Part shown: positions 1 through 38,861 of the stretch, piece by piece
How the letters are laid out: each line of letters starts with the position of its first letter
Numbering within the stretch: position 1 is the stretch's first letter
NCBI GenBank assembly: GCA_015711825.1
Contig: JACVJD010000021.1
Coordinates: 1 to 38,861 of the forward strand
From: Candidatus Solincola daggyaiensis
Lineage (GTDB): Bacteria > Actinomycetota > Geothermincolia > Geothermincolales > RBG-13-55-18
Length of the DNA: 38,861 bases
Reading direction: 5' to 3'
The notes under the pieces: generated by a model
What the model was told of the DNA's origin: nothing
The model's input: only the letters and a program-made list of their open reading frames with translations
Databases searched by the model: none
Position numbers and translations under genes: made by a program

Positions 1-702
1 GATGAACTGGGCCTCGTAGCGGTAGTCTTCGGCCTGCACGGTTCCCTGCGCCGCCGCCTGCACTACCTCCTCCTCGATGGCCTGCAGCTCCTCGCCGCTC
101 AGGTAGGCGAGCATCCCCTCGAAGATGGCCAGAAGCCCCCTTCCTCCCGCGTCCACCACCCCGGCGTCCTTGAGCACCGGCAGGAGATCGGGAGTGTGAT
201 CCAGGGTTTCCCTGGCCTTGAGCGTCACGCCCGCAAACCAGTCCTGCAGGGTAATTCCTCCCCCCTTGAGGCGCTCGCCCTCCTCCGCCGCCTCCCGCAC
301 CACGGTGAGAATGGTTCCCTCCACCGGCTTCATCACCGCCCGGTAAGCGACCTCCGAGCCCCTGGAGAAGGCGCGGGACATCACCTCCACGTCAACCGCT
401 TCGCTCTCCCCCAGCACCTCGGTCATGCCCTTGAGGATCTGGGACAGCACCACCCCCGAGTTCCCCCTCGCCCCCATAAGGGAACCGCGCGAGATGGCCT
501 GGCAGAGGTTTTTCATGTCGTGGTGGTTGATGTCCTTGACGGCGTCTCTTACCGCCTGCATGGTGAGGAGCATGTTGGTGCCGGTATCCCCGTCGGGAAC
601 CGGAAAAACGTTCATGGCGTTTATCTCATCTTTGTGGACCCTCAAGGCCTCGATGGCCCTGTCCACCAGCCCCACGAGATCCCCCGCCCCGAGTTTCTCC
701 AC
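1..702 (-). CDS. DAK2-domain protein, FakA-like (3' end cut by window)
   Basis: The first 234 codons read through to the window edge, so the C-terminus is missing. The N-terminus shows the DAK2/DhaL nucleotide-binding signature NVFPVPDGDTGTNM near residue 30, then SRGSLMGARGNSGVVLSQ and a DAGGRGL motif, all typical of the YloV/FakA family. FakA is the ATP-binding subunit of fatty acid kinase and phosphorylates exogenous fatty acids held by FakB. No FakB is in the window, so the substrate is inferred. The GTG start at 700-702 has a GGAGGCG Shine-Dalgarno (711-717) 8 nt upstream; the upstream Asp23 gene stops at 723. The yloU-yloV type pairing beside rpmB is a conserved arrangement, which supports the assignment. 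Confidence 0.9.
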   Translation of the reverse strand, partial: MEKLGAGDLVGLVDRAIEALRVHKDEINAMNVFPVPDGDTGTNMLLTMQAVRDAVKDINHHDMKNLCQAISRGSLMGARGNSGVVLSQILKGMTEVLGESEAVDVEVMSRAFSRGSEVAYRAVMKPVEGTILTVVREAAEEGERLKGGGITLQDWFAGVTLKARETLDHTPDLLPVLKDAGVVDAGGRGLLAIFEGMLAYLSGEELQAIEEEVVQAAAQGTVQAEDYRYEAQFI

Positions 703-722
703 CGTCCGCCCGCCTCCAGCGC

Positions 723-1088
723 TCAGTTTACCCTGACCCCCTGCACATGCACCTGCACCTCTTCCACCTTGAGACCGGTGCTGCTCTCAACCATGTACTT
801 GACCTGCTCGATGAGGTTATGCGCCACTTCGGCGATGTTGATCCCCGCCTCTACGATGACGTAAAGGTCGAAGCTCACCCCCTCATCGTGGCGGCGTAAG
901 CGCACTCCCTTGCGCAGCGACTCCTTCCCCAGGAGCTCCGCCACGCCCTCGTGAAAGCTCTGGCTGGCCATGCCCACGATGCCGTAACAGCGCGTGCAGG
1001 TGAGTCCGGCCAGGTCCGCCAGCACTTCGTCGCTTATGGTTATCCTGCCCAGGGGCTTCTCGTCCTGACGCGGTTTCTCGTGGACCAT
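723..1088 (-). CDS. Asp23/Gls24 family envelope-stress protein (YloU-like)
   Basis: A 121-aa protein with the Asp23/Gls24 pattern: an N-terminal GRITISDEVLADLAGLT segment, a central GIVGMAS turn and a C-terminal valine-rich VEEVQVHVQGV strand. Proteins of this family are small cytoplasmic or membrane-associated factors linked to alkaline or envelope stress; their biochemical role is unsettled. The ATG at 1086-1088 follows AGGAGG (1098-1103) with good spacing. It lies directly upstream of the FakA-like gene and probably shares its transcript. It is divergent from rpmB, with an extended -10 promoter in the intergenic space. Confidence 0.88.
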   Translation of the reverse strand: MVHEKPRQDEKPLGRITISDEVLADLAGLTCTRCYGIVGMASQSFHEGVAELLGKESLRKGVRLRRHDEGVSFDLYVIVEAGINIAEVAHNLIEQVKYMVESSTGLKVEEVQVHVQGVRVN

Positions 1089-1124
1089 CTTTTCAAGCCT
1101 CCTACTTCCGTGCGGAACAGAAAG

Positions 1125-1130
1125 ATTATA
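1125..1130 (-). promoter_or_regulatory. Extended -10 promoter for asp23-fakA pair
   Basis: On the minus strand TATAAT is preceded by TGC, a TGn extended -10. No good -35 stands at 16-18 nt. It lies about 35 nt upstream of the Asp23 start codon. Confidence 0.55.
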
Positions 1131-1175
1131 GCAACCGGCGGCGATGCATCACCACAGAGGGGGAAAAAGCGTCTA

Positions 1176-1204
1176 TTGTCACTGCCTGCGCCTTCTGCTA
1201 CCAT
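1176..1204 (+). promoter_or_regulatory. Promoter for rpmB
   Basis: TTGTCA (1176-1181), a 17-nt spacer, then TACCAT (1199-1204) preceded by TGC. Predicted start is near 1211, giving a leader of about 20 nt that carries the GGAGGAGGT ribosome-binding site. Confidence 0.6.
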
Positions 1205-1231
1205 ACATCCGTATGATCGGAGGAGGTAAAG

Positions 1232-1417
1232 ATGTCGAGGATATGCGATATATGCGGCAAGAAGCCCGGCTTCGGCTTCAACATAAGCCATTCCCACCGC
1301 AAGACCAAGCGCAGGTGGAACCCCAATATCCAGAAGGTCAGGGCGGTGCTTGACGGCAGGCCCACGCGCGTCAACGTCTGCGCCAAGTGCATGAAGGCCG
1401 GCAAGGTAAGCCGATAG
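1232..1417 (+). CDS. rpmB: 50S ribosomal protein L28
   Basis: A 61-aa L28 of normal length, beginning MSRICDICGKKPGFGFNISHSH and containing the family core KTKRRWNPN and RVNVCAKC. The two CxxC pairs (CDIC near residue 5 and CAKC near 53) mark the zinc-binding form of L28. The ATG follows a strong GGAGGAGGT site at 1219-1227. L28 is a structural protein of the large ribosomal subunit. It is divergent from the Asp23-FakA pair, a neighbourhood known from many Gram-positive bacteria. Confidence 0.97.
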   Translation: MSRICDICGKKPGFGFNISHSHRKTKRRWNPNIQKVRAVLDGRPTRVNVCAKCMKAGKVSR

Positions 1418-1513
1418 CGGAACCCCCGCGCCATCCCCCTCTTTTGCCGGGAGATCTACTGCCCAGCCATGGAGGTCGACGTAGCCACTCGTCCACGATC
1501 GATCGCAAATCAA

Positions 1514-1541
1514 AGGGGCGGCACCCGCTCGCACCGCCCCT
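1514..1541. terminator. Hairpin between rpmB and lipoprotein genes
   Basis: An 8-bp stem, AGGGGCGG (1514-1521) with CCGCCCCT (1534-1541), around a 12-nt loop lies between the convergent ends of rpmB and the lipoprotein. There is no clear U tract on either strand, so termination is probable but weakly supported. Confidence 0.4.
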
Positions 1542-1609
1542 CGATATCCATCAGCCCACGGTTCCCGGGTCAGATGCTGACCCAGATCGCCGCCGTGGAG
1601 TGCCTGTGA

Positions 1610-2200
1610 TCAGGACTCCAGCTTCTTGTCCAGCTTGATCTGCTCCGCCTCCTTCATCAGCTTGTCGATATCGTCTCCCAACTCCTGCAGCATGGTCATC
1701 TCCTCGCTCTCCATCATCATGGTGATCAGATCGACCTGCTGCCCCTGGGCAAGGGCGGTAAGGGCGTCGCTGAGCTTGGTCAGCAGGGTCTGGGCCGCCG
1801 TGAGCTGCTTTTTCATCAGCTCGATGGCCTCCATCATCTTCTCCGCGTAGTCCTTGTAATCCTGCACCCCATCCAGGCCGGTTATCTTTTTGTACTCGGC
1901 GTATGCGGCATCGATATCCTTACCGATGGCCGTGAAGGTGTCCTCGAACTCCTTTTTAAGGGCCGTTCCGGCCTCGCCGGTAAAGGCGGAGTAATCGCCC
2001 CCGATGGCCTTGGTGGCTATCTCGGTCTGCTTTTCCTCCAGGCCCTCCCAGGTGGTCTCCACCGCGTCGATGTACTCGTCGCCCTTCTTCATGTAGGACT
2101 TGGCCTCGTCCTTGTTCTTGTCGCCGCCGCAGCCGGCCACCAAGGCCAGCGTGGAAAGACACAACGCGGCGACGAGCATGGCTACCAGAAGCTTCTTCAT
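1610..2200 (-). CDS. Predicted lipoprotein, helical, function unknown
   Basis: A 196-aa protein beginning MKKLLVAMLVAALCLSTL with lipobox LVAGC, so Cys-24 should be lipidated and the protein anchored outside the membrane. The mature part is almost entirely charged amphipathic helix (repeated Lys/Glu segments such as MKKGDEYID and KKEFEDTF) and looks like a helical bundle or coiled coil. The chosen ATG (2198-2200) follows GGGAGGTAAAGG; the reading frame extends upstream by 22 codons but without a ribosome site. I do not recognise a named family. It appears monocistronic and has its own TATAAT box at 2268-2273. Confidence 0.8.
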   Translation of the reverse strand: MKKLLVAMLVAALCLSTLALVAGCGGDKNKDEAKSYMKKGDEYIDAVETTWEGLEEKQTEIATKAIGGDYSAFTGEAGTALKKEFEDTFTAIGKDIDAAYAEYKKITGLDGVQDYKDYAEKMMEAIELMKKQLTAAQTLLTKLSDALTALAQGQQVDLITMMMESEEMTMLQELGDDIDKLMKEAEQIKLDKKLES

Positions 2201-2601
2201 TTCCTTTACCTCCCTAAGACTCAACCTACACACTTGGCGCCAACGGCTCAACGGATCCTCTCGCATAATTATATTCCATGTATTCCATGCATATACCCAT
2301 CAATCCTTCTCCTTCCTATAAAGAGCGGGCGTTAAACGAGGGTTCTCAGCTCCGTCCCATACCGGGTCCGGGTCATACGTTTTCCTTCACCTCATATCGG
2401 GTCGTCCTTCATGGGCCCTCGCGGCAAAGCATGTCCTGGGGCAGACACGCGCCTTCTCCAGGGTTTCCCGCGAGGCCAGCGACGGATGTCCTTCCCTCGC
2501 GCCGTTGCCGTTGCTCCTCCATCACTTGCCCTACCTCCCGCCATTCCCGCAGCGGAGGAGCCACAGCGCACGGGTTCACCGACAAACCCGGCGCTCGCCC
2601 T
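2201..2601. other. Intergenic, lipoprotein promoter and thiD 3' hairpin
   Basis: No convincing gene is present. On the minus strand a TATAAT (2268-2273) lies about 60 nt upstream of the lipoprotein start, flanked by a short direct repeat (TGGAATA twice). The rest is GC-rich sequence with no pattern I can name. Confidence 0.5.
2566..2594 (-). terminator. Hairpin after thiD
   Basis: The stem CGGGTT/AACCCG (2571-2576 with 2585-2590) is extended by GCGC/GCGC across a one-base bulge and starts 8 nt after the thiD stop. No U tract follows on the minus strand, so it may be a transcript-end structure rather than a strict intrinsic terminator. Confidence 0.4.
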
Positions 2602-3420
2602 TTATCCTGGGCAGTTAGGATGGACGGGACCCCTGCCCGCTCCCAGGCGAAGCGAGCCCCTCAGGGCCCGCAGGGTGTCCTCCCTGGCCCCGGCCGCGGC
2701 GGCATGCGGCGGCTCTCCCCTCGCCAGTCGAGTCGCCAGGGATGTGGAGTAAACACAGCCCGTGCCGTGATCATCCCTTGTCTCCACCCTGGGCCCCCTG
2801 AACTCCAGCATACGCACCCCGTCGTAAAAGACGTCCACCGTCTCGCCCCCCGCAAGGTGCCCGCCCTTCACCACCACGTATCGCGGTCCCAGCCCGCGTA
2901 GGGCATGCGCCGCGGCTCGCATCCCCTCCAAGTCAACCACCTGGAAACCGGCGAAAGCCTCCGCCTCTGCCAAGTTGGGGGTGAAGAACGCGGCCAGGGG
3001 CAGAAGCTCCTCGACCAGCGCCTCCCGTCCTCCCTCGTCCATAAGGCGGTGCCCGCTGGAAGACATCAGCACCGGGTCCACCACCAGGTTCGGCGCGTGA
3101 TTGCGCGCAAGTATCCCGCCCACCGCCTTCACGATCTCCGGGCTGGCCAGCATTCCCGTCTTCACCGCCGCCACCCGGAAATCCGCCATCACCGCTTCCA
3201 GTTGCGATTCCACCACCCATACCGGAAGGTCGAAGCGCGACAGCACGCCCAGGGTGTTCTGGGAAGTGATGCTGGTGAGCGCGCATACGCCGTGGGCTCC
3301 CAGGGCGTGAACGGCCTTGATGTCCGCCTGCAAGCCCGCGCCACCGCCGGAATCGGAGCCCGCCACCAGCAATACCACGGGCCGCTTCACCATCTCCATC
3401 CCCCCGCGCACCAGGCTCAC
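2602..3420 (-). CDS. thiD: Hydroxymethylpyrimidine (phosphate) kinase
   Basis: ThiD phosphorylates HMP and HMP-phosphate to HMP-PP for thiamine synthesis. The 272-aa product shows the ribokinase-like signature: VAGSDSGGGAGLQADIK near the N-terminus, TSITSQNT, VVDPVLMSSSGH, and the C-terminal anion-hole motif DDHGTGC. It ends with the family's GRGPV segment. The GTG start (3418-3420) overlaps the thiL stop as GTGA, implying translational coupling; in-frame ATGs at 3399 and 3393 are alternatives because the SD sits very close to the GTG. It is the last gene of the thiamine operon. Confidence 0.95.
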   Translation of the reverse strand: MSLVRGGMEMVKRPVVLLVAGSDSGGGAGLQADIKAVHALGAHGVCALTSITSQNTLGVLSRFDLPVWVVESQLEAVMADFRVAAVKTGMLASPEIVKAVGGILARNHAPNLVVDPVLMSSSGHRLMDEGGREALVEELLPLAAFFTPNLAEAEAFAGFQVVDLEGMRAAAHALRGLGPRYVVVKGGHLAGGETVDVFYDGVRMLEFRGPRVETRDDHGTGCVYSTSLATRLARGEPPHAAAAGAREDTLRALRGSLRLGAGRGPVHPNCPG

Positions 3421-4397
3421 CTCTCCTTGAAATGCTCATACCCGCAGCGCCCGAAGTCCACCCTTCGGCCTTGGCGATCCACCAACTCCACTCCCTTGCC
3501 GGACACCGTGGCGCCGATGACCGTGAATGCGCCTGCTTCGACCAGACCCTCCATTGTCTCCGCCTCCGCCACCACTATGAGCTCGTAGTCCTCGCCACCG
3601 CTCACGGCGGCCTCCAGCACATCCTCCCCCATGGCCGACGCAACGCGGCGAGCTTCCTCTGATATGGGTATATCTTCCATTATGACCCTGGCGCCTACTC
3701 CGCTCTCCTCGCAGATATGCCCCAGGTCGCGCAGGAGCCCGTCGCTTATGTCTATGGCCGCCGACGCCCCCGCCTCCAGTGCCTTCCTCCCTTCCCGCAG
3801 GCGCGGCCTCGGATAGAGGTGGCGCGCGGCGCAGTATGCGTCGCTCCCGCCGCCCGACATCAGCGATCTCAGCCCCAGGCTCGAATCCCCCAGGGTGCCG
3901 GTAACCGCGACCAACTGACCGGGGCGCGCCCCGTCCCGGGGCAGGAAGGACTCCCCCTGCAGCGCGCCCACCAGGCACACGGAGACGAACATGCGCTCGG
4001 GCGAGGTTACCACATCCCCCCCCACCACCGCACACCCGAATTGGTCACCGCAATCGCGCAGGCCGCGGTACATCTCCTCTACGGCCTCCACCTCGACTTC
4101 CGCCCCCAGGCCCAGCACAACCAGGGCGTAGGAGGGCGCACCGCCTCCCATGGCGGCGAGGTCGGAGAGGTTCACCGCCAGCGCCTTGTATCCCAGGGAA
4201 TGCCACGAGGCGTAGGCGGGGTCGAAGTGCACTCCCTCCACCATGGCGTCAACGGTGTAAGCGTAATATTCACCCCCGCGGGCACGAAAAACGGCCGCGT
4301 CGTCGCCCACGCCGCGCACCAGCCCCTCCCGCTCGAGACCCAGCCGCAGCCTGATGGCGGCGATGAGCCCGAATTCCCCCAGGTCCCCAACACGCAT
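3417..4397 (-). CDS. thiL: Thiamine-monophosphate kinase
   Basis: ThiL converts thiamine monophosphate to thiamine pyrophosphate with ATP, the final step. The 326-aa protein opens with the family pattern VGDLGEFGLI, carries GVGDDAAVF (metal and ATP binding) and TVDAMVEGVHF, then NLSDLAAMGG, VVGGDVV, VTGTLGDSSLGL and AIDISDGLLRDLGH. Length is normal. I chose the ATG at 4395-4397, preceded by GGGGGTGAGAGG; a GTG at 4404-4406 would add three residues but overlaps that site. The gene lies 42 nt after thiC and overlaps thiD. Confidence 0.95.
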   Translation of the reverse strand: MRVGDLGEFGLIAAIRLRLGLEREGLVRGVGDDAAVFRARGGEYYAYTVDAMVEGVHFDPAYASWHSLGYKALAVNLSDLAAMGGGAPSYALVVLGLGAEVEVEAVEEMYRGLRDCGDQFGCAVVGGDVVTSPERMFVSVCLVGALQGESFLPRDGARPGQLVAVTGTLGDSSLGLRSLMSGGGSDAYCAARHLYPRPRLREGRKALEAGASAAIDISDGLLRDLGHICEESGVGARVIMEDIPISEEARRVASAMGEDVLEAAVSGGEDYELIVVAEAETMEGLVEAGAFTVIGATVSGKGVELVDRQGRRVDFGRCGYEHFKER

Positions 4398-4439
4398 CCC
4401 TCTCACCCCCGTAAGAGCCCTTTACCATCGGGTCAGGGA

Positions 4440-5753
4440 TCAATCGCACACCGGCACCTCGTCCTTTCCGAGGTAATCGCCGATGAAGCGCATGGCACAG
4501 AAGTCGCCGCACATAGTGCAGGCCTTTTCCCCCTCCACTTGGCGTTCGCCGAACATCCTGCGCGCCCTTAAGGGGTCGAGGGCAAGGCGCAATTGCCCCT
4601 CCCAGTCCAGCCTCTTCCTGGCGCGGCTCATCTCCAGGTCCCAGGCGCGCGCCCCGGGCACCCCGCGCGCCAGGTCGGCGGCGTGCCCCGCGATGCGGGT
4701 CACCACCACCCCCTCCCTGACGTCTTCCGCCGTCGGCAGTCCCAGGTGTTCGCGGGGCGTGACGTAGCAAAGGAAGTCGGCTCCCGCCAGGGCGGCGATC
4801 GCTCCCCCTATGGCGGCCGCGATGTGATCGTACCCCGCCGCCACGTCGGTGACCAAGGGGCCCAGCACATAGAAGGGCGCTCCGCGCGTCACCGCTTTGG
4901 CCATGCGCACGTTAGACTCCACCTCATGGAGCGGTATGTGCCCCGGCCCCTCTACCATGCACTGCACGCCGGCCTCGCGGCAGCGCCGCACCAACTCGCC
5001 CAGGACCACCAGCTCGGCCATCTGAGCGGAGTCGCTGGCGTCCTCGATACATCCCGGCCGCAAACCGTCTCCCAGGGAGAGGGTCACCTCGTGCCTGCGC
5101 GCTATCTCCAGTAAGCGGTCGAAGTCCTCGTAAAGGGGGTTTTCCTCCTGGTTGTGGAGGATCCATCCCGCCAGGAAGGCCCCGCCCCGGCTCACGATAT
5201 CCGCCACCCGGGGATTGGCTCTCAGGGTCTCCAGCACCCTCGAGGTAACCCCGCAATGCACGGTTATGAAATCCACCCCCGAGGCGCAGTGATCTTCCAC
5301 CGCCCGGAAGATATCCTCCTTGGTCATGGCCACGATGCCGCCCCTCTCCTCCTGAGCCCTCACCGCCGCCTGGTAGATGGGCACCGTGCCCACCGGCACG
5401 GGAGAGGCGGACACCACCGCGTTTCTGACCTCGTCGATAGGCCCTCCCGTGGAAAGGTCCATGACCGCATCCGTCCCCGCCTCCACCGCCGCCTTGAGCT
5501 TGTCGAGCTCTTCCCCGATGCCCGCGTAGTCGCTTGAGGTGCCGAGGTTGGCGTTGACCTTGGTGCGCGAGCCCCCGCCCACCACGCAGGGCCTCTTCAA
5601 AGCGTGGGCGCGGTTGCGGGGGAGCACCGCCCTGCCCTCCAACAGCGCCTGCGCCAAGGTTTCCGCATCCATGCCCTCGTCCTCCGCCAGCTTTTCCAGC
5701 TCCTCGAAATACTCGCCCGCCCTCAGGCGCTCCAAAAGCGTCCTCTCCTTCAT
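4440..5753 (-). CDS. thiC: Phosphomethylpyrimidine synthase (radical SAM)
   Basis: ThiC rearranges aminoimidazole ribotide into HMP-phosphate using SAM and a [4Fe-4S] cluster. The 437-aa protein is the short form lacking the long N-terminal domain of many proteobacterial enzymes. Visible motifs are KVNANLGTSSD, MDLSTGG, GTVPIYQA, FITVHCGVT, GDGLRPGC and EGPGHIPLHEV. The C-terminal cluster motif is C412-TM-C415-GDF-C419 (CX2CX3C), one residue shorter than the often-cited CX2CX4C. It starts 4 nt after the thiE stop, with a GAGAGG site overlapping the end of thiE. A BzaF-type paralogue making hydroxybenzimidazole is possible but unlikely inside a full thi operon. Confidence 0.94.
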   Translation of the reverse strand: MKERTLLERLRAGEYFEELEKLAEDEGMDAETLAQALLEGRAVLPRNRAHALKRPCVVGGGSRTKVNANLGTSSDYAGIGEELDKLKAAVEAGTDAVMDLSTGGPIDEVRNAVVSASPVPVGTVPIYQAAVRAQEERGGIVAMTKEDIFRAVEDHCASGVDFITVHCGVTSRVLETLRANPRVADIVSRGGAFLAGWILHNQEENPLYEDFDRLLEIARRHEVTLSLGDGLRPGCIEDASDSAQMAELVVLGELVRRCREAGVQCMVEGPGHIPLHEVESNVRMAKAVTRGAPFYVLGPLVTDVAAGYDHIAAAIGGAIAALAGADFLCYVTPREHLGLPTAEDVREGVVVTRIAGHAADLARGVPGARAWDLEMSRARKRLDWEGQLRLALDPLRARRMFGERQVEGEKACTMCGDFCAMRFIGDYLGKDEVPVCD

Positions 5754-5757
5754 CTCT

Positions 5758-6405
5758 CTACCTCTCTTTCCGGTGAGCGTCCACGATCAACCGCAGGCGC
5801 CTCACCGCCTCCAGCATGTCAGGCGCGGCGCTCACCGCCGAGATCACCGCGATACCGTCCGCGCCCGCCTCCAGGACCTGGGCGGCGTTCGCGGCGTCTA
5901 TGCCGCCTATGGCCACGATGGGAATGTCCACCGCCTCTCTTATCATCCTCAAGCCCTCCAGGCCGATGGGCATTCCCGCATCCGGCTTGGTGGGCGTGGC
6001 GAAAACCGGTCCCACGCCGAGATAATCCGCGCCCTCGCCGCACGCCGCCAGCGCCTCCTCCACCGTGCTCGCCGAGACCCCCAGGATCCTTTGCGCCCCT
6101 AAAAGGCGGCGTGCCGCCCCCGCGGGAAGATCATCCTGCCCCAGGTGCACGCCGTGAGCCCCGCTGGCCAGGGCCACGTCCACGCGGTCGTTTACCAGGA
6201 AAAGGCATTCGCCTTCCGACCGCGACAGCAGGCGGGATATCTCTTCGGCCCGGCAAAGGAGCTCCCTCCCCCCCGCTTCCTTATCCCGCAGCTGTACCGC
6301 GTCGGCTCCTCCCTGCAGAGCGGCCCGGGCCATGTCCAGATGACCCACGCCGTGGGCGGGATCGCTGCAGGTCACGATGTATAAGCCCAGGATCGATGCT
6401 TTCAT
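5758..6405 (-). CDS. thiE: Thiamine-phosphate synthase
   Basis: ThiE couples HMP-PP with the thiazole phosphate to give thiamine phosphate. The 215-aa TIM-barrel protein has the classic order: GLYIVTCSD, GGADAVQLRDKE (pyrophosphate and Mg binding), LFLVNDRVDVALASGAHGVHLGQDDLP, GVSAST, ADYLGVGPVFATPTKPDA, and VAIGGI. Length is typical. The ATG at 6403-6405 is 1 nt after the stop of a possible 33-aa ORF that fills the gap after thi4. Confidence 0.96.
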   Translation of the reverse strand: MKASILGLYIVTCSDPAHGVGHLDMARAALQGGADAVQLRDKEAGGRELLCRAEEISRLLSRSEGECLFLVNDRVDVALASGAHGVHLGQDDLPAGAARRLLGAQRILGVSASTVEEALAACGEGADYLGVGPVFATPTKPDAGMPIGLEGLRMIREAVDIPIVAIGGIDAANAAQVLEAGADGIAVISAVSAAPDMLEAVRRLRLIVDAHRKER

Positions 6406-6406
6406 G

Positions 6407-6508
6407 TCAACCAGCCCTTAACGCTTCCCGAACCCTGGCGCATGTCCGCAGCATATCCCGAGACGCCGGCCGCACCCCTTGTCTCCCCACCGCCACCCGT
6501 ACGGTCAT
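6407..6508 (-). CDS. Possible 33-aa ORF between thi4 and thiE
   Basis: The ATG (6506-6508) overlaps the thi4 stop as ATGA, and its TGA stop lies 1 nt before the thiE ATG, so it fills the gap exactly. A GGAG lies about 10 nt upstream inside thi4. The product begins MTVRVAVGRQGVRPASRD, is basic and shows no domain; it is too short for ThiS. It could be a real small protein, a translational bridge, or chance in GC-rich DNA. Confidence 0.3.
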   Translation of the reverse strand: MTVRVAVGRQGVRPASRDMLRTCARVREALRAG

Positions 6509-7290
6509 GGTCTTAGGAGCTCCAGGGCCAGGCGGGCCGCCTCCCTTCCCGAGAGCAGCATGCCTCCGAAAACCGCTCCCATGCGGTGGGATCCGAAGAC
6601 GGCGTTGGCGGTCATTCCCGCCACGATCAGCCCGGGATACACCTGGCGGGTGTTGTGCACCAGCTCTTTTTCCCCTTTCTCCGCCCACATGGACCTCTCC
6701 CCCGCCACCGCACCGTCCCCGGTCAGCAGGCGGAGCCCCGGCGCTTTCCTGGCCAGGGTGCGGCACACCTCGGCATCGTGACCGGTGGCGTCGATGACCA
6801 GGCGTGACCTCAAAGCCAGGGGATCGACGTGCAAGCCCGCCCTCTCCACCGCCATCCAGTTGAGCACCACCCCGCAGACGCGGTCGCCTTCCCTCACTAC
6901 CAGGTCCTCCACCCCCATGCCGATCCAGATGCGGGCGCCCGCCTCGATGGCGGATGCGGCGCTGCGCGACACCGCCTCCACCGCGTCCACCACGAAGAGT
7001 CCTTCACCGCACGGCTTAAGGCTCACGCCCGTCTCCTCCATGATCTCGCGCGCTTCCTCCTGGATCACGATGCGCGGGAAGAGCATCCCGCCACCCCACA
7101 TGCCACCTCCGACATAAAGATGGCGCTCGAACACCGCCACGCGCGCCCCCGCCTTCGCCAGGTAGCGGGCCGCGGTTAGGCCGCTGGGGCCGGCGCCGGC
7201 CACCGCCACGTCCAGTTCAAGGTCCTCCAGAAACTCCTCGGCGAAGGAACGCACTATGGCCGAGGTTACCGCCGTTTCCTCCAAGGTCAT
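6505..7290 (-). CDS. thi4: Thiazole synthase, Thi4 family, His-type
   Basis: Thi4 makes the thiazole moiety of thiamine from NAD and glycine. The 261-aa protein has an FAD/NAD-binding N-terminus (DVAVAGAGPSGLTAARYLAKAG), a GGGMWGGGMLFP motif and the C-terminal AGMTANAVFGSHRMGAVFGGM signature. At the position of the sulfur-donating cysteine of yeast THI4 the sequence reads GLHVDPL, with His-154. That indicates the catalytic, sulfide-using prokaryotic type rather than the suicidal Cys type; this follows family knowledge and was not tested. The ATG at 7288-7290 has a GGAGGAGG site; upstream in-frame codons lack one. First gene after the TPP riboswitch. Confidence 0.94.
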   Translation of the reverse strand: MTLEETAVTSAIVRSFAEEFLEDLELDVAVAGAGPSGLTAARYLAKAGARVAVFERHLYVGGGMWGGGMLFPRIVIQEEAREIMEETGVSLKPCGEGLFVVDAVEAVSRSAASAIEAGARIWIGMGVEDLVVREGDRVCGVVLNWMAVERAGLHVDPLALRSRLVIDATGHDAEVCRTLARKAPGLRLLTGDGAVAGERSMWAEKGEKELVHNTRQVYPGLIVAGMTANAVFGSHRMGAVFGGMLLSGREAARLALELLRP

Positions 7291-7355
7291 CTTTCCTCCT
7301 CCGCTTTCCCGCATCTTTCCACCCCGTCCTGCTCCCAAGCATCATCGGCCTGCGT

Positions 7356-7379
7356 CGCCGGCGATCTCTTTCGCCGGCG
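7356..7379 (-). other. Perfect hairpin in thi4 leader
   Basis: A perfect 9-bp stem, CGCCGGCGA with TCGCCGGCG, around a 6-nt loop lies about 65 nt upstream of the thi4 start and after the attenuator. It has no U tract; it could stabilise the leader or act in folding. Confidence 0.4.
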
Positions 7380-7398
7380 CTCTTCCTCTCCATGGCCT

Positions 7399-7434
7399 AA
7401 AAAAGCGCCGCTTACCTGAACAGGTATGCGACGC
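7399..7434 (-). terminator. Riboswitch-controlled intrinsic terminator
   Basis: On the minus strand GCGTCGC pairs with GCGGCGC (one G-U) around an inner ACCTG/CAGGT stem and is followed directly by six T residues (7399-7404). It lies just downstream of the TPP aptamer and upstream of thi4, so it is the expected attenuator, formed when TPP is bound. Confidence 0.8.
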
Positions 7435-7454
7435 CGAAATCTCTGAACATTGGC

Positions 7455-7530
7455 ACGTTCCCTACGCCGGCATTACCCGGATCAGGTTCAAGGGTATGCT
7501 CTCAGCTCCCGCTCGGGAGCACCCCTACAT
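7455..7530 (-). promoter_or_regulatory. TPP riboswitch aptamer
   Basis: On the minus strand the element runs TAGGGGTGCTCCC, a short stem-loop, GCTGAGA, ACCCTTGAACCTGATC, CGGGTAATGCCGGCGTAGGGA. The CTGAGA box binds the pyrimidine and the ACCTGATC-GGGTAAT-GCGTAGG part binds the pyrophosphate arm, which is the universal THI-box pattern. It lies 165 nt upstream of thi4 and controls the whole operon through the terminator at 7399-7434. Confidence 0.96.
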
Positions 7531-7576
7531 GCAATAAACCCATTTTTCAAACCCGCCCACGGAGCGGTTCTTTATT

Positions 7577-7582
7577 ATCATA
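7577..7582 (-). promoter_or_regulatory. Probable -10 of the thiamine operon
   Basis: TATGAT on the minus strand about 45 nt upstream of the TPP aptamer. No canonical -35 is visible at 16-18 nt. Confidence 0.35.
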
Positions 7583-7789
7583 GCCCAAATCCATGAGCCT
7601 GGGAACGACCGGGGTCATGCCCGGCTACAGCCTCCTCCACATCCCTCGCCTCCGCCGTCCTTAAAAGGGCGGGCAAATGGTGTCCAGAGAGCTCCCGCTG
7701 TGGGCCTCCGGGCGCAATTCGCGCTCCGTCTTGGCGGGATCCTGCGTCGCTCCGCGCGGCTGCCGACGCTGCCCCGCCCTCCGCCATGC

Positions 7790-7798
7790 TGGTATAAT
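7790..7798 (+). promoter_or_regulatory. Extended -10 promoter of DUF1844 gene
   Basis: TGG directly before TATAAT (7793-7798), no clear -35. Transcription from about 7805 gives a leader of under 20 nt that still contains AGGAGGG. Confidence 0.65.
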
Positions 7799-7822
7799 CT
7801 CCCTTGAAAGGAGGGCGTTGAG

Positions 7823-8560
7823 ATGTCGGATAAAGAGAGTGCCAGGAAAGGTAAAGCGGTGAGCGAAGAAGCGGACCCCAAAGCCGAAGGCTCGGGAGGC
7901 GGCAATCCCTCCGGCGGCTCGAAAAGGAAGGCGTCCGCGGCCGAAAAGGCCAGCAAGGAAAAACCGCACCATATCCCCCAGCGGCAGGAGTCCAAGTCCC
8001 GCAGGGCGAAGGGAACCGCCGGCGCCGAGGCCGCTTCAGGTTCCGGGGCGTCCGGCGACGGAAAGAAAACGCCAGGAACAAGCGCACAAAGAGAAACAAG
8101 CCCCAAGGGAGCGCATAAAAAGCCCGGGGAAACAGAGCCCGTAACGGAGCCCCCTGAGGATGCGGCGAAAAGGGGTGATGCCGCTTCAGAGGAGGTCTCC
8201 GACCACCCCGGGGCGGCGGGAGGCAAAGCCGAGGGCTTGCAGGACGCTACCGGGTCGGAGGAGAGGATGAGCGAGGAGGAATTCCGCCGCCTGGCGGAGG
8301 AGAGCCTGGAAAAGGTCACCGTGGCGGAGATCGCCCTCACCATGATGAACCAGCTCGCCAGCACGGGGTATCTTAAAATGGGCCTACCCGAAAGCGTGAA
8401 CCTGAAATACCGCGATCTTGAGCAGGCGTCCCTGGCCATAGACCTTCTGGAAGCGTTGATCAAAGGCGGGGAGGGCAAGATCCCCGAGGAGTTGCTCAGG
8501 CCCTTCAGGGGCACGCTTGCGAACCTGCAGATGAACTTCGTGCAGTTGCGGCGGGCTTGA
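7823..8560 (+). CDS. DUF1844 protein with long disordered N-terminus
   Basis: A 245-aa protein. Residues 1-150 are low-complexity and rich in Ser, Gly, Ala, Lys and Glu, so probably disordered. Residues about 160-245 match DUF1844: TVAEIALTMMNQLASTGYLKMGLP, a DLEQASLAIDLLEAL segment and a C-terminal helix ending NFVQL. DUF1844 has no established function; it is a small helical domain widespread in bacteria. The ATG follows AGGAGGG. The domain is usually found alone, so the disordered extension is the odd part. The gene appears monocistronic and converges on the Sm-like gene. Confidence 0.85.
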   Translation: MSDKESARKGKAVSEEADPKAEGSGGGNPSGGSKRKASAAEKASKEKPHHIPQRQESKSRRAKGTAGAEAASGSGASGDGKKTPGTSAQRETSPKGAHKKPGETEPVTEPPEDAAKRGDAASEEVSDHPGAAGGKAEGLQDATGSEERMSEEEFRRLAEESLEKVTVAEIALTMMNQLASTGYLKMGLPESVNLKYRDLEQASLAIDLLEALIKGGEGKIPEELLRPFRGTLANLQMNFVQLRRA

Positions 8561-8579
8561 GGCGGAAAGCTTTTTCGCC
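8561..8579. terminator. Bidirectional hairpin between convergent genes
   Basis: GGCGGAAA pairs with TTTTTCGCC (one G-U) around a 3-nt loop, immediately after the DUF1844 stop and before the stop of the converging Sm-like gene. The T-rich arm suggests termination for the plus strand. Confidence 0.5.
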
Positions 8580-8598
8580 CCTCTCCGGCACCACCTGA

Positions 8599-8817
8599 TC
8601 AGGATACGGCGTCAATGGCGACGACGCTGATAAGGACGGTTTCCCTTTCGTGCCTCTCACCGGCTAGGGTGCAGCTGACGTCCCGGAGGACCAGGAACCC
8701 GTCGGCGTTGATCTCCTGCAGGTCGCCCCGGAAGTAGTGTCCTCCCGACGTCCAGACCATGAGCTCGCTTCCCTCCTTGTCGGCATATACGCGTCGTAGT
8801 CCATCCAGTTCGGCCAT
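8599..8817 (-). CDS. 72-aa Sm/Hfq-like small protein (putative)
   Basis: The whole protein resembles one Sm fold: a short N-terminal helix, a first strand SELMVWTSGG, the Sm1-like stretch HYFRGDLQEINADGFLVLRDV (20 residues: YFRGDLQEINADGFLVLRDV), and an Sm2-like ETVLISVVAIDAV strand. The pattern V-x-G-x-L-x-x-x-D/N-x-G-x-x-V-L resembles Hfq and archaeal LSm proteins, but this is a fold-level call by eye. The ATG (8815-8817) has AAGGAG 10 nt upstream; a GTG at 8826 overlaps the upstream stop as GTGA but has no spacing to that site. It probably forms an operon with the TPR gene. Confidence 0.6.
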   Translation of the reverse strand: MAELDGLRRVYADKEGSELMVWTSGGHYFRGDLQEINADGFLVLRDVSCTLAGERHERETVLISVVAIDAVS

Positions 8818-8822
8818 GGCGC

Positions 8823-9389
8823 TCACGCTCCTTCCTTGAGTCTCTGCAGTCGCCGGCGGGCACGAGCATCGTGGGGCTTGTAGAACAGGTAATCCTCGAG
8901 GTCCTGTATGGCCTCCTCGATGCCCCCTTTCTCCATCCAGGCCAGCGCCCGCTTGTAATATGCCTGGGCATAGTCCGGGTACAGCTCAAGGGCACGCGAA
9001 TAGTCCTTCACCGCGGCGTCGTGCTCACCCGTCTCGGCCAAGATATCGCCACGTGCGCAGTACGCGGCCGCGAAGTCGGGCTTCAGCTTGATGGCCTTGC
9101 CCAGGGCCTCCATGGCCTCGGCATGACGCCCGACCTTTCCCTGCGCGATTCCCAGGTTGTACTGGGCCACCACGAACTCGGGATAGAGCTCCACCGCCCT
9201 CTGGTACATGGGTATGGACTTCTCCCACTCCCCCCTGGAATCGTGGAGCTGCGCCCGAGAATTGAGCTCCGCCGCCTCCTTGATGGCCTCGATCCGCCCC
9301 CCGGAGAGCGCGAAACCGCATACAGGGCAGCTCTCCACCCCCATGGGGATCTCCCTGGTGCAGTTGAAGCAGCGCGTGGTTCCGGCCAC
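8823..9389 (-). CDS. Zinc-ribbon TPR-repeat protein
   Basis: 188 aa. The N-terminus is a zinc ribbon (C7-FN-C10 and C21-PV-C24). A helical linker and about four TPR units follow (for example AQYNLGIAQGKVGRHAEAME, AAYCARGDILAETGEHDAAV, AYYKRALAWMEKGGIEEAIQ). TPR arrays mediate protein-protein contacts; no catalytic domain is present. The frame runs back into the tRNA gene, so I placed the start at GTG 9387-9389, which has AAGGA 7 nt upstream just after the tRNA's T-run. The gene downstream is the Sm-like protein. Confidence 0.8.
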   Translation of the reverse strand: MAGTTRCFNCTREIPMGVESCPVCGFALSGGRIEAIKEAAELNSRAQLHDSRGEWEKSIPMYQRAVELYPEFVVAQYNLGIAQGKVGRHAEAMEALGKAIKLKPDFAAAYCARGDILAETGEHDAAVKDYSRALELYPDYAQAYYKRALAWMEKGGIEEAIQDLEDYLFYKPHDARARRRLQRLKEGA

Positions 9390-9402
9390 ACCAAGATCCT
9401 TT

Positions 9403-9409
9403 AAAAAAA
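9403..9409 (-). terminator. T-run after tRNA-Arg
   Basis: Seven T residues follow the encoded CCA of the tRNA on the minus strand, between the tRNA and the TPR gene's ribosome site. There is no separate hairpin, so some readthrough into the TPR gene is plausible. Confidence 0.35.
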
Positions 9410-9484
9410 TGGCGCCCTTGGGGAGATTCGAACTCCCGCACGTGGCTCCGGAGGCCACTGCTCTATCCACTGAGCTACAAGGGC
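9410..9484 (-). tRNA. tRNA-Arg (anticodon CCG)
   Basis: A 75-nt cloverleaf including an encoded CCA. Acceptor GCCCTTG pairs with CAAGGGC, the anticodon arm is GTGGC-CTCCGGA-GCCAC (anticodon CCG, reading CGG), and the T arm is GGGAG-TTCGAAT-CTCCC. It lies 20 nt upstream of the TPR gene start. Confidence 0.97.
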
Positions 9485-9667
9485 ACCGCAAAGCCGTTGT
9501 ACCTACTTCATATTATCAAGGCACTTGGGGGTTTTCAATTTTGCGCCTCCGGTAAACCCCTTTGAGCCGGGCTCATCTCGATCATCCGACGCGTATCCCG
9601 CATATAAGGGCAAAGCCCCGCTCCCTCAAGGACTCGGTGATGCCGGGTGCGCTACCAAGACAGCGCG

Positions 9668-10666
9668 TCAACGGGTGAAGAATCTCCATACCTCTCCACT
9701 GCGGTCGCAGCACACCATCCCCTCCTTCTCCAAGATGAGAAGGTGTCCCAGGGCCTCCTTCATAGCCAGAAAGTGGTCCACCTGCGGGCGTTTGTCCCTC
9801 ACCTGCGGGAAAAGGCGCAGGGCCGTCTCCCACACCGTGACACAACCGCTATCCACCGCCTCCAGGGTCTTCTCCAGGCGTTTGCGGTGGTGGAGGAGGT
9901 TCATCTCTATCCTCCTCGCGGTCTTCCTGATAGCCTTGCCGTGCCCCGGGAAAGCGGCTTTGATATCGTAGCCTCTCAGCAGTTCAAGGGAGGCCAGGAA
10001 TTGCGGCAGGCCGGTCATCTCGCCGCGCCAGGGAGGACAGTAGAGCTCGGGGTTGGGGGTGATGGAACGCATGAGATGGTCGCCGGAGAAGAGCAGGCCC
10101 TCTTGGCGCTCGAGAAAGCAGAGGTGACCGGCGGTGTGCCCCGGGGTATGCAGCGCCTCCAGCTCCCTGTCTCCCGCCCGCACCGTCTCGCCGCCGCGCA
10201 GGGGGATGTCCACCGGGCAGGGCTCCGAGAGGCTGGTCCACACTTGGGCCAGGGAGTAGATGGCCTCCGCCACCTCGCGAGGAAAGCCCATGCGCTCGGA
10301 AAGGGAGGAATAGCAGCGGTATTCCTCCTCCAGTCGCGCTCCCGCGCGCTGGATGCGAGGCTTTTCGTAGTGGTGGGCCGCCACGGCGGCGCCGGTCAGG
10401 GAGCGTAAGCGCGCCGCCAGCCCGAAATGGTCGATGTGGGAGTGGGTGATGTAGATGAATTCCAGCTCTTTCATCCCGGCGCGTCTCAACGACTCCATCA
10501 CCACCCCCTCCAGAAGGGGATGATAGGGGCCCGCGTCGACGAGGGCCGGGTGCTCGCCCAGGAAAAGGTAGAGATTGAAGTTTTTGAGCTCGTGCTGGAT
10601 GGGTATCTCGATGCGGATGATGTCCGCGCCGAGCGGCTGAAGGATGTCCGCGCCGACCCCGTTCAT
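9668..10666 (-). CDS. Metallo-beta-lactamase-fold hydrolase
   Basis: 332 aa. The MBL core carries THSHIDHFG (residues 74-82), a downstream LHTPGHTAGH metal-ligand motif (172-181), FSGDHL with the bridging Asp, and PGHG near 240. A C-terminal helical region of about 90 aa resembles the winged-helix tail of the LACTB2/hydroxyacylglutathione-hydrolase-like branch. It is probably a cytoplasmic hydrolase of thioester, lactone or RNA substrates; the substrate cannot be told. The ATG (10664-10666) overlaps the HNH stop as ATGA; the in-frame extension upstream of it is rejected. Confidence 0.9.
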   Translation of the reverse strand: MNGVGADILQPLGADIIRIEIPIQHELKNFNLYLFLGEHPALVDAGPYHPLLEGVVMESLRRAGMKELEFIYITHSHIDHFGLAARLRSLTGAAVAAHHYEKPRIQRAGARLEEEYRCYSSLSERMGFPREVAEAIYSLAQVWTSLSEPCPVDIPLRGGETVRAGDRELEALHTPGHTAGHLCFLERQEGLLFSGDHLMRSITPNPELYCPPWRGEMTGLPQFLASLELLRGYDIKAAFPGHGKAIRKTARRIEMNLLHHRKRLEKTLEAVDSGCVTVWETALRLFPQVRDKRPQVDHFLAMKEALGHLLILEKEGMVCCDRSGEVWRFFTR

Positions 10667-11163
10667 CCCACCAGCGCCGTTTCCAGGTAGGGCTCCCAGG
10701 AAGGATGTATATCCCCCGCCTGACTGAAGATCCATATATGATCATGGGGCTCGGCCGGCTTGCGCGCGAGCTTCAAGCCCGCCTCGGAGGGAAGCCGGTT
10801 CATCTTGCGGGCGTTGCACTTCCTGCAGGCGGCCACCACGTTCTCCCACACATGTTTTCCTCCGCGGCTGCGCGGTATCACGTGGTCTATGCTCTCGGCG
10901 CGGGCGCCGCAGTACTGGCAGGTATATCCATCCCTTACGAATACCGCCTTGCGGCTGAGGGAAGCGGCGCGGTAGGGAACGTTGACGTAATATACCAGGC
11001 GTATAACCGTGGGGTACGGAAAAGCCATGTGCTCCGAGCGCAGGCAGGCATCCAGTTCCTCTATGACCTCGGCCTTGTTCTTGAGCACCAGCACCACGGC
11101 CCTCTTCACGTTGACGAGGTTCAGCGGCTGATATGACGCATTGAGGACCAGTACCCTGCGCAT
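10663..11163 (-). CDS. HNH endonuclease family protein
   Basis: 166 aa. The N-terminal half (VLVLNASYQPLNLVNVKRAV) is the typical lead-in of stand-alone bacterial HNH proteins. The nuclease core has CQYC (82-85), IDHVIPRSRGG (92-102), a central Asn in WENVV and CRKC (113-116), giving a zinc-bound beta-beta-alpha metal fold. Such proteins nick or cleave DNA and are common housekeeping genes of unclear role. The start MRRVLVL at 11161-11163 was chosen over a longer frame. Translation is coupled to the MBL gene. Confidence 0.9.
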   Translation of the reverse strand: MRRVLVLNASYQPLNLVNVKRAVVLVLKNKAEVIEELDACLRSEHMAFPYPTVIRLVYYVNVPYRAASLSRKAVFVRDGYTCQYCGARAESIDHVIPRSRGGKHVWENVVAACRKCNARKMNRLPSEAGLKLARKPAEPHDHIWIFSQAGDIHPSWEPYLETALVG

Positions 11164-11632
11164 CGTATCCCTGTCCCTGCGGCACACCGCCGACCTTCAG
11201 CGCCGATCCAGGCCGCGGGCTTAGGTCTCCTTTCCCCCTCGCGGTTCCGCCACTTTGCCCATAATCATAAACCATACCAACGCGGTTTGAACAGGCGGCA
11301 ACCCCCAGGTTAAGGGATAAAAGCTGGGGGGCGTCGTGAACCGCCCCGGGTTCACCGCCGGCGGCGGAGATGCCCTCGGAAGCCGGAAGGGGCGTCCTTG
11401 CCCGCGTTTCTTGAAGGGACGTGGCCACGCGCGGAGATGGCTTTTTTCCGTTCCTCTCCCGAGGATGAGAGTAAAAGGACAAAGGCGATAAGGCAACGGT
11501 TTGGAATAATCAGGTGGTCAAGGCATTGGCGACACATATGCCGTATTGCCATTATCAACGTCCCGAGGCCTGACCACCTCGAGGGCTCGTTTCCTACACA
11601 GAATGCACCATTTGCAGCGAAGGGCCCTTTTT
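11164..11632. other. Intergenic region with hairpins, no gene
   Basis: No credible coding sequence. It holds a promoter-like pair for the HNH gene, two hairpins, CCCCCAG/CTGGGGG (11302-11330) and GTGAACC/GGTTCAC (11336-11355), and a long-spaced inverted repeat, AGGTGGTCA (11512-11520) with TGACCACCT (11571-11579). Base composition between 11440 and 11630 is more AT-rich than its surroundings. Confidence 0.5.
11264..11291 (-). promoter_or_regulatory. Putative promoter of HNH-MBL operon
   Basis: Minus-strand TTCAAA (11286-11291), a 16-nt spacer, then TATGAT (11264-11269), about 95 nt upstream of the HNH start. Confidence 0.4.
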
Positions 11633-12268
11633 CTATTTCCCCGCGACTTCTTTGATGATACGCGCTGCGGCAAGCTCCGCCAGCACCGAGAGGTCCTCGG
11701 TGGGCAGGTATCCCGGCGCAGAGGCGTCGAACAGCACCCTGGCCGAGGCGGGGAATTCCTCGTCGCGCTCGTTGAAGATGACCAACAGGGGCAGGCGCGG
11801 CAACACACGCCATACCGCCGCCACGTCTCCGGGAAGATCCGCGATGCGCGCGTGGCGCTCCACCCAGCGGCGCAGATGATCGAGGCGCCCTTCCAGGGCG
11901 CGGGAGAGGGGCATCTCGACATCGGCGCGGAAAGCGGGCTCGTGGTATCGGGCGCCCGGAAGATCCCGGTACGCCACCCATCGCCCTTCCACCTCTCCGC
12001 CGTCGGCGGTCACCAGGTAGTGGAGGACGATCAGGGTCTCCTCGGGGCTTGCGGATTCGCCCTCCGCGCGGCACACCTCTCCTCCCGGATAGGAAACGGT
12101 GAGCGCCTCTTCCAGGAACGGGACCATGAAGCGCCTTTCCGTATAGGAATATTCCACGCCGGCGCGGGAGGCCATCCACGAAGGGTCCTTGGCCGCCAGC
12201 TCGCCCACGGCCTTCTCCCGCGCTTCGCGGTATTGGTCCTTAGCCTCCTCCGCTTCGCCGTCTTTCAT
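11633..12268 (-). CDS. DUF3786 domain protein
   Basis: 211 aa. The pattern fits DUF3786: IVLHYLVTADG, GRWVAYRDLPGARYHEPAF, a central GDVAAVWRVLPRLPLLVIF, then ERDEEFPASARVLFDASAP and LPTEDLSVLAELAA near the end. DUF3786 is found mostly in anaerobes and often near corrinoid or acetyl-CoA metabolism genes; its biochemical role is not established. I use the ATG at 12266-12268, which has GGGAGGA upstream, over an earlier in-frame ATG. It appears monocistronic. Confidence 0.85.
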   Translation of the reverse strand: MKDGEAEEAKDQYREAREKAVGELAAKDPSWMASRAGVEYSYTERRFMVPFLEEALTVSYPGGEVCRAEGESASPEETLIVLHYLVTADGGEVEGRWVAYRDLPGARYHEPAFRADVEMPLSRALEGRLDHLRRWVERHARIADLPGDVAAVWRVLPRLPLLVIFNERDEEFPASARVLFDASAPGYLPTEDLSVLAELAAARIIKEVAGK

Positions 12269-12307
12269 CTTTCTCTTCCTCCCGTTTCTCATCCCCCCGA
12301 CTCGGAA

Positions 12308-12331
12308 TACATGTCTACGTACATGTCTACG
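12308..12331. repeat. Tandem 12-mer upstream of DUF3786 gene
   Basis: TACATGTCTACG occurs twice head to tail with no mismatch. Each unit contains the palindrome ACATGT. It is about 40-60 nt upstream of the DUF3786 start, a plausible operator position. Confidence 0.6.
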
Positions 12332-12529
12332 CGCCCGATCAAGCTCGCGTAGCTCGAGGCTCGCCGTTCTCTTTGCATGCTTATTTTATTCCCCCGCAAC
12401 GGGATCGCGGGTGGGCCGGATCATCCGCAAGGAGACGCGCTTCCCTTGCCCCTTTCTTATCCTCTTCCCTGTAAGGCATTACAAGCCGACCGCATGATGG
12501 CGAAGTGGCCGCGACGTTTTCCCGCTCCC

Positions 12530-13276
12530 TTACCTTATCCCCCATGCCTTGTGGGCCTGGGGCATCACCCTCACCGCCGCGAAGAAGGGGGCCGCCGCCA
12601 GCATGAGATCCCAGGCATGACGCGGCTTCAGGCCCGCGCCCACGTCACGCCAGGCCGGCTGCAGCACCAGGGTTAGATCCGCGGCTTCCCCTCCCAGCCG
12701 GCGGCACAGGCGGGAAATCTCCTCCGGCATGGTGGTATCGTCCACCACCATCTTCAGGAACAGCTCCTTCGCGCGCGCCGCCCGGAGAAAGAGAAGGTGT
12801 TCGTCGCCGTGGTCAACGCCCCCGGAAAAGGAAGGCAGCTTTATATCCATGGCGATGAAGTCCAGCCAGGGAAGCAGCTTTTCCACCGCCCCGTAAAGGG
12901 TGCCGTTGGTCTCGAGGTATACCGGCATGCCCCGCTCCCTCAGCAAGGGGAGCAGCGCGGAGAGCGCCTCCGCCTGCAACAGGGGCTCGCCGCCCGTTAA
13001 GCTCACCGAGTGCATCTCCGCCTTCCAGAGCGTGACTGCGACCTCGGCCAGCTCCGACGCCCGCACCGGGTTTTCTATTCCCGGCCGTTCCCCTTCCCAA
13101 TCCGAGACCCATGCCGTTCCCGTGCGCTCCCTGGCCTGGGGGGTATCGCAATACGAGCATGCGAGGTTGCACCCCGAGAGCCTGATGAACAGCTGGGGGA
13201 CGCCGCAATACGCTCCCTCTCCCTGGAAGGAGGGGAAAAGCTCGTGAACGTAAAGCAGGGAGTCGTCGTCTTTCAT
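12530..13276 (-). CDS. queE: 7-carboxy-7-deazaguanine synthase (radical SAM)
   Basis: QueE converts 6-carboxytetrahydropterin to 7-carboxy-7-deazaguanine on the path to preQ0 and queuosine. The 248-aa protein has the FPSFQGEG substrate motif, the radical SAM cluster C36-NLA-C40-SY-C43 (CX3CX2C), SLTGGEPLLQ (SAM binding) and YLETNGT. Length is typical. It is the last gene of the que operon, 53 nt after the DUF366 gene. The ribosome site is weak. Confidence 0.95.
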   Translation of the reverse strand: MKDDDSLLYVHELFPSFQGEGAYCGVPQLFIRLSGCNLACSYCDTPQARERTGTAWVSDWEGERPGIENPVRASELAEVAVTLWKAEMHSVSLTGGEPLLQAEALSALLPLLRERGMPVYLETNGTLYGAVEKLLPWLDFIAMDIKLPSFSGGVDHGDEHLLFLRAARAKELFLKMVVDDTTMPEEISRLCRRLGGEAADLTLVLQPAWRDVGAGLKPRHAWDLMLAAAPFFAAVRVMPQAHKAWGIR

Positions 13277-13329
13277 GCGCGGTCCCGGAGATCTTTCCTG
13301 CCTGTGGCCCCGAGTCGCGGGTGGGACCT

Positions 13330-13917
13330 TCAGCTCACGCCCCTCACCTTGCAGCGGGCCTGCTCCATGCCCTTCATCTCGTTGATGAAATCCTGCAGCA
13401 CCTTAAGGATGAAGTCGTCCACCGGGATCTCGAGGTCGTCCAGGCCCAAGGTGGGCACGGGGGTGTTCTCGCTGGAGATGTTGACCCCCAAGTGGATGAG
13501 GGCGGACACCGGGCTCACCGTGGCCACCGATACCGTCAGCTTGCGGTTCTCCTCCTCGCCCTCCTCCGCCTCCACCTCGATAAAGAGGTCGTCTCCCCTG
13601 CGGGTTATGAACAGCTCCGGCTTCAACTCCTCTATGACGTCCTTGACCACGCAGAGAAAGAGCCTTTGCAAGGCCACGGCGCGTTCCAGGTCGCATCCGA
13701 AGAGCTCCACGATGAAGTGGGCCATCTCCTCGCTCCTGATCTCGGCGCGGTTCTTGCGGTCCTCGGCATCCACCAGGCTCTCCACCCCCACCTGGCAGGG
13801 ACCCCGAAATGCGAGGATGGAATCGCCCTGCACGTCATGCACGGTATAGGAATACAGGGAGCGGAGCTGAGAGCCGTCGTAGGTTATCCTCTTGCCCTTG
13901 ATATACTTGCCTTTCAT
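13330..13917 (-). CDS. DUF366 family protein within que operon
   Basis: 195 aa, opening with KGKRITYDGSQLRSLYSY and containing a QGDSILAFRGPCQV segment, which fits the small DUF366 family of archaea and anaerobic bacteria. The function is not established as far as I know. It sits between queC and queE on the same strand with short gaps, so it is co-transcribed with the 7-deazaguanine pathway. ATG 13915-13917 (GTG one codon earlier possible) follows GGAGGGGAGGGG. A role in making, salvaging or using preQ0 or its precursors is inference from position. Confidence 0.82.
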   Translation of the reverse strand: MKGKYIKGKRITYDGSQLRSLYSYTVHDVQGDSILAFRGPCQVGVESLVDAEDRKNRAEIRSEEMAHFIVELFGCDLERAVALQRLFLCVVKDVIEELKPELFITRRGDDLFIEVEAEEGEEENRKLTVSVATVSPVSALIHLGVNISSENTPVPTLGLDDLEIPVDDFILKVLQDFINEMKGMEQARCKVRGVS

Positions 13918-13956
13918 CACCCCTCCCCTCCGCTCTCAACCGACCCCGGAACGACT

Positions 13957-14649
13957 TCACGCCTCCACGAAAAGGTTCTTCAGGCGCCCCATAACCCCCA
14001 GCCGCACCGCCGCCCTGCGCAGGCGCGCGCAGGACTCGCAACGGCCGCACATCGAATCCTCTCCATTATAGCACGACCAGATAAGGCGAAAGTCCAGCTC
14101 ACGCGCGATGGCCTCGCGCAATATATCCATTTTATCCCATTCAATCGTGAAGCTGCGCAATCTTACCCTTCCCATGGTCGAATACCCCAGGGCGCGGTTG
14201 GTCTCGCGCAGAAAGGCGTTGGAGTTGTCCGGGAAGGCGGCGGCCTCCTCCGCGTTCATCCCCATCACCACCCATGGCGCGCCCAGGGACTCCGCCACGC
14301 AGGCCCCCATGGCCGCCAGCAACCCGTTGCGGTTGGGGACCCACACCGCGCGCGCCCGCTCCCGCGACGCATGGGGATCGTCGAGCTCGCAGGGGCCCAC
14401 CTCGGGCGGTCCCTCGCCCTGTGTAGTGAGGGCATCCGAGGAAAGCTCTCCCAGCCACCTCGCCCCGAGGACCAGGTGCCTCACGCCATGGGCGGCGCAA
14501 ATACTCGCGGCCCTTTCCGACTCGCGGGCCGCCGCTCGCTGCCCGTAGTCCACGGTCACCGCCGCCTCCACCCCGCCCTTATCCAGGGCCATGAGAAAAT
14601 TCACCGCGGAATCCAGGCCGCCCGAGAGCATGACCACGTTCTTTCCCAT
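13957..14649 (-). CDS. queC: 7-cyano-7-deazaguanine synthase
   Basis: QueC converts 7-carboxy-7-deazaguanine to preQ0 with ATP and ammonia. The 230-aa protein has the PP-loop SGGLDSA (residues 9-15), VTVDYGQRAA, VPNRNG, GMNAEEAAAFPDN and a C-terminal zinc site, SCYNG followed by CGRCESCARLRRA. The ATG (14647-14649) overlaps the queD stop as ATGA. The frame is open upstream across queD, but that part is antisense-like shadow and is rejected. Confidence 0.95.
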   Translation of the reverse strand: MGKNVVMLSGGLDSAVNFLMALDKGGVEAAVTVDYGQRAAARESERAASICAAHGVRHLVLGARWLGELSSDALTTQGEGPPEVGPCELDDPHASRERARAVWVPNRNGLLAAMGACVAESLGAPWVVMGMNAEEAAAFPDNSNAFLRETNRALGYSTMGRVRLRSFTIEWDKMDILREAIARELDFRLIWSCYNGEDSMCGRCESCARLRRAAVRLGVMGRLKNLFVEA

Positions 14650-15026
14650 CAACCCTCCCGGTAGACCACCTCGGTGTCCGGCGACTCGCTCACGCTCACC
14701 CAGGCCAGCCTGGCTCCCGGCGTCGACAAGCGCAGTTTTTCCTCCAGGGCCAGGTAAACGTGACGGGCTATGTTCTCCGAGGTGGGAGAGGCCCGACGGA
14801 AGGGCTCGATCTCGTTCAGACAGGAATGGTCGAAGGGCGCTACGACCTCGGCCAGCAAAGCCTTGAGGTCGTGAAAGTCCATGACCATCTCCGAGGGGCC
14901 CAGGGAGCTTCCCGAGACCGCCGCTCTCACCCTCCAGGTGTGCCCGTGCATGCGCGCGCACTTACCCTGGTATGCGCGCAGGTAATGCGCGGCGTGAAAA
15001 CTTACGGCGGCGCATATCTCGTACAT
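14649..15026 (-). CDS. queD: 6-carboxy-5,6,7,8-tetrahydropterin synthase
   Basis: QueD makes 6-carboxytetrahydropterin from dihydroneopterin triphosphate. The 125-aa protein has the PTPS zinc triad: H14 in SFHAAHYL and H27/H29 in ARMHGHTW, with the catalytic Cys-23 just before. A PTSENIARHV segment supplies a conserved Glu. Length is normal. There is no Shine-Dalgarno; an extended -10 sits so that the transcript would begin at the A of the ATG. Confidence 0.95.
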   Translation of the reverse strand: MYEICAAVSFHAAHYLRAYQGKCARMHGHTWRVRAAVSGSSLGPSEMVMDFHDLKALLAEVVAPFDHSCLNEIEPFRRASPTSENIARHVYLALEEKLRLSTPGARLAWVSVSESPDTEVVYREG

Positions 15027-15032
15027 GCGTTT

Positions 15033-15041
15033 ATTGTAACA
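15033..15041 (-). promoter_or_regulatory. Extended -10 giving a leaderless queD transcript
   Basis: Minus-strand order is TGT-TACAAT-AAACGC-ATG. The -10 ends exactly 6 nt before the A of the start codon, where transcription would begin. No Shine-Dalgarno is present. Confidence 0.6.
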
Positions 15042-15084
15042 CCGCAGGAGGTGGCCGGCCCGGCGGGCGCAATGCCTTTTGCGG

Positions 15085-16077
15085 TCAACGCAGCATCTCC
15101 ACGAAGCTCTCCAGCCTCACGCGGGCACGTGCGTCCAAATCGGTTTCGCGGTCGAGCTCCAAGGTCAGGATGGGGACGTCAAGGCTGCGACGCAGGATGA
15201 TGTCCTCGATCTGCCGGAAGCAGAAGCTTTGCACGTAATGGATGATCCCGGCCAGCTTCCTTCTCTCGATCTCCCTGCCGATATCCTCCAGCCGGTAGAA
15301 AATGGAATAGGGATAGCTGTACAAGCGGTATTTCTCCACCAGGTCACGCGTCTGGAAGGGCAGGCTGAACTGGCGCTGCGTCTCGTTGAAGACCACACGC
15401 GCCCCCAGGCCCTCCAGGTAGTCATAGAGCGCGGGCGCCATGGGAGGCACCCCCACGTAACCCAACCTCACCATCTCCCCCGCCTTCGCGAACCCGTCGC
15501 CTGCGCGCTTTTCCGCAGCCGCCATGAAGGTCTCCAGCTTTTGCCCGAAGGCGTCTGGATCCCCCTCCATATCGCTGCAGCTCACCAGGAAGAGGTGGTT
15601 CTCAAACCCCGTTACCAAACCCTCCCTCCAGGTCAGCTCGTCCACGCGGTGGGCCTTGGCGCGCACGCCGTCCAGCCGCAGGGTCGCCTCCTCCACCGCT
15701 TTTTCCTCCGCCCCCAGGCGGCGCATGAAGACCTCCACCTGCAGACGCAAGAGGTCGTAATCTCTCTCGTACGGATAAGCGAAGGGTATGACCTCGACCC
15801 CCTCCGACTGCAGGGTCTCCATAAGGCCGTGGGTGTTGGAACAATCGCCCTGGGTGACCGCCACCACGGCATCCAGGTCTCCCATCTCCTCCACCACCCC
15901 ATAGATACCCTTTATCCAGGCGCAGAAGGAGCGCGGGAAGCCCGCCTCCTCCGCTCTCTCCATAAGCTCACGGTAGCGGGGATGGGAAACGAAGACGTTG
16001 TTGAGGTCCACCGGGACGTGCCCGGCGGCGTAGATGACCTCTATGGGCACCGTGGTGGTGATGCCTATCTTTCCCAT
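15085..16077 (-). CDS. 2-hydroxyacyl-CoA dehydratase subunit (HgdB/BcrB-like), stand-alone
   Basis: 330 aa. The opening GITTTVPIEVIYAAGHVPVDLNN is the hallmark of the HgdB/FldB/BcrB family. Conserved cysteines that would bind a [4Fe-4S] cluster are at C52 (SFCAW), C79 (GDCSNTH) and in the C-terminal VQSFCFRQIED. True dehydratases need a second subunit and an ATP-dependent activator; neither is here, so it may be a divergent stand-alone member acting in reductive or sulfur chemistry. There is no Shine-Dalgarno; its ATG sits 6 nt after an extended -10. The gene lies between the que operon and acyl-CoA dehydrogenase. Confidence 0.82.
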   Translation of the reverse strand: MGKIGITTTVPIEVIYAAGHVPVDLNNVFVSHPRYRELMERAEEAGFPRSFCAWIKGIYGVVEEMGDLDAVVAVTQGDCSNTHGLMETLQSEGVEVIPFAYPYERDYDLLRLQVEVFMRRLGAEEKAVEEATLRLDGVRAKAHRVDELTWREGLVTGFENHLFLVSCSDMEGDPDAFGQKLETFMAAAEKRAGDGFAKAGEMVRLGYVGVPPMAPALYDYLEGLGARVVFNETQRQFSLPFQTRDLVEKYRLYSYPYSIFYRLEDIGREIERRKLAGIIHYVQSFCFRQIEDIILRRSLDVPILTLELDRETDLDARARVRLESFVEMLR

Positions 16078-16083
16078 GGGAGA

Positions 16084-16092
16084 ATGATATCA
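16084..16092 (-). promoter_or_regulatory. Extended -10 giving a leaderless HgdB-like transcript
   Basis: Minus-strand order is TGA-TATCAT-TCTCCC-ATG, the same geometry as queD. It is overlapped by two GATATC palindromes 5 bp apart (16086-16091 and 16097-16102), a possible operator. Confidence 0.6.
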
Positions 16093-16109
16093 CCCCGATA
16101 TCGCCCGCG

Positions 16110-16138
16110 AAAAAGGAAGGGGCGCCCGAAGGCGCCCC
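16110..16138 (-). terminator. Intrinsic terminator after acyl-CoA dehydrogenase
   Basis: GGGGCGCC/GGCGCCCC stem of 8 bp with a TTCG tetraloop on the minus strand, followed by TTCCTTTTT. It begins 20 nt after the dehydrogenase stop and abuts the promoter of the next gene. Confidence 0.85.
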
Positions 16139-16157
16139 GATTGCGACCGTATCGCTA

Positions 16158-17327
16158 TTAGCCCCAGGGGTAAGCGTCGGTGACGCCCATGAGGTTGGCG
16201 CCGATGACCAGCCTCTGGATCTGCGCGGTTCCCTCGTAGATCTGCATGATCTTGGCGTCGCGCATGAGCTTCTCCACCAGGTACTCCTTCATATAACCGT
16301 AGCCGCCGTGGATCTGCACCGCGTTGGTGGTGACCTCCATGGCCAGGTCGCCGCCGAAGGCTTTGGCGTAGGAGGACTCCAGCGAGCAGGGCAGGCCCTT
16401 GGTGGCCTTCCAGGCCGCGAGCTGGTAGAGGCGACGGCCGGCCTCGATCTTCATGGCCATCTCCGCCAGCATGAAGTTGATGGACTGCTGGGCGATGATG
16501 GGACGTCCGAACTGCACCCTCTCCTTGGCGTACTTGAGGGCTTCCTCGAAGGCGGCGCGCGCCACGCCCACCCCCGCCGCGGCCACGCTGGCGCGGGTGA
16601 GGTCCAGGGTGGTCATGACGTTGTAGAAGCCCTGGCCCATGGGGACGAGCAGGTTCTCCTTGGGGACCTTGACGTTGTCGAAGATGACCTCGGTGGTGTT
16701 GGAGGCGCGGATGCCCATCTTGTCTTCCTTCTTGCCGATGGACACGCCCTCGTAGGCGCGCTCCACGATGACCGCGCCGATGCCGCCGTACTTCTTCTCC
16801 TTGTCGAAGGTGCAGAAGACGGTGTAGAAGTCGGCGATGCCGCCGTTGGTGATGAAGCACTTCTGGCCGTTGAGGATATAACCGTCGTCCGTCTCCTGGA
16901 TGGTGGTGGAGATGGCGGCCGCGTCGGACCCCGCCCCGGGCTCGGTGAGGCAGAAGGCCGCGAACTTGGGATCGTCGGGATCGCAGAGGCGCGGGAAATA
17001 CCTCTGGCGCTGGTCATCGTTGGCGGCGATCATCATGGGGGTGGTGGCCAGGCTGTTGGCGCCCAGGGTGGTGGCGATGCCGGCACAGCCCCAGAAGAGC
17101 TCCTCGCTGACCATGGCCGCGGTGAGCTGGTCCAAACCTCCTCCGCCGTACTCCTCGGGGATGGCCATGGCGGTCAGGCCCGCCGCGGCGGCCTTCTTGA
17201 TGAGGTCCTCCGGTATCTTGCCTTCCTTGTCGCACTCAAGGGCGATGGGACGCATCTCGTTGAGCGCGAACTCGTGGGCCATCTTGCATGCCGCTTTTTG
17301 CTCTTCCGTGAGTTCGAAATCGACCAT
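16158..17327 (-). CDS. Acyl-CoA dehydrogenase
   Basis: A 389-aa FAD enzyme that oxidises acyl-CoA to enoyl-CoA and passes electrons to ETF. Motifs: AFCLTEPGAGSDAA and CFITNGGIAD (FAD and substrate), RVQFGRPIIAQQSINFMLAEMA, AVQIHGGYGYMKEY, and MQIYEGTAQIQR with catalytic Glu-365. This Glu position is that of short/medium-chain and butyryl-CoA enzymes rather than isovaleryl or long-chain types. The ATG follows AGGAGG. Together with the enoyl-CoA hydratase upstream and EtfBA in the window it outlines beta-oxidation chemistry, or the reverse. Confidence 0.95.
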   Translation of the reverse strand: MVDFELTEEQKAACKMAHEFALNEMRPIALECDKEGKIPEDLIKKAAAAGLTAMAIPEEYGGGGLDQLTAAMVSEELFWGCAGIATTLGANSLATTPMMIAANDDQRQRYFPRLCDPDDPKFAAFCLTEPGAGSDAAAISTTIQETDDGYILNGQKCFITNGGIADFYTVFCTFDKEKKYGGIGAVIVERAYEGVSIGKKEDKMGIRASNTTEVIFDNVKVPKENLLVPMGQGFYNVMTTLDLTRASVAAAGVGVARAAFEEALKYAKERVQFGRPIIAQQSINFMLAEMAMKIEAGRRLYQLAAWKATKGLPCSLESSYAKAFGGDLAMEVTTNAVQIHGGYGYMKEYLVEKLMRDAKIMQIYEGTAQIQRLVIGANLMGVTDAYPWG

Positions 17328-17419
17328 TAATGAACCTCCTTACCTCTTCGAACTCCTGGTTGGGTTCTTTTTCCCTCGCTGGATCCGGGCATTGCCCATC
17401 TATGTCATAGAGTATGCGC

Positions 17420-18211
17420 CTACCTTCCCACGAACTTGGCCTTGCCGGGGCCTTCCTCCAGGAAAGTGCGCATACCTATCTTCTGGTCCTCCGACCCGAA
17501 GCACAGCGCGATGCCGTGCGCCTCTATGAGCAGTCCCTCCGAGATGGAGCATTCCATGCCCTTGTTGATGGCCTTTTTGGCCATGGCCAGGGCCACCGCG
17601 GGCCCGTTGGCGTACTTGGAGGCCACCTTGCGGGCATACTCGATCACCGATTCCTCCCCCGATACCACCTTTTGCACCAGGCCCATCTCCAGACACTCCT
17701 GGGCGCTGTAGAAGCGGCCGCTGTAGATCATCTCCTTGGCCTTGGCGGGACCGATGAGGCGCGGGAGCCTCTGGGTGCCACCGGCACCCGGGATGATGCC
17801 TAAAAGGATCTCCGGCTGGCCGATCTTGGCGTCCTCGTGGGCATAGCGCCAGTCGGCGCATATGGCCAGCTCGCACCCCCCTCCCAGGGCGAAGCCGTTT
17901 ATGGCCGCTATGACCGGTTTGGGGATGTCCTCCACCGCCGTGAAGCTCGCCTGGGCGATGCCGATGAACTTGGAGATCATCACCGGGGTCTGTTCCACCA
18001 TCTCCTTGATGTCCGCCCCTGCGGCGAAGTTCTTCTCGCCCCCCGTAAGCACCACCGCCCTGACCTCGTCGTCGACGGAGAGCTCGCGAGCGCACTGCCC
18101 TATCTGCATGAAAAGATCCGCGTTGAGGGGATTCAAAGGGGGGCGGTTAAGGGTCATGGTAGCCACGCCGTCGCTTATCTCGACCTTCACCAACTCGTAG
18201 TCATACGCCAT
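17420..18211 (-). CDS. Enoyl-CoA hydratase/isomerase
   Basis: 263 aa, crotonase fold. The oxyanion-hole segments [10 protein letters not shown] and [16 protein letters not shown] are intact, as are both catalytic glutamates, E114 and E134 ([19 protein letters not shown]). It hydrates short-chain enoyl-CoA. The ATG has GAGGTG upstream. The gene precedes acyl-CoA dehydrogenase by about 90 nt and probably shares its transcript, from a strong promoter near 18407-18435. Confidence 0.95.
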
Positions 18212-18406
18212 TTTTCACCTCGCTTTGGACAAGACCGGGCGACCGTAATGGGGTTGCGGCCAAGGTATCCGGATCTCACCTCCTCCTGTGTTTCCGGGCT
18301 GCGCCGGCTCCTGCATCCTAGGGTGAGAATCACTTCCCTCGGAAAGGAGAAAACCGTCGAAGGGTATTCCGTCGGGGCTACCCCTCCTATCTGGCGAACC
18401 TTTAAC

Positions 18407-18435
18407 AGATTATCACCTGGCCTGCACGGCGTCAA
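18407..18435 (-). promoter_or_regulatory. Promoter of enoyl-CoA hydratase / acyl-CoA dehydrogenase
   Basis: Minus-strand TTGACG (18430-18435), a 17-nt spacer, TAATCT (18407-18412). The leader is about 190 nt and contains a 33-codon ORF (18215-18316) ending 3 nt before the hydratase ATG; the ORF has no ribosome site and is not called. Confidence 0.6.
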
Positions 18436-18525
18436 CAAATCGACGCAACGGTAACAGTCAAAAGCGCAGGTAGATAAGGCTTCGGATTGAAACCCGCCGC
18501 CTGTCGCCCCGGCGGATGTCAGCAC

Positions 18526-18554
18526 TTGTCCGCCTTTATCCCCCCATATATAAT
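18526..18554 (+). promoter_or_regulatory. Promoter of Na/Pi cotransporter gene
   Basis: TTGTCC (18526-18531), 17-nt spacer, TATAAT (18549-18554). The predicted start leaves about 60 nt before the ATG. Confidence 0.6.
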
Positions 18555-18620
18555 GTCGCCTTGGGACGGGAACGGAATGCCGAGGCCGAGGGGCGTCTTC
18601 GCCCGGGAGAACAAACCTGT

Positions 18621-20300
18621 ATGAAGCTGGAAGCGACCTCGATATGGTTCGGGATCATCGTCCTCTTCGGAGGCCTCGGCCTTTTTCTTTTCGGCATGTA
18701 CCTCATGAGCGAGGGCCTGCAACTCGCGGCGGGAGACCGCCTGCGCAAGCTGCTGGAGAACCTCACCCGCAAGCGCCTGCGCGGCCTCGCCGTGGGCACC
18801 GGGGTCACGGCCCTGATACAGAGCTCATCCGCCACCACGGTGATGCTGGTGGGATTGGTCAACGCCGGCCTCATGACCTTCACCCAATCGGTGGCGGTGA
18901 TCTTCGGCGCCAATATCGGCACCACCATAACCGGGCAGATCGTGGCCTTCAATGTCAAGACCCTCTCCTTCCCCTGCATCGGGCTGGGATTCCTTCTCTA
19001 CCTCATCGGCGAGAAACGCGTGGTCAAATACTCGGGGCAGATCCTCCTCGGCTTCGGCATCCTCTTCCTGGGCATAGAGCTGATGAAGGGCGGCCTGGCT
19101 CCCTTGAGCAAATCGGGCACCTTCGAGAGCTGGCTGACCCGCTACGGAGGCAACTGGTTCCTGGGGCTTTTTCTGGGGACCGTCATCACCAGCCTGGTGC
19201 AGAGCTCATCGGCCACCACCGGCATGGTCATCGCCATGGCGGCGGCCGGGGTCCTCACGGCCGGCAATGCCGACCCCAAGGAAGCCCTGCGCATCGCCAT
19301 ACCCATCATCATGGGCTGCAACATCGGCACCTGCATCACCGCTTGGATAGCCAGCCTGGGGGCTAGTCTTCCCGCCAAGCGGGTGGCCCTCGCCCATTAC
19401 CTTTTCAACATCTCCGGCACCGTCGCGTTCCTGCCTTTCCTGGCCTGGCTTCCAGGCCTTACCATACGCATTTCCGAACTCTTCGGCTCCTCCGCGGACA
19501 ATATCGCCCGCCAGATCGCCTGGTTCCATACCTTTTTCAACCTCACCATGAGCCTGCTGTGGCTCCCCTTCCTCAACCAGTTCATCTGGCTGGTGAAAAG
19601 GATCAAGCGCGGCGAGGACAAGGTGGTGGAGCGGGATCCCTTGTTCCTGGACCCCCGCATATTCCACAGCCCCGCACTGGCCCTGGAGATGGCCCGCAAG
19701 GAGATCGTGCGCATGGGACGGCTCACGCTGGAGATGCTCCGCTCCTCCGTAGGGTACCTCAAGAAGATGGACCGCTCCGGCAAAAAGAACCTCCTGGAGA
19801 TGGAGTCCATCGTGGACGGCCTCGCCCATTCCGTCACCGAGTACCTTTCCAAACTCTCCCAGGAACCCCTCGCGGACGAGCAGTCGGAGAAGCTGGTGGG
19901 ATACATGCACGCCGTCAACGACATCGAGCGTATCGGGGACCACGCGGAAAACATCATGTACCTGGCGGCGAACAAGTCCGAGGGGGGCCTCTCCTTCAGC
20001 GACACGGCGATAGCGGAACTTGAGGATCTCTCTGCCATCACCCTGGAGATGTACGAGGGGATCATCGATTCCCTCGAGAGGCAGGACGCGGAATCGGCGC
20101 GCCATTTCCAGAACCTGGAGCATATCGTGGACGAGAAGGCCTCCCAGTTCCGGCGCAACCACCTCAAGCGCCTGAACCGCGGGGAATGCGACGGCACCGC
20201 GGGGGTCATCTTCCTGGATACCTTGAGCAACCTGGAACGCGTAGGCGACCTCGCCAACAACGTGGGGCACGTTACCACGGGAGAGCTGGCCAAGCTCTGA
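18621..20300 (+). CDS. Na+/phosphate cotransporter with PhoU domain
   Basis: 559 aa of the NptA/PNaS family. About eight to ten hydrophobic segments fill residues 8-345. The family's duplicated motif QSSSATT appears at 67-73 and again at 194-200, each followed by GANIGT or CNIGT, the two inverted half-transporters. Residues about 370-555 form a PhoU-like helical domain (ERIGDHAENIMY, ERVGDLANNVGH). It imports phosphate with sodium at the inner membrane; the PhoU part probably regulates it. I use the ATG at 18621; the frame is open upstream but lacks hydrophobic character. Ribosome site (GGAGA) is distant. Confidence 0.94.
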   Translation: MKLEATSIWFGIIVLFGGLGLFLFGMYLMSEGLQLAAGDRLRKLLENLTRKRLRGLAVGTGVTALIQSSSATTVMLVGLVNAGLMTFTQSVAVIFGANIGTTITGQIVAFNVKTLSFPCIGLGFLLYLIGEKRVVKYSGQILLGFGILFLGIELMKGGLAPLSKSGTFESWLTRYGGNWFLGLFLGTVITSLVQSSSATTGMVIAMAAAGVLTAGNADPKEALRIAIPIIMGCNIGTCITAWIASLGASLPAKRVALAHYLFNISGTVAFLPFLAWLPGLTIRISELFGSSADNIARQIAWFHTFFNLTMSLLWLPFLNQFIWLVKRIKRGEDKVVERDPLFLDPRIFHSPALALEMARKEIVRMGRLTLEMLRSSVGYLKKMDRSGKKNLLEMESIVDGLAHSVTEYLSKLSQEPLADEQSEKLVGYMHAVNDIERIGDHAENIMYLAANKSEGGLSFSDTAIAELEDLSAITLEMYEGIIDSLERQDAESARHFQNLEHIVDEKASQFRRNHLKRLNRGECDGTAGVIFLDTLSNLERVGDLANNVGHVTTGELAKL

Positions 20301-20671
20301 GCTTTCGCCATTCCCATGGGGGCGCTTCCTTCGAGGCTGCATGCGGACTCTCCCTCGGCGCGGGTTTCCCCGCCTCCTCAACGGGGAAAAATTCCATGGT
20401 GAAAAATATCCCGCGCGGTGCGGCAAAGCTGCGCGAAACAGGCGCAGGACGCTCGAGGAGGAAGCAGGCGTCATGGCGGGTTACGGAGATGATCGCCCTC
20501 CTTGCCCGCGAGGCAGGGGGGAATCACCCCGGGAAAAAGCAGGGCGGAGGCACTGATCGTGGCGACAAGGGTCGCGTGTGACGGCCGTATTTCCGACATC
20601 CGCGCCGATGACCGGCATGGCTTCCGCGTGCGGCATCGCGCGCGCACCTAAAGGCCTGGGGGTGAGGGATT
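20301..20671. other. Intergenic region upstream of GGDEF gene
   Basis: No credible gene. A hairpin TTTCCCCG/CGGGGAAA (20365-20389) is the clearest structure. I looked for a c-di-GMP riboswitch because a diguanylate cyclase follows, but the required motifs are not evident. Confidence 0.4.
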
Positions 20672-21577
20672 ATGGAGTTCAAAGACGGTTTCTATAAAAC
20701 CCTGTTGGACAACCTCTACGACGGGGTATATTTCGTCGACGTCGAGCGGCGCATAACCTATTGGAACAGGGGAGCGGAACGTCTCACCGGTTACCGCAGC
20801 CACGAGGTCATGGGCCGCTTCTGCCGCGAGAACATCCTGGAACACGTGGACGAGAAGGGGAACAACCTTTGCGAGACCTCGCTGTGCCCGGTGGCCAAGA
20901 CCTTGGTGGACGGCCTTGCGCGGGAGGAAGAGGCATACCTGCATCACCGAGAGGGATATCGCCTTCCCGTGGCCATCCGCGTGGCGCCCATAAAAACCCC
21001 CCATGGGAGGGTTATGGGTGCGGTGGAGGTCTTCAGCGACAACACACCGCGGGTGATATCCAGACAGGCCGTAGAGGAGCTGCAGAAGATCGCCCTTCTC
21101 GATCCCCTGACCGAGGTGGGCAACCGGCGCTACGCGGAGATGCACCTAAAGTTCAGGTTGGCGGAGAAGCTTCGATACGGCTGGTCCTTCGGGGTTCTCT
21201 TCATCGATATAGACCGTTTCAAGGAGGTAAACGACCGCTACGGGCACGAGACCGGCGATAAGGTCCTGCGCATGACGGCGCGTTCGCTCTCCAACAGCCT
21301 GAGGTCCTTCGACGTGGTGGGCCGCTGGGGCGGGGAGGAGTTCCTGGCCATCATCGTGAACGTGGACCAGGGCAAGCTGGCCAGGGTGGGGGAGAAACTG
21401 CGCACCATGGTGGAGCGCTCAAGCCTTGGGCTCAACGGCGACCAAGTAAAGGTGACCATTTCCATCGGGGGAACGGTTGCCCTGCCCGGAGACGACTCCT
21501 CCTCCATAACGCACAGGGCGGACGAGCTGATGTACGAGAGCAAGAGACAAGGACGCAACCGCGTCACCGTGGGGTGA
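20672..21577 (+). CDS. PAS-GGDEF diguanylate cyclase
   Basis: 301 aa. Residues about 10-125 form a PAS domain (GVYFVDVERRITYWNRGAERLTG). Residues about 138-300 form a GGDEF domain with LLDPLTEVGNRR, FIDIDRFKEVNDRYGH and the active-site GGEEF (220-224). An inhibitory site RSFD (211-214) stands five residues upstream, so product feedback is expected. It makes c-di-GMP from GTP in response to a signal sensed by the PAS domain. There is no membrane segment or haem motif, though PAS carries several cysteines (C51, C67, C72) that could bind metal or sense redox. Confidence 0.94.
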   Translation: MEFKDGFYKTLLDNLYDGVYFVDVERRITYWNRGAERLTGYRSHEVMGRFCRENILEHVDEKGNNLCETSLCPVAKTLVDGLAREEEAYLHHREGYRLPVAIRVAPIKTPHGRVMGAVEVFSDNTPRVISRQAVEELQKIALLDPLTEVGNRRYAEMHLKFRLAEKLRYGWSFGVLFIDIDRFKEVNDRYGHETGDKVLRMTARSLSNSLRSFDVVGRWGGEEFLAIIVNVDQGKLARVGEKLRTMVERSSLGLNGDQVKVTISIGGTVALPGDDSSSITHRADELMYESKRQGRNRVTVG

Positions 21578-21609
21578 ACGGGGCCATGACGGTAGGGGGT
21601 AAAGGCACG

Positions 21610-22578
21610 ATGACGGACCAGATAAGACCTGAGGTGGTCATAAGCCGTTGCCTGGGCTTTGAGCGCTGCCGATGGAACGGCGAGATCATTCAAGATGAGA
21701 TCGTGGATGCGCTCAAGCCCTTCGTCTCCTTCCGCACCGTATGCCCTGAGGTGGAGATCGGTTTAGGAGTGCCCCGCGACCCCATCCACATGGAACAGCA
21801 CGGCGGCGAAGTGCGCTTGGTTCAACCCGCCACGGGAAGGGACCTGAGCGAGGTGATGCGCCGCTTCAGCCGCGATTTCCTATCCCGGCTCGAGGCGGTG
21901 GACGGGTTCCTTCTCAAGGCACGCTCGCCTTCCTGCGGGATCATGGACGTCAAGATCCACGCCCCGGGCGGCAAGTCGGGCGCGGTGGATAAGGGGCCGG
22001 GGTTTTTCGGAGCGGCGGTCCTCGCTACCTTCCCCAACCTCCCCGCGGAATCGGAGGGAAGGTTGAAGAACTGGCGCATCCGCGAGCATTTTCTGACCCG
22101 CCTCTTCACGCTGGCGCGTTTCCGCGCCGCCGTGAGCGGGAAAAAGGTACGCGAGCTGGTGGATTTCCACGCCTCTCACAAGCTGCTGCTGATGTCCTAC
22201 AGCCAGTCCGCCCTCAAGAGGATGGGTGCCCTGGTGGCCAACCGCGAGGGGCTTCCCCCGCGGGAGCTGGCGCGCGCCTATCGCGAGGAGCTGGAAAGGG
22301 CCCTGGCCAGGATGCCGCGTTTCAGCTCGAACATCAACGTGCTCATGCACTCCTTGGGCTATTATTCCAAGGAACTACGGGCACGCGAGAAGGCTTACTT
22401 CCTGGACGCCCTGGAGAGGTACAGGCAGGGCCGCATCCCCTTGAGCGCGGTGAACAGCATCATCAGTTCCTGGATCGCGCGTTTCGATCAGCCGTACCTC
22501 GAGCAGCAGTATTTCTTTCGCCCCTATCCCGAGGAGCTGGCGTTCATAAGCGACTCCGGGAAGGGCCGCGATCTTTGA
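21610..22578 (+). CDS. TudS (DUF523)-DUF1722 fusion, putative tRNA 4-thiouridine desulfidase
   Basis: 322 aa. Residues 1-150 are DUF523/TudS with the cysteines of a [4Fe-4S] desulfidase: C14 (SRCLGFERC), C45 (RTVCPEVEIGLGVPR) and C109 (ARSPSCGIMD). Residues about 185-310 are DUF1722 (LLMSYSQSALKRMG, MHSLGYYSKEL). TudS proteins remove sulfur from thiouracil, and TudS-DUF1722 fusions (RudS type) are reported to act on tRNA s4U. The ATG at 21610 was chosen over an upstream one because of the AAAGG spacing. It precedes the photolyase by 48 nt, an association also seen for ybgA-phrB in E. coli. Confidence 0.88.
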   Translation: MTDQIRPEVVISRCLGFERCRWNGEIIQDEIVDALKPFVSFRTVCPEVEIGLGVPRDPIHMEQHGGEVRLVQPATGRDLSEVMRRFSRDFLSRLEAVDGFLLKARSPSCGIMDVKIHAPGGKSGAVDKGPGFFGAAVLATFPNLPAESEGRLKNWRIREHFLTRLFTLARFRAAVSGKKVRELVDFHASHKLLLMSYSQSALKRMGALVANREGLPPRELARAYREELERALARMPRFSSNINVLMHSLGYYSKELRAREKAYFLDALERYRQGRIPLSAVNSIISSWIARFDQPYLEQQYFFRPYPEELAFISDSGKGRDL

Positions 22579-22626
22579 TGGCGGCAAAGGTCACGAGGCG
22601 CCTTAAAGGCCTCATAGACAGGACCC

Positions 22627-24012
22627 ATGACCATACAACCACAACGGATCAAGGTTATGCGATCCGGGGCCCCGGTGCGCGGGGACTACGTCCTCTACTG
22701 GATGCAGGCCTCACAACGCGCCCTGTATAATCACGTCTTGGAATACGCCGTGGAGCGCGCCAACGAATTGCGCCTGCCCCTGGTGGTCTTTTTCGGCCTC
22801 ATGGGCGACTACCCGGGCGCCAACCGGCGCCATTATCTTTTCATGCTGGAGGGGCTGCTGGAGACGGGGGAATCCCTCTCCCGGCGCGGCATACAGTTCG
22901 TGGTGCGCAGGGGTCATCCTCATGTAGAAATCCTCGGCTTATGCAAGGACGCGGCGCTCCTGGTGGCCGACGCAGGCTATCTCAGACACCAGAGGAGCTG
23001 GAGGTCCTTCGTGGCCCGGCGCGTATCCTGCCCCATGATCCAGGTGGAGAGCGAGCTGGTGGTACCGGTGGAAACGGCCTCGCGCAAGGAGGAATACGCC
23101 GCCGCCACTTTCCGGCCCAAGATATCACGGGCCCTCGACAGGTTCCTGGTCCCACTGGCCGCCAGGGACCTGCGCATAACATGCCCCGGGTTCGACCTGG
23201 AGAGCATGGACATCTCCCGCCCCGAAACCGCGCTGGCGGAGATCGACCCGGCGCATGCCCCTATGCCGGCGCTCCTTCCCGCCGGAGGCACCTCCGAGGC
23301 CGTTGCCGTGCTGCGCTCCTTTATCGACAAGAAGCTGCACCGCTACCACGAGCTGTCCGGACATCCCGACCTGGAATACACCTCCGGCCTGAGCCCTTAC
23401 CTGCACTTCGGCCAGATATCCCCACTTTACGTGGCGCTGGAGGTGAGGAAAGCGGGCGGGCCGGGAGCGGACGCCTTCCTGGAACAGCTCATCGTGCGCA
23501 GGGAGTTGAGCGCCAACTTCGTCTACTATAACCCTCGCTATGACTCCCTGGCGGCGTTGCCGACATGGGCCGCAAACACCCTTCGCGAGCATGCGCACGA
23601 CCGGCGGGAATACATCTACACCCATCGCGAGCTGGAGGAGGCACGCACCCATGATCCTTTCTGGAACGCGGCCCAAAAGGAGATGCTGGCCACGGGGAGG
23701 ATGCACAATTATATGCGCATGTATTGGGGCAAGAAGATCATCGAGTGGAGCCGCTCGCCACAGGCGGCCCTGCGTACCGCCCTGCGCCTGAACGACCGCT
23801 ACGAGCTCGACGGCAGGGACCCCAACGGCTACGCGGGAGTGTTATGGTGTTTCGGAAAGCATGACCGCGCTTTCGCGGAAAGGCCGGTTATGGGCAAGGC
23901 GCGCTATATGAGCGCGGACGGCCTCAAGCGCAAGTTCGATATGGACGCCTACTTGCGACGCGCCGAGGAAACCTATCGCGAATATCTGGCGCTGCAGGAA
24001 GCGGCGCGTTGA
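22627..24012 (+). CDS. Class II CPD photolyase
   Basis: 461 aa. Deoxyribodipyrimidine photolyase uses FAD and light to split cyclobutane pyrimidine dimers. The class II signature is clear: YWMQASQRALYNHVLEYA at residues 25-42, YLHFGQISP, a TGRMHNYMRMYWGKKIIEW block and DPNGYAGVLWCFGKHDRAF followed by RPVMGKARYMS. Length fits the class. The ATG follows AGGA closely. It probably shares a transcript with the upstream TudS-DUF1722 gene. A light-dependent enzyme beside anaerobic metabolism suggests the organism, or its recent ancestors, meets light. Confidence 0.95.
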   Translation: MTIQPQRIKVMRSGAPVRGDYVLYWMQASQRALYNHVLEYAVERANELRLPLVVFFGLMGDYPGANRRHYLFMLEGLLETGESLSRRGIQFVVRRGHPHVEILGLCKDAALLVADAGYLRHQRSWRSFVARRVSCPMIQVESELVVPVETASRKEEYAAATFRPKISRALDRFLVPLAARDLRITCPGFDLESMDISRPETALAEIDPAHAPMPALLPAGGTSEAVAVLRSFIDKKLHRYHELSGHPDLEYTSGLSPYLHFGQISPLYVALEVRKAGGPGADAFLEQLIVRRELSANFVYYNPRYDSLAALPTWAANTLREHAHDRREYIYTHRELEEARTHDPFWNAAQKEMLATGRMHNYMRMYWGKKIIEWSRSPQAALRTALRLNDRYELDGRDPNGYAGVLWCFGKHDRAFAERPVMGKARYMSADGLKRKFDMDAYLRRAEETYREYLALQEAAR

Positions 24013-24193
24013 TCCAAGGTTGCCGCCATCGCGTTGCGGCTCTTTATTAATGGCGCTTAATGGCGCCTGGGCCTCCTTCGCGGCAGGAAGCGGCGCGTTT
24101 TCCAGAGCTCCCGGTTCCCCTTACCCCTGCTTGACCTCTCACCTAGCTAGCCAGCGTGGCCATTTCCCTTGAATGCTCTTCGCCGGTACCTGC

Positions 24194-26287
24194 TCAATGA
24201 CCTCGGGGCATGACGAAGTACATGGCGCGCTCCGCGGCGATGGGCACGTCGGAGGTCAAGACGGTGGAGAATGCGGCTCTCTCCAGACCGGGCAGGGACT
24301 TCGCGGTTACGGTGACTCTCCTCTGCGCCGGCACCAGGTAATCGTAAGCGAAAACGCCGCCGTCTTCCCTCTGAAATTCCGCTCTCACCATGGCAGGCGT
24401 AAAAGAGGGGTTGGAGATCAGAATATAGGTGTCGAAGGCGTTGTCGGTGTAGCCTTCGGCGAAATACCAAGTGGTGGAGGCGCGCGGGGACCCCATGGCC
24501 ACGTGCCCTCCCCTGTGGCTGTCAAGGTCATAGTAGAGCGACCTCTCCGCCACCAGCGGCCGGTCCGAAAAAACGCTGAAGGCCATCTCCTCGTCATCCA
24601 GACCGCCCTGGGAGGAAATGGGAACCGTCACCCGGGAGCGCGCCCGCACCAGGTATTCGTGCCTGATGCTGCCGTGGTTGAGGTAGTAATCCACCGCCAC
24701 GAAGGCGTCCTCGTCGCCCGGGTTGCCGAGGAGGACGTAACTCTGGTAGAAACGCCTCGTGCAGCCCTCGGCAAAATACCATTCCCGCGACAGGGCGGGC
24801 GCCCCCATGGTGACGTGACCGCCCTTGATGTAGTCCTTGGTGAAGTACATGGCGCGCTCCGCCACCACCGGCCCGTCGGCGTGGACCCGCATGGAGAAGG
24901 AGGCCGCTCCCACCACCGGGAGGGCGTCCACCGGGACGGTATAACGAGAGCGCGGACCCACCCAGAACACGTAGTCCACCGCCCCGCCCCCCTCAAGGAG
25001 GAAATATACCCAGGCGCTCACTCCCGCTTCGCCGGGATTGGCCAGCAGCAGCCAGGTGTCGAAATCGCCCGCGGTGTAGCCCTCGGCGAAATACCAGTCG
25101 TTGGAGGTTACGGTGGATCCCACGCTCACGGTGCCGTCGGTGCGGGAGCCGGCAGCGAAATACATGGCGCGCTCCGCCACCACGGGCCGCTCGGCGTCCA
25201 CGCGCAGCGAAAACGCCGCCGCTTCCATGTCCGGGACGTCATCCACGCAGAGGGTGAAACGGGAGTGGGGGGCGATTCCGCATTCCTGCTCCACCACTTC
25301 CCCCGTATCCTTGAAAAAATATACTCTTGCCGTCGTCCCCTCGTCTCCAGGGTTGGAAAGCAGCAAGTAGGTATCATAAGCCTCCGCCGTGTAACCCTCG
25401 GCGAAATACCAGCGCGTGGAGGGTTCGGTGGCCCCGATGGTATCATGGCATCCCGATATCACCCGTTTCGCAAGGGAGGCATAAGTGATGTTCAGGGGAG
25501 TACCGTCAGGTGCCCAGTAATATGGCCAGTAGGCCTCCAGGGGATGCTGGCGTATGCACCCGTGAGAGGCGGGTGCTCCCAGGCCCGCCTCGTAACCGCG
25601 CGACCCTCGTGGCCATGAATGCATGCCGTGACTGGGAGTGAAGGACATCCAGTAATCGCAGACGGCGCCCCCCAGGCCGATATTGGTTCCGTAGTGACCG
25701 AGGATGCGAAAGTTCCCGGCCGGGGTGGCGTTGTTGAGCCCGGTGGAACACCTGGTGATATTGACCAGTTGGTCTCCCTCGTAGAAATAGAGTCGCTGGT
25801 CCGGAAGGGAGCAGACGATCCGCTTGGGGCCGCCCGCCCTGCGGGCCGCCGGATCCAACCTGGCCGCGATGCGTCCCGATACCGGGCCCTCGCGGAAGGC
25901 CTCATCCACCGTGCTCACGGCGTAGAAATATTCCCTGCCCACCTCCACGCCTTCGTCCAGGAAAACCGGGTAGGCCTGCATCGAATCAGCCGCCTTTCCG
26001 CCCACGGGAATCAGTTCACCGTGGACGGTGTCGGAGCGATAAACGCGGTAGCCAAACGCCCCCGGCACCGCATCCCAGGTGATGGCGATACGCACCCCGG
26101 AATCCTCGATCCTTTCGACCTCCATGATGCCGGTAGGAGGCGCGAGCCCTCCGCCAGGCGAGGTAACGTCGATATGCGATGTCCCGTCTCCACGCAAACC
26201 GCCACCCTGTTCGGCAACCGCCAAGGGCGAAAGCAGCAACAACAAAACCGTCAGGATGGATATCACCGTAGGGGTTTTCTTCGTCAT
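24194..26287 (-). CDS. Secreted L,D-transpeptidase with FN3 and four WYFAEGYT repeats
   Basis: 697 aa. Signal peptide (MTKKTPTVISILTVLLLLL, ending near residue 25), a fibronectin III-like domain (residues about 50-145, ITWDAVPGAFGYRVYRSD), a YkuD L,D-transpeptidase domain (155-275) with HGMHSW and the catalytic ASHGCIRQH, then four repeats of about 105 aa starting at W293, W398, W503 and W607. Each repeat begins WYFAEGYT (or EGCT), has a conserved NPGDE-type turn and ends PVVAERAMYF. YkuD enzymes make 3-3 cross-links or attach proteins to peptidoglycan; the repeats are probably a surface-exposed beta-rich module. Adjacent to a second YkuD gene. Confidence 0.88.
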   Translation of the reverse strand: MTKKTPTVISILTVLLLLLSPLAVAEQGGGLRGDGTSHIDVTSPGGGLAPPTGIMEVERIEDSGVRIAITWDAVPGAFGYRVYRSDTVHGELIPVGGKAADSMQAYPVFLDEGVEVGREYFYAVSTVDEAFREGPVSGRIAARLDPAARRAGGPKRIVCSLPDQRLYFYEGDQLVNITRCSTGLNNATPAGNFRILGHYGTNIGLGGAVCDYWMSFTPSHGMHSWPRGSRGYEAGLGAPASHGCIRQHPLEAYWPYYWAPDGTPLNITYASLAKRVISGCHDTIGATEPSTRWYFAEGYTAEAYDTYLLLSNPGDEGTTARVYFFKDTGEVVEQECGIAPHSRFTLCVDDVPDMEAAAFSLRVDAERPVVAERAMYFAAGSRTDGTVSVGSTVTSNDWYFAEGYTAGDFDTWLLLANPGEAGVSAWVYFLLEGGGAVDYVFWVGPRSRYTVPVDALPVVGAASFSMRVHADGPVVAERAMYFTKDYIKGGHVTMGAPALSREWYFAEGCTRRFYQSYVLLGNPGDEDAFVAVDYYLNHGSIRHEYLVRARSRVTVPISSQGGLDDEEMAFSVFSDRPLVAERSLYYDLDSHRGGHVAMGSPRASTTWYFAEGYTDNAFDTYILISNPSFTPAMVRAEFQREDGGVFAYDYLVPAQRRVTVTAKSLPGLERAAFSTVLTSDVPIAAERAMYFVMPRGH

Positions 26288-26418
26288 TACTCCCGCCTTT
26301 CTTGCTCACGGGCCCTCATGCTTGGTGTTTTCCTTTTTAGGTTGGCAGGTATGATGCCCGCTGGGAAATGCGCCTCGGGATGCGATCCCTTCTTATGTTC
26401 TCGAAATCCCATAACTGC

Positions 26419-27471
26419 TCAGAATATGAGCACGGGGATGCCGACGGGAACACGCTCATAAAGATCCTCGGAATCCTTGATGTACATGCGTATGCAACCA
26501 TGGGAGGCGTTCGTCCCTATGGACCAGGAATTGTATGTTCCGTGGATAAATACGCCGGGGGCGCTGGTTTGGATGGCCCGCGTGCCAAGTGGGTTCCCGG
26601 GGCCGGGCGGTATATAGGGGGGCATGGTCGCCGCCCAGGAGGTGCCCGGGTTGACCCAGGTGGGGTTCTTCTCCTTGCCCAATACCTTGTAAGTCCCGCT
26701 GGGAGTGGGCCAGGAGGGCATGCCCACGGCCACGGGATACTGTTTCTCCACCTCCATGTTGTTGTAAAGGGTAAGGAGGTGGTTGGTCTTGTCAACGGTT
26801 ATCACCTTCCCGACCTGGGCATCGGAAACCTCCGGGGGGGTCACCTCGATGTCCAGTTCCGCAATACGCTGGGTGGAGGACAGGGCGTCGATTATGGCGG
26901 CGCGCGCCTTGTCGGCGTCCAGTTCCCAGCCGTCCTGGGACCTCTTGAAGACCAGCTTGCGCCCCTCCAGCTTGATCTCCGCGTTCACGGGCGGTCGGTT
27001 GATGGTGGATTCCAGGGTAGAGATGAACGAGTCCAAACTCTGCCAGTTCACGTGGATGACCAGATCCACGCTGCGGTCCAGCCCCCGGAAAACGGCGCGA
27101 TGCGCCCAGCGCTCGTAGAAGGGCAACTCCCGGCTGGCTTTCATGGCCCTGTCCACCGTCGCCTCCAGATCCGGGTATGCGTCGATCTCGTAAAGGGGGA
27201 GGGGCCAGGAATAGCCGTCGAAGGAGAGTGTGATGTCACGGTTCAGGGCGGCTAGGTCAAGCTCGGCGCGGAGTTTCTCCAACGCCGCCTCCCTGCTCAA
27301 GCCGCCGATGTTGATGCCCTTCACGTACACGCCCTTGAAGACATGCCCAGCATAAGCGATATCCAAGCCGGTGAAAAGGACCGCCGCCACCGCAAAGGCG
27401 ACCAGCAGGGTGAGGGTGAGCATAAATAGCATATGCTTGACCACGCGCCATCCCTGCAACCTGAATACCAT
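26419..27471 (-). CDS. Membrane-anchored L,D-transpeptidase (YkuD)
   Basis: 350 aa. One transmembrane segment (residues about 14-34) anchors it. Residues 45-215 hold a PG_binding_4-like domain (VYVKGINIGGLSREAALEKL), and residues about 222-350 the YkuD domain with a FIHGTYNSWSIG stretch and catalytic ASHGCIRMYIKD. This layout is that of Gram-positive Ldt enzymes acting on peptidoglycan outside the membrane. The ATG follows AAGGAGA with 7-nt spacing. It lies upstream of the repeat-bearing transpeptidase; a 130-nt gap makes co-transcription likely but not certain. Confidence 0.92.
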   Translation of the reverse strand: MVFRLQGWRVVKHMLFMLTLTLLVAFAVAAVLFTGLDIAYAGHVFKGVYVKGINIGGLSREAALEKLRAELDLAALNRDITLSFDGYSWPLPLYEIDAYPDLEATVDRAMKASRELPFYERWAHRAVFRGLDRSVDLVIHVNWQSLDSFISTLESTINRPPVNAEIKLEGRKLVFKRSQDGWELDADKARAAIIDALSSTQRIAELDIEVTPPEVSDAQVGKVITVDKTNHLLTLYNNMEVEKQYPVAVGMPSWPTPSGTYKVLGKEKNPTWVNPGTSWAATMPPYIPPGPGNPLGTRAIQTSAPGVFIHGTYNSWSIGTNASHGCIRMYIKDSEDLYERVPVGIPVLIF

Positions 27472-27795
27472 CTGGTCTCTCCTTCACCTTCCGGATAGTT
27501 CTTCCCCTGGCACGGGTTTTCCTTTTGCGTATATCGGATCGAACGCAACCCCTCGATCTCTCTTTGCATTTGTACCACAGAGGCGCGTGCAATGAAATGG
27601 CGTTTCCCGGTCCTTCCTAGCCCGGAGGACGTTCGACCGTAGTCCTGGCGAGCAAGCTTCTTCAGCAACAAGGTCCCTTACCCTAAAACGGGGGGCGCTG
27701 CTCAACGCGGCTCGCATAGAATCCCGATCCAGCTTCCTATCTCAAGTAAACGCCAGGCAGCTTTACTCTTTTGATCCGTCCATATAAATCCGCCT

Positions 27796-27846
27796 CAGAC
27801 ATAAAACGAGGCGTGACCCCCATGTCTGTGACCCCCATGTCTGGGG
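27796..27846 (-). repeat. REP-like palindromic element, copy 1
   Basis: CAGACAT and ATGTCTG arms flank AACGAGGCGTGACCCCC; the segment TGACCCCCATGTCTG is then duplicated in tandem (27814-27828 and 27829-27843). The same element occurs at 38288-38326. It lies just downstream of the Flx operon hairpin. Confidence 0.7.
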
Positions 27847-27853
27847 AAGGGAG

Positions 27854-27879
27854 AGGGGGCGGAGTGGTTTCCGCCCCCT
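27854..27879. terminator. Hairpin at the end of the Etf-Hdr-Flx operon
   Basis: AGGGGGCGGA/TCCGCCCCCT, 10 bp with a 6-nt loop, about 30 nt after the last stop. The T-run (27884-27888) is on the plus strand, so the minus-strand side lacks a U tract; it is probably bidirectional or a 3'-end stabiliser. Confidence 0.55.
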
Positions 27880-27908
27880 TCGCTTTTTACGCTCGTTTCG
27901 TTTTCGCT

Positions 27909-28748
27909 CTAGGCGAAGGCCTCGGGGATCTCCTTGAGCTGTGCGTAGGAGAAGACCGGGCCGTCCTTGCACACGTAGAGGTGCCCCACGTTGCAGCGGC
28001 CGCACTTGCCGATGCCGCACTTCATGCGGTTCTCCAGGGTGGTGTATACCTGGTCGGGCGTGAAGCCCAGCTTCTCCAGGTTCTGGAGCACGAACTTGAT
28101 CATGATGGGCGGACCGCAGGTGACGGCGATGGTGTTGTCGGGCGAGGGAGCCACCTCCAGCAGGAGCTGCGGCACGAAGCCCACGAAGTGGGGCCACTCC
28201 TCCTCCTCCACGTCGATGGAGAGGTGGCACTCGGCATCTCCGCACTCCATCAATTCCTCGAACTCGTCCTTAAAACAGTGGTCCGCCGAGGTGCGGGCGC
28301 CGTAGACCAGCTGCAGCTCTCCGTAGTCGGCGCGGTTGTCGCGGATCCACTGGATCACCGGGCGCAGGGGCGCCTGGCCGATGCCGCCGCCGATGGTCAC
28401 CACGTTCTTGCCCTTCCACTCCTCCAGGGGAAAGTTGTTGCCCAGGGGACCGCGCACGAAGAAGGTGTCCCCCGCCTCCAGCTCGTGCAGGGCGGAGGTG
28501 TTCTTGCCCGCCTTCATGATGCTGAAGCGCAGATAGCCCTTCTCCGTGGGCGAGGAGGAGATGCAGAACATGGACTCGCCCACGCCGGGGATGCCCACCA
28601 TGGCGCACTGACCCGGAAGGTGGCTCCAGGTGTCCCATACCTTCTCGTCGGTGAAGGAGACTTTGAAGGTCTTGATGCAGCGGTCGCCCGGCGCCTCGTA
28701 CCAGGTGTCCAGGATCTTCACTTCATAGGGGATGTAGGGGTTCTTCAT
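27909..28748 (-). CDS. FAD/NAD(P)-binding oxidoreductase subunit (FlxA/AsrB-like)
   Basis: 279 aa of the ferredoxin-NADP reductase superfamily. An N-terminal FAD barrel ends in MFCISSSP, a nucleotide-binding half has TIGGGIGQAPLRPVIQW and TCGPPIMIKFVL, and the C-terminus carries a [2Fe-2S] motif with C244, C249, C252 and C260, as in PyrK, hydrogenase gamma and FlxA. It is expected to exchange electrons with NAD(H) or NADP(H). The ATG overlaps the stop of the preceding gene as TAATG. It is the last gene of the operon, so this subunit is probably the pyridine-nucleotide port of the complex. Confidence 0.88.
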   Translation of the reverse strand: MKNPYIPYEVKILDTWYEAPGDRCIKTFKVSFTDEKVWDTWSHLPGQCAMVGIPGVGESMFCISSSPTEKGYLRFSIMKAGKNTSALHELEAGDTFFVRGPLGNNFPLEEWKGKNVVTIGGGIGQAPLRPVIQWIRDNRADYGELQLVYGARTSADHCFKDEFEELMECGDAECHLSIDVEEEEWPHFVGFVPQLLLEVAPSPDNTIAVTCGPPIMIKFVLQNLEKLGFTPDQVYTTLENRMKCGIGKCGRCNVGHLYVCKDGPVFSYAQLKEIPEAFA

Positions 28749-29770
28749 TAGGCATCCACCACCTGATTGAGTATATCCAGGATGTCTATATTCACCGGAC
28801 AGAGGTTGATGCAGCGGCCGCAGCCCACGCAGGCGATGACCTCGAAGCGGTTGGGGTAGTAGGAGTACTTGTGGTTGACGCGGTTGCGCGTGCGCTCCTT
28901 GCGCGTGGGACGGGGGTTGTGCCCCGAGGCGTGCAGGGTGTACTCCCTGAACATGCAGGAGTCCCACATGCGGCAGCGCCGTCCCTCGCCCGTCTCCTCG
29001 GTCTCGTCCTGGATGTCGAAGCAGTGGCAGGTGGGGCAGAGGAAGGTGCAGATGCCGCATCCCAGGCAGGCCGCCGACACCTTTTTCCACAGCTCGCTGT
29101 CCCACAGGGTGGGGAGCTTCTCCGGGATGCCCTCGGTGTTGATGGAGCGGCGGATCTTGCCCTCGGCCTCCTTGGCCATGCCCTCGGCCTTCTTCTCGTC
29201 GTCGGCGGGGGCCTCCCCGAGCTGCGACGAGAGGGTCTCCTCCAGCTTCTTGCCCTTGTCGGTCAGGGCCTGCACCAGGTAATAGTCGCCCATGTCGGTG
29301 AGGAGCACGTCCAGGCCCTCGCTCCCGAAGGGGCTTCCCCCAAGCGAGGTGCAGAAGCAGTTCACCGAGGGGGGCTCGACGCAAGCCATCCCCACCAGGG
29401 TGGTGAGCTCGCGGCGCTTGAGGTAATAGGGGTCCTCGTAGTCCCAGGCGAAGAGCTTGTCCACGATGGCCATGGCCCGCGCGTCGCAGGGGCGCAGGCC
29501 GAAGATGACCGTGGTCCCCTCCTCCTCCACGTTCTTCTCGGTGAGCTCGGAGCTGCCCCTCATGAAGCGGAAGAGGGTCTCCGTCTGCGGGAAGGCGAAT
29601 TTCTTGGGGGGCACGGTGGAGTTGCCGTAATCCAGGAAGGCCTCCGCGGGATCGGAGATCTGCTTGAAGACCACCACCTCGTCCGACTTGGCGGGCGCGA
29701 TGAGGCGGAACTTGGAGAGCTCGCTAAGAGCGTCCCCGACCTTTTCCTTGCTGAGTTTTTTCACTGCCAT
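28748..29770 (-). CDS. 4Fe-4S dicluster subunit (FlxB / sulfhydrogenase beta-like)
   Basis: 340 aa. Residues 1-200 resemble the sulfhydrogenase beta/AsrA N-terminal domain, with a FGLRPCDARAMAIVDKLF segment. Two ferredoxin clusters follow: C235-LG-C238-GI-C241-TFL-C245 and C314-VG-C317-GR-C320-INL-C324, plus extra cysteines (PTCHCFD, RRCRMWDSC). It should carry electrons between the FAD subunit and the rest of the complex. I use the ATG at 29768-29770, which has GAGGTG upstream; a GTG three codons earlier overlaps that site. Its partner upstream is a related protein, so one of these is FlxB and the other FlxC. Confidence 0.85.
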   Translation of the reverse strand: MAVKKLSKEKVGDALSELSKFRLIAPAKSDEVVVFKQISDPAEAFLDYGNSTVPPKKFAFPQTETLFRFMRGSSELTEKNVEEEGTTVIFGLRPCDARAMAIVDKLFAWDYEDPYYLKRRELTTLVGMACVEPPSVNCFCTSLGGSPFGSEGLDVLLTDMGDYYLVQALTDKGKKLEETLSSQLGEAPADDEKKAEGMAKEAEGKIRRSINTEGIPEKLPTLWDSELWKKVSAACLGCGICTFLCPTCHCFDIQDETEETGEGRRCRMWDSCMFREYTLHASGHNPRPTRKERTRNRVNHKYSYYPNRFEVIACVGCGRCINLCPVNIDILDILNQVVDA

Positions 29771-29782
29771 GGCACCCACCTC

Positions 29783-30766
29783 TTAGAGTATGAAGTCTTC
29801 CCGGTCATCCACCTTGAAGGTGGAGAGCAGCGGCGGATTCTCTGCGTTGGTGCCCGGCTCGTAGTCGTAGAGCTCCTCCACGTCCTTGTAGAACTTGCGG
29901 TTGAGCTCCATGAGCGGTATGTCCACCGGGCAGACGCGCTGGCATTCTCCGCACTGGATGCATCGCCCCGCGAGGTGATAGGCGCGGGAGATGTGGTAGG
30001 CGGTGTTCTCGCTCACGTCCACGCTGCGTCTCATCCACTGGGGGTTAAGCCGCTCCAGCACGCAGTCCTCGCAGTAGCACATGGGGCAGACGTTGCGGCA
30101 GGAATAGCAGCGGATGCAGCGGGAGAACTTCTCCTCCCAGTACGCCCACTTCTCCGCCCCGGCGCGCTTCTCCAGCTCGACGATGTCGGAGTAGTCGTCG
30201 TCGGCGAAGCGCGCCACCTCCGCGTCCAGCAGCTCGTCATAGACCAGGGGGGTGGGGTAGCGGCAGCGCAGGCACTTGTCCGCCAACAGCTCCTCCTTGG
30301 CCACCTCCTCTTTCCCGCCTCCCGTGGAGAGCACGAACTTGTCTCCCTCCAGGGCGATCTCCCCCCGCTCCAAAACGTTGGGGAACCTGGCCTCGACCTT
30401 GGCCATGTCCACCACCCCGGTGCAAGGTATGCCCAGCACCAGGATGCGCTCGCGGTCGTATGCCTTCTCCTCCATCTGCTGCACCAGGGCGCGGGAGTCG
30501 CAGCCCTTGACCATCACCGCCACCTTACGCAGATCGGGCTCCTCGCCCCGGGGCACCGGCAGCTTCTCCTCCAGCACGATGTAGGAGGCGAGGTTGTTCA
30601 CGCAGGCGGGCGTGAAGATGAGCTCGTCCACCTCGTCCGGGCCCTGGACGAAGGCGGGACGCGCCCGGAAGCCGTAGGTCCCGGGGCGGTACCCGATGAG
30701 CATCCTCACGTCGTCCCTGGAGACAACCTCCTTGGCTTTCTCTCTGAGTTTGTTAACATCTACCAA
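29783..30766 (-). CDS. 4Fe-4S / F420-dehydrogenase-beta-like subunit (FlxC-like)
   Basis: 327 aa. The N-terminal half has the FrhB/FdhB-like pattern VMVKGCDSRALVQQMEEK and ILVLGIPCTGVVDMAK. Later come CLRCRYPTP, a dense cluster CIRCYSCRNVCPMCYCEDC and a C-terminal ferredoxin CIQCGECQRVCPVDIP. No F420 dependence can be shown. The start is TTG at 30764-30766, with GGAGG 8 nt upstream; it overlaps the end of the MvhD gene by 7 nt, so translation is coupled. A much longer in-frame reading upstream is antisense-like shadow over mvhD and hdrA and is rejected. Confidence 0.85.
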   Translation of the reverse strand: MVDVNKLREKAKEVVSRDDVRMLIGYRPGTYGFRARPAFVQGPDEVDELIFTPACVNNLASYIVLEEKLPVPRGEEPDLRKVAVMVKGCDSRALVQQMEEKAYDRERILVLGIPCTGVVDMAKVEARFPNVLERGEIALEGDKFVLSTGGGKEEVAKEELLADKCLRCRYPTPLVYDELLDAEVARFADDDYSDIVELEKRAGAEKWAYWEEKFSRCIRCYSCRNVCPMCYCEDCVLERLNPQWMRRSVDVSENTAYHISRAYHLAGRCIQCGECQRVCPVDIPLMELNRKFYKDVEELYDYEPGTNAENPPLLSTFKVDDREDFIL

Positions 30767-31197
30767 TTTAACTGCCTCCGTTTGAACTGGTCCATGGGCC
30801 CGACTTCCTTCACGCCGTTCACGACCTCCTCGATGACCTCTTTCCACTTGGCGCCCTCGGAGGCCGACACCCAGCTCATGCGCACCCTCTGGGGCTCCAC
30901 TCCCAGGTACTCCAGAAAGTTGCGCATGAGGTTGAAGCGGCGCCGCGCATAATAGTTGCCATGCATGTAATGGCAGTCGCCGGGGTGACAACCGGAGATA
31001 AGCACCCCGTCGGCTCCCTCCTGCAGGGCGTTCATCACGAAGAGGGGATTGACCCTGCCCGAACACATGACCCTGATCACCCGCACGTTGGACGGGTACT
31101 GGATACGCGAGGTGCCGGCCAGGTCGGCCCCGGCATAAGAGCACCAGTTGCACAGGAAAGCCACGATGTTGGGCTCGAAATCGCTGTTTTCCGCCAT
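30760..31197 (-). CDS. MvhD/FlxD iron-sulfur protein
   Basis: 145 aa. The MvhD family signature is present: FLCNWCSYAGADLAG (residues about 15-29), RVMCSGRVNP and ISGCHPGDCHYMHGN, giving a [2Fe-2S] site. MvhD links hydrogenase or Flx subunits to HdrA. Here it sits directly between hdrA and the Flx-like subunits, the expected place. The gene starts 3 nt after the hdrA stop with only a weak ribosome site, suggesting coupled translation. Confidence 0.93.
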   Translation of the reverse strand: MAENSDFEPNIVAFLCNWCSYAGADLAGTSRIQYPSNVRVIRVMCSGRVNPLFVMNALQEGADGVLISGCHPGDCHYMHGNYYARRRFNLMRNFLEYLGVEPQRVRMSWVSASEGAKWKEVIEEVVNGVKEVGPMDQFKRRQLNW

Positions 31198-31200
31198 GTT

Positions 31201-33237
31201 CTACTTCACCCCCAGGGCCTTGATCTGAGGCATCAACTGCAGGTCCTTGAAGGAGCGCTGCTGGATGGAGCCGGAGAGGCAGGCCGCCGCGCAGGCGCCG
31301 CAGCCCTTGCACAGGGCCTCGTTGACCCGCGCCACCTTTACCGGCCAGCCCATACGGTTTATCTCCACCAGCTCGATGGCCGAGAAGGGGCAGAGCTCCA
31401 CGCAGAAACCGCATCCGCGGCAGGTGTCCTCGTTGACCACCGAGGTCTGGGCCTCCACCTTTACCTTGCCCGAGGCCATGGGGATCATGGCCGCCGAGGC
31501 CGCTCCCTTGGCCTGGGCCACGGCGTCGGGGATGTCCTTGGGCCCCTGGCACACGCCGGCGAGGTAGATGCCGTCGGAGGCGGTGTCCACCGGGCGCAGC
31601 TTGGGGTGGGCCTCCAGGTAGAAGAGGTCGGAGGACTGCGAGAGCTTGAGCAGATCGATGATCTCGCGGTTGTCGGAGCGCGGGCATAGCCCCACCGACA
31701 GGACCACCATGTCCGTCTCGTGCTCCAGGGGGGTCGCGGTGAGGGTATCCTCGGCCCGCACGATGAGCTTGTCGCCCTTCTTGTAGATCTCCGAGGGATT
31801 GCCGCGGATGTACTTCACGCCCTCGCGGCGCACGCGGTCGTAGAACTCCTCGAAGCCCTTGCCGAAGGCACGCACGTCCATGTAGAAGATGGTCACCTCG
31901 CAGTCGTGGCCGACCTTGTCTTTGACCAGGTGGGCCAGCTTGGCGGTGTACATACAGCACACGCGGGAGCAGTACTCGTTGCCCACGCTTTTATCGCGGG
32001 AGCCCACGCACTGGATGAAGGTGACGCTCCGGGGCATCCTGGGGGCCTCCGCCTCCTCGCCTTCCTTCTTCTTCTTTTTCTTCCCCCGCTCCAGCATGAC
32101 CACCTTGCCGCCGGTGGGTCCGGAGGCGTTGACCATGCGCTCGAACTCCAGGGCGGTGAGCACGTTGTCGTACACCCCGTAGCCGTACTCCGGCTTAAGC
32201 CTGGCGTCGAAGATGTCGAAGCCGGTGGCCACGATGATCGTGCCCACCTTGAACTCGACGACCTCGTCCTGGAGGTCGAAGTTGATGGCCCCCGCCTGGC
32301 AGGCCTCCTTGCACTTGGGCGACTCGCCGCACTTCCCCTTGGAGAGGAAGAGGCAGTTCTCCTTGTCGATGGTGTACTTGGCGGGAACCGCCTGCGGGAA
32401 GGGTAGGTAGATGGCCCCCCGCATGCCTATCCCCTCGTCGAACTCGTTGGGGATACGCCCCGCCATGCGGCACTCCTCCGCGCAGGCCCCGCACCCCGTG
32501 CACTTGTCCATGTCCACGAAGCGGCTTTTCTTGCGCACCTTGATGTCGAAGTTCCCGATGTAGCCGCCGATCTCCTCCACCTGGGAGTAGGTCATGAGCT
32601 CGATGTTGGGGTGGTTGGCCACGTCCACCATCTTGGGGGTGAGGATGCAGGCGGAGCAGTCCAGGGTGGGGAAGGTCTTGTCCAGTTGGGCCATGTGCCC
32701 GCCCACGGTGGGGCTCTTCTCCACCAGATAGACCTTGAAGCCCGCGTCGGCGATGTCCAGGGCGGCCTGGATGCCGGCGATGCCCGCCCCGATGATCAGG
32801 CAGGAGGGCTCCACTTCCACTTCCTTCACGTCCAGGGCCTCCAGCCTGCGCGCCTTGACCACCGCCGCCTCCACCACCCTCTTGGCCTTTTCGGTGGCGG
32901 CGATGGGGTCGTCGTGCACCCAGGAGCACTGCTCGCGGATGTTGGCCATCTCCAGGAAATAGGGGTTGAGGCCGCCGGAGAGAAGCGTCTTACGGAAGGT
33001 GGGCTCGTGCATGCGCGGCGAGCATGAGGCCACCACCACGCGGTTCAGGCCCATGTTCGCGATGTCGTCGGTGATCAGCGCCTGCCCGGGGTCGGAGCAC
33101 ATGTAGGAGTAGTTGCGCGCCACCACCACGTCGGGCAGGGTCTGCGCGAACTGCACCACCTCTTCCACGTTCACCGTGCCCGCGATGTTGGTGCCGCAGT
33201 GGCAGACGTAGACCCCGATCTTCGGTTTACCGTTCAT
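31201..33237 (-). CDS. hdrA: HdrA-type flavin electron-bifurcating subunit
   Basis: 678 aa. HdrA holds the bifurcating FAD and several iron-sulfur clusters. An N-terminal Cys domain (VCHCGTNIAG, MCSDPGQ, ASCSPRMHE) is followed by the FAD-binding GAGIAG (150-155) and VGGHMAQLD. Ferredoxin clusters are at C246-C256 and again at the C-terminus, C606-C616 and C643-C653. A Cys-rich block QCVGSRD to YCSRVCCMYTAKLA (409-434) is the HdrA-specific cluster. A run of Lys (386-391) with Glu-rich flank between residues 384 and 400 is an insertion in a surface loop. The ATG follows GGAGG at 12 nt. It follows etfA by about 90 nt. Confidence 0.96.
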   Translation of the reverse strand: MNGKPKIGVYVCHCGTNIAGTVNVEEVVQFAQTLPDVVVARNYSYMCSDPGQALITDDIANMGLNRVVVASCSPRMHEPTFRKTLLSGGLNPYFLEMANIREQCSWVHDDPIAATEKAKRVVEAAVVKARRLEALDVKEVEVEPSCLIIGAGIAGIQAALDIADAGFKVYLVEKSPTVGGHMAQLDKTFPTLDCSACILTPKMVDVANHPNIELMTYSQVEEIGGYIGNFDIKVRKKSRFVDMDKCTGCGACAEECRMAGRIPNEFDEGIGMRGAIYLPFPQAVPAKYTIDKENCLFLSKGKCGESPKCKEACQAGAINFDLQDEVVEFKVGTIIVATGFDIFDARLKPEYGYGVYDNVLTALEFERMVNASGPTGGKVVMLERGKKKKKKEGEEAEAPRMPRSVTFIQCVGSRDKSVGNEYCSRVCCMYTAKLAHLVKDKVGHDCEVTIFYMDVRAFGKGFEEFYDRVRREGVKYIRGNPSEIYKKGDKLIVRAEDTLTATPLEHETDMVVLSVGLCPRSDNREIIDLLKLSQSSDLFYLEAHPKLRPVDTASDGIYLAGVCQGPKDIPDAVAQAKGAASAAMIPMASGKVKVEAQTSVVNEDTCRGCGFCVELCPFSAIELVEINRMGWPVKVARVNEALCKGCGACAAACLSGSIQQRSFKDLQLMPQIKALGVK

Positions 33238-33329
33238 ATGTCTCTTTTCCTCCTCGTGCCTTGGGAAAAGCTCTGATATCCTGCGATTTCATTATGGGCA
33301 CCGGAGGAGTCCGGGCTCAATGACAACCA

Positions 33330-34295
33330 TTAAGCGCCCTTCAACTCCTTGATCTTCTCCGTAAGCTTGGGGACCACCTTGAAGAGGTCGTCCACGATGC
33401 CGTAGTCCGCGATGCCGAAGATGGGCGCGTCGGGGTCCTTATTGATGGCCACGATGACCTCCGACCCCTTCATGCCGGTGACGTGCTGGAAGGCTCCGGA
33501 GATGCCCACCGCGAGGTAGAGCTTGGGCTTCACCGTCTTGCCGGAGATTCCCACCTGGCGGTCGGACGGCAGCCAGCCCGCGTCCACCACCGCGCGCGAG
33601 GCGGCGAGGTCGGCGCCCAGCGCCTGGGCCAGCTCCTCCACCACCGGCATGTTCTTGTCCTCGCGGATGCCGCGGCCCACGCCCACCAGCAGCGTGGACT
33701 GGGTGATGTCCACCTCGCCCACCTCGGGCTCAACGTACTCCACGAACTTGCGATAGGAGAGGTCCTCGGTCACCGGGTTGTCCACCTTGACGATCTCGCC
33801 CGTCTTGGAGGGGTCCTCGGCGGTGAAGGTGGCCTCGCGCACGGTGAGGATGTAGAGGTCGGCATCCTTCATGGTGAAGTGCGCGTCCAGCTTGCCGCCG
33901 TAGAAGGTACGCGTCGGCTTGGGCTTGTCGCCGTCCATCTCCAGGGCGGTGATGTCGGTTAGAAGTGAGGCGCCCAGCTCCACTGCCAGCGCGGGGGCGA
34001 GGTCCACGCCCTGGGCGGTGTTGCCGATGAGCACCAGGCCCGGGCCGTGCTCCTTGATGAGGGCGGAGAGGGCCTTCTGGTAGGCCTCGGAGTTGTAGTT
34101 CTCGAACAGGGGGTCGTTGACATAGAGGACCTTGTCGGCGTAGCCCGCCGCCTTCTCCGCGAAGGCGTCCACGTCCTTGCCCAACAGGACGGCGACCACC
34201 GTCCCGCCCAGCTTGGCGGCGCCGCAGAGCATCTCCACCGAGACGTCCCGCATCTCGCCGCGACGGTGCTCGATGAGAACGAAGATGTCTTTCAT
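33330..34295 (-). CDS. etfA: Electron transfer flavoprotein alpha subunit
   Basis: 321 aa. The C-terminal FAD domain is clear: [34 protein letters not shown] and [18 protein letters not shown]. EtfA pairs with EtfB to accept electrons from acyl-CoA dehydrogenases. Its ATG adjoins the etfB stop (TAA-ATG). Whether the pair is of the bifurcating or the simple type cannot be read safely by eye. Its place between an HdrD-like protein and HdrA suggests delivery to, or from, Hdr. Confidence 0.95.
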
Positions 34296-35093
34296 TTACA
34301 CCAGCCCCTTCTCCTTCAGGATGGCGGCCAGTTTCGCCGCCGTCTCCTCCGGCTCGCCCTCCAGGATCTCGGCCATCTCGCCCACCACCGGCGGCGTGAA
34401 CTTCTCCAGCACCGCCCAGGAGCCCGCCTCTCCCACCTCGGAGGCGTTCAACCCCAGGTCGGCGGCGGACTTGACGGCGATCTCCTTCTTGGCCGCCTGC
34501 TTGATGCCCTTGAAGGAGGCGTAGCGCGGCTCGTTTATGCCGGTCTGAATACCCAGCACGCAGGGAAGGTCGATCTCCAGGAACTCCATGAGGCCGCCCT
34601 CGAGCTCGCGCCCCACCTTGGCGCGCTTACCGGGCTCCAGTATCTCCACCTTCTTCACGTAGGTGGCATGGGGCACTCCCAGCAGCTCGCCCAGGGCCGC
34701 CGGCACCACCGCATAGCCGTCATCGTCGGCCAGGGCGCCGGTGAAGACGATGTCGTACTCCAGGCCCTTGATGGCGGCGGCCAGTGCCTTGGCGGTGGCC
34801 AGCCCGTCCCCGCCCTTGAAGGCGTCATCCTCGAGGCGCATGGCCTCGTCGCCCCCTTTGGCCAGGGCCATGCGGATGACCTCGTCGGAATCCTTGTCTC
34901 CCAGGCTGACAACCGTCACCGTGCCCTCGCCCAGGCGCTCCTTGATCTGGATGGCCTCCTCCACGGCGTAGTTGTCGCACTCGTTGATTCCGAAGGATAG
35001 TCTGCTCTTGTCGATATCCTTTCCGGAGGCGTCGATGTGGACCTCGGACTCCGCGGTGTCCGGGACCCTCTTCACGCATACCACCATGTTCAT
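34296..35093 (-). CDS. etfB: Electron transfer flavoprotein beta subunit
   Basis: 265 aa with the EtfB pattern: VVCVKRVPDT at the start, GINECDNYAVEEA, TVVSLGDKDSDEVIRMALAKGGDEA, YDIVFTGALADDDGYAVVPA, and LPCVLGIQTGINEPRYASFKGIKQA. It binds a nucleotide or second flavin and docks the dehydrogenase. The ATG at 35091-35093 has GAGGTG with 8-nt spacing; an upstream in-frame start is rejected. It is 71 nt after the HdrD-like gene. Confidence 0.95.
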   Translation of the reverse strand: MNMVVCVKRVPDTAESEVHIDASGKDIDKSRLSFGINECDNYAVEEAIQIKERLGEGTVTVVSLGDKDSDEVIRMALAKGGDEAMRLEDDAFKGGDGLATAKALAAAIKGLEYDIVFTGALADDDGYAVVPAALGELLGVPHATYVKKVEILEPGKRAKVGRELEGGLMEFLEIDLPCVLGIQTGINEPRYASFKGIKQAAKKEIAVKSAADLGLNASEVGEAGSWAVLEKFTPPVVGEMAEILEGEPEETAAKLAAILKEKGLV

Positions 35094-35164
35094 ACCCGTT
35101 TCACCTCTTCCCTTTTCGATCATCCCGATACGCTTACCGATGTCGCGCGCAAACGCCCGTATAT

Positions 35165-36301
35165 CTACAGAGCCTCGGCCAGAAGCTCGAGGATATCCGC
35201 CACGCGCATCTCCTCCTCAACGCCTTTGACCTTGGTGGCGTCCTCCAGGGTGAGCAGGCAGAAGGGGCAGGCGACGGCGATGATCTCCGCGCCCAGCTCC
35301 TTGGCGTCCTCCACCCTGATCTCCGCCAGGCGCTCGGCCTTGGACTCGCTCTCAACCCACATCTTTCCTCCCCCGCCCTCGCAGCAGAGGCTGCGCTCGC
35401 GGCAGCGGTCGAACTCCCTGAACTCCACCCCGGGGATGCGGGTGATGATGTAGCGCGGCTCATCGTAGATGTCGTTCTGCTTGCCCAGGAAGCAGGGGTC
35501 GTGGTAGGTGATCACCTTGGCCATCTCCTTGCTGAGCTGGAGTTTGCCCTCCTCGAGGAGCTCGGCCACCAGCTCGGTGTAGTGGAGCACCGGGTGCTTG
35601 AGGCCGTGGTACTCTTTCTTGAGGGTGTTGTAACAGTGGGGGCTCACGGTGACGATGCGATTGACGTTGAAGGAGTTGAGCAGCTCCACGTTCTCCTCGT
35701 CACACATCTCGAAGAGGCCCTCCTCCCCGAGGCGGCGCACCTCGCTGCCGCAGCAGCTCTCCTCTTCGCCGATGATGCCGAAATCCACCCCCGCGGCGTT
35801 CAGCACCTTTACCAGGGCCTGGGCCACCTTCATCACCCGGGGATCATAGGCGTCGGTGCAGCAGACGAAGAGCAGCACGTCGGTGGCTTCCTCCGCCTCC
35901 GGCTCCAGCGCCTCCACCTCCAGGCCGGCGGTCCAGTCCAGGCGTTTGGCCCGCGGTGAGCCCCAGGGGTTTCCGTCCTTGAAGATGGATTCCAGGGCGT
36001 CGCGCACCGTGGGCTGCACCCTCCCCTCCTCGATCTGCAGGCTGCGCAGGCCGATGAGCACCTCGAGGGGCTCCAGGCCCTTGGGGCAGCGCGCGGCGCA
36101 GGTATAGCAGGTGGTGCAATCCCAGATCTCTGGCCTCTCGGAAAGTTCCTCCAGGCGCTCCTCGTTCTGGGTGTCGTACATGAAGCACCTGACCCTCAGG
36201 TCGGTCCTCAGCGCGACGGGGCAACCACCCGTACACCTCCCGCACTGGATGCATCCGAGGAGGTCATACTTCTCGACGAAACCGATTTCTTCAGCGCACA
36301 T
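35165..36301 (-). CDS. HdrD-like protein (HdrC-HdrB fusion), soluble
   Basis: 378 aa. The N-terminal HdrC part has two ferredoxin clusters, CIQCGRCTGGCPV (residues about 17-29) and CTTCYTCAARCPKG (about 62-75). The C-terminal HdrB part has two CCG motifs, SCCGSEVRRLGEE and LCCEGGGGKMW, each preceded by its Cys lead-in (VCCTDAYDP, HDPCFLGK). No transmembrane segment is present, unlike membrane FeS ETF-oxidoreductases. In the Hdr family this active site handles disulfides or, as likely here, exchanges electrons with ETF. It is the first gene of the eight-gene operon. Confidence 0.93.
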   Translation of the reverse strand: MCAEEIGFVEKYDLLGCIQCGRCTGGCPVALRTDLRVRCFMYDTQNEERLEELSERPEIWDCTTCYTCAARCPKGLEPLEVLIGLRSLQIEEGRVQPTVRDALESIFKDGNPWGSPRAKRLDWTAGLEVEALEPEAEEATDVLLFVCCTDAYDPRVMKVAQALVKVLNAAGVDFGIIGEEESCCGSEVRRLGEEGLFEMCDEENVELLNSFNVNRIVTVSPHCYNTLKKEYHGLKHPVLHYTELVAELLEEGKLQLSKEMAKVITYHDPCFLGKQNDIYDEPRYIITRIPGVEFREFDRCRERSLCCEGGGGKMWVESESKAERLAEIRVEDAKELGAEIIAVACPFCLLTLEDATKVKGVEEEMRVADILELLAEAL

Positions 36302-36411
36302 GATTTACCCCGCTCCGTTTCCTTTTTCGTCCAGTATGGCTTGCCTTACTATATCTGTACTGCATCGAGCCGCCCGTGGAACAACAGGGCGCGCCCGGCA
36401 CGGGCCATCAT

Positions 36412-36441
36412 ATTATATTAGAAAATTTTCTCCTCTTTCAA
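36412..36441 (-). promoter_or_regulatory. Strong promoter of the Etf-Hdr-Flx operon
   Basis: Minus-strand TTGAAA (36436-36441), an 18-nt AT-rich spacer, TATAAT (36412-36417). Start near 36405 gives a leader of about 105 nt with a CCCGTG/CACGGG hairpin potential. This is among the best -35/-10 pairs in the window. Confidence 0.75.
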
Positions 36442-36517
36442 GCGCAGTTGACGGCATGTTGGCCGCGGGCCGCCGGCTCGTCTTTTTCTCAATCAAGACA
36501 TGCCGGGAAAGCGAAGA

Positions 36518-36535
36518 GGCCGCCCTGAGGCGGCC
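36518..36535 (-). terminator. Hairpin downstream of mcm B12 subunit gene
   Basis: A perfect 7-bp GGCCGCC/GGCGGCC stem with a 4-nt loop, followed on the minus strand by TCTTCGCTTTCC. A terminator for the mutase transcript is likely, though the U tract is broken. Confidence 0.5.
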
Positions 36536-36553
36536 CCCTGCTTATCTTGCAGC

Positions 36554-36616
36554 CCCGCCCGCAAAGCGCGAGGGGCGGGACAGGTATTCACGGGCTGTAG
36601 CCCACGGAGTCGTGGG
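36554..36616. other. Structured hairpin cluster
   Basis: A CCCGCCC/GGGCGGG stem (36554-36579) is followed by two stems that share bases: GGGCT/AGCCC (36592-36603) and CCCACG/CGTGGG (36601-36616). The last two are mutually exclusive. It may be part of a 3' end, a small RNA, or a relic of a transposon end. Confidence 0.4.
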
Positions 36617-36649
36617 CCCAGGTGCGGGACTAGTCAAAATAATATAACT

Positions 36650-37045
36650 TTAGCCTAACCTCTCCACCAGAAAAGCTACGATATCGGAGATAGGGGTGCC
36701 GGGGGTAAATATCTCCGCAACCCCCATGCGCTTGAGCTCCTCGGCGTCGTCCTCGGGAATGATCCCCCCGCCGAAGACCATGATGTCCCCTCCCCCTTTC
36801 TCGGCCAGCAGCTCCATAACGCGGGGGAAGAGGGTCATATGGGCGCCGGAGAGGATGGAGAGCCCGACGGCGTCCACGTCCTCCTGGATGGCCGATTCGG
36901 CTATCTGCTCCGGGGTCTGGTGCAGGCCGGTGTAGATGACCTCGAATCCGGCGTCAGCCAGGCCGCGGGCAACCACCTTGGCGCCGCGGTCATGTCCGTC
37001 GAGGCCCGGTTTGGCCACCAGGATGCGCGCTTTTCCTTCCGCCAT
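36650..37045 (-). CDS. Methylmalonyl-CoA mutase B12-binding subunit
   Basis: 131 aa, a stand-alone cobalamin-binding domain. The DGHDRG motif (D16-G21) supplies His-18, the lower axial ligand of cobalt. Next come [19 protein letters not shown] and [11 protein letters not shown], which contact the corrin tail. It pairs with a separate large subunit, as in archaeal and many anaerobic mutases, to interconvert methylmalonyl- and succinyl-CoA. The ATG at 37043-37045 follows AAGGAAG; a TTG-started longer reading is rejected because it would begin inside the promoter. Confidence 0.94.
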
Positions 37046-37106
37046 CGCGTTAAGCTTCCTTGTTTTCCTGTTTTCCTTGTTCTCAATGTGCCGCCGATAC
37101 GCCAAT

Positions 37107-37112
37107 AGTATA
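37107..37112 (-). promoter_or_regulatory. Putative -10 of mcm B12 subunit gene
   Basis: TATACT on the minus strand, about 60 nt before the ATG. No good -35 was found. Confidence 0.35.
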
Positions 37113-37248
37113 GCCCAACGGCGGCCTTGTCATGACCCTGTCCGCTCTCCCTTGAACCGTCACTCGCTAACCGCTATTCCATGCGGCGGCGCGCCCGCCG
37201 TTACCATATATACCACTTCATGCGACGAGGCGGCTGGTCCATATGGTC

Positions 37249-37254
37249 TATAAT
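37249..37254 (+). promoter_or_regulatory. Putative -10 of DUF89 gene
   Basis: TATAAT about 18 nt upstream of the ATG, implying a very short leader that still contains GGAGGTGA. No clear -35. Confidence 0.4.
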
Positions 37255-37272
37255 CCCCTCGGAGGTGACCGT

Positions 37273-38142
37273 ATGAGGATGTACCCGGAATGCTGGCCCT
37301 GCATGATGGAGCAGGCGCGCAGGGCGGCCGGCCTGAGCGGCCTGGAGGGCTACCACCTGGAGCGGGCCATGCGCGAGATCGAGGCCCTGCTGATGGAACT
37401 GGACCCCGGCTTGAGCCCTCCCGCCGCGGCGGCGTTCTTCTACGGGCGCATCAAGGAGCTCTCCGGGGTGGAGGATCCCTACCGTGCGCTCAAAACCGAT
37501 AGCAACGCCGCTGCCATGAGGCTGCTGCCGGGGCTGCGCCGCGAGGCGGCGGAATCCCCCGACCCGTTCGATTTCGCCCTGCGGGCGGCGGTGGCGGGGA
37601 ACATCATCGATTTCGGGGCGCGCAGCGGTCCCGGTGACCTGGAGGAGAACCTGCGGCGAGTCCTGCGCGAGGACCTCTTTATCGACCACGTGCCGCTACT
37701 CAGGAAGGACCTGGAAACCGCCTCCTCGGCCCTTCTTGTATGCGACAACGCCGGGGAGGTCGTCCTCGACCGCCTGCTCTGCGAGGTGCTCCGCGACCTC
37801 TACCCAGGCCTGGCCTTGACCGCCGCGGTGCGCGGCGGGCCCATGATCAACGACGCCACCCTGGAGGACGCGGCGGAGGCGGGGCTGGACTCGGTGTGCC
37901 GCTTGATCACCACGGGAACCGCGCTCGCCGGCGTGGACCTGGAGAAAAGCTCGCGCGGCTTCAGGGATGCTTTCTTTTCCGCCGACGTCATCCTGGCCAA
38001 GGGGCAGGGCAACTTCGAGACCCTCGACTCGAGGGACGAGAACATATACTTCCTCTTCCAGGTGAAGTGCGACTGCGTCTCCCGCCTGCTCGAGGCGGAG
38101 AAGGGCTCGGCCCTGGTTTGCTCCCTGCGCGCCAGTTCATAA
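37273..38142 (+). CDS. DUF89 / ARMT1-like protein
   Basis: 289 aa. The start PECWPCMMEQA (CxxC), the central VCDNAGEVVLDRLL and the C-terminal KGQGNFETLDSRDENIYFLFQVKCD are the DUF89 hallmarks. The family is metal-dependent; described members include metabolite-damage phosphatases, and the human ARMT1 family name refers to a methyltransferase claim. The ATG at 37273 has GGAGGTGA upstream; an earlier in-frame ATG is rejected. It is encoded on the plus strand, between the two mutase subunit genes. Confidence 0.9.
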   Translation: MRMYPECWPCMMEQARRAAGLSGLEGYHLERAMREIEALLMELDPGLSPPAAAAFFYGRIKELSGVEDPYRALKTDSNAAAMRLLPGLRREAAESPDPFDFALRAAVAGNIIDFGARSGPGDLEENLRRVLREDLFIDHVPLLRKDLETASSALLVCDNAGEVVLDRLLCEVLRDLYPGLALTAAVRGGPMINDATLEDAAEAGLDSVCRLITTGTALAGVDLEKSSRGFRDAFFSADVILAKGQGNFETLDSRDENIYFLFQVKCDCVSRLLEAEKGSALVCSLRASS

Positions 38143-38287
38143 TATCGTGACCTGAATACTCGCTTTTTTTCGTGCATGTCGAGCACGGTATCCTCAGATG
38201 CCGGGTCCGGGGTAAAAGGTCTTCCAGGAATTGGGATCGAGTCTATTCTTACACCCCAGGCATCGGGCAATGGACGGGCTCACGTGT

Positions 38288-38326
38288 CCCAGACATGGAA
38301 CGAGGCCTGACCCCCATGTCTGGGGG
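38288..38326 (-). repeat. REP-like palindromic element, copy 2
   Basis: An 11-bp inverted repeat, CCCAGACATGG/CCATGTCTGGG, around AACGAGGCCTGACCC. It matches copy 1 at 27796 and begins right after the stop of the mutase large subunit gene. Confidence 0.7.
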
Positions 38327-38861
38327 TTAGAAGAGGGGTTTTTCGCGGTACTCGCCGAAGACCTCGCGCAGGGAGCCGATGATCTCGCCCTCGGTGCAAT
38401 AGGCGCGGGCGCAGGCGAGGATGAGGGGCATGAGGTTGGCGTCGCCCCGCGCCCCCTCCTTGAGCGCCTCCAGGCAGGCGTCCATCTCGGAGGAGGAACG
38501 CGAGGAGCGCAGCTCGGCCAGGCGCTCGCGCTGCTTTCTCTCCACCGCGGGGTCGATCTTGAGCAATTCGATGGAGATGGTCTCTTCCTGGTTGCGGTAG
38601 CGGTTCACCCCCACCACCACGCGCCTTCCCGACTCGATCTCCCGCTGGTAGCGGTAGGCGGCGTCGGCGATCTCGCGCTGGAAGAAGCCCTGGTCTATAG
38701 CTGCGAGCACCCCACCCAGCTCCTCGATGCGGCGAAAGTACTCCTCCGCCTGCTCCTCCATGCGGTCGGTCAGGGCCTCCACGAAGTAGGAGCCGGCCAG
38801 GGGGTCGATGACGTTGGCCACCCCGGTCTCGTGGGCGATGAGCTGCTGCGTCCTCAGGGCT
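38327..38861 (-). CDS. Methylmalonyl-CoA mutase large subunit (5' end cut by window)
   Basis: The last 177 residues are visible; the N-terminus lies beyond the right edge. The signature TGVANVIDPLAGSYFVE is the mutase active-site region, followed by DQGFFQREIADAAYRYQ and VVGVNRYRNQEE. It carries the acyl-CoA-binding barrel; the B12 domain is supplied by the gene at 36650-37045. Family members include isobutyryl- and ethylmalonyl-CoA mutases, so the exact substrate is not certain from this fragment. Confidence 0.92.
   Translation of the reverse strand, partial: ALRTQQLIAHETGVANVIDPLAGSYFVEALTDRMEEQAEEYFRRIEELGGVLAAIDQGFFQREIADAAYRYQREIESGRRVVVGVNRYRNQEETISIELLKIDPAVERKQRERLAELRSSRSSSEMDACLEALKEGARGDANLMPLILACARAYCTEGEIIGSLREVFGEYREKPLF

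Follow-up and report, generated by a model that had tools for sequence, protein, structure and literature searches.

What does a DUF366 protein do inside an operon for queuosine precursors, and how does a bacterium that carries such an operon reduce 7-cyano-7-deazaguanine (preQ0) to preQ1? Both questions are raised by a contig of Candidatus Solincola daggyaiensis (JACVJD010000021.1, assembly GCA_015711825.1), of which the whole stretch analysed, 38,861 nt long, is referred to below as the window. The explanation that we favour, at a probability of about two in three, is a de novo preQ0/preQ1 operon for queuosine synthesis without QueF, where a protein of the HGD-D family is the predicted ATP-driven preQ0 reductase and DUF366 is a separate accessory at the preQ0 node.

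Operon layout and the missing pathway step

The que genes of the window lie on the minus strand. QueD, a 6-carboxytetrahydropterin synthase (14649..15026; PF01242 E 1e-36, TIGR03367 above cut-off), has its CxxxHGH motif intact in the translation, and its stop codon overlaps the ATG of queC as TGATG. QueC, the preQ0 synthase (13957..14649; PF06508 E 9e-44), scores 147 bits for TIGR00364 against a cut-off of 150.3, and its SGGLDS loop and CGRCESC motif are likewise intact in the translation. The DUF366 gene follows (13330..13917; PF04017 E 5.8e-59; biotin-protein-ligase/LplA fold), its open reading frame extending over 13330-13920 since a GTG at 13920 immediately precedes the ATG at 13917, upstream of which lies a GGAGG-like site. 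Last comes QueE, the 7-carboxy-7-deazaguanine synthase (12530..13276), a radical SAM protein with an intact C-x3-C-x2-C motif that matches the Radical_SAM Pfam and QueE NCBIfam models with scores under the equivalog cut-offs. The order queD-queC-DUF366-queE with short gaps, as given in an earlier note on this DNA, is thus confirmed by the open reading frames and the Pfam and NCBIfam matches, and, in agreement with the same note, neither QueF nor Tgt is among the annotated genes of the window. Absent from that note is the HGD-D family protein (HgdB/BcrC/DCCP-like; 15085..16077, minus strand; PF06050 E 2e-35), whose gene lies directly upstream of queD and is a conserved member of the que cluster.

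A DUF3786 protein is encoded just 3′ of queE (11633-12292, minus strand) and its place next to the que cluster is conserved in many relatives from the phylum, among them G099 (locus L200), a genome without detected DUF366. Further away in the window (28751-36301, minus strand) there is a cluster of HdrA-like, FlpD/MvhD, EtfA, EtfB and CCG-domain iron-sulfur proteins, possibly an electron-bifurcating or low-potential electron supply. A search for preQ1 riboswitches in the window region and 22 related loci found none. A phage or plasmid origin was rejected, as there was no IMG/VR relative and no plasmid match; the sole phage match, Microcystis phage MaAM05 (L220, MW495066.1), carries SecDF, GlyS, FliM, OmpA and acyl-CoA dehydrogenase, and its record looks like a bacterial contig.

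On contig C31 of the same genome, adjacent genes encode Tgt, QueA and a QueH-like protein, the last assigned from motifs read in the translation. QueF is the NADPH-dependent reductase that converts preQ0 to preQ1, and the source genome gave no match to it (PF14489, T-fold reductase). As QueD, QueE, QueC, Tgt, QueA and the putative QueH are all encoded, the only known enzyme missing among these steps is the one from preQ0 to preQ1.

HGD-D as a candidate preQ0 reductase

The HGD-D protein has 330 amino acids and belongs to the 2-hydroxyacyl-CoA dehydratase/benzoyl-CoA reductase family (PF06050). Its AlphaFold2 model (pLDDT 90) matches, over its entire length and with Z 30-33, DCCP (7yzm, Z 33.1 with 318 residues aligned), BzdNO (8s02, Z 33.0) and 2-hydroxyisocaproyl-CoA dehydratase (3o3n, Z 31.7), the aligned stretches being of 313-318 residues. 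An alignment of 33 sequences, including one fragment, shows Cys52, Cys79 and Cys286 conserved; the six cysteines and [8Fe-9S] cluster of DCCP proper are not found, with three conserved cysteines and a total of four in the window protein.

To compare its occurrence with that of QueF, a profile of que-type HGD-D (A3, 17 sequences) was searched in the same 69 genomes in which we had found DUF366, taking 380 bits or more as a strong match. Strong HGD-D was found in 46 genomes and QueF in 14, with both in none and neither in 9 (Fisher p 5e-9, too optimistic because the genomes are taken as independent). The 46 include cases in which the HGD-D gene is not part of the que cluster, and many of the genomes in the HGD-D and QueF counts are incomplete metagenome assemblies. 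By a hand tally of the 55 genomes having QueA together with a true QueC, 41 have HGD-D only, 13 have QueF only and one (G231) has neither, so that exactly one of the two is present in 54 of 55. An even sample of the source phylum gave a similar picture: among 107 genomes with strong QueA, HGD-D occurs in 21 and QueF in 34, never together (p 1e-4, again too optimistic for the same reason), and the remaining 52 have neither protein. The best DUF366 tree implies a minimum of 10 changes between the HGD-D and QueF states, on branches of which few are well supported, and a tree-aware pair test of the two proteins had too few supported pairs for significance. Two HGD-D genomes, G099 and G003, have no detected DUF366. 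HGD-D is a far better candidate than DUF366 for the step that QueF would otherwise catalyse.

Two que clusters with HGD-D and without detected DUF366 were located (L200:7643-10118 and L201:3-3048), the second also having the activator ATPase. Where HGD-D of Firmicutes lies outside the que cluster (L202, L203, L204, L205, L207, L208, L209 and L214), it is found in a recurring set with MurI-like, metallo-beta-lactamase-fold, RNase PH-like and RdgB-like genes, with the activator ATPase sometimes present and sometimes absent.

The relatives of HGD-D, namely dehydratases, benzoyl-CoA reductases and DCCP, work with an ATP-hydrolysing activator. In Desulforamulus putei, as at other loci, the gene next to HGD-D encodes a BcrAD/BadFG ATPase (E 1e-24 to 1e-37), and in the wider group to which the window belongs a homologue lies between HGD-D and queD in ten loci (L022, L024, L027, L031, L033, L043, L045, L049, L050 and L051). 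A tblastn search confined to the window found no activator ATPase, and the que operons of the nearest relatives (G174, G185, G120 and G195) have no activator gene either. The sister genome G174 has a distant activator homologue, and a shared activator encoded elsewhere possibly serves HGD-D of the window type.

In the pathway that we propose, QueD, QueE and QueC, as assigned by family, would make preQ0, and HGD-D would reduce its nitrile to the aminomethyl group of preQ1 by means of a [4Fe-4S] cluster, predicted to be held by three cysteines and to obtain low-potential electrons from a BcrAD/BadFG-type ATPase. The product would then be used by Tgt, QueA and QueH, the genes for which are present together elsewhere in the genome.

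Two other explanations have to be weighed here. HGD-D is a low-potential redox protein encoded beside a radical SAM enzyme, in a pathway that has another reductive step, and instead of reducing preQ0 it might replace epoxyqueuosine reductase (QueG/QueH) or donate electrons to QueE. We consider this very improbable, because neither role accounts for the strict exclusion between HGD-D and QueF, and because a QueH-like protein is present in the source genome and a scan of 9 HGD-D genomes found QueH in 8, which makes a replacement of epoxyqueuosine reductase unlikely. The exclusion itself could reflect lineage history, with anaerobes having HGD-D and others QueF, rather than a shared function; many HGD-D genomes do belong to anaerobes, and the supported independent pairs are few. 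Yet HGD-D and activator genes lie inside the que operon, the exclusion is seen within the Firmicutes, the Chloroflexi and the source phylum, and history would also have to explain why nearly all genomes with QueA and QueC, as tallied above, have exactly one of the two proteins. We therefore regard lineage history as improbable and retain preQ0 reduction as the role of HGD-D.

Distribution, fold and candidate roles of DUF366

With one genome scanned per species, 80 named DUF366 loci were obtained, which come from Actinomycetota, Firmicutes, Chloroflexi, Armatimonadota, Planctomycetota, Bdellovibrio-like bacteria, Brevinematales and other groups, and 79 of these were evaluated for neighbours. 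In 66 of the 79, queC, queD or queE lies on the same strand within 3 kb; the outcome that the earlier note had named as speaking against its proposal, DUF366 being mostly away from que genes, is thus not what is seen. A que, HGD-D or VUT gene lies on the same strand within 300 bp at 71 of the 79 loci, and therefore the arrangement is not due to chance. Within this distance and on this strand we found queE at 51 loci, queC at 44 and a VUT transporter at 5, the commonest order being queC-DUF366-queE; in Desulforamulus putei DSM 12395, for example, a folE-like gene comes after queD-queC-DUF366-queE. In the source phylum DUF366 is sparse, being found in 19 of the 198 genomes sampled, and it lies in the same cluster in all 19; one group of families has no QueC in this cluster. 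Among 14 control genomes it is present only in two archaea, Methanocaldococcus jannaschii and Methanosarcina acetivorans. Archaea make archaeosine instead of queuosine, and DUF366 is carried by archaea without detectable QueF or QueA.

The 69 DUF366 genomes have a true QueC in about 60 cases, QueA in 62 and QueF in 14. DUF366 as a replacement of QueC was rejected on this count, the true QueC being sometimes on another contig when it is missing from the cluster. In six genomes DUF366 is kept without QueC or a convincing QueE; of these, G217, G220, G243 and G244 encode both Tgt and QueA, and in G226 and G230 Tgt-like genes are found and DUF366 is immediately preceded by a VUT (COG1738) gene. A member of COG1738, YhhQ, is a preQ0 transporter in E. 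coli (PMC5372724). The order queC-VUT-DUF366 is found in G235. With its clustering with queC, queD and queE across phyla and its position next to a COG1738/VUT-type transporter in Chloroflexales, the role in 7-deazaguanine metabolism that the earlier note had suggested for DUF366 is upheld.

The VUT/COG1738-type genes directly upstream of DUF366 in Chloroflexales are at L089:7147-7968, L094:7413-7946 and positions 45620-46162 of contig 129 of G235 (about L100:7448-7990), and two of these genomes lack QueC, QueA, QueF and HGD-D. At L078:9701-10438, L089:11135-11953, L094:9803-11048 and L100:10430-11879, a few kb from DUF366, there are genes for DUF6884 proteins, joined at L094 and L100 by one like nucleoside 2-deoxyribosyltransferase; these neighbours are a possible further link to 7-deazaguanine use.

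The window protein matches PF04017 at 199 bits (cut-off 29.9) over profile positions 6-184 of 184. Its AlphaFold2 model (pLDDT 95, pTM 0.91) has 2ddz as the closest structure (Z 29.0; phmmer E 8e-32), and the next matches are biotin protein ligases and lipoyl transferases with Z 12-14, among them PhBPL/2ejg (Z 14.0, rmsd 2.8, 157 aligned) and 1w66 (Z 13.6). No biotin protein ligase or LplA Pfam model matched DUF366 above threshold. A weak profile alignment with the Aquifex biotin ligase 2eay (E 0.089) sets R107..D111..K127..N147 of DUF366 against the ligase motif KWPND..K..GIGIN, so that K127 is paired with the lysine of the ligase and N147 with the asparagine of GIGIN; both residues are invariant across 64 DUF366 sequences. 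In the region of the GRGR-type adenylate loop, which lies outside the profile alignment and was read by eye, the DUF366 consensus has no conserved arginines, and an acidic VDxxD stretch (D51 and D54 conserved) near the ligase loop position, also read by eye, serves as a lead only. The consensus has no conserved redox cysteines. The modelled fold and the conservation suggest that DUF366 is an enzyme, and its membership in the 7-deazaguanine pathway together with a biotin-ligase/LplA fold is well supported.

The earlier note had offered reduction as one possible step for DUF366, and here the results go against it. That DUF366 itself substitutes for QueF, or is an obligate subunit of the replacement reductase, could be argued from the 55 of 69 DUF366 genomes that lack QueF and from the source phylum, where DUF366 is found in 19 of the 21 HGD-D genomes and never without HGD-D. 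But its fold is that of a ligase and lacks conserved redox cysteines, it is present in archaea that have no detectable QueF or QueA, and as a QueF replacement it was rejected since 14 of its genomes also have QueF and two HGD-D genomes do without detected DUF366; we hold this role to be highly improbable. Help at the step from QueE to QueC, with DUF366 binding 7-carboxy-7-deazaguanine (CDG) and handing it over or activating it for amidation, deserves more thought, as the commonest gene order places DUF366 between queC and queE and as the CDG carboxylate resembles the substrates of biotin and lipoate ligases, whose fold family handles carboxylates. Against it, QueC, QueD and QueE of the window have their usual catalytic motifs, E. 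coli makes preQ0 with FolE, QueD, QueE and QueC (PMC5372724), DUF366 persists in the six genomes without QueC or a convincing QueE, and the GRGR-type ligase loop is not seen in its consensus. On balance we find this assistance rather doubtful.

DUF366 is probably an accessory enzyme of the preQ0 node and not the preQ0 reductase, because its genomes include some with QueF, some without it and some that lack QueC and apparently rely on salvage. What these genomes have in common is a 7-deazaguanine base, whether synthesised or taken up, rather than a particular step further down the pathway. We infer, as we do for preQ0 reduction by HGD-D, that DUF366 would most likely bind and process a 7-deazaguanine at the preQ0 node, either preQ0 itself or a closely related base, irrespective of whether it comes from QueC or from import and of which reductase acts next.

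Significance and relation to known systems

In many bacteria expected to make queuosine, QueF is apparently missing, and they may be taken for salvagers or for organisms with an incomplete pathway. If our reading is true, a second and unrelated preQ0 reductase closes this gap and corrects pathway predictions for anaerobes, a biological reduction of nitrile to amine joins the repertoire of ATP-activated [4Fe-4S] enzymes, and DUF366, which has no function in the literature searched, gains a defined pathway for testing. The literature search found no paper tying DUF366, COG2029 or PF04017 to queuosine and none tying QueF to the dehydratase/benzoyl-CoA reductase family, and neither preQ0 reduction by HGD-D nor a 7-deazaguanine role of DUF366 is proposed there. 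We put at even odds the broader claim that the operon holds two unrecognised parts of queuosine metabolism, namely an iron-sulfur nitrile reductase of the benzoyl-CoA reductase/2-hydroxyacyl-CoA dehydratase family, activated by ATP and taking the place of QueF in many anaerobic phyla, and in DUF366 a biotin-ligase-fold enzyme common to bacteria and archaea with a new 7-deazaguanine activity.

Compared with known systems, DUF366 of the window is of the same family as 2ddz of Pyrococcus horikoshii, an archaeal protein without assigned function; a structure of the family has been available since 2007. It resembles the catalytic domain of biotin protein ligase, LplA and LipB in fold (Z 13-14) and in having equivalent Asp, Lys and Asn residues, and it differs from them in that no conserved GRGR-type loop is seen, an acidic VDxxD stretch being found instead. 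HGD-D shares with DCCP, 2-hydroxyisocaproyl-CoA dehydratase and class I benzoyl-CoA reductase the fold, the cluster cysteines and, in many genomes, a BcrAD/BadFG-type activator, but it is shorter, has one three-cysteine site and lies in que operons; also, its predicted substrate is a nitrile nucleobase and not a CoA ester. Its three invariant cysteines match the aqua-[4Fe-4S] site of BzdO, formed by Cys95, Cys128 and Cys380, and relatives of DCCP are able to reduce acetylene, hydrazine and azide (PMC11971306). With QueF, which is of an unrelated family (PF14489), HGD-D shares only the predicted reaction from preQ0 to preQ1, for which it would depend on an iron-sulfur cluster and an ATP-driven activator.
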